The notes beneath the pieces are model-generated. The model was not told the DNA's origin and searched no databases. It saw only the letters and a program-made list of their open reading frames with translations. From the NCBI GenBank assembly GCA_017433295.1, contig JAFRHL010000040.1:1-64000 (forward strand): a stretch of DNA of 64,000 nucleotides, written 5' to 3'. The first letter of the stretch is position 1. Each line of letters begins with the position of its first letter. A program made the position numbers and the translations under genes. Of the stretch, positions 1 to 64,000 are shown piece after piece. The DNA comes from Eubacterium sp. Lineage in GTDB: Bacteria > Bacillota > Clostridia > Lachnospirales > Lachnospiraceae.

Positions 1-1
1 G

Positions 2-2467
2 ATGTATGCCAGAATGGGCGACCTTGCTTCCAAAGTCACAGCGCAGCTCGGCGGCAGTTCTTCCGGGAGCACGGCTGCGCCGACTACATCTGGCGGCACG
101 AACACAAAGTTCCCGGCTGTGCCTTTCCTTGTGACCGTCATCATAGACGACCTCAACATCCGCACCGAGGGCTCCATGAGCGGCAAGGTTGTCGGACAGA
201 CCGGAAAGGGCGTATTCACCATCACCAAGGTGAAGAACGGATGGGGCAAGCTGAAATCGGGTGCAGGATGGATCTATTTGGAGAATGCCTCCTATTGCAC
301 TATCGGAAAGGCGGCTTCTGGGTCCGAAAAAAAGGTGTCGCCCCAAGAAGACAAAAAAGAAGAAGTCAAAGAAGAAAAAGTGACCGGCCTGCAGGCGAAG
401 GAACTGAAGAACCTGTCGGAAGCTGATGTCATTAAGAAGGTCGGCCCTCTGTTCACTGCCGACCAGAAGAAGACCAGGATTCTTGCGTCCGTAACGGCAG
501 CGCAGTTCATCCTGGAGTCCGGCTATGGAAAGTCGGAGCTGGCGCAGAATGCCAATAACTGCTTTGGAATGAAGAAATCCCTTTCCGGGAACACATGGGC
601 AGGCTCGTCCTGGGACGACAAGAGCATCTACACCAAGAAGACCGGGGAGCAGAATCCGGACGGCTCCTATGTGACCATCACGTCGGATTTCAGGAAGTAC
701 CCGTGTGTGGAGGATTCCATTGCCGACCACAGTGCCTATCTGCTCGGAGCCATGAACGGGAGCAAGCAGAGGTATTCCGGACTGAAGGGCTGCATGGACT
801 ATAAGAAAGCGGCGCAGATCATCAAGGACGGCGGCTATGCCACAAGCCTCACCTATGTGAGCAAGCTCTGTGAGATCATCGAGAGGTGGAACCTGACCCA
901 GTACGATGTGAAGGCAGCGGCAACTGCTACGGAGCAGAAGCCGGAAGAGAAGGTCGTACTCAGCAGCACTCACAGCAAGTATATCAACTCCACCGGGACA
1001 CACTATATCTCCAACAGCGGCTCTGATGAGAACGGTGCTTATAAGGGCGGACAGGCCGGTGACCAGACCGGGAAGGAGTGGCAGATGCGCTCCTGGTACA
1101 ACCGTCCGTGGCTTGTTGTACTCCGTCATCCGGATCAGAAGGTCGCTCTGAAACTTGCCCAGCTTGCCATCGACGCGGCGCTGAATGATAAGATCGGCTA
1201 CGACCAAGGGCAGAACAGGACTTACCTTGCGCAGCTGAAAGCTGTCGGCTGGGAGCCTTCAAAGATCACCTCTGCCTGTGAAGCGGACTGCTCCGCGGGT
1301 GTGTGCGCCAACGTGACGGCAGCTGGATATCTGCTTGGCATCAAGGCGCTGAAGGAGCATACCGGCACCTATACCGGCAACATGCGCTCCGCACTCACCA
1401 AGGCCGGCTTCAAAGCCCTGACTGAAAGCAAGTATCTGACCTCCGGAAATTACCTCTTGCCTGGGGACATTCTGCTCAATGACAACCACCACACGGCGAC
1501 CAACGTGACCATCGGCTCCAAGGTGAAGAAGGACTGGAATCCCGGAACTTCGGAGTCTGCGGAGCCCACAAAGTATTACCGTGTGCGGAAGTCCTGGGAG
1601 GATAAGACTTCCCAGATCGGGGCATATACTGTCCTGGACAACGCGATCCTCGCTGTGGATGCCAATCCCGGCTACGTTGCCTTCGATGATGACGGCAGGC
1701 AGGTGTATCCGAAGAAGGATCAGGAGAAGGAGCCGAAAAAGTCATCCTTCACGAAGTATCCGCTGACCGATTCGCAGCTCAAGAAGATCGCCCGTCTCTG
1801 CCAGCAGGAGCAGGGCACGGTCGCCGGGGCAAAGGCGGAAGCAAGCCTCATGGCCAATCAGATGGAGACCAATGCCTCCCGGCGAAAGAAGTACGGCACC
1901 GGGGCAGACGGCCTGTATAACTGGGTCCGCAATGGCGGATGGTTTGCCAAAGCTGCCCACTGGATGGACAACGGCAATGTGTCTGACGCCATCCTTGCCG
2001 GAGTCAAGGACGTGCTGGTGAACGGCAACCGGACGCTCCCTCTCTATGTGGATGAGCATGACTGCTTCTCCGACATCCAGTCCATCAGCACGGGCAGTGT
2101 GAAAGACAGGAAAGCCTATGTGCAGGGTAAGACCGTGGTGAAGAACAAGTACGGCTCGACCTGGACGTTCTGGTGCTTCCCGGACAGCACGTCCGATCCG
2201 TTCGGATATACCGCAGCGGCATATAAGGCGGCGATAGGGGGAGAGCAGAAGGAACCGGATAAGTCCTCGAAGTTTCCTTACCTCGTCCGCATCTCCATCT
2301 CCGACCTGAATTACCGGAAAGGCCCTGGATCTTCCCATGCCTCCTACGGCTATATCGAACCTGGTGTGTATACCATTGTGGACGAGCAGGACGGCTGGGG
2401 GCTTCTGAAAGCCTATGCGGAAAAGCGTAACGGCTGGGTGAAGCTGTCCTATACGGAAAAGGTCTGA
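2..2467 (+). CDS. multidomain cell-wall hydrolase of a mobile element, 5' end cut by the window
   Basis: At least 821 residues; the true start is probably upstream of the window. Domains in order: an SH3-like wall-binding domain (about 37-97), a charged Lys/Glu linker, a glucosaminidase-type domain (about 135-302; probable catalytic Glu in ILESGYG near 172), a papain-fold-like domain with Cys in EADCSAGVC (near 428) and His in NDNHHTATN (near 496), a SleB/hydrolase_2-like region around CQQEQGTVAGAKAEAS (600-615), and a second SH3-like domain (758-816). Such proteins cut peptidoglycan, for conjugative transfer or phage lysis. No signal peptide is visible in the part present. A fragment nearly identical to residues 177-256 recurs at 20870-21106. 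The hydrolase role is solid; the assignment of the second and third enzymatic domains is inferred. Confidence 0.8.
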   Translation: MYARMGDLASKVTAQLGGSSSGSTAAPTTSGGTNTKFPAVPFLVTVIIDDLNIRTEGSMSGKVVGQTGKGVFTITKVKNGWGKLKSGAGWIYLENASYCTIGKAASGSEKKVSPQEDKKEEVKEEKVTGLQAKELKNLSEADVIKKVGPLFTADQKKTRILASVTAAQFILESGYGKSELAQNANNCFGMKKSLSGNTWAGSSWDDKSIYTKKTGEQNPDGSYVTITSDFRKYPCVEDSIADHSAYLLGAMNGSKQRYSGLKGCMDYKKAAQIIKDGGYATSLTYVSKLCEIIERWNLTQYDVKAAATATEQKPEEKVVLSSTHSKYINSTGTHYISNSGSDENGAYKGGQAGDQTGKEWQMRSWYNRPWLVVLRHPDQKVALKLAQLAIDAALNDKIGYDQGQNRTYLAQLKAVGWEPSKITSACEADCSAGVCANVTAAGYLLGIKALKEHTGTYTGNMRSALTKAGFKALTESKYLTSGNYLLPGDILLNDNHHTATNVTIGSKVKKDWNPGTSESAEPTKYYRVRKSWEDKTSQIGAYTVLDNAILAVDANPGYVAFDDDGRQVYPKKDQEKEPKKSSFTKYPLTDSQLKKIARLCQQEQGTVAGAKAEASLMANQMETNASRRKKYGTGADGLYNWVRNGGWFAKAAHWMDNGNVSDAILAGVKDVLVNGNRTLPLYVDEHDCFSDIQSISTGSVKDRKAYVQGKTVVKNKYGSTWTFWCFPDSTSDPFGYTAAAYKAAIGGEQKEPDKSSKFPYLVRISISDLNYRKGPGSSHASYGYIEPGVYTIVDEQDGWGLLKAYAEKRNGWVKLSYTEKV

Positions 2468-2510
2468 TCTTTTCCTTACCATTCTGCGCCTGTAAAAGTC
2501 ACACATCGTA

Positions 2511-2539
2511 TTGAAATCTTCACGATGGACGGCTATAAT
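2511..2539 (+). promoter_or_regulatory. promoter of the RelB-like gene
   Basis: TTGAAA (2511-2516), a 17-bp spacer and TATAAT (2534-2539). The spacing is ideal for a housekeeping sigma factor, and the -10 box ends 29 bp before the start codon of the next gene. Confidence 0.8.
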
Positions 2540-2568
2540 GGACACAGCACAGGATGGAGGAATGGGGA

Positions 2569-3054
2569 ATGAATAAGAAAACAGCGACCTTCAACATGCG
2601 GATGGAGCCGGAAAAGAAGCAGCGGATGGATGAGTTCTTTACGGAGCTTGGCTTATCCCTCGCCTACGGTGTGAACATCTTCTTTGAGAAGTGCATCATC
2701 GAAGGGGGACTTCCATTTGACATTAGGCTGACCGGGGAGAAGAAGCATACGGAAATTGACTCAGATGCTCCGAAGACGGCTCAGCTTTCCATGAAGATCG
2801 ATCCGTATAAGAAAAGCCAGGTCGAATATATCTTCAAGGAACTAGGCATGACGCCATCAGAGGCGGTCAACATCTACTTCGAGAAGTGCCTCTTGGAATG
2901 GGGCATCCCTTTCCGCATCGGCTATCCGAAACCAAACGCTGAGACACTTGCTGTTATGAAGGAAACAGCGGAGCGGGAGGCGAAGGGCATCCGTCCGGAG
3001 AAGACCTTCTCATCTGTGGAGGAGCTTTTCGAAGATCTGGACGCAGACGATTAA
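2569..3054 (+). CDS. tandem RelB/DinJ-like antitoxin-type protein, no toxin partner
   Basis: 161 residues. I chose ATG 2569 over the in-frame ATG 2554 because GGAGG at 2557-2561 is correctly spaced from 2569. The protein holds two copies of a RelB/DinJ-like ribbon-helix-helix unit. The first has FNMRMEPEKK and LGLSLAYGVNIFFEKCI; the second has LSMKIDPYKK and LGMTPSEAVNIYFEKCL. Each ends in a segment of the form GGLPFDIRL or WGIPFRIGY. RelB/DinJ proteins bind DNA as dimers and neutralise a RelE/YafQ-type toxin. Here no small toxin gene follows; a terminator and a recombinase do. It may therefore act as a DNA-binding regulator or be an orphan antitoxin. The acidic C-terminus (SSVEELFEDLDADD) resembles antitoxin tails. 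Confidence 0.75.
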   Translation: MNKKTATFNMRMEPEKKQRMDEFFTELGLSLAYGVNIFFEKCIIEGGLPFDIRLTGEKKHTEIDSDAPKTAQLSMKIDPYKKSQVEYIFKELGMTPSEAVNIYFEKCLLEWGIPFRIGYPKPNAETLAVMKETAEREAKGIRPEKTFSSVEELFEDLDADD

Positions 3055-3078
3055 GAAACTGAATACCAACCACTACAG

Positions 3079-3117
3079 GACGCGCTGAGGAGCTTTTCCC
3101 CGGTGCGTCTTTTCTTT
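3079..3117 (+). terminator. rho-independent terminator after the RelB-like gene
   Basis: Stem GACGCGC (3079-3085) pairs with GTGCGTC (3103-3109), with one G-T wobble, and is followed by a T-rich run TTTTCTTTTT. Confidence 0.65.
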
Positions 3118-3183
3118 TTATCCTGCGAGTTTTCACGGGTACTCCTGTCCGAAAAAAGAAGTGAAGAAGTATCCAATATTGAC

Positions 3184-3212
3184 TTGCTATGTACAGCACT
3201 TTACGGGAATAT
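3184..3212 (+). promoter_or_regulatory. element-specific promoter-like motif, copy A
   Basis: TTGCTA (3184-3189), 17 bp, then GAATAT (3207-3212), 70 bp before the first recombinase. The spacer is also conserved (starts TG, ends ACGG) in two further copies at 7360-7388 and, on the minus strand, 15757-15785. It may be a promoter for a dedicated regulator, or a protein-binding site. Confidence 0.5.
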
Positions 3213-3281
3213 GCGATGACCGCAGGAGAGGGCAGATAAGCCGGAAACCAGGTTAAATCTACAGAATCAGGAGGAAGCAGA

Positions 3282-4250
3282 ATGGAAGGAAAGAAACTGC
3301 GCACGGCTGCCTACTGCCGCGTTAGCACCAACAGCGACACGCAGGACGGCTCCTTTGAAGTCCAGTGCGAATACTACGAGAAACTCATCAGGAACGATCC
3401 GGACATGGAGTTCGTCGGTGTTTACGGTGATCACGGCAAGAGCGGACGCTCCATGCGCGGACGGAAGGAACTGAACCGGCTCATCAAGGACTGCGAGGTC
3501 GGGAAGATCGATCTTGTCTTAACGAAGTCGATCAGCCGCTTTGCGAGGAACATGCTCGAATGCGTGGAAGCCATCCGCCACCTGAAAGAGTGCGGCGTAA
3601 CGGTCAGGTTCGAGAAGGAGAACCTTGATACGGAGACGATGGGCGGGGAACTGATGCTCGGCATCCTTGCGACCATTGCCCAGGAGGAGAGCAACTCCAT
3701 CTCCATGAACTTAAGCTGGAGCCGGCAGAAGCATGTCGAGAAAGGGCAGCCCTGGGATACGGCCAGGTACGGTTTTGTATCGGTCGGCAAGGAACACAGG
3801 TGGGAAGTGGTTGAGCATGAGGCGGAAGTCGTCCGTCAGGCTTTCTACATGGCGGGGATGTGCTACACCTACGCGGAGATCGCCGAGGAACTGACCCGAA
3901 TGGAAGCGGAAGATGGGGACGGCAGGGTATGGAACAAGACCCCGGTAGTCAACCTTCTCCGCAGCGAAACCTACATCGGCAATTACCTGTCGAATAAGGA
4001 ATGCCGCATCGTGGATGAGTTTGGTGTGGTAAAGAGGGTCAAGAACAGGGGTCAGGTCGACCAGATCCTCATTGAAGACCACCACCCGGCACTGGTGAGC
4101 AAGGACCTCTACAACGTGGTGCAGGAGCTTCTGGACCATCAGACCCTTGGCGGACACCGCAGGAAGTTCAGCGCCGAGGAAAAGGAGATCATGGACCGCG
4201 CGATGAAGCTCGCCGCGAAGGAGGCGGAGTCATGGCAGAAGGCGGTATGA
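3282..4250 (+). CDS. large serine recombinase 1 (short form, no zinc ribbon)
   Basis: 322 residues. The N-terminal resolvase domain carries AAYCRVSTNSD with the nucleophilic Ser near position 15, then SISRFARNMLE and AQEESNSIS. A recombinase domain follows (about 160-290; RYGFVSVGKE, SETYIGNYLSNKE). Unlike the next four it ends soon after this domain, has no CxxC zinc ribbon, and finishes in a charged helix. ATG 3282 follows GGAGGAAG. It is the first gene of a three-gene run, since the next ATG (4232) lies inside its 3' end. Large serine recombinases catalyse site-specific integration or excision between att sites. The short form could be an accessory subunit that needs its neighbours; that is inference. 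Confidence 0.88.
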   Translation: MEGKKLRTAAYCRVSTNSDTQDGSFEVQCEYYEKLIRNDPDMEFVGVYGDHGKSGRSMRGRKELNRLIKDCEVGKIDLVLTKSISRFARNMLECVEAIRHLKECGVTVRFEKENLDTETMGGELMLGILATIAQEESNSISMNLSWSRQKHVEKGQPWDTARYGFVSVGKEHRWEVVEHEAEVVRQAFYMAGMCYTYAEIAEELTRMEAEDGDGRVWNKTPVVNLLRSETYIGNYLSNKECRIVDEFGVVKRVKNRGQVDQILIEDHHPALVSKDLYNVVQELLDHQTLGGHRRKFSAEEKEIMDRAMKLAAKEAESWQKAV

Positions 4251-5728
4251 AGGTCACGAAGATCTACCACCCGGAGGAGAAGAAAGAAGGTACCGACCGG
4301 CTCCTCCGTGTGGCTGCCTACTGCCGTGTCTCATCAAAGCGCGATGAACAGCGGTCAAGTTACGAGGGGCAGATGGATGCCTACCGTGTCAGGATCGCGG
4401 CGGAGCCGGGCTGGACTTTGGCGGGGCTGTACGCAGACTACGGCTTGTCCGGCACAAGGGCGGAGAAACGGCCGCAGTTCCTCCAGATGATTCAGGACTG
4501 CGAGGATGGGAAAATCGATGCGGTGATCTGTAAATCAGTCTCCCGATTTTCCCGCAACACCCTCGATGCCGTCCGCTACATCCAGATGCTCCGGGGGATG
4601 GGAATCCGGCTCATCTTCGAGAAGGAGAACATCGATACCGAAGGCGAGTATTCCGCCATGCTGCTGACTGTCCTTGCCGCCTTTGCCCAGGAAGAGAGCC
4701 ACTCCCATTCCGAGAACGTGAAGTGGGGCAAGCGAAAGAGGGCGATGGCCGGTAATGCTCCGCTGTATCCGCCTTACGGTTACAGGAAGTCGGATGACGG
4801 AAAGACGATGGTCATCGTGCCGGAGGAGGCGGAGATCGTCCGCTGGATTTTCGACCAGTACGAGCATGGGATGCCGATTTCCACGATCCGTAAGGAACTA
4901 CGTGAAAAGGGCGTCCCGCGCCCGATGATCGATGAGTACCGCATCGGTAACTGGGAGGAATCGAGGATCTGGGGGATGCTCAACAACGTCAAGTACATGG
5001 GCGACATCATCACCCAGAAACGGTACACGCCGGACTTCATGACCGGCAAGGAAGTGAAGAACAAAGGGGAACTTCCGCAGAATTACATCTTCGGCCATCA
5101 CGAGGCGATCATCACAGAGAAGCAGTTCAACCGCTGCGGAGACATCCAGCTCATGCGAAGCACCTCGCGGATCAGGCCGGTGCAGTACCCATATTCCGAT
5201 ATGCTGAAATGCCCTTACTGCGGAAAGACCCTGTGGATGGCAAAGACGGACCAGGGCAGGAACCAGTTTTTCTTCTGCCAGGGTGAGGGAGCCTGCAGGG
5301 GCTTTGTGATCGACAGGCCGCTTGTGGATGAGGCTCTGCTTAAAGCGTATGCGGAACTGGATGTGAGCGGGGCAGATGATGAACTGGCCAGGAGCATCAA
5401 AGCGGAACACCCGGCTTTCGATACCGTGGATTACTGGTGGCTGGATGACCTGGTGGATCGGATTGAGTTCGGCAGACACAGCTACGCGCCGACAGAGATT
5501 GCCGCCATGCCGGAGGAGATGAGGGAGGCGGCGGACGATTCCACGATGACCATCCGCTGGAAGTGTGGAGTCGTCCAGACCGTCCCGACCGGCATCATAC
5601 GCGACTCCCAGTTCCCAAAGCACAAAGCTATCCTGTGGGATGCTTACGTCCTGCGGCATGAAGGCAAGTACCCGAAACAGGCGGAGGAAGTCCGGGAGAA
5701 ATGGAAAAAGGTGAAATCGCATGGCTGA
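4232..5728 (+). CDS. large serine recombinase 2
   Basis: 498 residues, starting at ATG 4232 with AAGGAGG at 4217-4223; it overlaps recombinase 1 by 19 bp. A leader KVTKIYHPEEK precedes the resolvase domain (RVAAYCRVSSKRDEQ with the catalytic Ser; SVSRFSRNTLDAVRY; AQEESHSHSENVKWG). A recombinase domain and a zinc ribbon follow (CPYCGKTLW paired with CQGEGACRGF). The C-terminal part has VDYWWLDDLVDRIEFG, shared by recombinases 2, 3 and 4. The overlapping reading frames imply coupled translation and fixed stoichiometry. It is about as similar to recombinase 3 as expected of a recent paralog. Confidence 0.92.
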   Translation: MAEGGMKVTKIYHPEEKKEGTDRLLRVAAYCRVSSKRDEQRSSYEGQMDAYRVRIAAEPGWTLAGLYADYGLSGTRAEKRPQFLQMIQDCEDGKIDAVICKSVSRFSRNTLDAVRYIQMLRGMGIRLIFEKENIDTEGEYSAMLLTVLAAFAQEESHSHSENVKWGKRKRAMAGNAPLYPPYGYRKSDDGKTMVIVPEEAEIVRWIFDQYEHGMPISTIRKELREKGVPRPMIDEYRIGNWEESRIWGMLNNVKYMGDIITQKRYTPDFMTGKEVKNKGELPQNYIFGHHEAIITEKQFNRCGDIQLMRSTSRIRPVQYPYSDMLKCPYCGKTLWMAKTDQGRNQFFFCQGEGACRGFVIDRPLVDEALLKAYAELDVSGADDELARSIKAEHPAFDTVDYWWLDDLVDRIEFGRHSYAPTEIAAMPEEMREAADDSTMTIRWKCGVVQTVPTGIIRDSQFPKHKAILWDAYVLRHEGKYPKQAEEVREKWKKVKSHG

Positions 5729-7223
5729 GATCAGGGTCACGAAGATCTACAATCCGGAAGAGAAACAGGCGGAAGAAAAGAAGCTCCTGCGTGTGGCCGC
5801 CTACTGCCGTGTCTCGACCAAATCGGACGAGCAGCATTTGAGCTATGATACGCAGGTGGCTGTGTATTCCGAGAAGATCAGGGCGGAGCCCGGCTGGACG
5901 ATGGCAGGCATTTATGCCGACCACGGGATTTCAGGTACACAGGCGGAAAGAAGGCCGCAGTTCCTTCAGATGGTGCAGGACTGTGAGGACGGGAAGATCG
6001 ATGCCATCATCTGTAAGTCCGTGTCCCGCTTTTCCCGCAACACGCTGGATGCAGTGAACTACATGCGCAAGCTGCGCAGCCTCGGCATCCGGCTCATTTT
6101 CGAGAAGGAAGGCATAGACACGGACAGCGAGTATTCGGAAATGCTCCTGACCGTGCTTGCCGCCTTTGCGCAGGAAGAGAGCCATTCCCATTCTGAAAAC
6201 GTCAAATGGGGCAAGCGGAAACGGCTGCAGAAGGGGCATGCCCTTCTGATCCCTGTGTACGGCTACCGGAAGAACGAGGAGGACGATACCTACGAGATCG
6301 TGCCGGAGGAAGCGGAGGCAGTGAGGCTGATTTTCGACCTTTATGAGCATGGGACCTCCGTGCCGGAGATCACCCGGACGCTGAAGGACAGGGGGTATCC
6401 GATGCCGAACGGGGAAACGAAAGTGTGGGATGAGTCCCGCATCCACTACATGATCATGAACGAGAAATATGCCGGCGATTTGCAGACGCAGAAGTTCTAC
6501 AAAAAGAGCTACATGGACTACCGCTGCTACAGGAATGACGGGCTGCTTCCGGGTAAGATGCTGAAGGACCATCACGAGCCTATCGTGCCGAGAAAGCAGT
6601 TCGACCGCTGCAATGTGATCCTGGAACTGAAGAAGAAGTCCACTCCCTCACAGTACCCCTTCGGGGATTACCTGCGCTGCCCATACTGCGGCCATGTCCT
6701 CCGCCACAGGCGGCTGGAGATCCAGAATATCGACAGCCACTTCTGCTGTGAGGGGGAAGGAGCCTGCAGGAAGTTTGCGATCATGGCGATCCCGGTAAAG
6801 AAGGCGATCCTCGATGCCTGGAACAGCCTCGACCTGGCAGAGGTGGAACGGATCAGTACCATGAAGCTCCGCAGAAAGGCGGAAGAAGCAGGGAAGCTGC
6901 TGGAGGGGAAGGCGGCGCATCCCGCCTTTGATGCCGTCGATTACTGGTGGCTGGATGAGTATGTGGCTAAGATCGAGTTTGGTCAGCACAGCTACACGGC
7001 ATCCGACCTGAAGCTGATGGAGCCGGAACAGGCGAAGGTGCTGGACGACCGCACGATCACCATCACTTGGCGGTGCGGGCTTATGACAGCGATTCCATCC
7101 GGTGTAGTCAGGGATTCCCACGATCCGAGGCATAAGGCAAAGCTGTGGGACGGCTACCTTCTCCGCTACCAGGACAGGTACCCGAAACTGGCGGAGGAAG
7201 TACGGAAGAAGCAGGCGGAATAA
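5721..7223 (+). CDS. large serine recombinase 3
   Basis: 500 residues, overlapping recombinase 2 by 8 bp. The same layout as recombinase 2: leader RVTKIYNPEEK, resolvase domain (AAYCRVSTKSDEQ, SVSRFSRNTLDAVNY, AQEESHSHSENVKWG), recombinase domain, zinc ribbon (CPYCGHVLRHR with CEGEGACRKF) and VDYWWLDEYVAKIEFG near the end. It closes the first recombinase run; a terminator follows at 7232. It is the closest paralog of recombinase 2, sharing leader and C-terminal motifs, so the pair probably arose by tandem duplication. Whether the two bind the same or different att half-sites cannot be told from sequence. Confidence 0.92.
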   Translation: MAEIRVTKIYNPEEKQAEEKKLLRVAAYCRVSTKSDEQHLSYDTQVAVYSEKIRAEPGWTMAGIYADHGISGTQAERRPQFLQMVQDCEDGKIDAIICKSVSRFSRNTLDAVNYMRKLRSLGIRLIFEKEGIDTDSEYSEMLLTVLAAFAQEESHSHSENVKWGKRKRLQKGHALLIPVYGYRKNEEDDTYEIVPEEAEAVRLIFDLYEHGTSVPEITRTLKDRGYPMPNGETKVWDESRIHYMIMNEKYAGDLQTQKFYKKSYMDYRCYRNDGLLPGKMLKDHHEPIVPRKQFDRCNVILELKKKSTPSQYPFGDYLRCPYCGHVLRHRRLEIQNIDSHFCCEGEGACRKFAIMAIPVKKAILDAWNSLDLAEVERISTMKLRRKAEEAGKLLEGKAAHPAFDAVDYWWLDEYVAKIEFGQHSYTASDLKLMEPEQAKVLDDRTITITWRCGLMTAIPSGVVRDSHDPRHKAKLWDGYLLRYQDRYPKLAEEVRKKQAE

Positions 7224-7231
7224 AGGCTTAC

Positions 7232-7270
7232 ACGGCTCTCTGGGGTACGTTCTCAGGGAGCCGTTTCTTT
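7232..7270 (+). terminator. terminator after recombinase 3
   Basis: ACGGCTCTCTG (7232-7242) pairs with CAGGGAGCCGT (7254-7264), followed by TTCTTT. It separates the three-recombinase run from the two-recombinase run. Confidence 0.75.
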
Positions 7271-7359
7271 GTCCAGAACTACCAGTTATCCGGCTGAAAC
7301 AGGCCGGATTATTCTACGGATTATACGGCCAATAAGTGCTTGTATTTCTCACAATTAAC

Positions 7360-7388
7360 TTGCTATGCACGAGGTTTTACGGGAATAT
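7360..7388 (+). promoter_or_regulatory. element-specific promoter-like motif, copy B
   Basis: TTGCTA (7360-7365), 17 bp, GAATAT (7383-7388), located 50 bp before recombinase 4. Over 36 bp it matches copy A at 28 positions, including TTTACGGGAATAT. Confidence 0.5.
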
Positions 7389-7437
7389 AGGACAGCGCCG
7401 GGGGATAACCTACAGCGGCGCGGAAAGGAGACCATTT

Positions 7438-8946
7438 ATGGAAGTACAGAAGATCAAGCTTGAACCGATCAGGAAAACGATCAGGGAGCAGACCGGCAAG
7501 CTCCGTGTGGCTGCCTACTGCCGGGTTTCCACGGATACAGAGGACCAGAAGACCAGCTTTGATGGACAGGTCAAACACTACACCGGGCTGATTGAGGGGA
7601 ACCCGGAATGGGAACTGGCGGGCATCTTCGCCGACGAGGGCATCACGGGTACGAGCGCAGCCAAACGGCCGGAGTTCCAGCGGATGGTGAAGGAATGCGA
7701 GGAAGGAAAAATCGACCTCATCCTGACAAAATCGATCAGCCGCTTCGCCCGAAATACCCTCGAATGCCTGACCTTTGTGCGCCACCTCAACAACCTGGGC
7801 GTCCACATCGTGTTCGAGAGCAACAACATCGATACGCGCACGGCTTTCTCGGAGATGCTCCTGACCGTCCTCGCGGCCTTTGCCCAGGAGGAGAGCCGGT
7901 CGATTTCCGAGAACACATCCTGGGGCATCCGGAAGCGGTTTGAAGACGGCGTCACGCGCTGGAGCAGACTCTACGGCTACGAGAAGACGGCGGACGGTGA
8001 ATATCAGATCGTGCCGGAGCATGCGGCGGTGGTGCAGAAGATCTTCGAGCTCTACGAACATGGGGAGAGCATCCAGAGCATCCGCAAGTACCTCGCGGCG
8101 CATGGCATCAAGAGCCCGACAGGGGAGCCAAAGTGGACGGACTCAGCGGTACACACCCTTCTGATCAACGAACGCTACACGGGGGACATCATCCTCCAGA
8201 AGTTCCTCACGGAAGACCATCTGAGCCACAAGTCCATCAAGAACGACAGTACGGAGGTTCCGAGCTACTACATCGAAAACCATCACGCCGCGATCATTCC
8301 GAGAAAGCAGTATGACCGCTGCATGAAGATCATGGGGATGCGCAGGGTAAACGGGCATCGGAAGGAACACGACACGGGAACTTGCAATCAGTATCCCCTG
8401 GGCGACAAGCTCCGCTGTCCTTACTGCGGATCGGTGCTTTACCAGAGGGCTGTGCCGGTCCAGCTGAAACACAAGAAGGGATGGGTTTGTGAGAAGGGCG
8501 ATGACGCCTGCCACGGCTTCATCATCCGCTCAAACATTGTGGAGACGGCGCTGCTGGAAGCCTATAAAAAGCTGGAGGCAGGGAAGATCGCCGAGAAGGT
8601 AAACAGCCTGAGGTTTGGCGCTGATGCGAAGCTGGCGCTGGAGATCAGGAAGGCACATCCGGTGATGAAGAGCGTGGACTTCTGGTGGGTGGATGACCTT
8701 ATCGACCACATCGAGTTCGGGGCGCACAGCAGGACGGACAGGGAGTACCGCAGGCTTGCGGCTCTTGGGGAGGATGTCGTGGACGACCGCACCATGAAGG
8801 TGTTCTGGAAGTGCGGCCTGATCACCACGGTCATGTCCGGTGTGGATGCCGACCGGGAACACCCGCCGATGATCGCGGAGCTTTACAACAGTTACCTTGA
8901 GCGGCAGAAGGAAGCCCAGAAGGAGAAGGAGGCGGAGACGGCATGA
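7438..8946 (+). CDS. large serine recombinase 4
   Basis: 502 residues from ATG 7438, which follows AAAGGAG at 7424-7430; an upstream in-frame start at 7336 lies before the promoter-like motif and has no such site. The resolvase domain has AAYCRVSTDTEDQ, SISRFARNTLECLTF and AQEESRSISENTSWG. The recombinase domain is followed by a zinc ribbon (CPYCGSVLYQR with CEKGDDACHGF) and VDFWWVDDLIDHIEFG. It is a paralog of recombinases 2 and 3 but more diverged, and its stop overlaps the start of recombinase 5 by 4 bp, so the two are translationally coupled. Confidence 0.92.
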   Translation: MEVQKIKLEPIRKTIREQTGKLRVAAYCRVSTDTEDQKTSFDGQVKHYTGLIEGNPEWELAGIFADEGITGTSAAKRPEFQRMVKECEEGKIDLILTKSISRFARNTLECLTFVRHLNNLGVHIVFESNNIDTRTAFSEMLLTVLAAFAQEESRSISENTSWGIRKRFEDGVTRWSRLYGYEKTADGEYQIVPEHAAVVQKIFELYEHGESIQSIRKYLAAHGIKSPTGEPKWTDSAVHTLLINERYTGDIILQKFLTEDHLSHKSIKNDSTEVPSYYIENHHAAIIPRKQYDRCMKIMGMRRVNGHRKEHDTGTCNQYPLGDKLRCPYCGSVLYQRAVPVQLKHKKGWVCEKGDDACHGFIIRSNIVETALLEAYKKLEAGKIAEKVNSLRFGADAKLALEIRKAHPVMKSVDFWWVDDLIDHIEFGAHSRTDREYRRLAALGEDVVDDRTMKVFWKCGLITTVMSGVDADREHPPMIAELYNSYLERQKEAQKEKEAETA

Positions 8947-10148
8947 AATTCACAAGGATTCCAAGGAAAAGGGACCTGCACAAGAAGCGGGTCGCGGCAT
9001 ACTGCCGTGTGTCCACCCTGCTGGAAGAGCAGGAGGACAGCTTTGAGACGCAAGTCAGCTACTACAAATCTTTCATCGAAGCCAATGACGAGTGGGAGTT
9101 CGCAGGGATATACAGCGACGAGAAATCCGGCACGAAAGCGGAGAACAGGGCAGGATTCCAGAAGCTGATAAGGGACGCTTTGGACGGGAAGGTGGACTAC
9201 ATTCTTTGCAAGAGCATCAGCCGTTTCTCCCGGAACATCGTTGACTGCCAGCACTATGTGAAGCTGCTCCACGGCAACGGCGTGGACGTCAGATTCGAGA
9301 AGGAGAACCTTGACACGGCAAGCCCGTCCTGTTCCATGATGCTTTCCTTCCTCTCGGCCATCGCGCAGGACGAGAGCCGCTCCATCTCCGAGAACGTCCG
9401 CTGGGCTTACCGTGAGCGGTTCAAGCGGGGTGAGTACAACCTCGGCAACAACCGTATCCTCGGCTACGACTGCGTGGATGGGAAGCTCGTGCCGAATCAG
9501 GACGCGGATGCCGTCCGCCTGATCTACACCCTCTACCTGGAAGGGAAGAACATCGAGGAGATCCGCAGGCTCCTTGCGGATTACGGTGTGAGGACGAGGA
9601 AGGGGACGCTGATCTCCCACAACGACATCCTCTACATCCTGAAAAACGAAACCTACCGGGGCGATAAACTCCTGCAGAAGCAGCCGCCTAAAGACTTTCT
9701 GACGAAGAAGCCGGACAAGCGGGCACACTATGAAAGCTTCTATCTGGAAGGGGATCATGAAGCCATCGTGGAGCCTGTCATGTGGGACGCGGTACAGGAG
9801 AAACTGAAACAGAAGAAGGAAATCGAGAGTGCGGTCGGTCACAGGGGTGGTCAGCCGCACTTTCTATATGGCCTGATCTTCTGCGCCGAGTGCGGAGCGC
9901 CGATGACCAGGCGGACGCTTAGGGGATACGATGGTGCAAACTACAAGGCATGGACATGCCGGGAGCGGCACAAGGGCAGGAAGGGAAACGGCTGTACCTG
10001 CCGCACCATCCGCGAGACCGACCTTCTGGCTTCCATCTGTATCCAGATGGGCTGGGAGACGGTTTCGGAAGAGAGGCTTGGAGAGATTGAGAGGGTGATG
10101 GTTTCGGATGACGGTGTGGAGATCGTGAGAATGGCAAAGGCATCATGA
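8943..10148 (+). CDS. large serine recombinase 5
   Basis: 401 residues. The ATG shares bases with the TGA of recombinase 4. The resolvase domain has AAYCRVSTLLEEQ, SISRFSRNIVDCQHY and AQDESRSISENVRWA; the last has an Asp where the others have Glu. The recombinase domain contains NRILGYDCVDGKL and the zinc ribbon is CAECGAPMTRR with CRERHKGRKGNGCTC. It lacks the WWLDD-type C-terminal segment of recombinases 2-4, so it is a separate lineage and more like a standalone integrase. It is the last of the five genes; a perfect hairpin terminator follows. Confidence 0.92.
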   Translation: MKFTRIPRKRDLHKKRVAAYCRVSTLLEEQEDSFETQVSYYKSFIEANDEWEFAGIYSDEKSGTKAENRAGFQKLIRDALDGKVDYILCKSISRFSRNIVDCQHYVKLLHGNGVDVRFEKENLDTASPSCSMMLSFLSAIAQDESRSISENVRWAYRERFKRGEYNLGNNRILGYDCVDGKLVPNQDADAVRLIYTLYLEGKNIEEIRRLLADYGVRTRKGTLISHNDILYILKNETYRGDKLLQKQPPKDFLTKKPDKRAHYESFYLEGDHEAIVEPVMWDAVQEKLKQKKEIESAVGHRGGQPHFLYGLIFCAECGAPMTRRTLRGYDGANYKAWTCRERHKGRKGNGCTCRTIRETDLLASICIQMGWETVSEERLGEIERVMVSDDGVEIVRMAKAS

Positions 10149-10161
10149 GCAGGTATCAGAC

Positions 10162-10213
10162 AGCCCACTAAGCAACTACCGAGACACTTCGGAAGCGGCT
10201 TAGTGGGCTTTTT
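10162..10213 (+). terminator. two-tier hairpin terminator after recombinase 5
   Basis: A perfect 12-bp stem AGCCCACTAAGC (10162-10173) / GCTTAGTGGGCT (10198-10209) is followed by a T run. The 24-nt loop holds its own small hairpin, CCGA...TCGG. The same two-level design recurs elsewhere in the element. Confidence 0.8.
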
Positions 10214-10244
10214 GCTGTTATTAGCGTCCATCATTACTTTTACA

Positions 10245-10272
10245 TTGACGCTGATAGCGTCCAAAATATAGT
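10245..10272 (+). promoter_or_regulatory. promoter overlapped by a palindromic operator
   Basis: TTGACG (10245-10250), a 16-bp spacer and TATAGT (10267-10272). The palindrome GACGCTGATAGCGTC (10247-10261) covers the -35 box and part of the spacer, so a bound repressor would block it. An imperfect second copy (10378-10392) lies closer to the gene. Confidence 0.7.
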
Positions 10273-10377
10273 AAAACGGAGCATACAGAAGAAAATGATG
10301 CCCATTATTAACAACAAACATATTGCATTATTCAGGGCTTCTTGCTATTATATTGATGTTGCATTCGATATTATATT

Positions 10378-10392
10378 GACGCTGATAGCAAC
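10378..10392 (+). promoter_or_regulatory. second, imperfect operator copy
   Basis: GACGCTGATAGCAAC repeats 12 of the 15 bases of the upstream operator, 131 bp downstream of it and 24 bp before the start codon of the HTH-dehydrogenase fusion. A TTGAC motif overlaps its left edge, as in the first copy. Confidence 0.5.
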
Positions 10393-10415
10393 AACATTGT
10401 CAGGAGGAATCCGTT

Positions 10416-11909
10416 ATGAAGCATTTATCACTGAAACTCCTCTCGGAGATCGTGGTCAGCCGGAGAAAAGTGCTGAAGCTTTCCCAGGCTGAATTATCGA
10501 AGAGGGTAAATATAAATCGATCCATTTTATCCAGACTTGAGATGCAGGACTACAGCCCGTCCGTGGATCAGCTCCTTTCCATTTGTGAGGTGCTGGGCTT
10601 CAAGCCCACAGATGTCATTGTGGATGATGAGGCAGAGTCGGTAGCAGTCGAGCGGAAGAACATCGCTGTGGCCGGAACCGGCTACGTTGGCCTTTCTCTG
10701 GCTGTCCTGCTGTCCCAGCACAACGATGTGACTGCCGTGGACATAGTGGAGGCGAAGGTCGAAAAGATCAATGCCTGGAAGAGCCCGATCCAGGATGAGT
10801 ACATAGAGAAATATATGGCGGAGCATGAGGAGAGAAAGCTGTCCCTCCGTGCCACCACAGATGCGGCTCCCGCATACGCATCTGCTGACTTCATCATCAT
10901 CGCGGCTCCGACCAACTACGATCCGAAGACGAACTTCTTTGACTGCTCCGCTGTGGAAGCGGTGCTGGGGCTGATCAAGGAAGCGACAGCGGACAGGGAG
11001 GTCAAGCCGACCATCGTGATCAAGTCCACGATCCCGGTCGGATACACCGTCCACGTTCGGGAGAAGATGGGCATGGATAATATCATCTTCAGTCCGGAGT
11101 TCCTGCGGGAGAGTAAAGCACTTTACGACAACCTGTATCCGAGCCGGATCATCGTGGGGGCAGATGAGGCGAATATGAAAGCGGCGGAGGAGTTCGCGGC
11201 ATTGTTGCAGCAGGGGGCAATCAAGACATCCATCCCTGTCCTGTTCATGGAGACCACGGAAGCCGAGGCGACCAAGCTGTTTGTGAATACCTACCTGGCA
11301 CTCCGCGTCAGCTACTTCAATGAACTGGATACCTATGCCGAGGTCAAGCATCTGAAGACCGCGCCGATCATCAAGGGTGTGTGTCTCGATCCGAGAGTCG
11401 GAGATTACTACAATAACCCGTCCTTCGGATACGGCGGATACTGCCTGCCGAAGGATACGAAACAGCTTCTGGCGAACTACCAGGATGTGCCGGAGAACCT
11501 GATCGAAGCGATTGTTGAGAGTAATCGGACGAGAAAGGACTTCATCGCAGACCGTGTACTGGAGATTGCCGGGACCTACGGGAACAGCGAGTCCTACTCG
11601 GCAGATAAAGAGAGCCGCCAGAAGGAAGTTGTGGTTGGCGTTTACCGGCTTACCATGAAGTCGAACAGCGACAACTTCCGTCAGTCCTCCATCCAGGGCG
11701 TCATGAAGCGGATCAAGGCCAAAGGCGCGACCGTGGTGATCTACGAGCCGACACTGGAGGATGGAAGCACGTTCTTTGGCTCCGTTGTGGTAAACGACCT
11801 CAAGAAGTTCAAGAAGATGTGCGGATGCATCATCGCCAACCGTTATGACACGGCGCTGGATGATGTGGAAGAGAAAGTATATACAAGAGACCTGTTCAGA
11901 AGAGATTAA
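10416..11909 (+). CDS. HTH (XRE)-UDP-glucose 6-dehydrogenase fusion
   Basis: 497 residues; ATG 10416 follows AGGAGG at 10402-10407. Residues 8-62 are a Cro/C1-type HTH ([41 protein letters not shown]). Residues from about 82 are a complete UDP-glucose/GDP-mannose dehydrogenase: Rossmann [36 protein letters not shown], and the catalytic Cys in [11 protein letters not shown] (near 342). The enzyme part would oxidise UDP-glucose to UDP-glucuronate with NAD+. The HTH part suggests that it also controls transcription, perhaps its own through the palindromic operators upstream; that link is inference. A remnant of the same HTH, cut off by a deletion, lies at 21796-21962. Confidence 0.88.
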
Positions 11910-11929
11910 CGATAAGGAGAAGGAAGTAC

Positions 11930-13153
11930 ATGAAGATCACAGTAGCCGGAGTAGGATATGTCGGACTGAGCCTCGCCGTCCTGCTCGCCCAGAAGCATGA
12001 AGTCACAGCCATCACCACCACGGAAGCGAAGGCCGAGAAACTGAACAAGTTCATCAGCCCGATCCAGGACGATGAGATTGAGCGGTTTTTCCGGGAGGCG
12101 AGAGCCGGGGAGCGGACACTGAACCTTCACACGACAACGGATAAGGAAGCAGCCTATAAGTCTGCGGAGCTTGTCATCATCGCCACACCGACCAATTACG
12201 ATGATGTGAACCACTTCTTTGACACGAGTGCCGTGGAAGATGCCATCGAGTGGACGCTGAAGGTAAATCCGAACGTCCTCATGGTCATCAAGTCCACGAT
12301 TCCTGTTGGCTACACGGAATCCGTGAGAGCCAAGTACGGCGTGAAGAACATCATCTTCAGTCCGGAGTTCCTGCGGGAGTCCAAGGCGCTCTATGACAAC
12401 CTGCATCCGAGCCGCATCGTTGTCGGCTGTGACGACGACCAGAGGGAGCAGGGGCAGATGTTCGCCGACCTTCTTCTGGAAGGCGCGAGAGTGGAGGAGC
12501 AGAGAGCCGGACAGGAGCCGCAGAACATCCCGGTGCTGCTTGCCCATCTGACCGAAGCTGAGGCAATCAAGCTGTTCGCCAATACCTACCTGGCTGTCCG
12601 CGTCAGCTACTTTAATGAGCTGGACACCTATGCTCAGACCAAGGGGCTGGACACACAGATGATCATCGACGGCGTGTGCATGGACCCGCGTATCGGTGGC
12701 CACTACAACAACCCGTCCTTCGGCTACGGCGGATACTGCCTGCCGAAAGATACCAAGCAGCTCCTTGCCAACTACAAGGATGTGCCGCAGACCATGATCG
12801 AGGCGGTGGTAAAGAGCAATACTGTCCGTAAGGATTTCATCGCAGACCAGATTATTGCGAAGAATCCGAAGACCGTCGGCGTGTACCGTCTTACGATGAA
12901 GTCCAACTCCGATAACTTCCGCGCCTCCGCGATCCAAGGCGTCATGAAGCGCATCAAGGCGAAGGGCATCCCGATCATCATTTACGAGCCGACACTGGAG
13001 GACGGCAGCGAGTTCTTCCGCTCCAAGGTGGTCAATGACCTGGCGAAGTTTAAGGAAGAGAGCGATGTCATCCTGGCAAACCGCTTTGACGCGGACGTGC
13101 TGGGTGATGTGGAAGAAAAGGTCTATACCCGTGACCTGTTCCGGAGGGATTAA
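11930..13153 (+). CDS. UDP-glucose 6-dehydrogenase, second copy without HTH
   Basis: 407 residues, 20 bp after the fusion gene, with GGAGAAGG as ribosome binding site. Rossmann [17 protein letters not shown] at the N-terminus, [26 protein letters not shown], and catalytic Cys in [11 protein letters not shown] (near 270). It is closely related to the dehydrogenase part of the upstream fusion (shared [26 protein letters not shown] and the ending [13 protein letters not shown]), so the two arose by duplication. It makes UDP-glucuronate, which the epimerase two genes downstream can turn into UDP-galacturonate for surface polysaccharide. Confidence 0.92.
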
Positions 13154-13154
13154 T

Positions 13155-13643
13155 GTGCAAATAATCCATGGGAACGAAGAAAATCCGTTCTTTACTACCA
13201 AGGAGTACACATACAATCGAAATGAGTATCGATTTTCTATTCTCTGGAATCCAGAAGTGTTTGGTGGACCGGCTTGTGAAGGTTATATTGTTCAGATGGT
13301 AGATGCGAAATCTGGCATTTCTGAGGTCAAGGTAGAAGAAACTCCGTATTTTGAAGCGTGGAAGGTTAGCAGTGGAAATACTGGAAATCAAGATTATGAT
13401 GATAGTTTTGATTGCTGGCTTGTTCTTGAAGAAGGAGTAGTTACTTATTACGCAGAGATTTATTGGATAGGTTTTGATGATGAATTATATGCTGAAGTGG
13501 CTAAGTGGAAGATAGGTACAGTTCCAATGGCAAACCAGCTACCATCGAGCTACAAGTTCCCTGGAATAGAAAAAAGATCTCCTATATTTGGCAGACAGTA
13601 TGTGTACGATAATCGAGGAAGTACTTATGAAAGCAACAATTGA
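13155..13643 (+). CDS. AT-rich orphan protein of unknown function
   Basis: 162 residues. GTG 13155, one base after the upstream stop, is preceded by GGAGGG (13143-13148); the upstream in-frame codons only shadow the dehydrogenase. The protein has no signal peptide or membrane helix and is rich in Tyr, Trp and acidic residues (FFTTKEYTYNRNEY, FDCWLVLEEGVVTYYAEIYW, PIFGRQYVYDNRG). I do not recognise the family. It is visibly more AT-rich than both neighbours, which points to a later insertion into the sugar-nucleotide operon. Its last 17 bases overlap the epimerase start, so it is expressed with the operon. A small immunity or accessory protein would fit the size, but nothing shows it. Confidence 0.65.
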   Translation: MQIIHGNEENPFFTTKEYTYNRNEYRFSILWNPEVFGGPACEGYIVQMVDAKSGISEVKVEETPYFEAWKVSSGNTGNQDYDDSFDCWLVLEEGVVTYYAEIYWIGFDDELYAEVAKWKIGTVPMANQLPSSYKFPGIEKRSPIFGRQYVYDNRGSTYESNN

Positions 13644-14691
13644 TTTGAACAACAAAACGATCCTGGTGACCGGTTCACCGGGATTCATCGGGGCCAACCT
13701 TGTGATCCGTCTGCTGAAAGAAATGAGCGGCGGCACAGTGGTCAGCCTCGACAACATGAACGACTACTACGAGGTCAGCCTGAAAGAGTGGAGACTGGCG
13801 CAGGTCGAGAAGGTAGCGGAAACCTCTTCAGTCAAGCATGTGTTTGTCAAGGGCTCCATCGGAGACAAGGCCCTGGTGGACGATCTCTTCAAGACCTACC
13901 ACTTCGACATCGTAGTAAACCTTGCGGCGCAGGCCGGCGTCCGGTACTCCATCGACCACCCGGATGTGTATATCGAGAGCAACATCATCGGCTTCTACAA
14001 TCTGCTGGAAGCCTGCCGCCACTATCCTGTGGAGCATCTGGTCTACGCATCCAGTTCCTCCGTCTATGGCGGAAACAAGAAGGTGCCGTTTTCCACAGAC
14101 GACAAGGTGGATAACCCGGTCAGCCTTTACGCTGCGACCAAGAAGAGTGACGAGCTGCTGGCGCATGCTTATTCCAAGCTCTACAATATCCCGTCCACGG
14201 GACTCCGTTTCTTTACGGTTTACGGTCCTGCCGGTCGCCCGGATATGTTCTATTACTCCGCCACAAAGAAACTGGTAGCGGGGGAGACCATCCAGATCTT
14301 CAACTACGGCGATATGCGCCGGGACTTCACTTTCATCGACGATATCGTGGAAGGCGTGTACCGTGTTATGCAGGGTGCACCGGAAAAGAAGAACGGAGAG
14401 GATGGCCTGCCGATTCCACCTTATGCCGTGTATAACATCGGCGGCGGCCAGCCGGAAAACCTGCTGGACTATATCTCCACTCTTCAGGAAGAGCTTGTCC
14501 GTGCCGGTGTTCTTCCTGCCGATTATGACTTCGAGGGCCATCGGGAACTGGTCGGCATGCAGGCCGGGGACGTGCCTGTGACTTATGCTGACAGTGCCGC
14601 TTTGGAGCGGGACTACGGTTTCACACCGAAGATCGGCATCCGGGAGGGCCTTAGAGCTTTCGCCGAATGGTACGCTGAATACTACAGATAA
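13627..14691 (+). CDS. UDP-glucuronate 4-epimerase-like SDR enzyme
   Basis: 354 residues from ATG 13627, with GAGGAAG upstream; it overlaps the previous gene by 17 bp. An extended short-chain dehydrogenase: NAD-binding TGSPGFIGANL near the N-terminus, DNMNDYYEVSLKEWRL typical of UDP-glucuronate 4-epimerases, the active-site YAATKKSDELL, and TVYGPAGRPDMFYY for substrate binding. It would convert UDP-glucuronate from the two dehydrogenases into UDP-galacturonate, a capsule or exopolysaccharide precursor. No glycosyltransferase is nearby, so the sugar must be used by genes elsewhere. A 5'-truncated, nearly identical copy lies at 21955-22770. Confidence 0.88.
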   Translation: MKATIDLNNKTILVTGSPGFIGANLVIRLLKEMSGGTVVSLDNMNDYYEVSLKEWRLAQVEKVAETSSVKHVFVKGSIGDKALVDDLFKTYHFDIVVNLAAQAGVRYSIDHPDVYIESNIIGFYNLLEACRHYPVEHLVYASSSSVYGGNKKVPFSTDDKVDNPVSLYAATKKSDELLAHAYSKLYNIPSTGLRFFTVYGPAGRPDMFYYSATKKLVAGETIQIFNYGDMRRDFTFIDDIVEGVYRVMQGAPEKKNGEDGLPIPPYAVYNIGGGQPENLLDYISTLQEELVRAGVLPADYDFEGHRELVGMQAGDVPVTYADSAALERDYGFTPKIGIREGLRAFAEWYAEYYR

Positions 14692-14829
14692 AAACTCTGC
14701 CACCAGTTTCAATGACCATACCCGTCTTTCGGATTCTTTTGAATCTTGCAATGTACGAAACCCCGAGGTAACTTGAGAAACAAGGAAGCCAGGTAATGTG
14801 ACAGACATACATCAGGGGAGGTTTTGTAC

Positions 14830-15270
14830 ATGGAGATGAATACAGGGATTCTGCGCGACGTTTACGCAGATAAGTACGGCTTTAATATAACAGACTTGAC
14901 TGTGGCAGCGATGATCAAGGCATATCTGCAGAGCATGCAGGTCGAGGTTGTGCCGGAGGAACTTCGGAAGATTGTCAGCCCGGAGATGAGGGCTCTTCGC
15001 GGCTGTTCGGTCAAAGAACGAAAGATGGAAGTAGAACAGTGGAGAGGGATCGACAGGGATGCTTTTGCGACGCTGATCGATGATGCGAGAACAGCAGCCA
15101 CAATCTCTGCGATGGAATGGAAGGCACAGCCGGGAGAAAAGCTGCTGGAACGGACGATTGCCTTCATGAGGGATGACCTGTTCCCGGCACTTGACGGCAA
15201 GAATTATGTCGAATCAATGCCTGTGGAAATGGCCGAGTTCATCACAGACTGCTGGTTGACCGTGGCGTAA
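14830..15270 (+). CDS. small acidic protein of unknown function
   Basis: 146 residues. I chose ATG 14830 because GGGGAGG (14816-14822) is 7 bp upstream. No signal peptide, membrane helix or familiar motif; mostly predicted helix (LRDVYADKYGFNITDLTVAAMI, WRGIDRDAFATLIDDARTAA, FMRDDLFPALDGK). I do not recognise the family. It stands alone between the epimerase and a two-tier terminator, on the same strand as the rest of the element, and could be a cargo gene. Confidence 0.6.
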   Translation: MEMNTGILRDVYADKYGFNITDLTVAAMIKAYLQSMQVEVVPEELRKIVSPEMRALRGCSVKERKMEVEQWRGIDRDAFATLIDDARTAATISAMEWKAQPGEKLLERTIAFMRDDLFPALDGKNYVESMPVEMAEFITDCWLTVA

Positions 15271-15289
15271 AATACATACGAAAAAGTAT

Positions 15290-15363
15290 CTGCCCGTGTA
15301 GAGGACAGAAGCACCCAAGATAAAATCAAGGATGCTGCTGCCGCCTACGCGGGCAGGTTTTTT
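15290..15363 (+). terminator. two-tier hairpin terminator, long loop
   Basis: CTGCCCGTGTA (15290-15300) pairs with TACGCGGGCAG (15346-15356), with one wobble, then GTTTTTTG. The 45-nt loop is longer than in usual terminators and contains a second possible small stem. Confidence 0.65.
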
Positions 15364-15372
15364 GTTATGTTG

Positions 15373-15714
15373 TCAGATGTTATACTCAATCAATAGCTCT
15401 TTAACGAAATTCAAAAGCCGAATAAGAATCTCCTTTTCATCTTTGTTACAGCCCTGAAATATGGCGTGTACATCCTTCCCCGCAATAGAACTGGACACTT
15501 CCAGACTATTCACAAGCAGGTCATCGGCTGAAAGCCCCAGGACATTTGCTATCGCCACAAACAAATCGAGACTTGGTGCGCGTGAACCATTTTCTATGTT
15601 GCTGATATGAACATTTGAAGTAAGGGTCATTGATCCAAGCTCCTCCTGCGATATCTTTAGAAGTTCACGCTTCTGCCTCATGATCCTACCCATCTTTACA
15701 TAATCTACAGCCAT
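15373..15714 (-). CDS. XRE-family regulator
   Basis: 113 residues, the only minus-strand gene of the element. An HTH_3 domain fills residues 8-65 (MRQKRELLKISQEELGSMT, VHISNIENGSRAPSLDLF, IANVLGLSADDLL). The C-terminal 45 residues are a charged helix (CNKDEKEILIRLLNFVKELL) that could dimerise. It is divergent from the ATPase-recombinase block and carries copy C of the element promoter motif upstream, as do recombinases 1 and 4. That makes it a candidate repressor of the element's excision and transfer genes. Confidence 0.85.
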   Translation of the reverse strand: MAVDYVKMGRIMRQKRELLKISQEELGSMTLTSNVHISNIENGSRAPSLDLFVAIANVLGLSADDLLVNSLEVSSSIAGKDVHAIFQGCNKDEKEILIRLLNFVKELLIEYNI

Positions 15715-15756
15715 TTCTAAACCATCCTTTCTGAATGGCCCGCATTAGGCATCAGC

Positions 15757-15785
15757 ATATTACCGTCAGGTTTTGTACATAGCAA
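15757..15785 (-). promoter_or_regulatory. element-specific promoter-like motif, copy C
   Basis: On the minus strand: TTGCTA (15780-15785), 17 bp, TAATAT (15757-15762), 43 bp before the XRE start codon. TTGCTATGTACA, ACGG and AATATGC match copy A. TAATAT is the best -10 box of the three, which supports a promoter role. Confidence 0.55.
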
Positions 15786-15990
15786 CAGATTTATGATCCA
15801 TTAAGATGGCGCTTTTCCTGGAGAACCATCTTACGGATCTGAGCCGATTTTTTAAACTCTGTGAATAGTTGGAGGCTGGATTTAGCTACGGCGTTAAGGT
15901 GAGAACCGTGCCACTGCTGTATAATACATATGTAAGGGGCAGATATGCCGTGGTCATGTTCAGCATTATGGGAAGGAGGGTGGAGCCAAG

Positions 15991-16965
15991 GTGGAGTCAA
16001 AGCTGCTGACATTGTTTAGTGAAGTCCAGACAAGACCTGTCCTATGGCTCTGGCGACCATATATCCCGATAGGTAAAGTGACATTCCTCCAAGGCGATCC
16101 GAACTGTGGGAAGTCAACCATGATGATGAATATTGTCGCTGAACTGTCAAAGGGTGGCGCAATGCCGGATGGGACTGCTCTTGGAAGACCGCAGAAGATA
16201 ATCTATCAGTGTTCTGAAGATGATGCCGGGGATACCATAAAGCCCCGGTTGGAGGTGTGTGGAGCTGACTGCAGGAATATTGCTTTCATCGATGAGGAAA
16301 TCCACGGCGACCTGACAATGGAAGATGAAAGGCTGAGAGAAGCCATCGAGTCTTTCAAGCCGAGGTTGTTGGTCATAGATCCCATACAGGCTTACGTTGA
16401 AAATGATGCCGATTTGATGAGGGCATCAAGAGCCCGGAGGCTTATGAGACGCATGGGCATATGGGCGTCAAGATACGATTGCGCCATTGTAGTAATCGGA
16501 CATTACAGTAAGGACAATGGTCAAAAGGATATCTACCGGGGACTTGGAAGTATCGACCTGGTTGCTTCTGCCAGAAGTGTGCTGCAGGTGGAGCGAAGTA
16601 AAGAAGATAGGGATGTTCGTATAGTTCATCATGTTAAAAGCAGCGCTGAATACAATGGTCCGGATTTTTCCTTTGAGATCCGGCAGCATACTGGATTTCG
16701 TTGGTTGGAAATAGGGAAAAATGTGCAGACTGCGGATACTGAAAACGATCTTCCGAAAAACAAGCATGAGCTGGCGGCCATCCTCATTACCAGAGCTTTG
16801 GAAAACGGTCCCGCTGAGTCCACAGAAATCAAGCAGTTGATGGCGGAGTACCAGATTGGCGAAAAGACCATGAACGATGCAAAAGTAGCTCTCGGTATCA
16901 AGCCTTTCAGGAAAATGCGAAAATGGTACTGGGAAATGCCCAAAGAGGGCGAACTTGAAGATTAA
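15991..16965 (+). CDS. RepA-like RecA-fold ATPase (AAA_25 type)
   Basis: 324 residues; GTG 15991 follows GGAAGGAGGG. RecA-like fold: Walker A GDPNCGKST (about 36-44), Walker B RLLVIDPIQAY, and a sensor-type IVVIGHYSKDNGQ followed by GLGSIDLVASARSVLQVER. Proteins of this kind include the hexameric replicative helicase RepA of plasmids, and are frequent in mobile elements. A small C-terminal winged-helix-like segment (NKHELAAILITRALENG ... GEKTMNDAKVALGI) may bind DNA. It begins the block that continues into the sixth recombinase 18 bp downstream. A role in replication or unwinding of the excised element is plausible. Confidence 0.82.
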   Translation: MESKLLTLFSEVQTRPVLWLWRPYIPIGKVTFLQGDPNCGKSTMMMNIVAELSKGGAMPDGTALGRPQKIIYQCSEDDAGDTIKPRLEVCGADCRNIAFIDEEIHGDLTMEDERLREAIESFKPRLLVIDPIQAYVENDADLMRASRARRLMRRMGIWASRYDCAIVVIGHYSKDNGQKDIYRGLGSIDLVASARSVLQVERSKEDRDVRIVHHVKSSAEYNGPDFSFEIRQHTGFRWLEIGKNVQTADTENDLPKNKHELAAILITRALENGPAESTEIKQLMAEYQIGEKTMNDAKVALGIKPFRKMRKWYWEMPKEGELED

Positions 16966-16983
16966 GAAGGATGTGAGACACGA

Positions 16984-18834
16984 ATGATCGCCAGTGAGAA
17001 AGCAACCACTGATAGCAAACAGAAAATCAGGAGCCGGTATAAAGGAATCGATCCATCTCAGCTTGAGGTCATTCCTGCTATTGCGACCGATGAGATTGCT
17101 TTGGAGCAGCGGCCGCTGAAGGTGGCAGCATATGTTCGTGTGTCCACGGAAAACGATGAGCAAACCTCATCCTATGAGCTGCAGGTCAATGATTTCACGG
17201 AGCGGATCAAGGCAAATCCCAACTGGGAATTCGCGGGCATTTACAGCGACGAGGGTATCTCGGGGACGAATCTGACGCACCGAAAAGGTATGCTCCAGAT
17301 GATTGAAGATGCCAAGGCGGGGAAGATACAGCATATTCTGGCAAAGTCAATCGCAAGGTTCGCCCGTAACGTCGTAGACTGCCTTTCCGTGATCGACGAA
17401 TTACGAGAGGTGGGTGTGGGCGTCCATTTTGATGAGAATAATCTCTACACACTTGATACAACCGGTGCTCTTGTCCTGACAATCCTCGCCACTGTAGCGG
17501 AAGAGGAATCCAGGTCGAAATCGTTCATTATGAACTGGTCCATAGAACGGCGTTTTAGTAAGGGCATCTTCCTGACTCCGAAATTGCTGGGTTACGATCT
17601 GAACGAGGAAGGCGACCTGGTTGTCAATCCGGATGAGGCGGAGACAGTAAAGGTTATCTACTACCTGTACATCAACGGCTGGTCTACCAAGGAGATCGCT
17701 GACTTGCTGACCGAGTATGGGAGAGCCACCAAACTTGGTAACGAAGTCTGGAATCCGACCTCGGTTGACGGTGTGATCGAGAACGAGCGTCATTGCGGGG
17801 ATGTTCGGGCAAGGAAGACCTACACACCCGATTTCAAAACGCATAAGTCAGAGAAAAACCGGCAGAACAGGAGACAGTATATTCAACGCGATCATCATGA
17901 AGCCATTGTCAGCCGTGATGTATATAATGCCGCCAATCTGCTCAAGTCCTCCAAACAGTATGCTTCCAAGAGCCGTCCGCTGCCTGTTCTCAGCGTGATC
18001 GATGGCGGAATCCTGTCTGGCTTTGTCCCGATAGACAAGAGCTGGAGTGGCTTTTCCACGGAAGACTACAAAGCAGCATGTGAGAGCGTAGAGGTGCCGG
18101 AAGTCAAAGTGACTGCCGAAGGACCTCAGCTTTTCATGGGTGGATATAAGGTGGTCAGGGCGGATTATTTTCCGTCACGGGAACAACTGACAATGACCAT
18201 ACAAAACGGCAAGCTGCGGTTCAGCACAGCCTGCCTGAAGCAGTTTGAAGATGTGGAATATGTGGAACTTCTTCTGAATACGGTCACAAACACCATCGCT
18301 ATCAGGCCATGTGACGAGAGCAATCCGAATGCCATCCACTGGGGGAAACTCCGGGAGGAGCGTTGGATCGTCAGTACGATGGGATGCAGAGGACTTTCCC
18401 GGACGCTTTTTGATCTCATGAACTGGGAGGACGAGGGCAAGTACCGGTTCCGGGGACAGTTCATAAACCAGGACGATCAGAAACTCCTGGTTTTCGAGTT
18501 GGACGAGCCGGTGGTCACAAAGGTTGTGGAGCAGGTCGTCGTTCCGGACGAACCGGATGAGGCAGAAGAAACTGATGAAGAGGCTACCGAAGAAGAGATT
18601 GTCATCAGGGAAACGGTGCGTGTGTATCCATCAGCCTGGACATCTTCATTCGGAGTGCCGGTCAGCAGTTATGACCACGCATCAGTTCTGGTGCAGCAGC
18701 ATTATGCGGGTGACTGGGATGTCCTGCGCCCGGCCACAGAACTGGAAGATATGAATACCTTCACAGCCGATAAACTGGCGGCCCTGATGAAGGAAGCAGA
18801 AACGATTATGGAAGGGTGGAAGAAGACAGCATGA
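16984..18834 (+). CDS. serine recombinase 6 with a novel C-terminal domain
   Basis: 616 residues. The resolvase domain has VAAYVRVSTENDEQTSSYELQ with the catalytic Ser, SIARFARNVVDCLSVI and AEEESRSKSFIMNWS; a recombinase domain continues to about 325. There is no zinc ribbon. Instead residues 370-520 form another domain (GKLRFSTACLKQFEDVEYVELL, then a Cys/Asn-rich turn, HWGKLREERW, GKYRFRGQFINQDDQKLLVF) that is repeated in the next two genes. An acidic linker of about 30 residues (EEDEEATEEE-like) precedes the last stretch SAWTSSFGVPVSSYDHA. It is probably the main integrase of this block; the extra domain may contact DNA or partner proteins. Confidence 0.9.
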   Translation: MIASEKATTDSKQKIRSRYKGIDPSQLEVIPAIATDEIALEQRPLKVAAYVRVSTENDEQTSSYELQVNDFTERIKANPNWEFAGIYSDEGISGTNLTHRKGMLQMIEDAKAGKIQHILAKSIARFARNVVDCLSVIDELREVGVGVHFDENNLYTLDTTGALVLTILATVAEEESRSKSFIMNWSIERRFSKGIFLTPKLLGYDLNEEGDLVVNPDEAETVKVIYYLYINGWSTKEIADLLTEYGRATKLGNEVWNPTSVDGVIENERHCGDVRARKTYTPDFKTHKSEKNRQNRRQYIQRDHHEAIVSRDVYNAANLLKSSKQYASKSRPLPVLSVIDGGILSGFVPIDKSWSGFSTEDYKAACESVEVPEVKVTAEGPQLFMGGYKVVRADYFPSREQLTMTIQNGKLRFSTACLKQFEDVEYVELLLNTVTNTIAIRPCDESNPNAIHWGKLREERWIVSTMGCRGLSRTLFDLMNWEDEGKYRFRGQFINQDDQKLLVFELDEPVVTKVVEQVVVPDEPDEAEETDEEATEEEIVIRETVRVYPSAWTSSFGVPVSSYDHASVLVQQHYAGDWDVLRPATELEDMNTFTADKLAALMKEAETIMEGWKKTA

Positions 18835-19598
18835 ATGAGGATCAGATCAATGAGATCAACGAGAATATAAATCAGGATCAGGATTCTTCCGCCAGAGAAG
18901 CGCGTCGGCAAGAACTGATGGGAATGTTCAATCCTGACAGAATGAAGGTTATTCGTAAGGAGTTGTTCCCAAGTCCGCGAGATCCGTCTGTCACTTTCCG
19001 GGATGGGAATATCTCATTCAATGCTGCCTGTATCAGGGAACTGGAGGGTGTGGTCTGGGTCAAGCTGATGTTTGATGAGGAGACCGGACTTTTCTCCGTG
19101 TCCGGCTGCGACCAGAATGACAAGCATGCGCTCCGTTGGTGTGTAGCGAAGCAGGATAAGCGCAAAAGCCGCAGGATGCGTTGCCCTGATTTCACGGATT
19201 CAATATATGAGCACTTTGGCTGGGATAAGAAATGCCGTTATAAAATGCTGGGATATCTGATCCCATACGATGGTAAACTCTACTTTGTCTTTGATCTCAA
19301 TGTACCGCAGATATTTAATGAGAAGCCGAAGAAGGGTGAGGAGCCTGTGGACGAGAATGGCGAGGTCGTTAAGGTCGATACCAGAAAAGGCTATTACTCG
19401 GATGATATCGCTAATACCTTCGGTGTGCCGATGGAGCAGTACAAGAAGGAGACCGAGGTCAAAGAGATGGACGGCTTTGTGGAGATTGCGATGCTGACAG
19501 GCGTGCGGGAGAAGACCGGAGAAGCAGAGCCGCAATTACATTCGGATGCATCCACACCACCTGATCCCGAGCAGCCGGAGCCCACACGCGACCAGTAA
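18831..19598 (+). CDS. recombinase-associated protein, paralog of the recombinase 6 C-terminus
   Basis: 255 residues from ATG 18831, which overlaps the recombinase stop by 4 bp. Residues 35-150 match the recombinase 6 C-terminal domain element for element: GNISFNAACIRELEGVVWVKLMF, SVSGCDQNDKHALRW, DSIYEHFGWDKKCRYKMLGY, DGKLYFVFDL. It then has an acidic insert and SDDIANTFGVPMEQYKKE, matching SSFGVPVSSYDHA of the recombinase. There is no catalytic resolvase domain. It could be an accessory factor that binds the same site or the recombinase itself. I do not recognise a named family. Confidence 0.75.
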   Translation: MNEDQINEINENINQDQDSSAREARRQELMGMFNPDRMKVIRKELFPSPRDPSVTFRDGNISFNAACIRELEGVVWVKLMFDEETGLFSVSGCDQNDKHALRWCVAKQDKRKSRRMRCPDFTDSIYEHFGWDKKCRYKMLGYLIPYDGKLYFVFDLNVPQIFNEKPKKGEEPVDENGEVVKVDTRKGYYSDDIANTFGVPMEQYKKETEVKEMDGFVEIAMLTGVREKTGEAEPQLHSDASTPPDPEQPEPTRDQ

Positions 19599-19637
19599 TA
19601 CCAAGAGACACGTGCGCCCAGAAGGAAGGTGACGACT

Positions 19638-20030
19638 GTGGATGACTATATCATATGGGATTATTCAGTTCCCGGCATATCTTTTAATGTGGATACCGGC
19701 CGGATCACGATATTCAAGACGACCCTTGTTGCTATGGGGTATCCGGAGTATTTTCACTTTCTGTTCAGCCCGGAAGACCTGGCTTTTGGGATAGAGCCGT
19801 GCAACATCGATGACGGCGGCGCGAACAGGCTCCCGGATAACCTCAGCCGTGATCACTATGACATAAAGAGCAAGGATCTGGTGCGGTTTGTCTTTCAGAG
19901 CTGCGGTTGGAAGAAGAAGCTGACATATCGAGTGCCTGGGGTGCGTCTTGCTCCGGACAGCCACAAGGTCTATTTTGACCTGCGTCAGGCGCTTGAGGTG
20001 CATGAGGGAAGGACGAAACCCGCATATTGA
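19638..20030 (+). CDS. small protein with the same recombinase-associated domain
   Basis: 130 residues. GTG 19638 is chosen because AAGGAAGG (19622-19629) is 8 bp away. Nearly the whole protein is the domain seen in the two upstream genes: GRITIFKTTLVAMGYPEYFHFLF, AFGIEPCNIDDGG, DLVRFVFQSCGWKKKLTYRVPG, SHKVYFDL. It is the minimal version, without linker or acidic tail, and so defines the domain borders. Function unknown; its place directly after a recombinase and a longer relative suggests a role in the same reaction. Confidence 0.72.
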   Translation: MDDYIIWDYSVPGISFNVDTGRITIFKTTLVAMGYPEYFHFLFSPEDLAFGIEPCNIDDGGANRLPDNLSRDHYDIKSKDLVRFVFQSCGWKKKLTYRVPGVRLAPDSHKVYFDLRQALEVHEGRTKPAY

Positions 20031-20055
20031 CAATACACCCACCTGTGTGTATAAT
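20027..20055 (+). promoter_or_regulatory. consensus promoter with ACAC/GTGT repeat
   Basis: TTGACA (20027-20032), exactly 17 bp, TATAAT (20050-20055). It begins inside the end of the previous gene. The spacer reads ACACCCACCTGTGTGT, an inverted repeat that could be the binding site of the regulator encoded just downstream. Confidence 0.82.
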
Positions 20056-20094
20056 GACCTTGCACACAACTGGATGTAAAAGGGGATATGCAGT

Positions 20095-20400
20095 ATGGCT
20101 TTGGAAGAATTCAGAGTGGTACATACACAAGGAAAGAATGATGGGCTTCTTAAAGAGCGGCGCATTACCTGCGGACTTACACAGCAGCAGGTAGCCGATA
20201 AAGCCGGGATCCTGATTCAGCACTATCAAAAGTTTGAGGGCGGGGAGAGGAACCTCCGGACAGCATCATTCGATGTGGCTTGCCGGGTACTGGAGGCTCT
20301 GGATCTGGATATCGTGAAATACTTCCATCATGAATACGACCTCGGTGAAGAGCAGCATGAGGATGCCGAGAAGACCGGGAAGCCGACTGATGAAGAATAG
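20095..20400 (+). CDS. XRE-family regulator, second
   Basis: 101 residues, with AAAGGGG upstream of ATG 20095. An HTH_3 domain covers residues 18-75 (LLKERRITCGLTQQQVADKAGI, QHYQKFEGGERNLRTASF, VACRVLEALDLDIVKY). The acidic tail (YDLGEEQHEDAEKTGKPTDEE) is unstructured. The gene sits behind a consensus promoter whose spacer holds an inverted repeat, a typical self-repressing arrangement. It ends the plus-strand block; a two-tier hairpin follows. Confidence 0.85.
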   Translation: MALEEFRVVHTQGKNDGLLKERRITCGLTQQQVADKAGILIQHYQKFEGGERNLRTASFDVACRVLEALDLDIVKYFHHEYDLGEEQHEDAEKTGKPTDEE

Positions 20401-20455
20401 TCAATAACATTTTCGCCTAACGATGAGGCACTGAGGAACTGAATACGAAATAAAG

Positions 20456-20528
20456 CAGCCCACCGGGTTTGTTTCCAAGAAACGAGATCATCTCGTAACG
20501 AGGAAGCTGACCTGGTGGGCTGTTTCTA
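20456..20528 (+). terminator. two-tier hairpin terminator after the XRE gene
   Basis: CAGCCCACCGGGT (20456-20468) pairs with ACCTGGTGGGCTG (20510-20522), one mismatch. Its loop contains a second perfect hairpin ACGAGAT/ATCTCGT (20482-20496). The T run after it (TTTCTATG) is weak, so it may have another role. Confidence 0.6.
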
Positions 20529-20533
20529 TGTTT

Positions 20534-20703
20534 TGAACATTATCCCTACTCAATCCAAAACTGAACATTATCCCTACTACGTTTTGAACATTATCCCTAC
20601 TTCATATACCAATCTGACCGCCCTGATCCGGGCAATTCTCAAAAATGAACATTATCCCTACTGGGGTATCTGACCCGTCCCAAAAATGAACATTATCCCT
20701 ACT
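20534..20703 (+). repeat. five direct 17-bp repeats (iteron-like)
   Basis: TGAACATTATCCCTACT occurs without mismatch at 20534, 20562, 20585, 20646 and 20687, all on the same strand; start-to-start distances are 28, 23, 61 and 41 bp. Most copies are preceded by a run of A or T. An AT-rich tract with TATATATAG and GGGGTTATCCCCA follows (20728-20780). The core TTATCCC resembles, but is not, a DnaA box. Repeats next to a RepA-like gene suggest a replication or partition region; this is inference. Confidence 0.8.
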
Positions 20704-20869
20704 TGCCACCCTAAACCAGCCAAAACCACTATATATAGTAGTCTTTAAATCCTGAAATCAACATATTGGGGTTATCCCCACTGACCAACTTGGAACGTCT
20801 TTAAGATAGATGGGGATGCAGATTTTTGTAATATTAGTAGCATATCAAAGAGAAGATATCAATTTCTCT

Positions 20870-21106
20870 GAGCTTGCCCAGAATGCAAATAACTGCTTTG
20901 GCATGAAGAAGTCTCTTTCCGGGAACACATGGGCAGGCTCGTCCTGGGACGGCAAGAGCATCTACACCAAGAAGACCGGGGAGCAGAATCCGGACGGCTC
21001 CTATGTGACCATCACGGCGGATTTCAGGAAATATCCGTGTGTGGAGGACTCCATCGCGGACCATTCCGCCTACCTGCTCGGAGCCATGAACGGCAGCAAG
21101 CAGGGG
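20870..21106 (+). pseudogene. fragment of the cell-wall hydrolase
   Basis: About 237 bp match positions 532-770 of the first gene almost base for base: SELAQNANNCFGMKKSLSG through HSAYLLGAMNGSKQ. The rest of that 821-residue protein is missing on both sides, and unrelated sequence begins right after GSKQ. It has the middle of the glucosaminidase domain only and cannot be functional. It marks the start of a decayed second copy of the element. Confidence 0.88.
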
Positions 21107-21584
21107 ATTGGAAGTGCATGAAGGTCGAACAAAAGCTGCAGAGCAGGGTTGATCCAAAACAAGAGCCCGAGAATTACCCCGAGCTCAAGGCGACGTTCAG
21201 CATCACGTTCCCTTTTTCTTGCTCTTGCTTCTCCACTACCGGATACCATAAATGATCCCGATAGCATCAACGAAGCAGTTAGACCAAGATACTACGAAAA
21301 CGATGACTGGGTTAGTCACGACCCCCAGCAGTATGGGCAACTATAGAAGCCACAATACCGTGCTGGAGGTCAGTAAAACTTTCGAGAATCTAGTCATTCC
21401 ACGTACCTCCTTTTTTAGATTTGCCCCGGTTTCCCGTAAACAAGATGCTTTCACATCCTGAAGGCAGAGAGCATTATAATGCCAACCGCGAATTAATGCA
21501 AGAGGCGTGATTTGGACGCGTGTGATCAACATAGCCGCGACCCGCCCAGGGATAACCACCATTAACTGAATAAGAATAACGAAC
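21107..21584. other. stretch without recognisable genes
   Basis: No reading frame here has a family I recognise or a credible ribosome binding site. It lies between the hydrolase fragment and the next two-tier hairpin. It is probably debris from the deletions that shaped the second copy. GGGATAACC occurs at 21549 and again at 21611. Confidence 0.4.
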
Positions 21585-21654
21585 AAGCCCGCTGGAACTG
21601 TGGCAATGACAGGGATAACCGTCATAACTACAGCCCCGGCGGGCTTCTTTTTTT
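21585..21654 (+). terminator. two-tier hairpin terminator
   Basis: AAGCCCGC (21585-21592) pairs with GCGGGCTT (21639-21646), followed by a run of seven or more T. Inside the loop ATGAC (21606) pairs with GTCAT (21621). It has the clearest T tail of the series, but no intact gene precedes it. Confidence 0.7.
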
Positions 21655-21712
21655 GCCTGAAAAACCGGCTAAATCCCCGTTATCCCTCAAACGCACTTTT
21701 CGGACATAGGGG
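21655..21712 (+). repeat. direct repeat, left copy
   Basis: CCTGAAAAA followed by CCCGTTATCCCTCAAACG and TTTTCGGACATAGGGGC. The matching right copy lies at 22892-22950; about 30 of the 38 core positions agree. Both copies follow directly after a two-tier hairpin. Confidence 0.65.
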
Positions 21713-21795
21713 CGAACCCCAAGAAATTGTTGCATGGGTACAACGTAAAACTATATATAGGGGTTATCCCCAAATTAAGTCTTGGAAAAACTATA

Positions 21796-22770
21796 CTACC
21801 GCCGAACTTCTCTCGGAAATCGTGGTCAGCCGAAGAAAGGCACTGAACCTTTCCCAGACTGCGCTCTCCAAGAAGGCGAATATAAACCGTTCCATTTTGT
21901 CACGACTTGAAACCCGGGATTATAGCCCGTCTGTGGATCAGCTGCTTTCTCTCTGTCGATGAGCTGTTCGCTACCTACCACTTTGATATAGTGGTGAACC
22001 TTGCGGCGCAGGCGGGCGTGCGGTATTCCATCGACCACCCGGATGTGTATATGGAGAGCAATATTATCGGCTTCTACAATCTGCTGGAAGCCTGCCGCCA
22101 CAATCCTGTGGAGCATCTGGTCTACGCTTCATCTTCTTCCGTCTACGGCGGGAACAAGAAAGTGCCGTTCAGTACAGATGATAAAGTGGATAACCCGGTG
22201 AGTCTTTATGCGGCCACAAAGAAGAGTGATGAGCTGCTGGCGCATGCCTACAGCAAGCTCTACAACATCCCGTCCACGGGCCTTCGGTTCTTCACGGTGT
22301 ACGGTCCTGCCGGACGCCCGGATATGTTCTACTTCAGCGCCACGCAGAAGCTGGTCGCCGGAAAGACCATTCAGATCTTCAACTACGGCAACATGCGCAG
22401 GGACTTCACCTACATTGATGATATCGTGGAAGGCGTGTACCGCGTGATGCAGGGAGCGCCGGAAAAGAAGAACGGAGAGGACGGCCTTCCAATCCCGCCT
22501 TATGCTGTGTATAACATCGGCGGCGGACAGCCGGAGAACCTTCTGGACTATATCAGCACGCTCCAGGAGGAGCTTGTTCGTGCTAGTGTTCTTCCGGCGG
22601 ATTACGACTTCGAGGGACACCGGGAGCTGGTCGGTATGCAGGCCGGGGACGTGCCTGTGACTTACGCTGACAGTGTGGCCCTGGAGCGGGACTACGGCTT
22701 CACACCGAAGATCGGCATCCGTGAAGGTCTGAGAGCATTCGCCGAGTGGTACGCGGAATACTACAAATAA
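21796..22770 (+). pseudogene. HTH-dehydrogenase/epimerase remnant joined by a 3.3-kb deletion
   Basis: Two fragments meet near 21955. 21796-21962 encodes the HTH of the dehydrogenase fusion ([18 protein letters not shown] to VDQLLSLC) and then hits a stop. From 21955, in another frame, the epimerase resumes at VDELFATYHFDIVV, the equivalent of residue 84 of the intact copy, and runs to its normal end at 22770. The deletion removed the rest of the first dehydrogenase, the whole second one, the orphan gene and the NAD-binding start of the epimerase. YAATKKSDELL is intact, but without the Rossmann glycines the product should be inactive. The surviving part is nearly identical in protein sequence to the intact copy. 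Confidence 0.88.
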
Positions 22771-22784
22771 GGACTGAACCCTCT

Positions 22785-22836
22785 GCCCACTGAGCAACAT
22801 CCGTGATTGATCGGAAATGGCTCAGTGGGCTTCATT
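22785..22836 (+). terminator. two-tier hairpin terminator after the epimerase remnant
   Basis: Perfect 11-bp stem GCCCACTGAGC (22785-22795) / GCTCAGTGGGC (22820-22830), then TTCATTTTTTG. The loop holds CCG...CGG. The stem sequence closely resembles the terminator after recombinase 5. Confidence 0.8.
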
Positions 22837-22891
22837 TTTTGTTTGAAACACTCCCGGTATGATCGTAATCCCTGATAGCAGGCACTCACGA

Positions 22892-22950
22892 CCCTGAAAA
22901 AGACAAAAATGCCCGTTATCCTTCAAACGAGCATTTCAGAATAAAGGGCA
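22892..22950 (+). repeat. direct repeat, right copy
   Basis: CCTGAAAAA, then CCCGTTATCCTTCAAACG and TTTCAGAATAAAGGGC. With the left copy at 21655-21712 it brackets the epimerase remnant. It is the last recognisable element-type sequence before chromosomal genes, so it lies near the element border. Confidence 0.65.
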
Positions 22951-23019
22951 AAATAGATTGATGAATACGAAGTATATGGCACGATTGTGCGGCAGAATCT
23001 TTGGTAACATACTGGGCCA

Positions 23020-23100
23020 ATGAGAATGGCGACCAGATGAAAGCGGCAAGTATAACAGGAGCTATAAAGACACAGAGGATAAGACTTTCTCTGGCTGATA
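23020..23100 (+). pseudogene. scrap of a repeat-lipoprotein gene
   Basis: One frame reads NENGDQMK and, after a one-base shift, RSYKDTEDKTFSG then stop. The stretch from 23061 to 23085 matches 25868-25892 of the 27-repeat lipoprotein gene (shared bases TATAAAGACACAGAGGATAA and the next few). It is therefore a frameshifted piece of one repeat unit from a relative of that gene. Confidence 0.55.
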
Positions 23101-23137
23101 TTGATTTTAAAGAGCAAAGAGGAAGTGGTGTAGCTTT

Positions 23138-23914
23138 TCATTCCACATACACCAGCTCAGTCGAATTTCCTATTCTGGGAACCCATGTTGTGTTCGTTAG
23201 ACCGGCGGAAACAATCATCCTTCCCTCATACACACCCTTCGTATATTTCGGCCACCATCCCTGACCGGGCGACCACAGCCCGTGATTCAAAAGGCGGATC
23301 TGGCCTCCGTGAGCGTGACCACTAATCGCCAGATCTATCTGCTGATCTCTGATCATCGGCCAGTATTCCGGGTGATGTGTCATTAAGATGTGAAACCCAC
23401 GCTGGGCAGAGTATTCCGCAAGCCAGCTAATGTCCGGCTTATGCTCCGATGGCGTAACCGTGACTCTGATGCCGGGCGGAGATTGCCTCTGTGGATATCG
23501 GACCGTTCCATCTGTTCCTGCTTTGAACCGTCTGTAATCGGTAACGTGCCCGCTGGTTAATCCACCCAGGATTAGGCCATCTTTTTCAACCCAGCGATTA
23601 TCCAGAACCGTTACACCTGTGTTTGCCACTGTCTCCAGGTCAGCACTGTCCAACATCCATTCATGGTTGCCGAGCGACACGAAGGTCGGTGCGATGGAAG
23701 CGCAGGAAGATAAGAACGGCAGCACATTTTTCTGAGTTTCCAATGGACTGACATCTCCCTCTGGCTGGCGACCATGCAGGATATCGCCGACGACACAGAT
23801 CAGGGAAGGACTGTGGGCACGGAGGGAGGATAAAACTGGTGTTGGGTCAGCATTGTGTAGATCTGTCAACAATGCCAGCGATGTGGGGAAACCGTGGTAG
23901 ATTGTTTCTTTCAA
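23138..23914 (-). CDS. metallophosphoesterase, YkuE-like
   Basis: 258 residues, probable TTG start at 23914; an in-frame stop lies just upstream. Calcineurin-like phosphoesterase motifs in order: LLTDLHNA (metal ligands Asp and His), VVGDILHG, LGNHEWML, THHPEYWP and SGHAHGGQIRL. These set up a two-metal centre that hydrolyses phosphate esters. YkuE-type members act at the membrane and have an N-terminal membrane segment; this one lacks it, so it is either cytoplasmic or shortened at the N-terminus. Substrate unknown. It is the first clearly chromosomal gene right of the element and is read towards it. Confidence 0.85.
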   Translation of the reverse strand: MKETIYHGFPTSLALLTDLHNADPTPVLSSLRAHSPSLICVVGDILHGRQPEGDVSPLETQKNVLPFLSSCASIAPTFVSLGNHEWMLDSADLETVANTGVTVLDNRWVEKDGLILGGLTSGHVTDYRRFKAGTDGTVRYPQRQSPPGIRVTVTPSEHKPDISWLAEYSAQRGFHILMTHHPEYWPMIRDQQIDLAISGHAHGGQIRLLNHGLWSPGQGWWPKYTKGVYEGRMIVSAGLTNTTWVPRIGNSTELVYVE

Positions 23915-24136
23915 AGGGAGATTACCTGCCTTTCAGATGAATAACTTAGCTTCGGAAACTATCCTTCAGAAGTATCAGTGGCATACGGCCATGAATCCTT
24001 TTGAGCAATTGATGTTTGCATTATAACTACGAAAACTGGTTTTGTCAAAGAAAAAGCTGGCTCAAATATGGATGGAGTATGAATATGGAGTCAGGAATTT
24101 GACGAACACGATGGCCCGGAGACCAGATATATTCTT

Positions 24137-24424
24137 GTGACGGATCATGATTTTCCCATTGCCACGGCACGCATGTATCCTGTTGATGAAAGAAGTATGA
24201 TGATTGGAAGGGTTGTTGTCCTGCCGGAATACCGCCGTCAGGGCATCGGGACTATGGTGGTCAGAGCCTGTGAGGAATGGGCGGAGGAAGAGTTTTACTC
24301 GAAAACCATTGTAGAAAGCCGGGATAATAAAATCGGCTTCTATGAATCTTTGGGATATAAGATTACAGATCAGACAGTGGATGGAGATACCTTCCATTGT
24401 ATCAGGATGGAGAAAGTCTTGTAA
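24137..24424 (+). pseudogene. 5'-truncated GNAT acetyltransferase
   Basis: 95 residues from GTG 24137. The acetyl-CoA binding motif VVVLPEYRRQGIGTMVV is intact, and FYESLGYKITDQTVDGDTFHCIRMEKVL is a normal GNAT end. The fold normally needs about 45 more N-terminal residues. In-frame coding-like sequence (QEFDEHDGPETRYILV) reaches back to about 24090, but a TGA stops it at about 24076 and no start with a ribosome binding site exists. I take it as a decayed gene; translation from the GTG is possible but would lack the first strands. Confidence 0.65.
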
Positions 24425-24465
24425 CGTAGCATTGGAGGCGATTTTGATTGTTTGTCAGTTAATAG

Positions 24466-24493
24466 TTGACAATCCCATTAGATGTTTTATAAT
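24466..24493 (+). promoter_or_regulatory. promoter of the repeat lipoprotein
   Basis: TTGACA (24466-24471), 16 bp, TATAAT (24488-24493), ending 24 bp before the chosen start codon. Confidence 0.82.
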
Positions 24494-24517
24494 GATACAA
24501 AAAAGGAGATAATCAGA

Positions 24518-27250
24518 ATGCAATTACGGAAAAAACACCTGTTACTGTCTCTCCTGATCACCCTGGGCATATTCCTGTTAACAGCCTGTGCCACATCCGC
24601 ACCGGCCGAGGAGTCCACAGCTGTATCAGCGGGGGATCCGGAGAAGCCCTACGCCCAAATTGTGGATATCATGGACAATAACCGCCATGTTATTGAGGAG
24701 CGTTTCCAGGACACCGAGGGGAAGCTGATTGCCAATGAAGATGGTTATGCCCTGATGAAGAAGGAGTATGACCAGAACGGCAACGTGACAAAGACAGCAT
24801 ACTTTGATGAGAGGGAGAAGGCTGTCTTTGTGGAGAAACTGGGTTACGCTTCCATGGAGCAGGCCTATGATGAATCCGGCAATGCCCTGGAGGAGGTCTA
24901 TTATGATGACAAGGGTAATGTCATCGCCCTTCCCGGCAAGGATTACGCTTCAGTCAAGTATGAGCATGACGCCAATGGCAATATCACCAGCCAGGCCTAT
25001 TTTGACCAGGAGGGAAATCCTGTTCAGCTGGCGGAAGGCTACCATAAAGCTGTCTACACTTATAATGACAAAGACTTAAAGATCACGGAGCGTTTTTACG
25101 ATCTGGACGGGAAACTGGCCTATACCAGTAAGGGCTATGCCGGAGTGGACCATGCCTATGACGGACGTGGCCGGGTCTCCATGGATACCTATTATAACAC
25201 GAAAGAGAAGGTCGCCCCCAATAAGGACGGGATCATCATTGTGGAGAAGGAGTATAATGATGAGGACCAGGTGGCACATGAGACCTACCTGAACGCCGAT
25301 AAGAAGCCGGAGGCGGTAGCGGGCAAGGGCTACGCCGCGGTGGACTATACCTATGACCAGGACAACAACATCCTTTCCCAGACCTATTATAATGCGAAAG
25401 GGAAAAAGACCTTCTGCAAGGACGGTTATGCTTCTGTAATCTGTACATATAATGAGGATAAGAAGAAGACCTCTGAGAGATATTATGGCACCGACGGCAA
25501 GATGGTTAAGATCCCCAAGGGCTATGCCGGCATGGTCTGGGAGTTTGATGAGAATGGAAATGTCATCTCGGAAAGCTACCTGGGTGTCGATGATGCCATC
25601 AGCCCCAATGATTCCGGGGTATCAAAACTGGTAAAGGCCTATGATGAAGAAAACCACCTGATTTCAGAGTCCTACCAGGATGCGGAGGGGAAGCCTGTCA
25701 TGATGGAGTCATCAGGCTATGCGTCTGCCAGGTACACCTATAATGAGGACGGGAAGAAGACTTCCGTTTATTATTATGATGAGAAGGACAAGCCGGTCAT
25801 TGCCAAAGCCGGTTATGCCGGAGTTGTCTACACCTATGACCAGAATGGCAACCAGACAAAGGAGGAATATAAAGACACAGAGGATAAGACTTTCCTGGTT
25901 GAATCCCTTGGCTATGCCGGGATCCAGAAGATCTACGATGACAACAATAACCTTGTGGGGACAAAATACTTAAATGCCACCGGTATGGCGGTCTCCTCCA
26001 AAGAGGGTTATGATAACTACGAATGTGATTACGATGATGCCGGGAATAAGACGGAAGAACGCTACCTCGATAACAAAGGGAACCTTGTGACCCTCCCCTC
26101 CAAAGGCTATGCCATGGTAAAACACGCCTACAACGAGGCGAAAAAGGAGACCGACACATGGTATTTTAATGAGGAGAAGAAACCGGTCATGGTAAAGGGC
26201 GTCCACCATATCGTAAAGGAATATGATGACGCGGGAAACATTACAGCTGAAAAGCATTACAGTACCAATGATACCATGGTGGCAGATATCAAAGGAGTTG
26301 CCTTTACATTAAAAAAATATAACAAGAAGAACCAGGTCATCGCCGAGACCTTCTGTGATGCGGAAGGCAACAGTATGATGGCAGGAGAGTACGCCACAGT
26401 AAAGAAGAAATATGACCTTGCCGGCCATGTCATAGAGCAGGCTTATTTTGACGCGGAAGGCAACCCCGTGACCCTTTCCCAGGGATACCACGCCATGTCC
26501 ATGGTCTGCAATGAGAAGGGCAAGCCCGTCAGCACCACTTACCTGGGTACAGAGGGCAGGCCCGTTGTCATCACCGCCGGATACGCGATTCTCCTTGATG
26601 ACTACGATGAAAACGGCAACGTCATCCGTGAGGCATACCAGAACGAAAACGGGGACCCGGTCATGAGTACATCGGGCTATGCCTCCATTGAAAAAGAATA
26701 TGACAAAAATAATAAGATCACAAAACAGTCTTATTTCGGCACAGAAGGGACACCAGTCCAGCTGGCCACAGGGGCTGCGGCAGTCATTTACAAGAACGAT
26801 GAGAAGGGCAACCAGGTCTATGAGGGCTATCTCAACAATGAGGGCAGTCAGATCAGCCTGGATACCGGCTATGCCGTGATCAAGAAGGAATACGACGAAG
26901 CCGGACACAATACTTCCATCGCCTATTACGACCTTGACGACAACCTGGTCCTTCCGGATCAGGGTTACGCAAAGCAGGTGATGGAGTATGATGAAGCCGG
27001 AAGGCTGACCAGACAGTCCTACAAGGATACAGAGGACAAGCTGGTCGACCTCACGGCAGGCTATGCCGCCATTGAGAAAGGGTATGACAAGAGCGGTAAC
27101 CAGACCTCAGAAGCCTATAAGAATTCCTCCGGTGACCTTGTCAACAACGAAAGAGGATTTGCCCGGATGGAGATGAAGTATAAAAAGAACGGGGAATTAA
27201 AGACCACCTATTATGACGCAGATGGGAATGAAGTGGAGATAGAAGGGTAA
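24518..27250 (+). CDS. giant lipoprotein of 27 about 32-residue repeats
   Basis: 910 residues. ATG 24518 follows AAAAGGAG; the earlier ATG 24482 overlaps the promoter. A lipoprotein signal has basic start MQLRKKH, a hydrophobic core and LLTAC, with Cys 24 lipidated after cleavage. All the rest is about 27 tandem units of 31-34 residues with consensus G-Y-A-x5-YD-x-x-GN-x5-x-YY/F-x4-GxPV. The pattern resembles YD/RHS- or MORN-type beta repeats, and I expect a long surface-exposed solenoid or beta fibre anchored in the membrane outer face. No enzyme domain is seen. Units have diverged at protein level, so the array is old. A perfect hairpin terminator follows. Confidence 0.85.
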   Translation: MQLRKKHLLLSLLITLGIFLLTACATSAPAEESTAVSAGDPEKPYAQIVDIMDNNRHVIEERFQDTEGKLIANEDGYALMKKEYDQNGNVTKTAYFDEREKAVFVEKLGYASMEQAYDESGNALEEVYYDDKGNVIALPGKDYASVKYEHDANGNITSQAYFDQEGNPVQLAEGYHKAVYTYNDKDLKITERFYDLDGKLAYTSKGYAGVDHAYDGRGRVSMDTYYNTKEKVAPNKDGIIIVEKEYNDEDQVAHETYLNADKKPEAVAGKGYAAVDYTYDQDNNILSQTYYNAKGKKTFCKDGYASVICTYNEDKKKTSERYYGTDGKMVKIPKGYAGMVWEFDENGNVISESYLGVDDAISPNDSGVSKLVKAYDEENHLISESYQDAEGKPVMMESSGYASARYTYNEDGKKTSVYYYDEKDKPVIAKAGYAGVVYTYDQNGNQTKEEYKDTEDKTFLVESLGYAGIQKIYDDNNNLVGTKYLNATGMAVSSKEGYDNYECDYDDAGNKTEERYLDNKGNLVTLPSKGYAMVKHAYNEAKKETDTWYFNEEKKPVMVKGVHHIVKEYDDAGNITAEKHYSTNDTMVADIKGVAFTLKKYNKKNQVIAETFCDAEGNSMMAGEYATVKKKYDLAGHVIEQAYFDAEGNPVTLSQGYHAMSMVCNEKGKPVSTTYLGTEGRPVVITAGYAILLDDYDENGNVIREAYQNENGDPVMSTSGYASIEKEYDKNNKITKQSYFGTEGTPVQLATGAAAVIYKNDEKGNQVYEGYLNNEGSQISLDTGYAVIKKEYDEAGHNTSIAYYDLDDNLVLPDQGYAKQVMEYDEAGRLTRQSYKDTEDKLVDLTAGYAAIEKGYDKSGNQTSEAYKNSSGDLVNNERGFARMEMKYKKNGELKTTYYDADGNEVEIEG

Positions 27251-27313
27251 CAAAGACGAACTTTGACGTATAATTTTCGTATCTTTCCCTTTACTTCGCA
27301 TAATCCCTTTAAC

Positions 27314-27342
27314 AAGCCGGGAGTTATCTCCCGGCTTTTTTT
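27314..27342 (+). terminator. terminator of the repeat lipoprotein
   Basis: GCCGGGAG (27316-27323), loop TTAT, CTCCCGGC (27328-27335), followed by TTTTTTT. Confidence 0.92.
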
Positions 27343-27575
27343 GACGAACGTCTAATAAGAATGGAGTGAGAATATGGAAACCAGAATTGAGAGAGGATAT
27401 GGCACCAACAATGTTATTCTACCTTTCTCTTGATACTTTCCTTATTTTTTATTATTATAGTAACAGGACATAATCAGAATCGCCGCCGCCACCCGGCGGG
27501 GGCTTCATCAGTGGGAATTCCGGGAAGTCCCCTGATGAAAAAGATAATTTTTACAGACAGATAAGGAGGATTATT

Positions 27576-27758
27576 ATGAATCTGTTAAATTTACTTATGG
27601 GTTCCATGACATCCCAGGATTCTGTTCAATCACTGGCCGGAAAAACGGGGCTTTCTCAAAAGGATGTTTCCGCTCTGATCCAGCTTGCCCTTCCCCTGCT
27701 CCTGAAATCCATGCAGGGAAATGCGTCTTCGCCCCAGTGTGGAATTTGTCAAGCTTGA
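27576..27758 (+). pseudogene. DUF937-like protein, 3' end lost
   Basis: 60 residues with a strong AAGGAGG site. The N-terminus is typical of DUF937/YidB-like proteins (NLLNLLMGSMTS, VQSLAGKTGLSQKDVSALIQLALPLLLKSM), which are normally longer. After LLLKSMQGNAS the sequence jumps to an unrelated fragment and stops at once. A hairpin (27504-27539) sits before the ribosome binding site. The function of the family is not established. Confidence 0.6.
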
Positions 27759-27837
27759 TCTGCCCGACGGGAAGATCGGGATTGTAACCGGTTTTAAGAA
27801 TGTGGATGAGCAGGTGCGGAAGGAACAAAATAAATAG
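27740..27837 (+). pseudogene. fragment of a regulator-type protein
   Basis: In one frame 27740-27837 reads VEFVKLDLPDGKIGIVTGF then KNVDEQVRKEQNK and a stop. This ending resembles the close of a PAS-like sensor segment in diguanylate cyclase-type proteins. No start codon or upstream part is present; it is joined to the DUF937 fragment with no gap. The family guess is tentative. Confidence 0.45.
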
Positions 27838-27838
27838 T

Positions 27839-28942
27839 ATGCGTCTCAGAGAAATAATCAAAAAGAAATACTCATTGCTTGATATTACTTCGATTTTCAT
27901 CCAGTCCCCGCTGAAGTATCCTTATCTGCCCCTTAAGGGATCTGTCAGGTTGTCTGCCATGACCCGGCCCGAAGATATTTCTGCTGATGTCACCTGGTCT
28001 ACATCTGATCCGGCTGTTGCCACCGTCGACAGTCAGGGAAATGTGACAGCCTGCGGAAAGGGGACTGCTGTGATCAATGCATCAGCTGCCGGAGCTGAGA
28101 GTGTGACGGCTTCCTATAAGATCACCGTACCGGATATTGAAAAGAGCAGGGTCAGGTTCATCGCCCACAGGGGTCACAGCGGCATTGCTCCGGAAAACAC
28201 CCGGGCAGCTTACCGGCTGGCGGCAGAAAGCCCGTATTTTGACGCAATAGAGTGTGATATACGCAGAACCAGAGACGGAGTATTTGTAAACCAGCATGAT
28301 AACAATATGAAGCGGATCTTCGGAGTCGATGTAAACATCACTGAAGTCGACTATGACACAATAAAGGATCTGACAGCGACAGGCGGCTCCGGCATGGGAA
28401 AATATCCTGCGGAAGAAGTGAAGCCCTGCAGGCTGGAGGAATATCTTGATATCCTGAGAAACAGTGATAAGAGGGCTGTGATCGAGCTGAAAGATGTATA
28501 TTCTCAGGAGTTGACCGATGAGTTATACGACCTTATCAGCTCCTACGGTATGAACTCCAGGCTGGATTATATTTCTTTTCACTATCAGGCCTTATTGAAT
28601 ATTACCCGGTCCATGAACACATTTGCTGTCCGCAATCCCGGCAGAGCTGTGATAAAACCGGACCTTTACCTGCTCACAAGCTCTCCCTGGAAGAACGACC
28701 CGGTGATAGGGGATTCTACTCCTGCCGCCTGGGCATTAAGTCATGGATATAACCTTAGCATATCTCACAAAAAGCTGACGGCAGAGACAGTAAGAATGGC
28801 CCATCTGGCAGGCAGAAAGGTCAGTGTCTGGACCGTGGACAGCTGCGACTGTGCTGCTCACTATATTTTTGGTCTGGGGGTCGACTGCATTACCACGAAT
28901 ATTACGATGCGTAGGGCGTTTTTAACCGGCCTGACTGTATAA
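27839..28942 (+). CDS. Big_2-glycerophosphodiester phosphodiesterase, 5' end rearranged
   Basis: 367 residues from ATG 27839; no good ribosome binding site and no signal peptide. Residues about 30-100 are a bacterial Ig-like (Big_2) domain (DVTWSTSDPAVATVDSQGNVTACGKG). Residues from about 110 are a GDPD TIM barrel: FIAHRGHSGIAPENTRAAY, ECDIRRTRDGVFVNQHD (Glu, Asp and His ligands), VIELKD, and VSVWTVDS near the end. GDPD enzymes split glycerophosphodiesters into glycerol-3-phosphate and an alcohol. The Ig domain means the ancestral protein was secreted, so its signal and leading part were probably lost in the rearrangement just upstream. Catalytic residues are intact. Confidence 0.78.
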   Translation: MRLREIIKKKYSLLDITSIFIQSPLKYPYLPLKGSVRLSAMTRPEDISADVTWSTSDPAVATVDSQGNVTACGKGTAVINASAAGAESVTASYKITVPDIEKSRVRFIAHRGHSGIAPENTRAAYRLAAESPYFDAIECDIRRTRDGVFVNQHDNNMKRIFGVDVNITEVDYDTIKDLTATGGSGMGKYPAEEVKPCRLEEYLDILRNSDKRAVIELKDVYSQELTDELYDLISSYGMNSRLDYISFHYQALLNITRSMNTFAVRNPGRAVIKPDLYLLTSSPWKNDPVIGDSTPAAWALSHGYNLSISHKKLTAETVRMAHLAGRKVSVWTVDSCDCAAHYIFGLGVDCITTNITMRRAFLTGLTV

Positions 28943-28949
28943 TTTCTTG

Positions 28950-28978
28950 TGGACAATCCAGTCCTCTGATGATATACT
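28950..28978 (+). promoter_or_regulatory. promoter of the L,D-transpeptidase gene
   Basis: TGGACA (28950-28955), 17 bp, TATACT (28973-28978), 43 bp before the start codon. Confidence 0.6.
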
Positions 28979-29020
28979 AGAAAATCGTAAAAAAGTTTAG
29001 AACAAGCGAAAGAGGAAAGG

Positions 29021-29953
29021 ATGAAAACGATGAATGTCTCTTTGAAACAATTATTGCTCCTGATGATCCTGGGATGTCTGATCGCCGGTATGGGGACTGC
29101 TGCTGACGCAGCTGTAAATGCCGCATATACTGCGGGGAACACATCCGTTTCCCAGGCAACTGCTGAGGTACCTGCTAACTTTACAGGTATTTACAAGCTT
29201 AAGTACTATAAAAAAGGTCAGCAGGTAAATGCGAAGGGCTGGGTAAAATATAAAGGCGAGTATTATTATTTTAAGAATGGTCAGGCTCTGAGAGGCTGGA
29301 ACTATGTAAGAGATCTCAGCGGCAGTTCCAGGTACTATAAGTACTATTTCTCCAAGTCGGGAATACTCAGCCAGAACCTCTTTAAGACATTTGGCGCTAA
29401 GGCCCGCAAGCAGAGAATGAAGATATTCGTTAACCTGACCACACATAACATTACTATTTTCCTGTATGATAAAGCCAGGAAGGATTATATTATCCCTGCG
29501 AAATCATGGGTATGTGCCACAGCCAGAGATGGCCACAGCACAGTGCCGGGCAATTATCATCTGTCCAAGAGCAGTGCATCTTCCTGGTTTATCTACAAGC
29601 GGTCAGATCCTTATCACTATTATCAGTACAAGGTTAAGATTCATGGCACCAGGATGCTTTTCCATTCGGAAATGTACCGCGGAACCAGCAAAAGAAAGCT
29701 GGTGGTCCGGACTTATAATGGCCTCGGAACCAATCAGACTACCAGATGTATCCGGTCTCAATGCGGCAATGCCTATCTGATTTATCGTATTGCAAAGGAA
29801 AACAAATATACGATTCCTGTTAAGATCTACCGGTCAAAGAATAAAGGACCCTTTGGAAAGAAAACACTGGCTAATTCCGGCGGCAAGATTAAAAGCAGTT
29901 CAAAGTATGACCCCACAGATCCTCTGCTGACGAAATATAAGAAGGTCTGGTGA
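29021..29953 (+). CDS. secreted L,D-transpeptidase-like protein (YkuD)
   Basis: 310 residues with a signal peptide (KQLLLLMILGCLIAGMGTAADA). Residues 55-105 look like a choline-binding-type repeat (GWVKYKGEYYYFKNGQALRGW). The YkuD domain follows from about 128: KIFVNLTTHNITIFLYDKA, a TVPGNYHLS segment, an HGTRMLFHS block and RCIRSQCGNAYLIY, with the nucleophilic Cys near 243 in the TxRCIR version of the family motif. Such enzymes cross-link peptidoglycan stems or attach proteins to them, outside the cell. The next gene is convergent and also secreted. Confidence 0.85.
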   Translation: MKTMNVSLKQLLLLMILGCLIAGMGTAADAAVNAAYTAGNTSVSQATAEVPANFTGIYKLKYYKKGQQVNAKGWVKYKGEYYYFKNGQALRGWNYVRDLSGSSRYYKYYFSKSGILSQNLFKTFGAKARKQRMKIFVNLTTHNITIFLYDKARKDYIIPAKSWVCATARDGHSTVPGNYHLSKSSASSWFIYKRSDPYHYYQYKVKIHGTRMLFHSEMYRGTSKRKLVVRTYNGLGTNQTTRCIRSQCGNAYLIYRIAKENKYTIPVKIYRSKNKGPFGKKTLANSGGKIKSSSKYDPTDPLLTKYKKVW

Positions 29954-29958
29954 CAGGA

Positions 29959-31059
29959 TCATTTTGCTTCTCTGCCGCATACAATGTATCCGCCTGCTGT
30001 TTTTCTTCCTGCGAAATATGATTTCCGGGGATCTTCTTTACAGGAAAACATCTGATCTGCCACATTATCCAGTGTGGTGATACGCACACGCATCTCACCA
30101 ACGGAGTCGCTGACTAATACTCTGCCGTCAGTCAGGATCCCCAGGAGCATCAGCATATGGTATCCGCCCCTGCCTGCCTCGTAGATGACAGGCTGTCCCT
30201 GCCTGAGACAATCAGCCAGTTCTTCGGCGACTGTCTCTTTATCGAACCGGGTCACATAGGTATGGGGAATATCCTTGACCTCAAAAACACGGCTGATCCC
30301 TTTTAAAGAGAGGGGCATCTGTTTGCGTAAGGATTTGGCATAGTTTTTTTCAAAGTCTTCTCTGGAGGCTTCCGGCTCCAGCCGGGAGAGTACCTCCTGA
30401 GGTGTCCAGTCTTCTTCCGGGAACCAGGCTCTGATTATGGTTGCAGTACAGCACAGGGCACATCCGTGCCATGCCACGTAAGTGCTGTAATCTCCGTATT
30501 CCCAGGCTCCCTGGGCATAATTGCGGTAGTTTCTGACCTGATCGGGGCCTACCAGCATATCCATATCCCACCAAGAGCCTCCGCCCAGGCAGTCAAAAAC
30601 ATTCACAAAGATTGTTTCCTCCCCGCCGGAATCCCGGCAGGAGATGATGGCATATCCCTTCGAAAGTGCGTGGACAGTACCTTCAGGATCAACAGAGGCG
30701 ATCTCCTTGTTGCTGCTTTTCCAATTCAAAGCCGACCGGTCCACCGGTCTTCCGGATGCATTTTCTTCATTATAAACAGGGATACTCCAGGAGTCCCCGG
30801 TCATCATGCAGACTACCCGGTCCCGGATCTCTATATGTGCGTCAGGTGCCTTTTGGTCCGCAGACTCTGTCGATTCTGATTTTTTTGCTGTCTCAGCGGT
30901 GTATGAAGTCTCTGTTCTTTCTGTGGTGTTTCTTTTCTGACTAAATTCACTGCCCTTTTCTCTGATACAGCCCGTCAATCCGGCAACACAGCATGCCAGC
31001 AAAATCGTCAGGCCCAGAATGATACAGCGGGAGCCTTGGAATGATTGTGTTGTTTTCAT
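29959..31059 (-). CDS. lipoprotein with Ig-like domain and C39-like peptidase domain
   Basis: 366 residues. Lipoprotein signal: hydrophobic ILGLTILLACCVAGLTGC with lipidated Cys at about 31, then a Ser/Thr/Glu-rich linker. Residues about 95-150 are Big_2-like (LNWKSSNKEIASVDPEGTV). From about 190 a papain-like C39_2 domain: WHGCALCCTATIIRAWF (nucleophile Cys), GQPVIYEAGRGGYHMLML (His) and LVSDSVG (Asp). C39-type domains cut peptides, often at a double glycine, but many lipoprotein versions have unknown substrates. It ends 5 bp from the end of the transpeptidase gene on the other strand. Confidence 0.83.
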   Translation of the reverse strand: MKTTQSFQGSRCIILGLTILLACCVAGLTGCIREKGSEFSQKRNTTERTETSYTAETAKKSESTESADQKAPDAHIEIRDRVVCMMTGDSWSIPVYNEENASGRPVDRSALNWKSSNKEIASVDPEGTVHALSKGYAIISCRDSGGEETIFVNVFDCLGGGSWWDMDMLVGPDQVRNYRNYAQGAWEYGDYSTYVAWHGCALCCTATIIRAWFPEEDWTPQEVLSRLEPEASREDFEKNYAKSLRKQMPLSLKGISRVFEVKDIPHTYVTRFDKETVAEELADCLRQGQPVIYEAGRGGYHMLMLLGILTDGRVLVSDSVGEMRVRITTLDNVADQMFSCKEDPRKSYFAGRKTAGGYIVCGREAK

Positions 31060-31157
31060 AATATTACCTTCTTTGCTTATTCTTACTGTGTATTTACCTA
31101 TATAATAGCATATATATTATTCCTGTAAAATATTTTTTGCATATTTGAAAATAATAC

Positions 31158-31226
31158 TTGACATTCTTTTTATTCGGTGATACTTTAATTATGACGATAT
31201 TAGCACTCGAAGCAGTTGAGTGCTAA
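31158..31226 (+). promoter_or_regulatory. heat-shock promoter and CIRCE operator
   Basis: TTGACA (31158-31163), 17 bp, TACTTT (31181-31186). The CIRCE element follows with perfect arms TTAGCACTC (31200-31208) and GAGTGCTAA (31218-31226), spacer 9 bp. HrcA binds CIRCE and represses the operon until heat unfolds it. Confidence 0.95.
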
Positions 31227-31250
31227 TAACCTGAAAGAAGGGATGGTGCC

Positions 31251-32306
31251 ATGAATCTGGATGAACGTAAGATGAAGATTTTAAAAGCGATCATATCTAC
31301 TTATCTGGAGACAGGTGAGCCGGTAGGCAGCAGAACCATCGCCAAAGATTCTGACCTTCATTTAAGTTCCGCCACCATTCGTAATGAGATGGCGGATCTG
31401 GAAGAGATGGGACTGATTCTCCAGCCCCATACCTCAGCAGGCCGGATCCCTTCGGATGAAGGATATCGTTACTATGTGGATCAGCTGATGGAAGAGCATG
31501 ATTCCGAGCTCCAGGCCATTGAGGACTCATACCGGGAGGAAAGACAGGAGCTTTACGCGAAGATGGATCGCATGGAGGAGGTCTTAAAGAACGTGGCTGA
31601 CGTTCTGGCGGCCAACACCAACTATGCCACCCTCATCACCACCCCCCAGATCAAGCAGTCCAAGCTGAAGTTCATTCAGCTTTCCATGGTAAACAGCCGG
31701 AAGCTTCTGGCGGTCATTGTGGTGGGTAACGATACGGTAAAGAACCTTCTGATGAATATTGACGAGCCTTTGAGTAATGATGAGATACTCAAGCTCAATA
31801 TTCTTCTGAACTCTTTCCTGCAGGGACTGACCTTAAATGATATTAATCTGGAACTGGTGCATACTATGAAGGTGCAGGCAGGGATGCATGCAGGTATCCT
31901 GGAGGGTATTTTTAATGGGATCGTGGAAGCCATCCATGAAGCGGATGATCTGGAGATCTATACCAGCGGCGCAACCAACATGCTCAAGTATCCGGAACTG
32001 ATCTCCCCGGGTCAGACCACAGCTCTGCTGGATACTCTGGTGGAGAAGAAGGCCCTGGTCAAGCTGGTGGATGATACGGTAAATCAGGAGGAGAAGCATG
32101 GGATTCAGGTTTATATCGGAAATGAAACTCCGGTCCAGAGCCTGAAGGACTGCAGCATCGTTACAGCCACCTATGAGCTGGAGGAAGGCGGTACGGGAAC
32201 TGTCGGCATCGTCGGTCCCAAGCGTATGGATTACCGGAAGGTGGTTAAGACCCTGCGGAATCTTACAGACGATCTCAATGAGATCTTCCGTAATAAAGAA
32301 GAATGA
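31251..32306 (+). CDS. hrcA: heat-inducible transcription repressor HrcA
   Basis: 351 residues. N-terminal winged helix (MNLDERKMKILKAIISTYLE, EPVGSRTIA, SSATIRNEMADLEEMGLI, HTSAGRIPSDEGYRYYVD), then the HrcA dimerisation/inserted domain, ending in GIVGPKRMDYRKVVKTLRNL. It represses the operon through the CIRCE element 25 bp upstream of its own start and needs GroEL to fold, so it relieves repression when chaperones are busy. First gene of hrcA-grpE-dnaK-dnaJ, the standard order in Clostridia. Confidence 0.97.
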   Translation: MNLDERKMKILKAIISTYLETGEPVGSRTIAKDSDLHLSSATIRNEMADLEEMGLILQPHTSAGRIPSDEGYRYYVDQLMEEHDSELQAIEDSYREERQELYAKMDRMEEVLKNVADVLAANTNYATLITTPQIKQSKLKFIQLSMVNSRKLLAVIVVGNDTVKNLLMNIDEPLSNDEILKLNILLNSFLQGLTLNDINLELVHTMKVQAGMHAGILEGIFNGIVEAIHEADDLEIYTSGATNMLKYPELISPGQTTALLDTLVEKKALVKLVDDTVNQEEKHGIQVYIGNETPVQSLKDCSIVTATYELEEGGTGTVGIVGPKRMDYRKVVKTLRNLTDDLNEIFRNKEE

Positions 32307-32341
32307 CTTTTAAAAATAGATGAAGAAAGGGTGGTACTTCA

Positions 32342-33097
32342 GTGAAGGACAACAAGAAGGAATTCGACGAAAGTATCGTAAAAGATGACTCTGCTGTGAC
32401 CATCGAGATCAAGGATGGGAACCTGCCGGAGGAGAAAGCTGCCGGAGAGGCGGCAGATGCTGATTCTCAGGAAGATGCTGAAAATATGGCTGAAGCCGGA
32501 GCCGGTGACTCTGATGAGGCATCCGAAGAGCCCGATGAGACGGCCGGTGAGCCCGCAGATGACTATGAGACGGAGGATCAGGAGGACCCCGGTCAGTCAT
32601 CCGATACTAAAAAAGATAAGAAGAAAAAGAAGTCGCAAAGAGCTCTGGAGATGGAGCTTGATAAAGCAAAAGAGAAAGCCCTTGAGATGACGGACCGTTT
32701 CCAGCGTCTGATGGCAGAGTTTGAAAATGCCAGGAAGCGGATGGATAAGGAAAAGGGTCAGATGTTCGACATCGGAGCCAAATCAGTTCTTGAGAAGCTG
32801 CTTCCGGTGGTTGACAACTTTGAGAGGGGACTGGATGCTCTTTCAGAAGAAGAAAAGCAGGAGCCCTTCGCCCAGGGCATTGAGAAGATCTATCAGCAGA
32901 TGATGACTGTTTTTGATGATCTCGGCGTTAAGCCCATGGACGCGGCAGGCAAGGAGTTTAATCCCGACCTTCATAATGCGGTGATGCATGTGGAGGATGA
33001 GGAACTGGGAGAGAATATTGTAGCAGAAGAGTTCCAGAAGGGTTATATGTACAAGGACAGCGTGCTGCGCCACAGTATGGTCAAGGTGGCCAACTGA
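32342..33097 (+). CDS. grpE: nucleotide exchange factor GrpE
   Basis: 251 residues from GTG 32342. The first 95 residues are a very acidic, low-complexity extension (rich in Glu, Asp and Ala), then a Lys-rich patch, a long coiled coil (LEMTDRFQRLMAEFENARKR) and the beta head ending in HNAVMHVEDEELGENIVAEEFQKGY. GrpE drives ADP release from DnaK. It is longer than the usual 190-200 residues because of the acidic arm. Confidence 0.96.
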   Translation: MKDNKKEFDESIVKDDSAVTIEIKDGNLPEEKAAGEAADADSQEDAENMAEAGAGDSDEASEEPDETAGEPADDYETEDQEDPGQSSDTKKDKKKKKSQRALEMELDKAKEKALEMTDRFQRLMAEFENARKRMDKEKGQMFDIGAKSVLEKLLPVVDNFERGLDALSEEEKQEPFAQGIEKIYQQMMTVFDDLGVKPMDAAGKEFNPDLHNAVMHVEDEELGENIVAEEFQKGYMYKDSVLRHSMVKVAN

Positions 33098-33191
33098 TCG
33101 GGGATTTTCCGAATCTCCCCGAGATTCGTTTATCTTATAAAAATGAATATTTTCTGAGGATTTTAAAAATCCTGAAGATTGAAATAATTAA

Positions 33192-35069
<1,878 letters not shown>

Positions 35070-35155
35070 AAAGGTGACAGGGAGGAGACAGGGGATTTAT
35101 TTGCCTGTCCCCTTCCTCTTGCTATGTCAGACATCAGGTTTTTCCGGAGGAGTTT

Positions 35156-36328
35156 ATGGCGGATAAGAGAGATTATTATGAAGTCCTGGGTGTCGGTAAG
35201 GATGCCTCGGAAGCAGAGATAAAACGTGCCTACCGTAAGGTTGCCAAGAAATATCACCCTGATATCAATCCAGGCAACAAGGAGGCAGAAGAGAAATTTA
35301 AAGAAGCTGCAGAGGCTTATGAGGTCTTAAGTGATTCGGAAAAGAGAGCCCGCTATGACCAGTTCGGTCATGCTGCCTTTGAACAGGGCGGAGCCGGGGC
35401 CGGCGGTTTCGGCGGCTTTGATTTCGGCGGCGGCGATATGGGAGACATTTTCGGGGATATCTTCGGAGATTTCTTCGGCGGCGGCAGCCGGGGTGGAAAT
35501 GCCAGGAGAAACGGTCCCAGACAGGGAGCCAACCTCCGGGCGGCAGTCCGCATTACATTTGATGAGGCCATCCGCGGCGTAGAAAAACAGCTTGAGATCA
35601 CCTTAAAGGAGACCTGTTCCACCTGTGGCGGCAACGGCTGCAAGCCGGGTACCAGTCCCGAGACCTGTTCCAAGTGTAACGGAACCGGCCAGGTGGTTTA
35701 CACCCAGCAGTCCATGTTCGGCATGGTCAGGAATGTCCAGCCCTGTCCGGACTGTAACGGCAGCGGCCAGATCATCCGAAATAAGTGCAGCGACTGTGCC
35801 GGTACCGGTTACATTAAGGTGCGCAAGAAGATCAAGGTCCCGATTCCTGCGGGTATAGATAACGGTCAGAGCGTGCGCATTCGTGAAAAGGGAGAGCCCG
35901 GTATCAACGGTGGACCCAGAGGAGATCTTCTGGTCAACGTCAATGTGTCCAGACATCCCAAGTTCCAGAGACAGGAATATGATATATTCTCCACTGAGCC
36001 CATCAGTTTTGCCCAGGCAGCCCTGGGGGCAACGATCAAGATCGATACGGTGGACGGACCTTATGAATATACCATCAAGCCGGGCACCCAGACGGATACC
36101 AGGGTGCGCCTGAAGAACAAAGGTGTTCCCAGCCTGAGAAACAAGAATCTCAGAGGAAACCATTTCGTGACCTTTGTGGTACAGGTGCCCAGTCATATGA
36201 CGGAAGCCCAGAAGGAAGCCCTGCGCAATTTCCAGGAGGCCATGGGGGAGATCCCGCCCAGAGACCAAGAGGAGAAGAGCACCGAGAAGACTGAGAAGAA
36301 GGGCTTTTTCGGGAAAAAGAAAAAATAA
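35156..36328 (+). CDS. dnaJ: chaperone DnaJ (Hsp40)
   Basis: 390 residues. J domain ([23 protein letters not shown] in [10 protein letters not shown]), a Gly/Phe-rich region (about 76-120), and four zinc motifs [32 protein letters not shown], followed by the C-terminal substrate domains. The basic end [10 protein letters not shown] is unusual for the family. It delivers clients to DnaK and stimulates its ATPase; last gene of the heat-shock operon. Confidence 0.98.
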
Positions 36329-36385
36329 AAAAGTTAACAAAAATTTAATAATTTAATTTTTCGGATAGTATATCATCTGATTATC

Positions 36386-36480
36386 AGGCTGATTACTAAT
36401 CAAAACCCGGCCTTTAAAGGACCGGTTTGCTAATCTTTTTTTGATTAGCAAGAAGGGTGATTTTGATTAGTAATCAGCCT
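36386..36480 (+). promoter_or_regulatory. paired LacI-type operators in a 20-bp inverted repeat
   Basis: AGGCTGATTACTAATCAAAA (36386-36405) and its exact reverse complement (36461-36480). Each arm contains the 13-bp palindrome TGATTA-C/G-TAATCA (36390-36402 and 36464-36476). Between them are two further hairpins, CCGG-CTTT...AAAG-CCGG (about 36408-36425) and TTGCTAATC/GATTAGCAA (36427-36451), with T7 as loop. The same palindrome controls the LacI-type gene at 41040-41052. Confidence 0.8.
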
Positions 36481-36492
36481 TTTCTGGGTGGA

Positions 36493-36522
36493 TTGACATT
36501 ATAAAAAACTTTCAGCTATAAT
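36493..36522 (+). promoter_or_regulatory. promoter of the araM-araB pair
   Basis: TTGACA (36493-36498), 18 bp, TATAAT (36517-36522), just downstream of the second operator, so a repressor bound there would sit upstream of the -35 box. Confidence 0.82.
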
Positions 36523-36554
36523 GGCATTACAGTAAAGAGAAACACGAAAAACAA

Positions 36555-36614
36555 GGCACCGGAAGACACGGCATCGGAAGACGCGACATCGGAAAACATG
36601 GCATTTAGAGAAAT
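36555..36614 (+). repeat. 15-bp tandem repeats in the araM leader
   Basis: GGCACCGGAAGACAC, GGCATCGGAAGACGC and GACATCGGAAAACAT follow head to tail (36555-36599), with a fourth, diverged unit starting GGCAT. They lie in the transcribed leader between promoter and start codon. Confidence 0.7.
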
Positions 36615-36640
36615 GCGGCGTAAAAAGGAGGTTGATCGCC

Positions 36641-37987
36641 ATGGCAGGTTCATTAGACTTAAATTCATATCTCGGCAGAGAGATTGAATGCAGCTGCGGC
36701 CACAGGCATTATTCTGCAGTGAAGAAGATTGATATTGACAAAGGGGCTGTGAAAAGGCTGCCGGACCATATTAAAGGCTTTGGTTACCAGAAGATTTTCA
36801 TGGTAGCTGATAAGAATACCTGGAAGGCGGCAGGGACCGATGCGGCCAAGGCCCTTGATGCGGCTGGAATTGTGTTTGACAAGATCATTCTGGATTACGA
36901 TGAGGTGATACCGGACGAGCATGTGATCGGCGAGATCCTGGCTGCGGTGGTTCCCGGAACTGACCTGATCCTGGCAGTGGGATCCGGAACCATCAATGAC
37001 CTCTGTAAGCTGATCAGCTTCCGTATGGGACTTGACTACATCATTTACGCAACGGCACCTTCCATGGACGGCTTCGTATCCATCGGTTCCGCCGTGATAT
37101 TAAAGCATGTAAAAACTACCCTGGATTGTCACGGACCTGTGGCTGTCATCGGGGATGTGGATGTTCTTTCCCAGGCTCCCATGAGACTGATCGCCGCCGG
37201 ACTTGGCGACACTCTGGGGAAATATACCTGTCTCTTTGACTGGAAGCTTTCCCGCATCATCAATGATGAATATTACTGTGAAGAGGTTGTGGAGATGGTT
37301 GAGACAGCCATCAGCACCGTGATGAAATACAGCAATGAGGTCCAGAACAGGAAGCCCGAGGCGGTCAAAGCGGTGACAGAAGCTCTGGTACTGACCGGAA
37401 TTGCCATGAGCTTTGTGGGAAATTCCAGACCGGCTTCCGGCTGCGAGCATCATTTCTCTCATTTCTGGGAGATGAAGGCCTTCATGCACGGGAAATTCCC
37501 TGCCCTCCACGGCACCCAGGTAGGTGTGGGCACCATCATCGCCTTATATCTTTACCATATGCTGGAAGGGGAAGAGGTTGATTTTGCCGCAGTAAAGGCT
37601 TCCGGCTTTGATAAGGCCGCCTGGGAGAAGGAGATCAGAGAGGTTTATGAGATAGCTGCCGACGGCATCATGGCTGTAGAGGAGAAGTCTCAGAAGAACA
37701 ATGTGGAACAGAGAAACGTAAGACTTGATGTGATCGGGAAAAATTGGGATAAGATCCGGAAAATGATCCATGACGACCTGCCCAAAGTAAAGGATATGGA
37801 AGAACTCTTCGCCGGCCTTGATGCCCCCGTAAATCCCACGCAGATCGATGTCAGCCTGGAAGAGCTTTACCAGAGTGTGATCTATGCCAAAGAGGTTCGC
37901 CCAAGGTATACAGTTCTTCAGCTGATCTGGGATCTGGGACTTTCCAGGAAATACGCGGAAAAGACCAGGGAGTATTTTACAGTATAA
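36641..37987 (+). CDS. araM: sn-glycerol-1-phosphate dehydrogenase (AraM/EgsA type)
   Basis: 448 residues. ATG 36641 is 8 bp after AAAAAGGAGG; the TTG at 36632 overlaps that site. An iron-containing-dehydrogenase fold: DLILAVGSGTINDLCK for NAD(P), YATAPSMDGFVSIGSA, and metal-binding His in SGCEHHFSHFWEM and FPALHGTQVGVGT. It reduces dihydroxyacetone phosphate to sn-glycerol-1-phosphate. In Bacillus the gene lies in the arabinose operon; here it is followed by a ribulokinase, a matching context. Confidence 0.9.
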   Translation: MAGSLDLNSYLGREIECSCGHRHYSAVKKIDIDKGAVKRLPDHIKGFGYQKIFMVADKNTWKAAGTDAAKALDAAGIVFDKIILDYDEVIPDEHVIGEILAAVVPGTDLILAVGSGTINDLCKLISFRMGLDYIIYATAPSMDGFVSIGSAVILKHVKTTLDCHGPVAVIGDVDVLSQAPMRLIAAGLGDTLGKYTCLFDWKLSRIINDEYYCEEVVEMVETAISTVMKYSNEVQNRKPEAVKAVTEALVLTGIAMSFVGNSRPASGCEHHFSHFWEMKAFMHGKFPALHGTQVGVGTIIALYLYHMLEGEEVDFAAVKASGFDKAAWEKEIREVYEIAADGIMAVEEKSQKNNVEQRNVRLDVIGKNWDKIRKMIHDDLPKVKDMEELFAGLDAPVNPTQIDVSLEELYQSVIYAKEVRPRYTVLQLIWDLGLSRKYAEKTREYFTV

Positions 37988-38063
37988 AGATAACGGAAAA
38001 AGACAATTAAATGGTTTGATAACATCAGATAACAAAAAACATGAATTATAAAAGGAGGTCACT

Positions 38064-39728
38064 ATGAAAAAATATGCAATCGGTCTTGATTTTGGTACAT
38101 TATCTGTTAGGGCGCTTCTCGTGGATATTGAGAACGGCAATGAGATTGCCCAGAGCGTGTATGAGTATCCCCATGCGGTAATGGAAACCCACATTCCTAC
38201 CGGTGAAAGTCTTCCTCCCGCATGGGCCCTGCAGGATCCCGGCGACTACATGGAAGGTCTGATCACAGTAGTTCGCGGAGTAATGAAGGAGAGCAAGGTC
38301 CTTCCCACAGAAGTGATCGGTATCGGTGTGGACTTTACATCTGCTACGATCATGCCGGTGGCCGCTGATAAGACACCACTCAGCATGACGGAGGAATTCT
38401 CCCACGAAAAGCATGCCTATGTAAAACTGTGGAAGCATCATGGCGCAGAAAAGGAAGCTGCTTTTATCGATCAGGTTGCCAGAGAGCGTAATGAGTCCTG
38501 GCTTTCCATGTACGGCGGAAAGATTTCCAGTGAGTGGACCATTCCCAAGATCCTTGAGACCCTCCATGAAGCACCGGCTGTTTATGAGAAGGCAGACTAT
38601 TTCCTGGAGGCCCTGGACTGGATCATCTGGGAGATGACAGACAAGCTGACCACATCTGCATGTACTGCAGGTTATAAGATGTTCTATCATCATGAAACAG
38701 GCTTCCCGTCCAAGGATTTCTTTAAGGCCCTCGACCCGAAGATGGAAAACTTTGTGGAAGAGAAGTTCAATATGCCGGTTCTTCCCATCGGTGCCTGCGC
38801 TGGTCATCTGTGCGGTTCTATGGCCAAGGAGCTGGGCCTTCTGGAAGGAACTCCTGTTGGAACAGGAATCATTGACGCCCACTGTTCTGTTCCCGGAGGC
38901 GGTGTAAGCAAACCTGGCGAGCTGATGATCATCATGGGTACCTCATCCTGCCACCTGATGCTGACAGACCACAATGCTTCCATCGAAGGCATCCAGGGAA
39001 TCGTAAAGGACGGAATCATGCCCGGCAGCTTTGGAATCGAAGCCGGCCAGTGCTGCGTGGGAGACCACTTCGCCTGGTTTGTTGATAACTGTGTACCGGA
39101 AGAGTATACCCGTCAGGCTAAGGCAAAGGGAATCAGTGTACATCAGCTGCTTTCAGAGAAGCTTCAAGGCTATAAGGCCGGTGCAAGCGGACTTCTGGCC
39201 CTCGACTGGTTCAACGGTGTTCGTTCTCCATTGATGGATTTCGATCTGAACGGTCTGATCATCGGCATGAACCTTCTGACCAAACCGGAGGATATCTATC
39301 TGGCCCTGATTGAGGCAACAGCCTACGGCACCAGAGCCATCGTAGAAAGCTTTGAGAAGGCCGGTGTTCCGGTAGACAGCGTGGTGCTTTCCGGCGGAAT
39401 CCCCTCCAAGAATCCTCTGATCGTACAGATTTACACCGATATCCTTAATCGTGAGATCAAGATTTGTGCTTCCGACCAGGCCTGTGCCCTGGGAGCCGCT
39501 GTTCTCGGAACCGCTGCTGCACCGGAGAGTGTAACAGGTTATAAAGATGCCAACGAGATTGCCGCAAAATTCGCAAGGCTTCAGGAGAAGACCTTTGTTC
39601 CGGATCCCGAGAAGGTAGCTGTATATGATAAGCTGTATGCGGAGTACAATACACTTCTTGACTATTTCGGCAGAGGCGGAAATGATGTGATGAAACGCCT
39701 CAACAGGATCCGGGAAGAGAATAAATAA
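38064..39728 (+). CDS. araB: ribulokinase
   Basis: 554 residues with AAGGAGG upstream. A FGGY-family sugar kinase: phosphate-1 motif AIGLDFGTLSVRALLVD, GIGVDFTSATIMP, GTSSCHLMLTD and VVLSGGIPSKNPLIVQIY, with QACALGAAVLG near the end. It phosphorylates ribulose with ATP, giving ribulose-5-phosphate for the pentose phosphate route. Neither araA nor araD is in the window. It shares a promoter with araM and is probably controlled by the LacI-type repressor encoded downstream. Confidence 0.94.
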   Translation: MKKYAIGLDFGTLSVRALLVDIENGNEIAQSVYEYPHAVMETHIPTGESLPPAWALQDPGDYMEGLITVVRGVMKESKVLPTEVIGIGVDFTSATIMPVAADKTPLSMTEEFSHEKHAYVKLWKHHGAEKEAAFIDQVARERNESWLSMYGGKISSEWTIPKILETLHEAPAVYEKADYFLEALDWIIWEMTDKLTTSACTAGYKMFYHHETGFPSKDFFKALDPKMENFVEEKFNMPVLPIGACAGHLCGSMAKELGLLEGTPVGTGIIDAHCSVPGGGVSKPGELMIIMGTSSCHLMLTDHNASIEGIQGIVKDGIMPGSFGIEAGQCCVGDHFAWFVDNCVPEEYTRQAKAKGISVHQLLSEKLQGYKAGASGLLALDWFNGVRSPLMDFDLNGLIIGMNLLTKPEDIYLALIEATAYGTRAIVESFEKAGVPVDSVVLSGGIPSKNPLIVQIYTDILNREIKICASDQACALGAAVLGTAAAPESVTGYKDANEIAAKFARLQEKTFVPDPEKVAVYDKLYAEYNTLLDYFGRGGNDVMKRLNRIREENK

Positions 39729-39829
39729 ATATTATTTCATATTAATTCATTTCGGTGTCTGCTGACAGACTTTAGTGGACTTTAAACAGTCTCCGGCAGT
39801 CTTTAGAAGTCTTTAGCAGATGCCGGGAG

Positions 39830-39865
39830 AATCAGTCGAAATCGCCGGGGCGATTTCGACTGATT
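39830..39865 (+). terminator. long perfect hairpin between convergent genes
   Basis: A 17-bp perfect stem (AATCAGTCGAAATCGCC at 39830-39846, complement at 39849-39865) with a 2-base loop. T-tracts are weak, but its place between the convergent ribulokinase and LacI genes suggests it stops transcription from both sides. Confidence 0.65.
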
Positions 39866-39881
39866 AAACAGGAATACTGGG

Positions 39882-40964
39882 TTAACCGGGACAGGGACCG
39901 GTGGAAGAACGGATCATCAGTTCCGGCTCATATTCCAGGCGCAGCAGGGCTGACTTGCGGTCTTCCGGATTTTTTCGGGAGGCATGGCTGTTTTGCAGCA
40001 TTCTTATGGCGGCATCTCCTTTGTCTTCGATGGAATGATCAATAGAAGTCAGGGATATTCTCTCAAAGGAAGCCGCAAGGGTGTTGTCAAAGCCGCATAC
40101 AGAGTAATCCCCAGGGATGGAGAAGCCCATTTTCTGCAGCCCGTCCATGATGCCGAAAGAGATCTGGTCATTGGTGCCCACGAAGGCTGTGGCAGGATGT
40201 TCAGGCCTCTTCATATATTGGGTGATCAGCTGGTAGCCTGCGTCATAATAACGGTTGCCGAGAAGATAATAGTCCCACTGTTCCTGGGTAAGGGCCGCCA
40301 CCTCCACCTGATCAGGATCTAAGGATGCCTCGATAAAGGCTTCTTTCAGGCCTTCCAGACGCCGGCGCCTGGGAAGCTCCAGAGGGTCAAGGGGAGTTGA
40401 CATGTAAGCGATATGCTTATGCCCCAGGGAAATAAGGTGTTCGCCGATCAGCTTGCCGGATTTTTTGCTGTCAAGCTCGATAAGAGGGACCCGGAGTTTC
40501 TCATTATAATCATTGATCAGAACAAACTGCAGTGTGTGCCTGAGCTGATTGATCATGTCCACAGCCTGGGGCGCATATGTGTAGATTACTCCGTAGAACC
40601 CGGAATTTTGTGCTGTCTGCAGAAAGGCCTCTTCCGACTTCTTTTCCCGCATGGTGTAGGTAGTCATGGTATACAGACCTTTTGCGGCAGCACTTTTTGT
40701 GATGCTGCGGACCAGGGTGGTATAGTACTCGGTGGAAAGGGAAGGACACATGATAAGAATTGTTTTATTAAGGGAATCGACCGGCTTCGGGCTTCGCTTT
40801 TTATAGACATAGCCCATGGCAGTGGCAGTATGAAGTACCTTATCGATGGTCTCCTGTTTAAAGCGAATATCCTCTCTGCCGCTTAAGATCATGGATACGG
40901 CGGTCTGGGAAAGCTGGCATTTTTTTGCAATATCACGGGTGGTGACTTTAGTTTTTTTAGGCAT
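39882..40964 (-). CDS. LacI-family transcriptional regulator
   Basis: 360 residues. The LacI HTH is at the N-terminus (TTRDIAKKCQLSQTAVSMIL, DIRFKQETIDKVLHTATAMGY), followed by a periplasmic-binding-protein-like sensor domain (ILIMCPSLSTEYYTTL, VLINDYNEKLRVPLIELDS, TAFVGTNDQISFGIMDGL, VCGFDNTLAASF). Operator evidence: TGATTAGTAATCA lies over its own -35 box and twice before araM-araB. It should repress both and be released by a pentose-type ligand, which I cannot name. Confidence 0.92.
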   Translation of the reverse strand: MPKKTKVTTRDIAKKCQLSQTAVSMILSGREDIRFKQETIDKVLHTATAMGYVYKKRSPKPVDSLNKTILIMCPSLSTEYYTTLVRSITKSAAAKGLYTMTTYTMREKKSEEAFLQTAQNSGFYGVIYTYAPQAVDMINQLRHTLQFVLINDYNEKLRVPLIELDSKKSGKLIGEHLISLGHKHIAYMSTPLDPLELPRRRRLEGLKEAFIEASLDPDQVEVAALTQEQWDYYLLGNRYYDAGYQLITQYMKRPEHPATAFVGTNDQISFGIMDGLQKMGFSIPGDYSVCGFDNTLAASFERISLTSIDHSIEDKGDAAIRMLQNSHASRKNPEDRKSALLRLEYEPELMIRSSTGPCPG

Positions 40965-41024
40965 ATACGGTTTCTCCCATCTGCATTAGAAAAGTGACTG
41001 AAGCTGAAGAAATATTCCTTTTTA

Positions 41025-41053
41025 AGTATATAATAAATATGATTAGTAATCAA
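41025..41053 (-). promoter_or_regulatory. autoregulated promoter of the LacI-type gene
   Basis: Minus-strand TTGATT (41048-41053), 17 bp, TATACT (41025-41030). The palindrome TGATTAGTAATCA (41040-41052) overlaps the -35 box and part of the spacer, the classical place for self-repression. Confidence 0.82.
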
Positions 41054-41122
41054 TGAGGAGTTGTGAGCAGATATATTTACAAGTTAACTGATTTTATCTG
41101 CCCAGAGCCGATGAACAGCAGT

Positions 41123-41146
41123 GGGGAAGGGGTATACCCCTTCCCC
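41123..41146. repeat. 24-bp perfect palindrome
   Basis: GGGGAAGGGGTA followed directly by its complement TACCCCTTCCCC. It lies in the intergenic region between the divergent LacI-type and pncB promoters; no T run follows. Confidence 0.6.
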
Positions 41147-41184
41147 CGTACTAAGCGAACTTCCATCAACCTACACAAAAAACC

Positions 41185-41213
41185 TTGAGATTTACCTTAA
41201 ATTCTAGTAAAAT
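41185..41213 (+). promoter_or_regulatory. promoter of pncB
   Basis: TTGAGA (41185-41190), 17 bp, TAAAAT (41208-41213), 33 bp before the start codon. Confidence 0.65.
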
Positions 41214-41246
41214 TACAGTCAAATAGTAAAGGGAGAGGATAAACAT

Positions 41247-42470
41247 ATGGAACCGATTATTAAGAGTTTATTAGAGACAGATGCCTATAAGTTTTCTATG
41301 GGACAGGCCATATATCATCAGTTCAGTGATTACAAGACGACCTGGACCTTCAAGTGCCGCAATGAGGATGTTCGCTTTACTCCGGAGATGATCGAGGAGA
41401 TCAAGCGCCAGATCAGGCTCTATTGTGATCTGAGGTTTACGGAGGAGGAGCTGGAGTATCTGGACAGGATCAAATGGATCAAGGGATCCTACTGTGATTT
41501 CCTGCGGCTCTGGGAACCCCGGTACGATGATTTTACATTCGGGACGGATGCCCCCTGCGGTCTGTCCATCGAGACACGGGGAACCTGGCTTAATACTTCC
41601 ATGTACGAGATTCCCGTCCTGGCCATCGTCAATGAAGTGTATTTCCGCATGAAATATGATTATGACCGGCTGATGGAGAGCTTTAAGGAAAGGCTTGATG
41701 AGAAGGTGGCAAAGATTGAAAGCGGCCAGTATAATATCGGTGCCTTTTCCGAGTTTGGTCTGAGACGGAGGCTTTCGGAGGAAGCCCAGGAGCTGGCGGT
41801 GAAAACCTTAAAGGATCATTCCTATCCGGATTCCGTCTTTGTGGGTACTTCAAATGTATATCTGGCCAGAAAGTACGGACTCAGGCCCATTGGCACCATG
41901 GCCCATGAGTGGATCATGTGTGTGGGCCAGGGCAATCATAAGCATAATCCGGCCTACTCTAACTGGTATGCCCTTGATGCCTGGGTAAAGGAATATGGTG
42001 TCTTAAACGGAACTGCCCTGACGGATGCCATCACCACCAACTGTTTCCTGGAGGATTTCCAGCTTACCTATGCCACCCTTTTCAGTGGGGTAAGGCATGA
42101 CAGCGGGGATCCCTGTGAATGGGGTGACAAGATGATAGAACATTATAAGTTCCTGGATATTGACCCCACCGGCAAAACACTTCTTTTTAGTGACAGCCTG
42201 AATTTTGAGAAAGCAGATGCCATAAAGAAATATTTTGACGGCCGTGCCAAAGTTGCCTTCGGGATTGGTACCTATATTTCCAATGATACCGAGGTGAAAG
42301 CCCTTAATATCGTTATGAAGACCACCGCCTGCAACGGCATGGATGTGGCCAAGATCTCTGATACCGAGGGGAAAGGCATGTGTAAGAATCCTGCCTATGT
42401 GAAATATTTACAGAGATGTATCAACTGGAGAATGGAAAACCGCAGCGCTAAGAAATCTTTCAGGGTATGA
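41247..42470 (+). CDS. pncB: nicotinate phosphoribosyltransferase
   Basis: 407 residues, the size of short PncB proteins. LLETDAYKFSMGQAIYHQF at the N-terminus, FGLRRRLSEEAQE, GTSNVYLARKYGLRPIGTMAHEW with the conserved His region, GVRHDSGDPCEWGDKMI and LLFSDSLNFEKADAI. It condenses nicotinate and PRPP, with ATP hydrolysis, to nicotinate mononucleotide in NAD salvage. The next gene begins 13 bp later, so they may share a transcript. Confidence 0.94.
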   Translation: MEPIIKSLLETDAYKFSMGQAIYHQFSDYKTTWTFKCRNEDVRFTPEMIEEIKRQIRLYCDLRFTEEELEYLDRIKWIKGSYCDFLRLWEPRYDDFTFGTDAPCGLSIETRGTWLNTSMYEIPVLAIVNEVYFRMKYDYDRLMESFKERLDEKVAKIESGQYNIGAFSEFGLRRRLSEEAQELAVKTLKDHSYPDSVFVGTSNVYLARKYGLRPIGTMAHEWIMCVGQGNHKHNPAYSNWYALDAWVKEYGVLNGTALTDAITTNCFLEDFQLTYATLFSGVRHDSGDPCEWGDKMIEHYKFLDIDPTGKTLLFSDSLNFEKADAIKKYFDGRAKVAFGIGTYISNDTEVKALNIVMKTTACNGMDVAKISDTEGKGMCKNPAYVKYLQRCINWRMENRSAKKSFRV

Positions 42471-42483
42471 TCCGGAGGACCAA

Positions 42484-43884
42484 ATGATTCCTGTGCCAAA
42501 ATTATTCAGAAAAACAAAAACTGTTAAGGGGATCAACGCCTATATGGATACCACATTTCATGAGGTCCTGCATACGACTTTGAACCCTGACGGACCGGGT
42601 GCTATCCGCATTCATCTGATTCCTCCGAAGAAGGAGGAGAATGCGCTGAACCCCAGCATTGCGATCATTAACGGGGCAGATATCGTTCCGGTCAACTTTG
42701 TCTGGGCGGTGATGCTGGCAGAAATGATCCGCGAGACCAACCAGTATGACGGCAGGGAGATCGGTGAGGAGGAGATACAGTCTATTCTTGACCGGACAGC
42801 AGAAAATGTGAAACAGATCATTCCTGTCCTTTCAAGAAAACGCATTAAGGGTGACATCCGGACTATCTACCAGACCATAAAGCAGATCGCCTACCGGGAA
42901 GAGGTGACGACGGATGTCCATTATATGAGTATCGGTGACTATGCTGAGTACATGAATGCACCCCACCGTATGGACCTGATGGTAAGTGCCATGACAAAGA
43001 AGGGGAAATGGCACTGTAATCAGAAATGTGTCCACTGTTACGCGGCGGACCAGGTCCTTGCCGAGGAGGAGGAGATCTCCACCGGGGAATGGAAGGCAAT
43101 ACTGGACAAATGCCGTGCTGTGGGTATTCCCCAGGTGACATTCACCGGCGGTGAACCGACCATGAGGGACGATCTTTTTGATCTCATAAAACATGCCAGG
43201 TGGTTTATCTCCCGCCTTAACACAAATGGTATAAAGCTGACACAGGAGTACTGCCGCGGGCTTCGCCGGACAGAGCTTGACAGTGTTCAGATCACCTTTT
43301 ATTCCTGGGACCGGCAAGTACATAACCGGCTGGTGGGAGCAGACCAGTATGAGAATACGGTCAGGGGAATTGATAATGCTCTGGCGGAGGGACTTTCCGT
43401 CAGCATAAACACCCCCCTTTGCACCTTGAATAAGGACTATGTAAAGACCCTTGAATTTCTTCATGAAAAGGGTGTGATCTATGTGACCTGCTCCGGCCTG
43501 ATCACCACCGGAAATGCGGTCCGTGAAGCCTCAGAGCAGCTGCAGCTGACAAGTGGGGAGCTTGAAAGCATCCTGCGGGCGTCAGTGGCCTACTGTAATG
43601 AGAACGGTATGGAGCTCGCATTTACTTCCCCGGGATGGATCGGGCAGGAGGTCTTTGACGAACTGAATATTCCGTCACCTTCCTGCGGCGCTTGTTTATC
43701 CAATATGGCCATCACCCCGGGAGGAAATGTCGTTCCCTGTCAGAGCTGGCTTTCTGATGAACCTCTGGGAAACATGCTGAAAGCTGACTGGGAAACCATC
43801 TGGGAGTGCCCGGCCTGTGCCGACAAGAGGAACTATTCATCCGAAATGACGGGTGAGTGCCCTTTGAGGAGGTATTGCCCATGA
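42484..43884 (+). CDS. radical SAM enzyme with SPASM-like C-terminus
   Basis: 466 residues. About 170 residues precede the radical SAM core, whose cluster motif is CNQKCVHC (CxxxCxxC), followed by VTFTGGEPTMRDDLF and LNTNGIKL. The C-terminal part has a second Cys set (SCGACLSN, VPCQSWL, ECPACADKR, GECPLRRYCP) like SPASM/twitch domains that bind extra iron-sulfur clusters and act on peptides. The N-terminal extension may recognise a peptide, but no clear RRE motif is visible. Its stop overlaps the start of the Cys-rich membrane protein by 4 bp, marking that protein as the likely substrate. Confidence 0.88.
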   Translation: MIPVPKLFRKTKTVKGINAYMDTTFHEVLHTTLNPDGPGAIRIHLIPPKKEENALNPSIAIINGADIVPVNFVWAVMLAEMIRETNQYDGREIGEEEIQSILDRTAENVKQIIPVLSRKRIKGDIRTIYQTIKQIAYREEVTTDVHYMSIGDYAEYMNAPHRMDLMVSAMTKKGKWHCNQKCVHCYAADQVLAEEEEISTGEWKAILDKCRAVGIPQVTFTGGEPTMRDDLFDLIKHARWFISRLNTNGIKLTQEYCRGLRRTELDSVQITFYSWDRQVHNRLVGADQYENTVRGIDNALAEGLSVSINTPLCTLNKDYVKTLEFLHEKGVIYVTCSGLITTGNAVREASEQLQLTSGELESILRASVAYCNENGMELAFTSPGWIGQEVFDELNIPSPSCGACLSNMAITPGGNVVPCQSWLSDEPLGNMLKADWETIWECPACADKRNYSSEMTGECPLRRYCP

Positions 43885-45179
43885 TTCGTATAAAGAAAGA
43901 AACCAGCAGATTTATACTATTTGCGGCGGTCCTTCTGGTGATGTTCTTTCTTCCTGCCATCGGGGCCCGGGCCAAAGCCACCGATGAGATAGAGGACATG
44001 ACGATCACCGTGGATGTCAGTGAGGATGCGTCCCTTAAGATGACATATCACATTGACTGGAAGGTCCTTGATGATTCCATCGGCAAGCTGGAATGGATCG
44101 ACCTGGGTGTTCCCAACAGATACCACGAAAACATCACTCCCTTAAGCAAGACGGTCGATCATATCAATGATAAGGGCAGCACCCTGGCCATATATCTTGA
44201 CCGGGCTTATGGCGAGGGTGAGACGGTGGGAATAGATTTTTCCATGACCCAGGACCATATGTATCAGATTGATAAATGGGTTAAGGGTGAGACAGTCTAT
44301 ACATTTACACCCGCCTGGTTTGACTCCATGGAGGTCAAACAGCTGACCATCCGCTGGAATGAGGAAAATGCCGGGGCCTGGCAGCCGGACTGCCTGAATG
44401 AAGCCGGATACCTGACCTTTAAAACATCCCTTCCGGAAGGCGGAAAGTACACCATTTCTGTCACCTATCCCAATGATGCCTTTGCTTTCGCTGCGGACCG
44501 GCAGGCGGGCAGCGGGGACAGCAGTGGAAGTAATTCGGAAGGAGACAATGATTTAAGTGCCGGCGACTGGATACTCGGCATTCTGGGCCTGTTCATTTTC
44601 CTGGGGATCATTGCCTCTCCCTTTATCCTTATTTACAAGTTTATAAGATGGATTCTGGAGGGTATAGGTTTCGGATCAAAGCAGGAGACAAAGAAGAAGA
44701 TCACCCGTACCAAGATCGAGTACTATGAAAGCTGTCCCGGCTGCGGGGCCGCCAGAGAGGAAGGCAAGGACAGCTGTCCCTACTGCGGACGGTCCATGAT
44801 CAAGAGTAAGGAAGTCGTAGAGGAAAACCAGATAGATAATCCGGAGAATTACACGAAAAAGGGTACCTACCGTTACGGGGATTCAGGGAATACCTATATC
44901 CGCGTGAATGTGATCAATGTGCCGGTCAGCCGGCCCCGGCCATCCTCCCGTTCTTCCCGCTCCGGCAGATCCTCTCACCATTCCTCCTGCGCATCATCCT
45001 GCGCATGTGTATCATCCTGCGCCTGCGCGTCCTCCTGTGCCTGCGCCTGTGCCTGTGCCTCGTCGGGCCGTGCGGGATGCTCGGTAAAGGATTTCTTTAA
45101 GGACAGCATCCATAAAAGACGCATCAGGATCGAGAGCAGGGAGACAGAGAACCGTCCCCTGTCTCCTCCTGTCTCCTGA
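43881..45179 (+). CDS. membrane protein with zinc ribbon and Cys-Ala-Ser-rich tail
   Basis: 432 residues; ATG 43881 has GAGGAGG upstream, inside the radical SAM gene. Parts: signal peptide or first anchor (FILFAAVLLVMFFLPAIGARA), an extracytoplasmic DUF2207-like region (30-205), a Ser/Gly/Asp linker, a membrane helix (DWILGILGLFIFLGIIASPF), and a cytoplasmic zinc ribbon (CPGCGAAREEGKDSCPYCG). The end is HHSSCASSCACVSSCACASS followed by CACACAC and GRAGCS: 10 Cys in 31 residues, alternating with Ala and Ser. The tail should face the cytoplasm, where the coupled radical SAM enzyme acts. The last 13 residues (RETENRPLSPPVS) come from an interspersed DNA repeat. Confidence 0.8.
   Translation: MIRIKKETSRFILFAAVLLVMFFLPAIGARAKATDEIEDMTITVDVSEDASLKMTYHIDWKVLDDSIGKLEWIDLGVPNRYHENITPLSKTVDHINDKGSTLAIYLDRAYGEGETVGIDFSMTQDHMYQIDKWVKGETVYTFTPAWFDSMEVKQLTIRWNEENAGAWQPDCLNEAGYLTFKTSLPEGGKYTISVTYPNDAFAFAADRQAGSGDSSGSNSEGDNDLSAGDWILGILGLFIFLGIIASPFILIYKFIRWILEGIGFGSKQETKKKITRTKIEYYESCPGCGAAREEGKDSCPYCGRSMIKSKEVVEENQIDNPENYTKKGTYRYGDSGNTYIRVNVINVPVSRPRPSSRSSRSGRSSHHSSCASSCACVSSCACASSCACACACASSGRAGCSVKDFFKDSIHKRRIRIESRETENRPLSPPVS
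45141..45168 (-). repeat. GAGACAGGGGACGG family repeat, coding copy 1
   Basis: GAGACAGAGAACCGTCCCCT then GTCTC, the reverse complement of the intergenic repeats at 47560, 61736 and 63641. It overlaps the end of the Cys-rich protein gene and supplies its last codons. Confidence 0.7.
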
Positions 45180-45195
45180 AAGGTGGAACAGTAAT

Positions 45196-45885
45196 ATGCT
45201 GACAGAAGAAATCAGAAATGAGCTGTTTAACAGCCAGGACCTGAAATATCGTGACTTTCAGGCCAGACTCATTCCGACAGTAAATATTGATACCATGATC
45301 GGTGTGAGAACCCCGGAACTTCGGAAATATGCCGGACAGTTATCCAGGAGGGAAGATATTTCTGAATTCCTGGATGATCTTCCCCACCGGTATTTTGATG
45401 AAAACCAGTTACATGCCTTTATAATATCAGGGATAAAGGATTATGAAAGTTGTATAGAGGAAGTGGAAGGCTTTCTGCCCTATATAGACAACTGGGCCAC
45501 CTGTGACCAGATGTCCCCGAAGGTCTTTAAAAAACACAGGCAGGAGCTGCTTTCCTGTATTAAGCGCTGGATCCGGTCGGATGAGACCTACACCATTCGA
45601 TTTGGCATCGGGATGCTGATGGAGCATTTTCTTGATGCAGATTTTGAGTCAGTTTACCCTGAAATGGTGGCAGGGATCCGGTCGGAGGAGTATTATGTCA
45701 ATATGATGTCCGCCTGGTATTTCGCGACGGCTCTGGCTAAGCAGTATGACGCGGTACTGCCGTTTGTTGAGAGCAGGAGACTGGACGCCTGGACTCATAA
45801 TAAAGCCATTCAGAAAGCGGTAGAAAGCAGGCGTATTTCAAAAGAGCAGAAGGACTATCTGAGAAGTCTTAAAGTGAAGAAGTGA
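45196..45885 (+). CDS. DNA alkylation repair protein (AlkD-like)
   Basis: 229 residues made of HEAT-like helices: NSQDLKYRDFQARLIPT, GVRTPELRKYAGQLSR, YIDNWATCDQMSPKVFKK, WIRSDETYTIRFGIGMLM, NMMSAWYFATALAKQYD. The NWATCD motif carries the Trp and Asp of AlkD-type glycosylases, which remove bulky or cationic alkyl bases without flipping them out. The next small gene begins 24 bp later with its own ribosome binding site. Confidence 0.88.
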   Translation: MLTEEIRNELFNSQDLKYRDFQARLIPTVNIDTMIGVRTPELRKYAGQLSRREDISEFLDDLPHRYFDENQLHAFIISGIKDYESCIEEVEGFLPYIDNWATCDQMSPKVFKKHRQELLSCIKRWIRSDETYTIRFGIGMLMEHFLDADFESVYPEMVAGIRSEEYYVNMMSAWYFATALAKQYDAVLPFVESRRLDAWTHNKAIQKAVESRRISKEQKDYLRSLKVKK

Positions 45886-45908
45886 ACCACAAGGAAGGAG
45901 GCCATATT

Positions 45909-46151
45909 ATGTGTTGTGTAGAATATTTAAAAAAACTTTTAGAGCTTGGTGACCGTTATATAAAGAACTGCAATTGGAAGGATTTTTCTCTTCTGAAGGT
46001 ATGCCTTTTTTCTATGGGGTTAATAGCAGGGACCCAGGTGCCGGAGAAACATAAAAAAACGATTATTAAGATTTCGGCGGTTCTTTTTGTCGTGGCATAT
46101 ATTCCCCTTGTAGCGAAGTTGCTTTTTATTGCCATGGAAAAAGACCAGTGA
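45909..46151 (+). CDS. small two-helix membrane protein
   Basis: 80 residues. ATG 45909 has AAGGAGG. Pattern: an amphipathic N-terminus (VEYLKKLLELGDRYIKNCNW), helix one (LLKVCLFSMGLIAGTQV), a PEKHKKT loop, helix two (KISAVLFVVAYIPLVAKLLFI). Many Clostridia have such proteins, often labelled as a phosphate transporter permease without evidence. I would call it unknown membrane protein. Confidence 0.7.
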   Translation: MCCVEYLKKLLELGDRYIKNCNWKDFSLLKVCLFSMGLIAGTQVPEKHKKTIIKISAVLFVVAYIPLVAKLLFIAMEKDQ

Positions 46152-46165
46152 TGGAAAGGATTGAA

Positions 46166-47005
46166 ATGACGAAAGAAAAACTGTTATTTTTTGATATAGA
46201 TGGAACTCTGGTCGGATTCGATGGTATAATACCTGACTCCACCTGGAAAGCTCTTGATCTGGCCCGGGAAAACGGCCATCTCCTTTTTATCTGTACAGGA
46301 AGAAGCCGTCACCAGATCCACCAGGTCCTGCTGGACTACGGATTTGACGGTATTGTGGCTTCAGCCGGCGGCTATGTGGAGTACAAAAACCAGGTGCTTT
46401 TCCATCAGCATTTCGGAAAGGAACGGATGAAAAGTGTAGTTGACTGTTTCAAGGGTACCGGCACCGGCCTGATTCTTGAGATGAAAGAAGCGTGTGTTTC
46501 TTCGGCTTCCTCTGAAGAACAGTTCCTTACTTTGTTTCAGTTAGCGGTAGATACCACGGACCTGAAAGAACTGGTGGCTTTTTCAAAGCTGATAAATGAT
46601 GAAGATTTTCTTTCCTATCCCGATAAGTATGCGGACACAGACAGCATTCTCTACTGCAATTCGCCTTTTGATACAGAAGAAGTGCGCCGGAGGCTGTCCG
46701 GAGACATTCATGTGGAGCTGGCAAGCTTTACAGATCCGGAGCCCTATTCCGGCGAAATTACGATGGCCGGTATTACCAAGCAGACCGGTATACAGAGGGT
46801 GCTTGAATTCCTGGGGAAAGCCCGGGAGGATGTGATCGGCTTTGGGGATGGGGCAAATGATATCCAGATGCTTGACTATGCAGGAACAGCCGTCGTCATG
46901 GGAACCGCAGAGGAAGAAATCAGAAAACATGCAGACTATGTAACGGACCCCGTCTATGAAGATGGTTTATATAATGCCATGAAATATCTGGGGCTGATAG
47001 GATAA
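46166..47005 (+). CDS. HAD-family phosphatase, Cof type
   Basis: 279 residues; ATG 46166 is 6 bp after AAAGGA. Motif I FFDIDGTLVGFDG with both Asp, motif II in FICTGRSRHQ, a C2-type cap domain (about 85-190), motif III near MAGITKQTGI and motif IV GFGDGANDIQMLDYAG. Such enzymes remove phosphate from sugar phosphates, FMN or similar small molecules; the exact substrate is unknown. The next gene begins 2 bp downstream. Confidence 0.9.
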   Translation: MTKEKLLFFDIDGTLVGFDGIIPDSTWKALDLARENGHLLFICTGRSRHQIHQVLLDYGFDGIVASAGGYVEYKNQVLFHQHFGKERMKSVVDCFKGTGTGLILEMKEACVSSASSEEQFLTLFQLAVDTTDLKELVAFSKLINDEDFLSYPDKYADTDSILYCNSPFDTEEVRRRLSGDIHVELASFTDPEPYSGEITMAGITKQTGIQRVLEFLGKAREDVIGFGDGANDIQMLDYAGTAVVMGTAEEEIRKHADYVTDPVYEDGLYNAMKYLGLIG

Positions 47006-47007
47006 GT

Positions 47008-47553
47008 ATGGAATATTTTAAAGCATTTAAATTGAAAGACGGCAGAACCTGTATCCTTCGAAACGGGACAGAGGAAGACGGACAGGCTGCACTGGAGAAT
47101 TTTAAACTGACTCATGAACAGACAGACTGGCTGCTGACCTATCCCGAAGAGAGTACATTTACTGTGGAGCAGGAAAAGCAGTATCTGCAGGAGAAAACAA
47201 AGAGCCCGGATGAGATCGAGATACTGGCGGAAGTAGACGGTAAGGTCATCGGAATGGCCGGGATCGACAGAATCGGACGGGCCTATAAAGTAAAGCACCG
47301 GGCCGGTTTCGGAATCAGCATCGATAAAGCTTACTGGGGACTTGGTATCGGACGGGAACTGACAAGAGCATGTATCAGGTGCGCAAGAGAAGCAGGTTAT
47401 GCCCAGTTGGAACTGGATGTGGCAGGGGAGAACGAGAGGGCGATCGCCCTTTATAAAAGCGAAGGTTTTGTTGTTTTTGGCAGGAATCCGAAAGGCTTTC
47501 GTTCCCGCCTGACCGGCTGGCAGGAAATGGTGCTCATGCGGCTGGAATTATAA
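47008..47553 (+). CDS. GNAT-family acetyltransferase
   Basis: 181 residues. Typical GNAT order: N-terminal strands (MEYFKAFKLKDGRTCILRNG), IEILAEVDGKVIGMAGI, the acetyl-CoA motif GFGISIDKAYWGLGIGRELT, and LELDVAGENERAIALYKSEGF. Rim-like members acetylate protein N-termini or small amines. Target not predictable. It forms an operon with the HAD phosphatase; a repeat-type terminator follows. Confidence 0.88.
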   Translation: MEYFKAFKLKDGRTCILRNGTEEDGQAALENFKLTHEQTDWLLTYPEESTFTVEQEKQYLQEKTKSPDEIEILAEVDGKVIGMAGIDRIGRAYKVKHRAGFGISIDKAYWGLGIGRELTRACIRCAREAGYAQLELDVAGENERAIALYKSEGFVVFGRNPKGFRSRLTGWQEMVLMRLEL

Positions 47554-47559
47554 AGAGAG

Positions 47560-47585
47560 GAGACAGGGGACGGTTCTCTGTCTCC
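47560..47585 (+). repeat. GAGACAGGGGACGG family repeat, intergenic copy
   Basis: GAGACAGGGGACGGTTCTCT then GTCTCC; the outer parts GGAGACAG and CTGTCTCC pair as a short hairpin. It lies between the convergent acetyltransferase and transporter genes and could end transcription. Confidence 0.7.
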
Positions 47586-47604
47586 TCCCCGTCTCCTTTC
47601 CCGG

Positions 47605-49776
47605 TCAGTTATTCTGCCCGTACTTCAACAGCTTTTTAGTTGTTTTTTTATTTGTCCTCATGCTGGTAGTCCATGTATCTGAGCCTCTGCTGTAATTTAA
47701 GTAAAGGGTCAGTTTGCTGTCAAGATCCCAGGTCCGGACAGCCGTCAGTCCGCTTTTTTCCACATTAGCTAAAGACTCGGGAATCTGATGGTCTGAGAAC
47801 TTCTTCTTCATGACTTCCACATCGTTTTTGCCGGGCAATGGTGCGGCTCCTGCCAGCTCATCGGGTATAAGATCCGGTATCAGCCCATTTATCAGACTGG
47901 TATCGCTGATGGTAAAGGTCTGTTCCGGTTCATCATTCTCATTTTCGTAATAGTAGACTTCCAGATTCTGGACTTTATAACCCTTCCAGGGATCGATACC
48001 GGGATAGCCCTTGTCTTTTAACCAGGCGGCGGTCCGGTAGAATGAGGGGTAAATATAATATTCAGGCCAGCTGGTCTGTCCGGATTCCTGGCTTCCCTGA
48101 TTTTCCTGACTTACGGATATGCTGATCCTGCCGGAGGGTACATAGTTCATGATCTCGGTATAGGTCAGTTCTGAATAATCTGCCAGATAGGCATCAAGAA
48201 AAGTCCCGGCATCAGCATCATCTACCTCCAGGGGGTCCAGATCGTAGGGAACGCCCACATTATATATGGTGCAGGTCATGTCGACGGTGGACGGATCCTT
48301 TATGCCATAGAGCAGACAATTGTCCTTTTTGAAGCTCTTTGAACCGGCTATGGCATCCATACCTTCCAGATAATCCACCAAAGGAATTCGATAGATCCTT
48401 TTCTTCAGACTTCCGTTCTTCATCCTCCAGGTGACCTGGATTTCACGAAGATATCCGGTATTATCTTTCTTTTTATAATCTTCATTTTCCACAAACTGCC
48501 CGATTACTTTTCTGGCAGTCTCAGCATCTGCTCCGGTCAGTCCTTCCGGCTTGTCATTATAAATGTCCTGCTCCGAAAGATTCAGCAGCTGGTTATCCCG
48601 GATGACAACGGATTCTGCCTGGCCCTCTTTTGGGATCCACCTGTCATAACCGGTGACGTCAAAATAAAAGACCAATGCGATGCCCAGTGCCGCCAGAGTT
48701 GCGGCAGCCATCTGGCGCCTGTGGGACCAGATGCCTTTGATATCCATCTGGTAAATGGCTTCGATCACTCCGTGGCCAAAGGCGCTTCCGATCAGGATGC
48801 CCACTGCCATCCAGAACAGAGAGTTCTTTAAAGTGATCTGGTAGAGGGCCCAGCCTGAAAACAGGGCTGCCGGTATTACCAGAAGGAATCTTAAGGGCAT
48901 TTCCATCCGCGGAAATGCCATGGCTCTTCCCGCCATTTCTCCTTTTCTGATAATAAAGAGAAAACGGGTCAGCATAAGCAGTATTATGATCCAGAGGATG
49001 GCAGCGGCCAGGTACAGGCTGTCAAATGTAAAATGTTCTCCGGCCAGCTTTCCCAGGAACAGGAAACCCTCTCCATCATGGATCATTCCGGCGGTGATGG
49101 TCATGGGAGAGAATACATATAAAAATCTGGGGTTAAAGCCGGCTGCGTCATATGTGTGATAGAAAGTACCCGCATAGGTGGGCAGCACACCGTAAAGCAG
49201 GAGGGGAGCGTAAAAGGCAAATACACAGCCTCCTAAAAAACCGGTGGCAATATGTCCGGTAAGGACCATGGCCAGTACCTGTACCAGATAACAAAGGACA
49301 AAAGCCAGGGCATAGGCTATAAAGGCCAGTCCCGCAGTCTGCAAAAATGGAACGGTCATCACGCCCGCCGCCGCGCAGATAATAGTCTCTATTACAAGGC
49401 CTGCGGCTGTCGGAACCATAAAAATGATCAGGCTGCTGATAAGGATCACCTTGTACATTTCGCTCCTCTTTGCCGGAAGAGAGAAATAGAAATCGCTCTT
49501 TGTTCTTGAATGCAGGAAGGCAAAGGAGGTAATGCCGATCACTGCGCCAAGCATACCGACAAGGATCATGGTAAAGGCGTTGGGGGTGATACTTTCGACA
49601 ACAGAGGTCAGTAGTTTCTTCCTGTCTGTTAGGGAACCATCCCCCAGCAGATTCTGCAGGCTGATGACAAAGCCCATCAGATGGACAAACACAAAGAAAA
49701 TCACCATCATAAGCTCTGCCAAATGATGTCCCATGTATTCTTTCATTCTTTCAGATAATGAGACTCTTGATGTCAT
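47605..49776 (-). CDS. ABC transporter permease with large extracytoplasmic part
   Basis: 723 residues from ATG 49776, preceded by GGAGGTGG; it overlaps the ATPase gene by 26 bp. About seven membrane helices (LMMVIFFVFVHLMGFVISL, AFTMILVGMLGAVIGITSF, VILISSLIIFMVPTAAGLV and others up to IGILIGSAFGHGVIEAIY) and then a large soluble C-terminal region of about 320 residues. No substrate-binding protein is encoded nearby. With a GntR (YtrA-like) regulator it forms a system like those induced by cell-wall stress or antimicrobial peptides. Confidence 0.85.
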   Translation of the reverse strand: MTSRVSLSERMKEYMGHHLAELMMVIFFVFVHLMGFVISLQNLLGDGSLTDRKKLLTSVVESITPNAFTMILVGMLGAVIGITSFAFLHSRTKSDFYFSLPAKRSEMYKVILISSLIIFMVPTAAGLVIETIICAAAGVMTVPFLQTAGLAFIAYALAFVLCYLVQVLAMVLTGHIATGFLGGCVFAFYAPLLLYGVLPTYAGTFYHTYDAAGFNPRFLYVFSPMTITAGMIHDGEGFLFLGKLAGEHFTFDSLYLAAAILWIIILLMLTRFLFIIRKGEMAGRAMAFPRMEMPLRFLLVIPAALFSGWALYQITLKNSLFWMAVGILIGSAFGHGVIEAIYQMDIKGIWSHRRQMAAATLAALGIALVFYFDVTGYDRWIPKEGQAESVVIRDNQLLNLSEQDIYNDKPEGLTGADAETARKVIGQFVENEDYKKKDNTGYLREIQVTWRMKNGSLKKRIYRIPLVDYLEGMDAIAGSKSFKKDNCLLYGIKDPSTVDMTCTIYNVGVPYDLDPLEVDDADAGTFLDAYLADYSELTYTEIMNYVPSGRISISVSQENQGSQESGQTSWPEYYIYPSFYRTAAWLKDKGYPGIDPWKGYKVQNLEVYYYENENDEPEQTFTISDTSLINGLIPDLIPDELAGAAPLPGKNDVEVMKKKFSDHQIPESLANVEKSGLTAVRTWDLDSKLTLYLNYSRGSDTWTTSMRTNKKTTKKLLKYGQNN

Positions 49777-50650
49777 ATCCGGCCACCTCCGTTTCACTGA
49801 TAAAGATTTCCTCCAGAGAGAGTGGTAATGCTTCGATAAATACAGGCCCGTATGCGGACAGCTCCTTAAGGACAGCTTCTGCCTGTCCCCGGGCCGTGAG
49901 GGTAAGAAGCCTGCCCCGCCGTTCCATCCGGAGAATAGTGAGCTTTTGGCGTACTTCATCGTCAAGTTCAGGAGGAAGGACACACTGGACCCTGGTGAGA
50001 TCACCCTTTAATGCTTCCAGATCTTTGGAAAGCAGTACGCCGCCCTTGTGGAGCAGACCAATGTGATCGCAGATATCCTCCAGCTCCCGCAGGTTGTGGG
50101 AAGCAATCACCGGGGTTAACCCCTTTTCATCTATTTCAGATGCAAACAGGCTCTTGATTCCCTGGCGCATCACCGGATCCAGCCCGTCAAATGTCTCATC
50201 ACAAAGCAGATATGCGGCACCACTGCTGATTCCCAGGATAATGGACAGCTGCTTCTTCATACCCTTTGAAAAACGGGCGATCTTCCTGTCCGCCTCCAGA
50301 TTAAAGATCTTAAGCAGTTCCAGGAAGCGATCCATGTCGAAGCTCCGGTAATACTTCTGATAAAATGTTGCCATTCCTTTCGGAGTGCTGTTGGAAAAAT
50401 AATACTGGTCATCAGAAATATAAAATATTTTTTCCTTAAGTTCCGGCCTGTCCCATATGAATTCATCGTCAATGTAGATTTCTCCCTCATCGGGCCGGAT
50501 CACGCCGGACATCATACGAAGCAGGGTGCTCTTTCCCGCGCCATTGGTGCCCAGGAGACCAAAAACACGCCCGTCCTCTATGGTCAGGCTGGTATCCTTA
50601 ACCGCCTTAATATCTTCAAATGATTTACTGACATTCTTTATGTTAATCAT
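49751..50650 (-). CDS. ABC transporter ATPase
   Basis: 299 residues from ATG 50650, preceded by GGGGAGG. Walker A GTNGAGKSTLL, a degenerate signature (ARFSKGMKKQLSIILG), Walker B AAYLLCDETFDGLDP in which the order LCDETFDGLD fits the family, and a switch His in VIASHNLRELEDICDH. Its stop lies inside the permease gene and its start overlaps the regulator by 4 bp, so three genes are translationally linked. It energises the permease. Confidence 0.93.
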   Translation of the reverse strand: MINIKNVSKSFEDIKAVKDTSLTIEDGRVFGLLGTNGAGKSTLLRMMSGVIRPDEGEIYIDDEFIWDRPELKEKIFYISDDQYYFSNSTPKGMATFYQKYYRSFDMDRFLELLKIFNLEADRKIARFSKGMKKQLSIILGISSGAAYLLCDETFDGLDPVMRQGIKSLFASEIDEKGLTPVIASHNLRELEDICDHIGLLHKGGVLLSKDLEALKGDLTRVQCVLPPELDDEVRQKLTILRMERRGRLLTLTARGQAEAVLKELSAYGPVFIEALPLSLEEIFISETEVAGYDIKSLII

Positions 50651-51018
50651 TCTGACACCTCCCCGTAAACAGCATTGATACATCGGATCAGTTCTTTATG
50701 AGGGATTTTCAGGTCCCGGCAGGCAGCAGCATGCATCCGTACTTCATCAAGGAGCTTCTTCTGGCGGCGGGCAAGGAAATGCTCATCCATCCGGACAAAA
50801 TTCCCGCGACCCTTTACCGAATAGATGAAGCCCTCCCGTTCCAGCTCGCTGTAGGCACGTTGAATGGTGTTGGGATTGATGGAAAGATCCACAGCCAGGG
50901 CCCGGACAGAGGGCAGCTTCTCATCCGGCTCCAGGACACCGCTTAATATAAGCGTCTGCATCCGGTCCACGATCTGCTCATAGATTGGGCGTTTATCTCT
51001 GTAATCCAGGACAATCAT
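50647..51018 (-). CDS. GntR-family regulator, YtrA-like
   Basis: 123 residues from ATG 51018. Short GntR type: DKRPIYEQIVDRMQTLILSG, DEKLPSVRALAVDLSINPNTIQRAYSEL, EGFIYSVKGRGNFV, and a short helical tail with no ligand domain. YtrA-type regulators repress a downstream ABC transporter operon. A 23-bp near-palindrome lies over the promoter. The ribosome binding site GGAGG is 13 bp from this ATG, slightly long. Confidence 0.9.
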   Translation of the reverse strand: MIVLDYRDKRPIYEQIVDRMQTLILSGVLEPDEKLPSVRALAVDLSINPNTIQRAYSELEREGFIYSVKGRGNFVRMDEHFLARRQKKLLDEVRMHAAACRDLKIPHKELIRCINAVYGEVSE

Positions 51019-51089
51019 ATAAAGCTTCAAACCTCCTTCCGATTTATATATTTCTCCCGATTGAAGAGGAAAATCCAGGCCAATCAAAA

Positions 51090-51143
51090 GTGTATTAATA
51101 CTATTAGTACACATAATATATTGCAGAAAGCACGGGATGTCAA
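51090..51143 (-). promoter_or_regulatory. promoter and palindromic operator of the GntR-ABC operon
   Basis: Minus strand: TTGACA (51138-51143), 17 bp, TATATT (51115-51120). The operator (51090-51112) has half-site GTGTATTAATA, centre C, and the complementary half TATTAGTACAC with one mismatch; it lies just downstream of the -10 box. Confidence 0.85.
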
Positions 51144-51244
51144 GTATTATTCTATGTCTTCTTTCTAAATTCGCATTTTTGTGTTAGAATACCCTTTGAC
51201 CCCATCATCATTATTATAGTAAAAGAATAAAGATTTGATAAAAG

Positions 51245-52141
51245 ATGCTAAAAATAAATGTTGATAATTTCAGCCTGGATCAGATCCTTCGGTCCGGCCA
51301 GTGTTTCCGGATGGAAAAGCTTTCGGAAAATGAATATGAAGAAGTATATGAGATCATAGCAGGGAACCGCTATTTAAAAGCCGGCCAGATGGAAAATACC
51401 CTCTGCCTGTATTGCGAAGAAGATGAATATGAATTCTGGCTGCAGTACTTTGACCTGAATCATGATTACAGAATATATATCGATCAGATCAATCCCCGGG
51501 ATACCTATCTGCTTGAGGCTGCCCGCTGCGCCTGCGGTGTCCGGATCCTGCGTCAGGATCTCTGGGAGATGATCGTAACATTTCTCGTCTCCCAGCAGAA
51601 TCATATAAGAAGAATCAGGAGATGTATCGCCCTGCTCTGTGAGAAATATGGGGAATTTATTCCTTTTTCGGACACTTTAACCGACCAGGAAAAGCTGTCA
51701 GCAGATATGCCGGATCATCAGGAGGGAATCAGTCCTTCAGATGCCGGAAATCAGAAAAAGGGTTATTATACATTTCCCGCCCCGGAAGTCTTTGCCGGAC
51801 TCCCGGAGGATGCCCTGATGGAATGTAGCCTGGGCTACCGCAGTAAATATGTAGTCCGTTCAGCGAAACAGATCGTCTCGGGAGAAGTCAATCTTGACAG
51901 GATCATGAATCTGCCTTATAAAGAAGCAAAGCAGGAGCTTTTACGGCTCTTTGGGGTGGGAGAAAAGGTGGCCGACTGTATCTGTCTGTTCTCAAGACAC
52001 GATCTGGATGCCTTTCCGGTGGATACCCATATCAGACAGGCCCTTGATGCCCATTATAAAAGAGGATTCCCAAACCGCAGGTATAAGGGGTTCAGGGGTG
52101 TGATCCAGCAGTATATATTTTGTTATGAGTTATGGGGGTGA
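51245..52141 (+). CDS. 8-oxoguanine DNA glycosylase (OGG1-like)
   Basis: 298 residues. An N-terminal OGG domain (DQILRSGQCFRMEKL), then helices and HhH-GPD: LVSQQNHIRRIRRCI, CSLGYRSKYVVRSA, hairpin LFGVGEKVADCICLFS with the catalytic Lys, and the catalytic Asp in LDAFPVDTHIRQAL. It cuts out 8-oxoguanine and nicks the strand. A 25-residue Asp/Gln-rich insert (about 148-175) is unusual. Confidence 0.93.
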   Translation: MLKINVDNFSLDQILRSGQCFRMEKLSENEYEEVYEIIAGNRYLKAGQMENTLCLYCEEDEYEFWLQYFDLNHDYRIYIDQINPRDTYLLEAARCACGVRILRQDLWEMIVTFLVSQQNHIRRIRRCIALLCEKYGEFIPFSDTLTDQEKLSADMPDHQEGISPSDAGNQKKGYYTFPAPEVFAGLPEDALMECSLGYRSKYVVRSAKQIVSGEVNLDRIMNLPYKEAKQELLRLFGVGEKVADCICLFSRHDLDAFPVDTHIRQALDAHYKRGFPNRRYKGFRGVIQQYIFCYELWG

Positions 52142-52181
52142 AACTTTACAGGCTGCTGATTTGCGGGGGTGATTTTGATTT

Positions 52182-52335
52182 TGTCAGGTAAACGCAGCAG
52201 AGGAGGGGTATATGTCTGCAAGTTCCGTTCCTCCTCGGAAATAGAAGATATATGGCGGTTGCTGTTTTTGATTTCCTGCGGTGCAAAGTCACTTTCAGAC
52301 ATATACCCCTCCTCTGCTGCTGTTTATGGCTGACA
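52182..52335. repeat. 154-bp inverted-repeat element
   Basis: Perfect 25-bp arms at 52194-52218 (starts GCAGCAGAGGAGGGG) and 52296-52320, extended outward by TGTCAG (52182) and CTGACA (52330). The inner 77 bp are not repeated elsewhere in the window and encode nothing recognisable. It has the look of a MITE or a structured RNA. Confidence 0.75.
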
Positions 52336-52557
52336 AAGGAAAACCAGCCCGATTTTTTGTTTTTATCTGCCTTTAGCCGATAATAGGGCGAATTCAGAAA
52401 AAGATATAACCGGGGTTTTTGCTTTTCTATCCATTATACAGCCGGGAGGGACCTGTATGTAGAAAAATAAAAAACTGTCCCCGCAAATCGACACTTGCAA
52501 CTGCCGAAAAACAGCACATTATAAATAGAAACCCTATCCTGGAAGGAGGAATAACCC
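52336..52557. other. intergenic region before prmA
   Basis: No gene seen. AT-rich; GGAAGGAGG (52540-52548) is the ribosome binding site of prmA. No clear -35/-10 pair found. Confidence 0.4.
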
Positions 52558-53529
52558 ATGCGATGGAATAAACTTACCATAGAAACAACAACCCAGGCCG
52601 AAGACATGTTAAGCTGGGAGCTTAACGAGATGGGCATCAGCGGGGTGGAGATCGAGGACCATGTTCCTCTTACCGAAGAGGAAAGAAAGATCATGTATGT
52701 GGACCTGCTGCCCGATGAGATCGCCCCGGATGACGGGAAAGCTTTGATCTCCTGTTATGTGGAGGAGTCGGAGGACCTGCAGACAGTCATCGCAAAAATC
52801 AAGAATAAACTGGAGGAGCTGTCTGCTTATCTGCCCGTGGGCAGCGGCAGGATTACTTTGGATATCACGGAGGAAGAGGACTGGATCAACAACTGGAAGG
52901 TATTTTTTAAGCCCTTCCGGCTGGATGATAATATCGTGATCAAACCGACCTGGGAGACACTGACCGACAAAAAGGATGACGACATTGTGGTGGAGATCGA
53001 CCCGGGGACTGCCTTTGGGAGCGGATCCCATGAGACTACGAAGCTGTGTATTTCTCAGTTAAAGAAATATGTAACTCCCGAGACGGAGATCCTGGATGTG
53101 GGAACCGGCAGCGGGATCCTTTCCATCATCGGCCTCAAGCTGGGGGCGGGATTTGCCATGGCTACAGATATAGATCCCAATGCTATCCGGGCTACGGAAG
53201 AGAACTTCGAGATCAATGGTGTGGCTGACGGACAGGCAGTGGTTCAGCGGGTAAATATCCTGGATCCGGAGGAAGGGAAGGCTTTTTATGAAAGAAACGG
53301 GGGCAGGAAATATGATGTGGTGGTGGCCAATATCCTGGCCGATGTGATCATCCCCCTGTCTGCCCTTGTTACACCTCTTATGAAAGAGACTGGGGTCTTC
53401 ATTACTTCCGGCATTATAAATACCATGGAGGAAGAAGTGAAGGAAGCCATGCTGGAGAACCATTTTGAGATCATTGAGATCAATCATATGAAGGACTGGG
53501 TGAGCATCACCGCAAAACCGGTTAAATGA
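52558..53529 (+). CDS. prmA: ribosomal protein L11 methyltransferase
   Basis: 323 residues. An N-terminal substrate domain (WNKLTIETTTQAEDML, MGISGVEIED) and a SAM-dependent methyltransferase: FGSGSHETTKLCI, ILDVGTGSGILSIIG, ATDIDPNAIRATEEN, VVVANILADVIIPLS. It trimethylates ribosomal protein L11. First of the prmA-rsmE-aroC cluster. Confidence 0.96.
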   Translation: MRWNKLTIETTTQAEDMLSWELNEMGISGVEIEDHVPLTEEERKIMYVDLLPDEIAPDDGKALISCYVEESEDLQTVIAKIKNKLEELSAYLPVGSGRITLDITEEEDWINNWKVFFKPFRLDDNIVIKPTWETLTDKKDDDIVVEIDPGTAFGSGSHETTKLCISQLKKYVTPETEILDVGTGSGILSIIGLKLGAGFAMATDIDPNAIRATEENFEINGVADGQAVVQRVNILDPEEGKAFYERNGGRKYDVVVANILADVIIPLSALVTPLMKETGVFITSGIINTMEEEVKEAMLENHFEIIEINHMKDWVSITAKPVK

Positions 53530-53568
53530 TGACTGCGGTCTTTGTCTGTAGGGCTTGTGAGGAGAATT

Positions 53569-54315
53569 ATGTATCAGTTCTTTATTAGAAAAGAAAATAT
53601 CAGGAGTTCAGAGATCCTTCTCAATAAACCGGAGGACATAAATCATATAAAAAATGTTCTCCGCATGCGCCCGGGGGAACAGGTATGCTTCTGCTGTGAA
53701 GAGACAGGGAAGGATTATATCTGCCGGCTGTCAGACGTAGGGAGTGAGGAGATCCGGGCCGCCATTGAGGACATAGAAGGCGCGTCGGGAGAGCTTCCTG
53801 TCCGCCTGGTGCTCTTTCAGGGGCTGCCAAAGTCCGATAAAATGGATCTGATCATACAGAAGGCTGTGGAACTGGGGGCCTTTGAGATCGTGCCTGTGGC
53901 CATGAAGCGATGCGTGGTCAGGCTGGATTCCAAAAAGGCAGCAAAAAAGGTGCAGAGGTGGAATGAGATCGCAAAAAGTGCCGCGAAGCAGTCAAAACGA
54001 AGCCATATCCCGGAGGTGAAGGAAGTCATGACATTTCCGGAAGCGGTTTCCTATGCTGAAAAGCTTGATTTGGTACTGCTTCCCTATGAGGATGCAGAAG
54101 GAATCAGCCATTCCAGACAGGTGCTTTCATCGGTAAAAGGCAAAAAGAGTGCCGGCATATTTATCGGGCCGGAGGGGGGCTTTGATGAAGGAGAAGTGAG
54201 CCGGGCCGTGGAAGCCGGGGCCCACCCCATTACCCTGGGACACCGGATCCTGAGGACGGAGACCGCCGGAATGGCAGTATTGTCCATATTGATGTTTATG
54301 CTGGAAGAGGATTAA
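53569..54315 (+). CDS. rsmE: 16S rRNA m3U1498 methyltransferase
   Basis: 248 residues; ATG 53569 follows GAGGAG. An N-terminal PUA-like part (HIKNVLRMRPGEQVCFC) and a SPOUT domain with a trefoil knot (FQGLPKSDKMDLIIQKAVELG, FIGPEGGFDEGEV, LGHRILRTETAGMAVLS). It methylates N3 of U1498. Its neighbour prmA commonly accompanies it in Firmicutes. Confidence 0.95.
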   Translation: MYQFFIRKENIRSSEILLNKPEDINHIKNVLRMRPGEQVCFCCEETGKDYICRLSDVGSEEIRAAIEDIEGASGELPVRLVLFQGLPKSDKMDLIIQKAVELGAFEIVPVAMKRCVVRLDSKKAAKKVQRWNEIAKSAAKQSKRSHIPEVKEVMTFPEAVSYAEKLDLVLLPYEDAEGISHSRQVLSSVKGKKSAGIFIGPEGGFDEGEVSRAVEAGAHPITLGHRILRTETAGMAVLSILMFMLEED

Positions 54316-54373
54316 TCTAAACTACGAAAATAAGTACATTACGAATAAATAACAAGTCATAGGAGGAATTAAG

Positions 54374-55486
54374 ATGGCCGGATCATCCATGGGAACCCTA
54401 TTCCGCATCACCACCTGGGGTGAGACCCACGGAAAAGGGGTCGGCGTCGTGGTGGACGGCTGCCCGGCGGGACTGGCTTTATGTGAGGAAGATATACAGA
54501 AATATCTGGACAGGAGGAAACCGGGACAGTCAAAATATACTACCAGGAGGCAGGAAGGCGATCGGGTAGAGATCCTGTCCGGCCTTTTTGAAGGGCGGAC
54601 CACGGGAACGCCCATTTCCATGATTATTTATAATAAAGACCAGAGATCAAAGGATTATTCGGCCATCAAAGATATCTACAGGCCGGGACATGCGGATTAC
54701 ACCTTTGATATGAAATACGGATTCAGAGATTACCGGGGGGGAGGAAGGTCTTCCGGAAGGGAGACCATAGGAAGAACAGCGGCAGGCGCCATTGCGGCCA
54801 AAGTATTAGCTGAGCTGGGAATACAGGTATTTGCCTATAGCAGATCCATAGGCCCCGTTACGGTTGACCCCCAAAGATTTGACAAAAAGGTCCGGGACGA
54901 GAATGCCCTTTATATGCCTGATGCAAAGGCGGCAGAGGAAGCCGGAAAATATCTTGAGAAGATGATACAGGAGCAGGATTCTGCCGGAGGCGTGGTGGAA
55001 TGTATTATTACAGGTGTGCCTGCGGGTGTGGGGGAGCCTGTGTTTGACAAGCTTTCCGCCAGCCTGGGAAAGGCGGTCCTGTCAATCGGAGCGGTAAAGG
55101 GTTTCGAGATCGGAGATGGATTTTCGGCAGCCAGGTCTTCCGGGTCTTTAAATAATGATCCCTTTATGATGGAAGGGGATAAGATCGTAAAAAAGACCAA
55201 CCATTCCGGAGGCCTGCTCGGTGGGATGAGTGACGGTTCGGATATCCTGTTCAGGGCAGCATTTAAGCCGACTCCTTCCATAGGCCGCCCCCAGCACACA
55301 GTGACCCGGGAGGGCAGGGATACGGTGACACAGATCGGCGGACGTCATGATCCTATTATAGTTCCCCGGGCAGTGGTCGTGGTGGAGACCATGGCTGCGG
55401 TCACCCTGCTGGACCTGCTCCTGGTAAATATGAGCAGCAGGATGGAAAATGTAAAGAATTATTTCGCAGGAATCGCTGAAAAATAG
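54374..55486 (+). CDS. aroC: chorismate synthase
   Basis: 370 residues with AGGAGGA upstream. SSMGTLFRITTWGETHGKGV, PGQSKYTTRRQEGDRVEILSG-type region, YRGGGRSSGRETIGRTAAGA and GGRHDPIIVPRAVVVVETMA-type end. It turns EPSP into chorismate using reduced FMN, the last common step of aromatic amino acid synthesis. Confidence 0.97.
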   Translation: MAGSSMGTLFRITTWGETHGKGVGVVVDGCPAGLALCEEDIQKYLDRRKPGQSKYTTRRQEGDRVEILSGLFEGRTTGTPISMIIYNKDQRSKDYSAIKDIYRPGHADYTFDMKYGFRDYRGGGRSSGRETIGRTAAGAIAAKVLAELGIQVFAYSRSIGPVTVDPQRFDKKVRDENALYMPDAKAAEEAGKYLEKMIQEQDSAGGVVECIITGVPAGVGEPVFDKLSASLGKAVLSIGAVKGFEIGDGFSAARSSGSLNNDPFMMEGDKIVKKTNHSGGLLGGMSDGSDILFRAAFKPTPSIGRPQHTVTREGRDTVTQIGGRHDPIIVPRAVVVVETMAAVTLLDLLLVNMSSRMENVKNYFAGIAEK

Positions 55487-55567
55487 TCTCGACAAAGCAT
55501 TTCCTTTGTGATAGAATGGTCTGCGTATGCAAATAGCGGACTTATACAATACAGAGCTGGTAATATT

Positions 55568-56701
55568 ATGTATTCATTATTGACACGGGACGGCCTGGCC
55601 AAGAGAGGCCGCCTTTTGACAGTTCACGGCACGGTGGAGACCCCGGTATTTATGAATGTGGGTACTGTGGGAGCCATAAAGGGTGCTGTGAGTACCGATG
55701 ACCTGAAGCTGATCGGTACCCAGGTGGAACTGTCCAACACCTATCATCTTCATGTCAGGACCGGAGATAAGCTGATCAAGGAGTACGGCGGCCTGCACAA
55801 GTTCATGTCCTGGGACAGGCCCATTCTCACGGATTCCGGCGGATTTCAGGTGTTTTCTCTGGCAGGGCTTCGGAAGATCAGGGAGGAAGGGGTCACCTTC
55901 CAGTCCCATATAGATGGTCATTATATTTTCATGGGGCCCGAGGAGAGTATGCAGATCCAGTCCAATCTGGGGTCCACCATTGCCATGGCCTTTGATGAAT
56001 GCCCGTCCAGCGTGGCGGAGAAGAGCTATATTAAGGAGTCAGTGGACCGGACCACCAGATGGCTTGAACGCTGTAAGGTGAAGATGGAAGAACTGAACAG
56101 GCTGCCGGATACGGTGAATCCCCACCAGATGCTTTTCGGTATCAACCAGGGCGGCGTTTATGCAGACATCCGTATTGAACATGCAAAACGGATCGCGGAG
56201 CTTAACCTTAGCGGTTATGCCGTGGGTGGTCTTGCCGTCGGTGAGACCCATGAGGAGATGTATCATATTCTGGATGAAACAGTCCCCTATCTGCCCGTGG
56301 ATAAACCGGTCTACCTGATGGGCGTCGGTACCCCGGCCAACATTATCGAGGCCGTAGACCGGGGCGTGGACTTCTTCGACTGCGTATATCCTTCCCGTAA
56401 CGGCAGGCATGGACATGTTTACACCCACCATGGAAAGCTCAACATGTTTAATAAAAAGCATGAGCTTGACCACCGTCCTATAGAGGAGGGATGCGGATGC
56501 CCCGCCTGCAGGAGCTACAGCAGGGCATATATCAGGCACCTGCTTAAAGCAAACGAGATGCTGGGCATGAGGCTGTGCGTGCTGCATAACCTGTACTTCT
56601 ACAACCACCTGATGGAGGAGATCCGGCAGGCGATAGAAGAACACCGCTATAAAGAATTTAAGAGATCCACCCTGGAGGGTTTTCGTACTCCGGAGGATTA
56701 A
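55568..56701 (+). CDS. tgt: tRNA-guanine transglycosylase
   Basis: 377 residues; ATG 55568 is chosen because homologs start near YSLLTRDGLAKRG; the ribosome binding site is weak. Nucleophile and substrate residues: ILTDSGGFQVFSL, VGGLAVGETHEEM, CVYPSRNGRHGHVYTHHG; zinc site CGCPACRSYSRAYIRHL plus a downstream His. It exchanges G34 of tRNA for preQ1. Opens the tgt-yajC cluster. Confidence 0.97.
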   Translation: MYSLLTRDGLAKRGRLLTVHGTVETPVFMNVGTVGAIKGAVSTDDLKLIGTQVELSNTYHLHVRTGDKLIKEYGGLHKFMSWDRPILTDSGGFQVFSLAGLRKIREEGVTFQSHIDGHYIFMGPEESMQIQSNLGSTIAMAFDECPSSVAEKSYIKESVDRTTRWLERCKVKMEELNRLPDTVNPHQMLFGINQGGVYADIRIEHAKRIAELNLSGYAVGGLAVGETHEEMYHILDETVPYLPVDKPVYLMGVGTPANIIEAVDRGVDFFDCVYPSRNGRHGHVYTHHGKLNMFNKKHELDHRPIEEGCGCPACRSYSRAYIRHLLKANEMLGMRLCVLHNLYFYNHLMEEIRQAIEEHRYKEFKRSTLEGFRTPED

Positions 56702-56802
56702 ATATACTGCTGATCAGATGTCTGCCGCGGATAAAAATTTTATTCCGGGATACATTTATTAGCACAGAGCAACGATTAATAAACAGTAATTGGAGGTTGA
56801 TT

Positions 56803-57117
56803 ATGTTATTAAGTGCCGGTAATCAGGGACAGTTGATGATGATTGTTTTCTATATCGTGATTTTCGGAGGAATTCTTTATTTCATGACGATCCGTCCCCA
56901 GAGGAAACAGCAGAAGGCAGCCGAGGAGCTTCATGCATCCATGCAGCCGGGAGACAGCGTTCTCACCACAAGCGGTTTCTATGGAGTCATCATCGATATC
57001 ATGGATAACACTGTTATCGTAGAGTTCGGAAACAACAGGAACTGCCGTATCCCCATGCAGAAGGATTCCATCGCGGCAGTAGAAAAGCCGAACCTGACTA
57101 AAACAGAGGAAGAATAA
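56803..57117 (+). CDS. yajC: preprotein translocase accessory subunit YajC
   Basis: 104 residues; ATG 56803 is preferred because TTG 56797 overlaps TGGAGG. One membrane helix (LMMIVFYIVIFGGILYFMTI) directly followed by RPQRKQQKAAEEL and a small beta domain (MQPGDSVLTTSGFYGVI). It supports SecDF, encoded 2.4 kb downstream. Confidence 0.95.
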   Translation: MLLSAGNQGQLMMIVFYIVIFGGILYFMTIRPQRKQQKAAEELHASMQPGDSVLTTSGFYGVIIDIMDNTVIVEFGNNRNCRIPMQKDSIAAVEKPNLTKTEEE

Positions 57118-57131
57118 TAAGGAATTGCCGT

Positions 57132-57170
57132 GCCGCTCCGGAGAGTTTTCATCTTTGGGAGCGGCCTTTT
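57132..57170 (+). terminator. terminator of yajC
   Basis: GCCGCTCC (57132-57139) pairs with GGAGCGGC (57158-57165), then CTTTTTG. Confidence 0.88.
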
Positions 57171-57291
57171 TGTTTTATCATAGGATATTGCGCTCTCCTT
57201 ATGATTCCGGGACCGGGGAAATTGATATCCCCTTGGGGACTTTGTTCTAAATCATATCAGCAGGGGCATATACTGTTAAAAAAGTACAGGG

Positions 57292-57681
57292 ATGATCCTA
57301 TTGAAAACATCAGTAAATAAACAGGTTCTGGCTTACGGTATCAACATTTTCCTGTCTGTTCTCTTTTCTGTCCTGATCACAGCTGTCTTTATAGCCCTGA
57401 CTGCCTGGCTTATGCTTAAGGGAAAGGTATCTGCCGGAGCGGAAAGAATTATCCTGAATGCCATACGAATACTTTCCTGTATAGCAGGCGGCTATCTGTG
57501 CGGAAAAAGGAATAAGATAAGAGGATTTTTGTGGGGACTGCTGGTGGGTGCTTTATACTGCGGTATCCTGCTTATGGTCAGAAAAACCACCGGTTCCCCT
57601 CTGCCCTTAAAGCCGGTGAGCACCATAACCTCTGTCATTTCCTGCCTTGCCGGAGGGATGCTGGGAGGCATGCTGAGCTGA
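57292..57681 (+). CDS. four-helix membrane protein, TIGR04086/YrzE-like
   Basis: 129 residues. Four membrane helices: LAYGINIFLSVLFSVLITAV, ILNAIRILSCIAGGYLCG, FLWGLLVGALYCGILLMV and TSVISCLAGGMLGGML. A positively charged loop GKRNKIRG separates the second and third. Homologs lie beside SCIFF genes in many Clostridia; their job is unknown. Confidence 0.75.
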   Translation: MILLKTSVNKQVLAYGINIFLSVLFSVLITAVFIALTAWLMLKGKVSAGAERIILNAIRILSCIAGGYLCGKRNKIRGFLWGLLVGALYCGILLMVRKTTGSPLPLKPVSTITSVISCLAGGMLGGMLS

Positions 57682-57835
57682 CAGCCGGGCAATTCTGTTT
57701 CAGATGAAAAAGAAGTTGAAAAAAAACTTTTCTTTAAGATTCCTTTATGATATACTAGGCAGAGGAATGTCGATTTCCATACCGGTACATACCGGATTCG
57801 GTATTCCTGAAGAAAATATGCAAGGAGGCACTGTT

Positions 57836-57982
57836 ATGAAACGTGTTAAGACACTTACCGGTAAGAAGACATACGCAGGCAGCATGTGTAAGGGCGGCTG
57901 CGGTGAATGCCAGACATCCTGCCAGTCAGCCTGCAAGACATCCTGTACAGTAGGCAACCAGACCTGTGAGAATAATAAATAA
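57836..57982 (+). CDS. scfA: SCIFF ranthipeptide precursor
   Basis: 48 residues; ATG 57836 has AAGGAGG; an extended -10 TGATATACT (57748-57756) lies upstream. The N-terminal half is a leader (VKTLTGKKTYAGS) and the rest is Cys-rich: CKGGCGECQTSCQSACKTSC and a last Cys in NQTC. The six cysteines of SCIFF (six Cys in forty-five) are here, plus an extra one at position 18. The maturase adds thioether bonds between Cys and Thr or other residues. A perfect 15-bp hairpin terminator follows, so the peptide can be made in excess over the enzyme. Confidence 0.96.
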   Translation: MKRVKTLTGKKTYAGSMCKGGCGECQTSCQSACKTSCTVGNQTCENNK

Positions 57983-58001
57983 TTAGAATAATGCTTATTT
58001 A

Positions 58002-58050
58002 AGATAGGGTGAACAGATACCTGTTCACCCTATCTGTTGTGCGTTTTTTT
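58002..58050 (+). terminator. terminator between SCIFF peptide and maturase
   Basis: AGATAGGGTGAACAG (58002-58016), loop ATAC, perfect complement 58021-58035, then GTTGTGCGTTTTTTT. Confidence 0.92.
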
Positions 58051-58120
58051 ACACGTCTGAAGAGGATCCTGCTTCCGAGATTCATAAAAGGGATTCTCAC
58101 TTAGCTGAAAGGATAGTATT

Positions 58121-59482
58121 GTGGTACACCAGTATAAGAACAATGGATTTAACATCGTCATGGACGTATGCAGCGGAGCCATCCATGTGGTGGATGATGT
58201 GACCTATGATGTGATCGGGCTTTTTGAGAAGCTGGGTCCGGATGAAATAAAGCAGCAGCTGTCCTTCGATGATCATGAGATAGAGGAGGCTTATCAGGAG
58301 GTCCTTCAGTTAAAAGAAGAAGGACTTTTGTTTACGGAGGACATCTACGAGGATTATATTGATGAGGTAAAAAACAGGAAGACGGTGGTCAAGGCACTTT
58401 GTCTTCATATTGCCCATGACTGTAATCTTGCCTGCCGCTACTGCTTTGCCGGAGAAGGAGAGTATAAAGGCGACCGTTCCCTCATGAGTGAGGAAGTGGG
58501 ACGGGCTGCTCTGGATTTTCTGGTGGCCCATTCCGGAAACCGTCATAACCTGGAGGTGGATTTTTTCGGCGGCGAGCCCACCATGAACTTTGATGTGGTA
58601 AAGGAAATCGTCCGCTACGGAAGAAGCCTGGAGAAAAAGCATGACAAGCATTTCCGCTTCACCCTGACCACCAACGGGGTCCTTCTGAATGACGAGATCA
58701 TGGATTTCGCCAATAAAGAGATGGACAATGTGGTCATGAGCATCGACGGCCGGAAAGAGGTCAATGACTACATGCGGCCCACCAGGAACGGCAAGTCCAG
58801 CTATGACATCATCATGCCGAAGTTCATCCGCTTCGCCAAATCAAGGAATCAGCAGAAGTATTATGTAAGAGGTACATTTACCAGGAAGAATCTTGATTTT
58901 TCCGAGGATGTCATCCATCTGGCGGATGCCGGGTTTGAGCAGATTTCCATGGAGCCTGTGGTAGGCTGCCCGGAGGAGCCCTATGCCTTAAGGGAGGAGG
59001 ATCTGCCGCAGATTTTTAAAGAGTATGACAAACTGGCCAGGGAGATGGTCAGGCGGCATAAAGAAGGAAAATGGTTTAATTTCTTCCATTTTATGATCGA
59101 TCTGACCGGCGGCCCCTGTGTGGCCAAGCGGCTTTCGGGCTGTGGCAGCGGCACGGAGTACCTGGCCGTAACACCCTGGGGAGATCTTTATCCCTGCCAC
59201 CAGTTCGTAGGGGAGACGGAGTTTCTTCTGGGAAATGTTTTTGAAGGCATTCAGCGCACTGATATCTGTGATGAATTCCGTGCCTGTAATGTTTATACCA
59301 GAGAGAAATGCAGGGACTGCTTTGCCAGATTCTACTGCAGCGGCGGCTGTGCCGCCAATTCATATAAATTTCACGGCGGGATCAATGATACTTATGATCT
59401 GAGCTGTGAGATGGAAAGAAAGAGAGTGGAGTGCGCCATCATGATCAAGGCGGCTCTTGCCCAGGAAGGAGAAGAAGAGTAA
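58121..59482 (+). CDS. scfB: SCIFF radical SAM maturase
   Basis: 453 residues from GTG 58121 with AAAGGA upstream. An N-terminal precursor-binding domain (about 1-90; NIVMDVCSGAIHVVDDVTYD), radical SAM cluster motif CNLACRYC followed by FAGEGEYKG, FFGGEPTMNFDVVKEI, TTNGVLLND, and a SPASM domain with Cys in GPCVAK, LSGCGSG, YPCHQF, EKCRDCFARFYCSGGCAANS. The family uses SAM to make thioether links in the SCIFF peptide. The gene reaches almost to secDF. Confidence 0.96.
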   Translation: MVHQYKNNGFNIVMDVCSGAIHVVDDVTYDVIGLFEKLGPDEIKQQLSFDDHEIEEAYQEVLQLKEEGLLFTEDIYEDYIDEVKNRKTVVKALCLHIAHDCNLACRYCFAGEGEYKGDRSLMSEEVGRAALDFLVAHSGNRHNLEVDFFGGEPTMNFDVVKEIVRYGRSLEKKHDKHFRFTLTTNGVLLNDEIMDFANKEMDNVVMSIDGRKEVNDYMRPTRNGKSSYDIIMPKFIRFAKSRNQQKYYVRGTFTRKNLDFSEDVIHLADAGFEQISMEPVVGCPEEPYALREEDLPQIFKEYDKLAREMVRRHKEGKWFNFFHFMIDLTGGPCVAKRLSGCGSGTEYLAVTPWGDLYPCHQFVGETEFLLGNVFEGIQRTDICDEFRACNVYTREKCRDCFARFYCSGGCAANSYKFHGGINDTYDLSCEMERKRVECAIMIKAALAQEGEEE

Positions 59483-59483
59483 C

Positions 59484-61703
59484 ATGGCGACAAATAAGAA
59501 AAGAAAGGCTGATCCCAGACAGAGTGCGATCATGACGATGCTTGTCATCGCAGTCCTGGCGGCAGTGTGTGTATATACTGTGCTGGTCGGCCTTGGCAAG
59601 CAGCATAAGGGTTCAGCAAAGAACATCGAGTTAGGTCTGGATCTGGCGGGTGGTGTCAGTATCACCTATGAAGTGACGGACAAAAACCCCAGCGATAAGG
59701 ATATTGAAGATACCATCTACCGTCTGCAGAAGCGTGTGGAAGGCTATAGTACCGAGTCTGAGGTTTATAAGGAGGGCTCCAACCGTATCACAGTTGAGAT
59801 CCCCGGAGTCACAGATGCCAACACCATTCTGGAGGAGCTGGGTAAACCCGGTGACCTTTCCTTCAAGCTGGAGGATGGGACAGAGGTCCTGACCGGTGCC
59901 AATATCAAGAGCGCGGAAGCAGGAACCCAGACAGAAAACGGCATGAAGAATTATGTGGTTCAGCTTTCCATGGACGCCACCGGCGCAGAGGCCTTTGCAA
60001 CAGCCACAGCTGCCAATATCAACAAGCCTATATACATTTACTATAATGGTGAGGTGGTCAGTGCTCCCACTGTCAAGTCCGCCATTACAAACGGTGAATG
60101 TGTCATTGAGAACATGGAGAGCTATGAGAAGGCGGAAGAACTGGCCACCACCATCCGGATCGGTGCCCTTCCCCTGACCTTAAAGGAAATGCGGTCCCAG
60201 GTAGTAGGGGCCAAGCTGGGACAGAATGCCATCCAGTCCAGCTTACGTGCCGGTCTCATCGGCCTGATCGTCATTTTCCTCTTTATGACCATTATTTACC
60301 GTTTTCCGGGATTCCTTGCCGGCGTCGCCCTGTTTGGATACGCTGTTCTTGACCTGCTGGCCATCAACGGTTTTAATGCCACCATGACCTTCCCGGGTAT
60401 CGCCGGTGTGCTTTTATCCATCGGTATGGCGGTAGACGCCAATGTTATTATATTTACCCGTATCAAAGAAGAGATATCTTCCGGCAAGAGTGTATTAAAT
60501 GCCATCTATGCCGGATATGATAAGGCCTTATCCGCCATCCTTGACGGCAACATTACGACCCTGATCGCGGCAGCGGTTCTGTGGGTAAAAGGTTCCGGTA
60601 CTGTTAAAGGTTTCGCCCAGACACTGGCCATCGGTATCATTTTATCCATGTTCACAGCACTTTTCCTGACCAAGAAGCTGATGCTGGCCTTCTACGAGTT
60701 CGGCGTGCAGGACGAGAAATTCTACGGCAGGGCAAAGCCCTTCAAGGTGATGAACTATATCAAAGCCAGCAAGTTCTGTATTGCGGCTTCTCTGGTTGTG
60801 ATCATTATCGGCTTTGTCATGATGCCCATTAATAAAGGAAAATTCGGCGAGCCTTTGAACTATGACCTGGAGTTCTCCGGCGGTACAGCCGTCACCATGA
60901 CCCTGGATCAGGAGCTGACCAACGAGCTGGATGCCCAGATCTGCCAGACAGTGAAGGAGGCGGTCAATGTCAAGACCGTCCAGAGCCAGAAGGTCCTTAA
61001 CTCCAACCAGCTGGTTGTTAAGACCAACGAGCTTACCGTGGCAGAACGTGAGACCCTGGAGAAAGCTTTGAAGGATACTTATAAGATCTCCGATTACCAG
61101 ACTCAGGAGATCACCGCCAGTGTATCTGCCGAGATGAAGAATGACGCCATCGTGGCCGTAGTAGTTGCCACCATCTTCATGCTGATCTATATCGCTATCC
61201 GGTTTAAGGATGTGAAGTTTGGCGCCAGTGCGGTAATTGCACTTCTTCATGACGTATTTGTGGTATTTACGGTTTACTCTGTGGTAAGGCTCTCTGTGGG
61301 CAATACCTTCATTGCCTGCATGCTGACCATCCTCGGATACTCTATCAATGCCACCATCATCATTTTTGACCGTATCCGTGAGAACATGAAGAACAACCAG
61401 ATGATGAAGGAAGGGCTTGACTTCGTGGTGAATTCCAGTATCAGCCAGACCCTGACCAGGACAGTGAATTCCTCACTGACATCCTTTATCACAGTGTTTA
61501 TCCTTTATCTGATCGGCCCGGCCTCCATTAAGGAGTTTACTCTGACTCTGATGTGTGGCCTGGTATGCGGTGCCTATTCTTCAGTATGCATCACCGGACC
61601 TTTCTGGTATATGATGTCTAAGACAAGCCAGAAGAACAAGGCCAAAAAGATTGAAGAGGCCAGGGAAACCCGCAAAAAATCCAAAAAGAAGAAAAAGAAA
61701 TAA
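59484..61703 (+). CDS. secDF: fused SecD-SecF translocase subunit
   Basis: 739 residues from ATG 59484, 1 bp after the maturase stop. The SecD half (1-430) has ELGLDLAGGVSITYEV, a periplasm-side domain, and RAGLIGLIVIFLFMTI, GIGMAVDANVIIFTRIKEEI; the SecF half has DLEFSGGTAVTM, LIYIAIRFKDVKFG, GYSINATIIIFDRIRENM. Twelve membrane helices in all. It uses proton motive force to pull exported proteins. The basic tail KKSKKKKKK faces the cytoplasm. Confidence 0.97.
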   Translation: MATNKKRKADPRQSAIMTMLVIAVLAAVCVYTVLVGLGKQHKGSAKNIELGLDLAGGVSITYEVTDKNPSDKDIEDTIYRLQKRVEGYSTESEVYKEGSNRITVEIPGVTDANTILEELGKPGDLSFKLEDGTEVLTGANIKSAEAGTQTENGMKNYVVQLSMDATGAEAFATATAANINKPIYIYYNGEVVSAPTVKSAITNGECVIENMESYEKAEELATTIRIGALPLTLKEMRSQVVGAKLGQNAIQSSLRAGLIGLIVIFLFMTIIYRFPGFLAGVALFGYAVLDLLAINGFNATMTFPGIAGVLLSIGMAVDANVIIFTRIKEEISSGKSVLNAIYAGYDKALSAILDGNITTLIAAAVLWVKGSGTVKGFAQTLAIGIILSMFTALFLTKKLMLAFYEFGVQDEKFYGRAKPFKVMNYIKASKFCIAASLVVIIIGFVMMPINKGKFGEPLNYDLEFSGGTAVTMTLDQELTNELDAQICQTVKEAVNVKTVQSQKVLNSNQLVVKTNELTVAERETLEKALKDTYKISDYQTQEITASVSAEMKNDAIVAVVVATIFMLIYIAIRFKDVKFGASAVIALLHDVFVVFTVYSVVRLSVGNTFIACMLTILGYSINATIIIFDRIRENMKNNQMMKEGLDFVVNSSISQTLTRTVNSSLTSFITVFILYLIGPASIKEFTLTLMCGLVCGAYSSVCITGPFWYMMSKTSQKNKAKKIEEARETRKKSKKKKKK

Positions 61704-61735
61704 AGTAGATAAAAGGAGACAGGGGACTTTCTCGA

Positions 61736-61762
61736 GGAGACAGGGGACGGTTCTCCGTCTCC
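61736..61762 (+). repeat. GAGACAGGGGACGG family repeat after secDF
   Basis: GGAGACAGGGGACGGTTCTC then CGTCTCC. A shortened second copy, GGAGACAGGGGAC, lies 20 bp before it (about 61715). Confidence 0.7.
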
Positions 61763-61787
61763 TTTTGTCTCTCTGGAGGATCAGCAC

Positions 61788-62582
61788 ATGAAAGATAAAC
61801 GATCATTATTCTTTATTATTCCCGCTTTTATTCTGATAGTTATTTTGTGTTATGCCCTCATCAGGGCCATGCTGATCTACATTCCTCTGCGCCGGGAAAA
61901 AAATGATTTTAACAGATTAAGAGAGGCCATCCATATCACGGCTGATGATCAGAAAGCTAATAAGGGAGACAAGGGACAGGATAGCAAAAACAATTCTTCT
62001 GATCAGGCTTTATCCCCATTTAAGGAACTGGCTGAAGAGAACAGTGATTTTACCGGCTGGTTAAGTATTGCCGACACAGAGATCGACTATCCCGTGATGA
62101 AGTCAGCAGAAGATGATCCTGAATACTATTTACACCGTGATTTCAAAGGGGAGAAATCATATTCAGGCTGCTTATTTATAGGCGGGGGGTGTCATGAGGA
62201 CAGCCTGTCTTTCATTATTTACGGACATAACATGAGCAACGAAACCATGTTTGGCGGTCTGGATAAATATGGTGATTATGAGTATGCGGTCAGTCACAAA
62301 GACATCCGTTTTATAACTCCTGAGGAGAAACGCGTCTATCGTGTATTTGCTGCTTTTCAGACTAAAGTCAATGCCGACCGGGATGATGTCTTTAAATACT
62401 ACGAAGAGATCGGAGATCTCAGCCAGGAGGAATATGAGGATACGGTGGAAAGCATCAGGCGTATGTCAGTGATCAGTACTCCCTCTGCTCCCCAATACCC
62501 TGCCCAGTTGCTTTTACTTTCCACCTGCAGCTATCATACAGAAGACGGGCGATTTGTAGTGGCCGCATATAGAATAAAATAG
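61788..62582 (+). CDS. srtB: class B sortase
   Basis: 264 residues with GGAGGA upstream. One N-terminal membrane anchor (LFFIIPAFILIVILCYALI), a variable stalk, then the sortase barrel: NSDFTGWLSIADTEIDYPV, catalytic His in YGHNMSN, catalytic Cys in LSTCSYH and Arg in GRFVVAAY. It links a surface protein to the wall. No gene with a sortase signal is seen in the window. Confidence 0.93.
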   Translation: MKDKRSLFFIIPAFILIVILCYALIRAMLIYIPLRREKNDFNRLREAIHITADDQKANKGDKGQDSKNNSSDQALSPFKELAEENSDFTGWLSIADTEIDYPVMKSAEDDPEYYLHRDFKGEKSYSGCLFIGGGCHEDSLSFIIYGHNMSNETMFGGLDKYGDYEYAVSHKDIRFITPEEKRVYRVFAAFQTKVNADRDDVFKYYEEIGDLSQEEYEDTVESIRRMSVISTPSAPQYPAQLLLLSTCSYHTEDGRFVVAAYRIK

Positions 62583-62694
62583 TATTTATGCATAAGTCCA
62601 GTCGCAATGCAGAGCACGGAGCCGTGCGGGGGACTTATAAACTCTTGTGGTGCCAGAAGACCCGGCATGGGATTTATTAAGAAGGAGGTAATGT

Positions 62695-63627
62695 ATGATT
62701 AATGTAACTATTATGTCAAAAAAGATAATCGGGTGTATTCTATTGGCAGCCTTGTTCTGCCTTCTGATATCGACAGTATCTTTTGCGGAGGACGACCCGG
62801 ACCAGAACCAATATGCGGCAGTAAGCAAAAACTGCAGGCTGGCCGTGATAAAAAACAAAGCCGGTATTTATCTCCAGGATGAGACAGAGGCAGAAATTCT
62901 TGAGAAAGTGGGCTTTGGGAAAAAGCTGGTTCCTCAGGGCCGGCGCGGCGACTGGTATCAGATCAGTTATAAAGAACAAACTGCCTATATCCGCCAGGAG
63001 GACGTGGTTTGCTACAACAGAAAGAAGAAACATATTGCCCTTACCTACGATGATGGACCCAGAACGGTAAGCACCGGAAAAATTCTGGATGTACTGGAGA
63101 AGTATAATTTCAGAGCTACTTTTTTTGTGGTTGGGGAAAACGTCGGAAAGAAGACGGCAAAAGTACTGAAAAGGGAAAAAGCCCTGGGATGTGAGATCGG
63201 CAACCATTCATACAGTCATCCCAAATATACTGGAATCTCTGACAGCAGTATCAGAAAACAGCTTTCTGACACTGACAGCAGGGTAAAGAAGATTACCGGA
63301 GGAAAACCTTCTCTGGGCAGGGCACCCTATGGTGCTGTCAGCAGTCGTGTGCTCCGGGTCATGAAAAGACCCAATATCATGTGGACTGTAGATACTCTGG
63401 ACTGGAAATACAGGAATAAAAGCCGGCTGGTCAGGGTTGTTAAGGCAGATGCCGGGGACGGGAAGATCGTTCTCATGCATGATATTCATGATTCCACTGC
63501 CGCAGCGGCAGAAAAGATCTGCAAGAATCTGAAAAAGGCAGGATATGAAGCGGTGACAGTGACAGAACTGGCAGCCATAAAAGGAAAAAGCCTTAAGGGG
63601 AAGCAATCCTATAACAGTTTCAGATAA
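62695..63627 (+). CDS. secreted polysaccharide deacetylase with SH3 domain
   Basis: 310 residues; AAGGAGG before the ATG. A signal peptide (IIGCILLAALFCLLISTVSFA), a bacterial SH3 domain (about 45-105; NKAGIYLQDETEAEILEKVG), then NodB: TYDDGP (motif 1, metal Asp), HSYSHP (motif 2), RAPYG (motif 3), TLDWKY (motif 4) and VLMHDIH (motif 5). It removes acetyl groups from peptidoglycan or another wall polymer, which gives lysozyme resistance in other Firmicutes. Confidence 0.94.
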   Translation: MINVTIMSKKIIGCILLAALFCLLISTVSFAEDDPDQNQYAAVSKNCRLAVIKNKAGIYLQDETEAEILEKVGFGKKLVPQGRRGDWYQISYKEQTAYIRQEDVVCYNRKKKHIALTYDDGPRTVSTGKILDVLEKYNFRATFFVVGENVGKKTAKVLKREKALGCEIGNHSYSHPKYTGISDSSIRKQLSDTDSRVKKITGGKPSLGRAPYGAVSSRVLRVMKRPNIMWTVDTLDWKYRNKSRLVRVVKADAGDGKIVLMHDIHDSTAAAAEKICKNLKKAGYEAVTVTELAAIKGKSLKGKQSYNSFR

Positions 63628-63640
63628 GAGATAAAAAAAA

Positions 63641-63666
63641 GAGACAGGGGACGGTCCTTTGTCTCT
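63641..63666 (+). repeat. GAGACAGGGGACGG family repeat, terminator-like
   Basis: GAGACAGGGGACGGTCCTTT then GTCTC and TTTTTT; the arms GAGACA and TGTCTC lie around the loop and the T run follows, so it probably ends the deacetylase transcript. Confidence 0.75.
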
Positions 63667-63795
63667 TTTTTCTTGTGTTAACAGGTTGAATATGTTATCC
63701 TGTATCTGACTATTATTTAAAGGGCATGGAACTGATTACTATGACAGCATTATTTAGGGCAGACAGGAGTCAGGAATTTTATCGGAGGAGCTTTT

Positions 63796-64000
63796 ATGGC
63801 AGATTATATGGAATCATCCCCTGAGAATACTGTCCCTGGAACTCAGGATAAGTCCTATGTTCCCCAAAAGGCTAAAGGTGCATCCGATAAAATATCAGAA
63901 AGAGACAAAGAACCGTCCCCTGTCTCCCGAAAACCCGGCAGAAGAAGCAGCGGCCAGCTGTTTGTGGCATTATTATTAAAACTCATAGTAATAGCCGTGT
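63796..64000 (+). CDS. start of a membrane protein, cut by the window edge
   Basis: 68 residues visible from ATG 63796; CGGAGGAG is well placed. A charged, Ser/Pro-rich N-terminus is followed by a basic stretch KPGRRSSG and the start of a membrane helix (QLFVALLLKLIVIAV). This resembles the opening of type I signal peptidases, but no catalytic residue is visible. Bases 63902-63927 are a copy of the GAGACAGGGGACGG repeat, read in frame as RDKEPSPVS. Confidence 0.6.
   Translation, partial: MADYMESSPENTVPGTQDKSYVPQKAKGASDKISERDKEPSPVSRKPGRRSSGQLFVALLLKLIVIAV
63902..63927 (-). repeat. GAGACAGGGGACGG family repeat, coding copy 2
   Basis: GAGACAAAGAACCGTCCCCT then GTCTC on the plus strand, reverse to the intergenic copies. 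It sits in the coding sequence without breaking the frame. Confidence 0.7.

Follow-up and report, generated by a model that had tools for sequence, protein, structure and literature searches.

A radical SAM/SPASM enzyme gene overlapping the gene for a Cys-Ala-tailed membrane protein: a candidate maturase-substrate pair

INTRODUCTION

Most of what is known about radical SAM maturases comes from short peptides. In the sactipeptide systems, the maturases (SkfB, AlbA, StsB) combine a radical SAM domain with a SPASM-type region, and the Cys-rich target is encoded next door. The SCIFF/ranthipeptide maturase (TIGR03974) is likewise a radical SAM/SPASM enzyme adjoining a Cys-rich target. A third radical SAM/SPASM enzyme, QhpD, acts in quinohemoprotein amine dehydrogenase maturation and crosslinks Cys residues within a protein subunit; its target is a small exported subunit rather than a Cys-Ala-repeat membrane protein. 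From the name of the model, we take TIGR04133 (rSAM_w_lipo) to describe a radical SAM/SPASM enzyme that goes with a lipoprotein. We know of no radical SAM partner for DUF2207, and no paper mentioning both "radical SAM" and "DUF2207" was found in open-licence PMC. PoyD-type systems have a soluble carrier and no Cys-Ala tail.

Here we describe a locus in a 64,000-nucleotide stretch of a Eubacterium sp. contig (JAFRHL010000040.1), referred to below as the window. It resembles the sactipeptide systems in pairing a radical SAM enzyme that has a SPASM-type region with a neighboring, proposed Cys-rich target. However, their targets are short leader-core peptides, whereas here the target would be a membrane protein of roughly 300-500 aa; moreover, no RRE was detected in the N-terminal domain of the enzyme, which scores far below the NCBIfam cut-offs. 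The SCIFF target, too, is a small peptide, unlike the present one. The locus recalls the PoyD-type proteusin epimerases in its large N-terminal carrier region and in the prospect of alternating-residue processing, but those enzymes have the SAM cluster only and lack auxiliary clusters (PMC8326336).

RESULTS

A two-gene unit with overlapping stop and start codons

The locus is a two-gene unit, comprising a radical SAM enzyme and a membrane protein with a Cys-Ala repeat near its predicted cytosolic end:

42484..43884, + strand: radical SAM/SPASM enzyme, proposed tail maturase (466 aa; TGA stop at 43882-43884)
43881..45179, + strand: Cys-Ala tail membrane protein, proposed substrate (432 aa; beside the enzyme in relatives)

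A preliminary description of the window had placed the end of the enzyme gene within the start codon of its partner. Its coordinates were right: the partner ATG (43881-43883) overlaps the enzyme TGA as ATGA. Among the 80 closest loci, an in-frame ATG shares one base with the enzyme stop in 63 and four bases in 13. The description had also reported 10 Cys in 31 residues of the partner, which we find at residues 370-400; among the frames of at least 100 residues in the window, this density is reached by one stop-to-stop frame only, the runner-up having 7. The SCIFF system that it had noted in the window is present as well, as a pair at 57704-57982 and 58121-59482. The enzyme/tail pair does not itself belong to the SCIFF system (TIGR03974 plus TIGR03973), the true pair of which lies at that other site.

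The enzyme is a radical SAM/SPASM protein distant from curated families

The enzyme matches Radical_SAM (PF04055) above the Pfam cut-off (E 4.8e-19) and has the CxxxCxxC motif, which places it in the radical SAM superfamily; a match to SPASM (PF13186; E 1.8e-5, 25.4 bits versus a cut-off of 21.5) places it in the SPASM subfamily. Its features are:

42484..42978, + strand: N-terminal domain, residues 1-165, common to the enzyme family by profile match; a putative RRE-like substrate-binding domain
43015..43038, + strand: CxxxCxxC for the SAM-binding [4Fe-4S] cluster (C178, C182, C185), invariant in 26 of 26 aligned enzymes
43684..43878, + strand: reduced SPASM/auxiliary-cluster region (C401, C419 and C459 invariant in 26 aligned enzymes)

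The SPASM Cys set is reduced in the clade of the window enzyme, and a fuller CxxC...CGGxC set is found in the phylum-level clades. Outside the cluster motifs, no Cys is invariant in the 26 aligned enzymes; C336 is invariant across 46 close relatives.

The profile of the N-terminal domain matches that of a distant phylum-level clade (99.5%, E 4e-23). PqqD, as the mark of an RRE, matched it in 0/23 and 0/6 members, although the sensitivity of this search is itself modest: as a control, the N-terminal regions of SCIFF maturases match PqqD in four of five examples, one of them above the cut-off. The family profile aligns with the SCIFF N-terminus in register, but at only 4.4% probability (E 0.009). 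The profiles of the SCIFF maturase and the window enzyme overlap only within the barrel, over part of its length (97%), and in a single weak strip of the SPASM region (16%).

None of the best 25 of 55 NCBIfam matches of the window enzyme reached its cut-off, and the same was true of the best 25 matches of six distant enzymes; in neither set was any curated sactisynthase or ranthisynthase model above its cut-off. The best match of the window enzyme is NirJ2, at 103.7 bits versus a cut-off of 500. The top scores are split between NirJ/AhbD/MoaA-type enzymes and peptide maturases, with a lean towards NirJ/AhbD, all far under cut-off; TIGR04133 gives 72.3 bits versus 425, and TIGR03974 is absent from the best 25 of the 55. 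By sequence, the closest PDB match is SkfB (6efn, E 5.8e-8). A role in defense was considered and dropped, as the search for it gave only viperin-like radical SAM domain matches.

The partner is a membrane protein with a predicted cytosolic tail

The partner was described as having a signal/anchor, a DUF2207-like outer domain, a membrane helix, a zinc ribbon and a Cys-rich tail on the enzyme's side of the membrane. Its features are:

43881..43970, + strand: N-terminal signal/anchor segment (hydropathy segment 11-29, with 4 K/R ahead)
43971..44555, + strand: extracytoplasmic domain, remotely DUF2207-like (PF09972 below threshold; boundaries by eye)
44571..44627, + strand: transmembrane helix (hydropathy segment 231-249; the next 15 residues have 2 K/R and 1 D/E)
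44733..44786, + strand: zinc-ribbon motif CPGC...CPYC, by eye (CxxC...CxxC at residues 285-302)
44988..45080, + strand: Cys-Ala-Ser tail, proposed modification site (residues 370-400, exactly 10 Cys in 31)
45036..45080, + strand: conserved core CACACACASSGRAGC (Cys/Ala repeat and GRAGC columns the same in all 40 aligned partners)

The signal/anchor, the helix and the tail held up. The DUF2207 label stays below threshold: PF09972 scores 15.8 bits in the window protein versus a cut-off of 24.4, and is found at E≤1 in 24 of 40 family members (best 0.0012). DUF2207 is present in 3 of 41 relatives and absent from the genome of the window. The zinc ribbon is recognizable by eye in the window protein, for which no zinc-ribbon model matches at E≤1; two Pfam models of this type have matches in 9 and 7, respectively, of the 40 family members. 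In four divergent members the zinc ribbon is missing and the tail is kept, and the identity of the outer domain drops to about 30% among partners. The protein is akin to DUF2207/LemA/TPM envelope proteins in this remote, sub-threshold likeness and in the TPM and LemA genes found downstream in one distant clade.

Two hydrophobic segments precede the tail in all 23 partners analyzed. Downstream of the second one, K/R exceed D/E in 19 of the 23, so that the placement of the tail on the enzyme's side agrees with the charge rule in these, as a prediction, and fails to do so in the other four. A third, weaker hydrophobic segment lies before or at the tail in six. We infer that the tail faces the cytosol, a side that the four exceptions and the six extra segments make less than certain in every clade.

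Enzyme and tail occur together in genomes sampled across the phylum

The enzyme and the tail occur in the identical 10 of 41 relatives and, by strong matches, in the identical 10 of 392 genomes of the order. A complete tail ORF directly follows the enzyme in 72 of the 80 closest loci; seven more are cut by contig ends and one is frameshifted. Searches that used just the enzyme added seven class-level and 11 phylum-level genomes, and the Cys-Ala tail protein is present in every one (7/7 and 11/11). In these 18 genomes it is complete and adjacent in 14, adjacent and interrupted by a transposase in one, and cut inside the tail in one; in the remaining two the adjacent gene is cut and the tail lies on another contig. 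The pair spans 11 GTDB family codes, the order, class and phylum samples overlapping in some genomes. At one locus (L200), two tail proteins with the same tail lie beside one enzyme. Nowhere was a tail-less partner found beside the enzyme where the partner was readable to its end, and both the frameshifted gene (L113) and the interrupted one (L197) still encode the tail.

On a tree of 41 chosen enzymes, tail type changes four times, the minimum for five types; tail type follows the enzyme tree. Both checks proposed in the preliminary description, on conservation of the pair and on co-variation of tail and enzyme, gave a positive answer that reaches well past the genus. RiPP maturases characteristically have a Cys-rich target encoded next to them and varying along with them, a trait that the present pair shows.

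No tail was found at 52 other radical SAM loci with flanks of about 1.5 kb, which are too short to be sure of catching one, or at 40 of these 52 (20, 3 and 17 of 29) with flanks of about 5 kb where the contig allowed. In the order sample, four weak tail matches (E 7e-4 to 7e-3) had no Cys-repeat ORF and were dropped. Three weak enzyme matches (about 112 bits) had no tail protein within 5 kb flanks and were taken as other radical SAM enzymes. The class-level tail search missed one genome (G712), the tail of which is present and differs after GGGR.

ORFs of at least 80 aa within up to 4 kb were clustered for the 80 closest loci, many of which have less than 4 kb of flank. The enzyme (72 loci) and partner (70 loci) clusters are followed by two, of 10 and 9 loci, that are reverse-strand ORFs over these genes, and the largest other cluster covers 6 loci; no third gene is conserved in this set, a result that speaks against a protease dedicated to release, or a dedicated exporter, at these 80 loci. 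Distant clades have local companions, the TPM and LemA genes in one and, at L222-L224, two ORFs that come after the enzyme.

The tail core is under purifying selection

The family tail pattern is (Cys-Ala)n-GG/SS-G-(RA)GC. The core is the most conserved region of the partner, with Ala, Gly and Arg as invariant as Cys in 40 partners; alignments here are chosen subsets of 16, 46, 40 and 26 sequences. Of the 686 spacers counted (98 tails, 108 loci), 665 have Ala after Cys, a purity that is overstated since the spacer pattern admits only some residues. Repeat number varies among tails. Conserved residues extend past the repeat in most clades, and in one clade (4 loci) the protein ends exactly with the repeat. 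The tail of L218 and L219 is embedded in a longer ORF, which runs on into a TPM domain.

With GRAGC as the only anchor, codons could be counted at 83 of 90 loci; at the other seven the DNA stops ahead of the tail or within it. Over 19 codons, 83 distinct DNA sequences encode 14 proteins (pS 0.72, pN 0.066). When the pattern itself fixes most residues, the values are similar (80 of 90 loci, 12 proteins; pS 0.70, pN 0.063). The tail core is under purifying selection. Because 83 distinct DNA sequences encode 14 proteins, the tail is not a DNA-repeat artefact; this analysis and the radical SAM locus controls led us to reject both an artefact and a chance tail.

DISCUSSION

We consider it probable that the two genes encode a dedicated maturase-substrate pair, in which the tail is modified by the enzyme, with thioether formation as the likeliest reaction, and is then retained. 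The conserved pairing, the strict co-occurrence in the sampled genomes, the purifying selection and the agreement of tail type with the enzyme tree all point to modification of the tail by the enzyme. Judged from the sequences, the tail is very likely the substrate. Its retention in the protein is also probable. The chemistry is more tentative, and we would put thioether formation slightly below an even chance. On this model, the membrane protein would insert so that the outer domain lies outside and the tail reaches into the cytosol, and the neighboring radical SAM/SPASM enzyme would abstract hydrogen from residues of the tail. The Cys sulfurs would most likely be joined to nearby backbone or side-chain carbons in thioether links, with a loss of 2 Da each, and the flexible thiol tail would become a fixed structure that remains as a permanent cytosolic part of the protein. 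The membrane protein itself would play the role of the RiPP leader peptide. Among solved structures SkfB is the closest by sequence, and the title of PMC6231123 names it a sactisynthase. Against this reading, the tail has no obvious separate acceptor for every Cys, unlike known sactipeptides.

Against the pair reading, inheritance of the two genes as a block would give co-variation without direct contact, the N-terminal domain is not recognizable by sequence as an RRE, and the NCBIfam scores favor NirJ/AhbD/MoaA-type enzymes as much as peptide maturases. If block inheritance were all, the tail might be a low-complexity expansion unlinked to the enzyme, its genes merely traveling together; the variable repeat number and the overlapping genes would suit this. 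We regard it as very improbable, given that the core protein is nearly identical while every DNA sequence is different, that the pair is kept across the 11 family codes and that the second tail protein of L200 keeps the tail. The scores for heme and molybdopterin enzymes, together with the CxC motifs and the zinc ribbon, could instead indicate an unmodified, metallothionein-like metal or redox tail on an envelope protein, with the enzyme making a small molecule or loading a cofactor on the same protein. This too seems unlikely to us: core Ala, Gly and Arg show the same invariance as Cys, members without the zinc ribbon still keep the tail, and in the samples enzyme and tail strictly occur together.

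Radical SAM RiPPs are often released, and in the clade whose protein ends exactly with the repeat, the repeat resembles a core peptide. The membrane protein could then serve as a precursor, its modified Cys-Ala peptide being cut off and exported as a signal or antimicrobial. The lack of a conserved third gene of at least 80 aa at the 80 closest loci, the L218/L219 tails that lead into a TPM domain and the conserved residues beyond the repeat in most clades make release decidedly unlikely. Alternatively, the strict C-A-C-A alternation may reflect PoyD-like epimerization of alternate (Cys-Ala)n residues, to yield a strand or beta-helix of alternating L/D residues whose thiols all lie on one face. 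Radical SAM epimerases also take the C-alpha hydrogen, and PoyD acts at every 1,3-position (PMC8326336). However, the same text has known epimerases using a critical Cys, and outside the cluster motifs none is invariant in the 26 enzymes, though C336 is so in the 46 close relatives; it also gives proteusin epimerases the SAM cluster only. We think epimerization unlikely.

Beyond the pair itself, we see an even chance of a class of membrane proteins, extending across the phylum, in which a dedicated radical SAM enzyme remodels the cytosolic (Cys-Ala)n tail into a permanent element, either crosslinked or altered in its stereochemistry. The substrate of maturation would then be an integral membrane protein never processed to a peptide, and radical SAM maturation would reach past peptides to functional parts of envelope proteins. 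Gut and rumen Lachnospiraceae, and more distant lineages of their phylum, share the conserved integral membrane protein that is the likely target. It also offers a handle on the little-understood envelope proteins of the DUF2207/LemA/TPM kind. The repeat is simple enough for a clean chemical question, namely the fate of Cys-Ala-Cys-Ala, and at 15-20 residues it is a ready test substrate.

No published account of the pair was found in open-licence PMC among the titles and abstract openings of the matches listed. Since neither gene is above any NCBIfam cut-off among the matches listed, the pair is probably annotated in genomes by generic names. Searches for a plasmid match for the pair and for a viral-contig relative found none. 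One 7.4 kb record from human faeces, labeled "Bacteriophage sp.", carries the pair and may be a bacterial contig.

A radical SAM gene overlapping the gene of a Cys-rich membrane protein

The radical SAM (rSAM)/SPASM enzyme gene ends in the start codon of its neighbor, as the preliminary description had it; the overlap is the ATGA at position 43881.

42484-43884, + strand: enzyme gene, Radical_SAM and SPASM domains
43881 (ATG) to 45177-45179 (stop), + strand: partner gene

Both enzyme domains score over their Pfam cut-offs. In the partner, hydrophobic segments lie at the N-terminus and beyond an outer domain; after the second come a CxxC...CxxC ribbon and a Cys-Ala-rich tail, whose 10 Cys, likewise recognized at the outset, lie within residues 370-400. 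Among the best 25 matches per protein, neither the enzyme nor six distant enzymes reached any NCBIfam cut-off; the partner has one NCBIfam match (11.3 bits vs a cut-off of 550) and four distant partners have none. No description of the enzyme-tail pair was found in the open-licence PMC literature, among the matches listed.

The enzyme and the tail protein occur together

The pairing on which the preliminary description turned proved to be conserved. The partner is present in 10 of 41 relative genomes, and the same 10 carry the orthologous enzyme (at least 471 bits), all other enzyme matches in the 41 being at or below 64.5 bits. For the closest loci, one genome per species was scanned and the best 80 of 298 confirmed relatives were retained; going by their titles, most are Lachnospiraceae, Clostridiales or Bacillota assembled from ruminant gut metagenomes. 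Directly after the enzyme, 72 of the 80 have a complete ORF that carries the tail-core motif GRAGC; six others are cut at a contig end, one has too little DNA, and one (L113) is frameshifted, with the tail encoded in another frame. An in-frame ATG overlaps the enzyme stop codon by one base in 63/80 loci and by four in 13/80. Across 392 genomes of the order, the enzyme profile matched 13 times (10 scoring at least 639 bits) and the tail profile 14 times (10 strong, E 6.4e-12 or better), and the two sets of 10 genomes are identical. The tail ORF lies immediately 3' of the enzyme in 9/9 new order loci. No tail ORF accompanied the three weaker enzyme matches (about 112 bits), even with 5 kb flanks, and none of the four weak tail-profile matches was a Cys-repeat ORF.

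The class and phylum searches used the enzyme alone as query, with a class threshold of E 1e-40 or better. The class sample (341 genomes) yielded seven matches besides the window, in six other GTDB family codes. A complete tail protein adjoins the enzyme in four (genomes G539, G647, G701 and G712); in G720 (locus L197, 4663-7592) three ORFs, one of them bearing a DDE transposase domain, split the adjoining partner gene; and in G604 and G641 the contig end truncates that gene, with a tail protein encoded on a second contig, at the very end of that contig in G641. Upstream of its single enzyme, G647 (L200) encodes two distinct tail proteins, and in one of them Tyr replaces a Cys of the repeat. 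The phylum sample (338 genomes) added 11 matches besides the window and four more family codes; the tail ORF is complete and adjoins the enzyme in 10, and the contig of the other (L217) ends within the tail. At other rSAM enzyme loci, taken as a control, the tail was found in 0/52 with flanks of about 1.5 kb and in 0/40 of these with flanks of about 5 kb. By profile comparison, two distant enzyme clades are kin through their N-terminal domain, since that of one matches the window enzyme's (99.5%, E 4e-23) and that of the second matches the first's (86%, E 5e-6; 15% directly against the window's).

The enzyme ORF of L197, next to the interrupted partner gene, has no internal stop. The tail protein on an enzyme-less contig of G604 (L203, 2952-4211) starts differently from the truncated partner adjoining the enzyme (L179), and is possibly a paralogue. 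At the L198/L199 ends, one contig breaks off within the Gly-rich linker, short of the tail, and the other has the tail at its very end; such repeats may leave the tail under-represented in draft genomes. Both the enzyme (at 49% identity) and a tail protein are encoded by a human fecal sequence labelled 'Bacteriophage sp.' (L226, MT837216.1), which may be a mislabelled bacterial contig.

Conservation of the tail and features of the enzyme

The tail of the window's clade has the form ...SSCACACACASSGRAGCSVKDFF; further forms are CACACACAGGGRAGCSxKDFY, CACACACACACAGGGRVGCSERGY, CACVSCACACVSCACACACAGGGGAGCARKF and SCACACACACASSGGCT, the last being the exact C-terminus of its proteins. Over 40 aligned partners, identity to the window's protein along the whole length drops to 29-32% and four lack the zinc ribbon, while the final four Cys-Ala units, like GRAGC, show no variation in any of the 40. 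A comparison of 19 codons at 90 loci, anchored on GRAGC alone, covered 83, with 83 distinct DNA and 14 protein sequences (pS 0.72, pN 0.066); the seven missed are loci whose DNA stops before or in the tail. The spacer after Cys is Ala in 665/686 cases, Val in 20 and Thr in one (98 tails, 108 loci), a pattern-limited count. Co-variation of tail and enzyme, raised in the preliminary description, is borne out: on a tree of 41 enzymes, two without a tail type, the five tail types require four changes, the fewest possible (shuffled mean 19.3), a pattern that direct enzyme-tail matching predicts and that block inheritance would also give.

SkfB is the best solved relative of the window's enzyme by sequence. 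The auxiliary Cys set is reduced in the window's clade, and a fuller SPASM pattern is kept in phylum-level clades. The family shares a conserved N-terminal domain that sequence searches did not recognise as an RRE: its profile gave an in-register, insignificant match (4.4%) to the SCIFF maturase N-terminus. PqqD, the RRE-type domain, is listed for it in 0/23 and 0/6 family members, whereas SCIFF maturases list PqqD in four of five (one above cut-off). The window itself holds the SCIFF pair noted earlier, an intact precursor (TIGR03973, 69.3 bits) and a maturase (TIGR03974, 789.2 bits) at 57704-59482.

Two hydrophobic segments precede the tail in 23/23 scanned partners, and K/R exceed D/E after the second in 19. 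Judged by these features, tail and enzyme are probably in the same compartment, the cytosol, with less certainty for some clades. Six of the 23 have an extra weaker hydrophobic segment before or at the tail; in one clade it is the Cys-rich repeat itself.

Proposed modification of the tail

Several features make it highly probable that the tail is the substrate, which the enzyme would modify: the strict pairing, stronger conservation of the tail than of the remaining protein, the presence of two tail proteins with a single enzyme, and the absence of other partners in common. Protein-sized rSAM targets, such as QhpD's, are already known. The bonds made by sactisynthases and ranthisynthases link Cys sulfur to carbon, and Cys and small residues make up the tail; by this analogy thioether formation, in which the tail's Cys sulfurs would be joined to carbon, is the leading candidate chemistry, if at slightly less than an even chance. 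The main rival is that the enzyme epimerises alternate residues of the tail, a spacing with precedent in PoyD, which acts at every second position (PMC8326336). All 26 aligned enzymes share six invariant Cys, three in the SAM cluster (C178, C182, C185) and three in the auxiliary region (C401, C419, C459); outside the cluster motifs no Cys is invariant, which speaks against epimerisation.

Retention of the tail on the membrane protein is favored, because the closest loci show no conserved protease or exporter and the Cys-Ala tails of loci L218 and L219 are internal to their ORFs. No third gene of 80 or more aa is conserved in the 80 closest loci (ORF clusters): with two reverse-strand clusters overlying enzyme or partner set aside (10 and 9 loci), the largest other cluster covers 6 of 80.

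Surroundings and the partner's role

Downstream of the tail gene, one phylum-level clade has TPM and LemA genes (by Pfam, TPM in L215, L216 and L220; LemA in L215, L218 and L220). In L218 (2367-4439) and L219 (2446-4284, minus strand) a single ORF encodes the tail protein and, after it, a Pfam TPM domain. LemA-DUF2207 gene pairs are noted in PMC12631010, a paper on another topic, which also cites a stress and biofilm role of a DUF2207 protein. Given these neighbors and pairs, the partner is probably an envelope component, and TPM and/or LemA beside the tail gene (L215, L216, L218, L220) may help to reveal what DUF2207-like envelope proteins do. In L222-L224 (3/3 loci; no strong Pfam match in the two scanned), the enzyme is followed by two ORFs of uncharacterised function.
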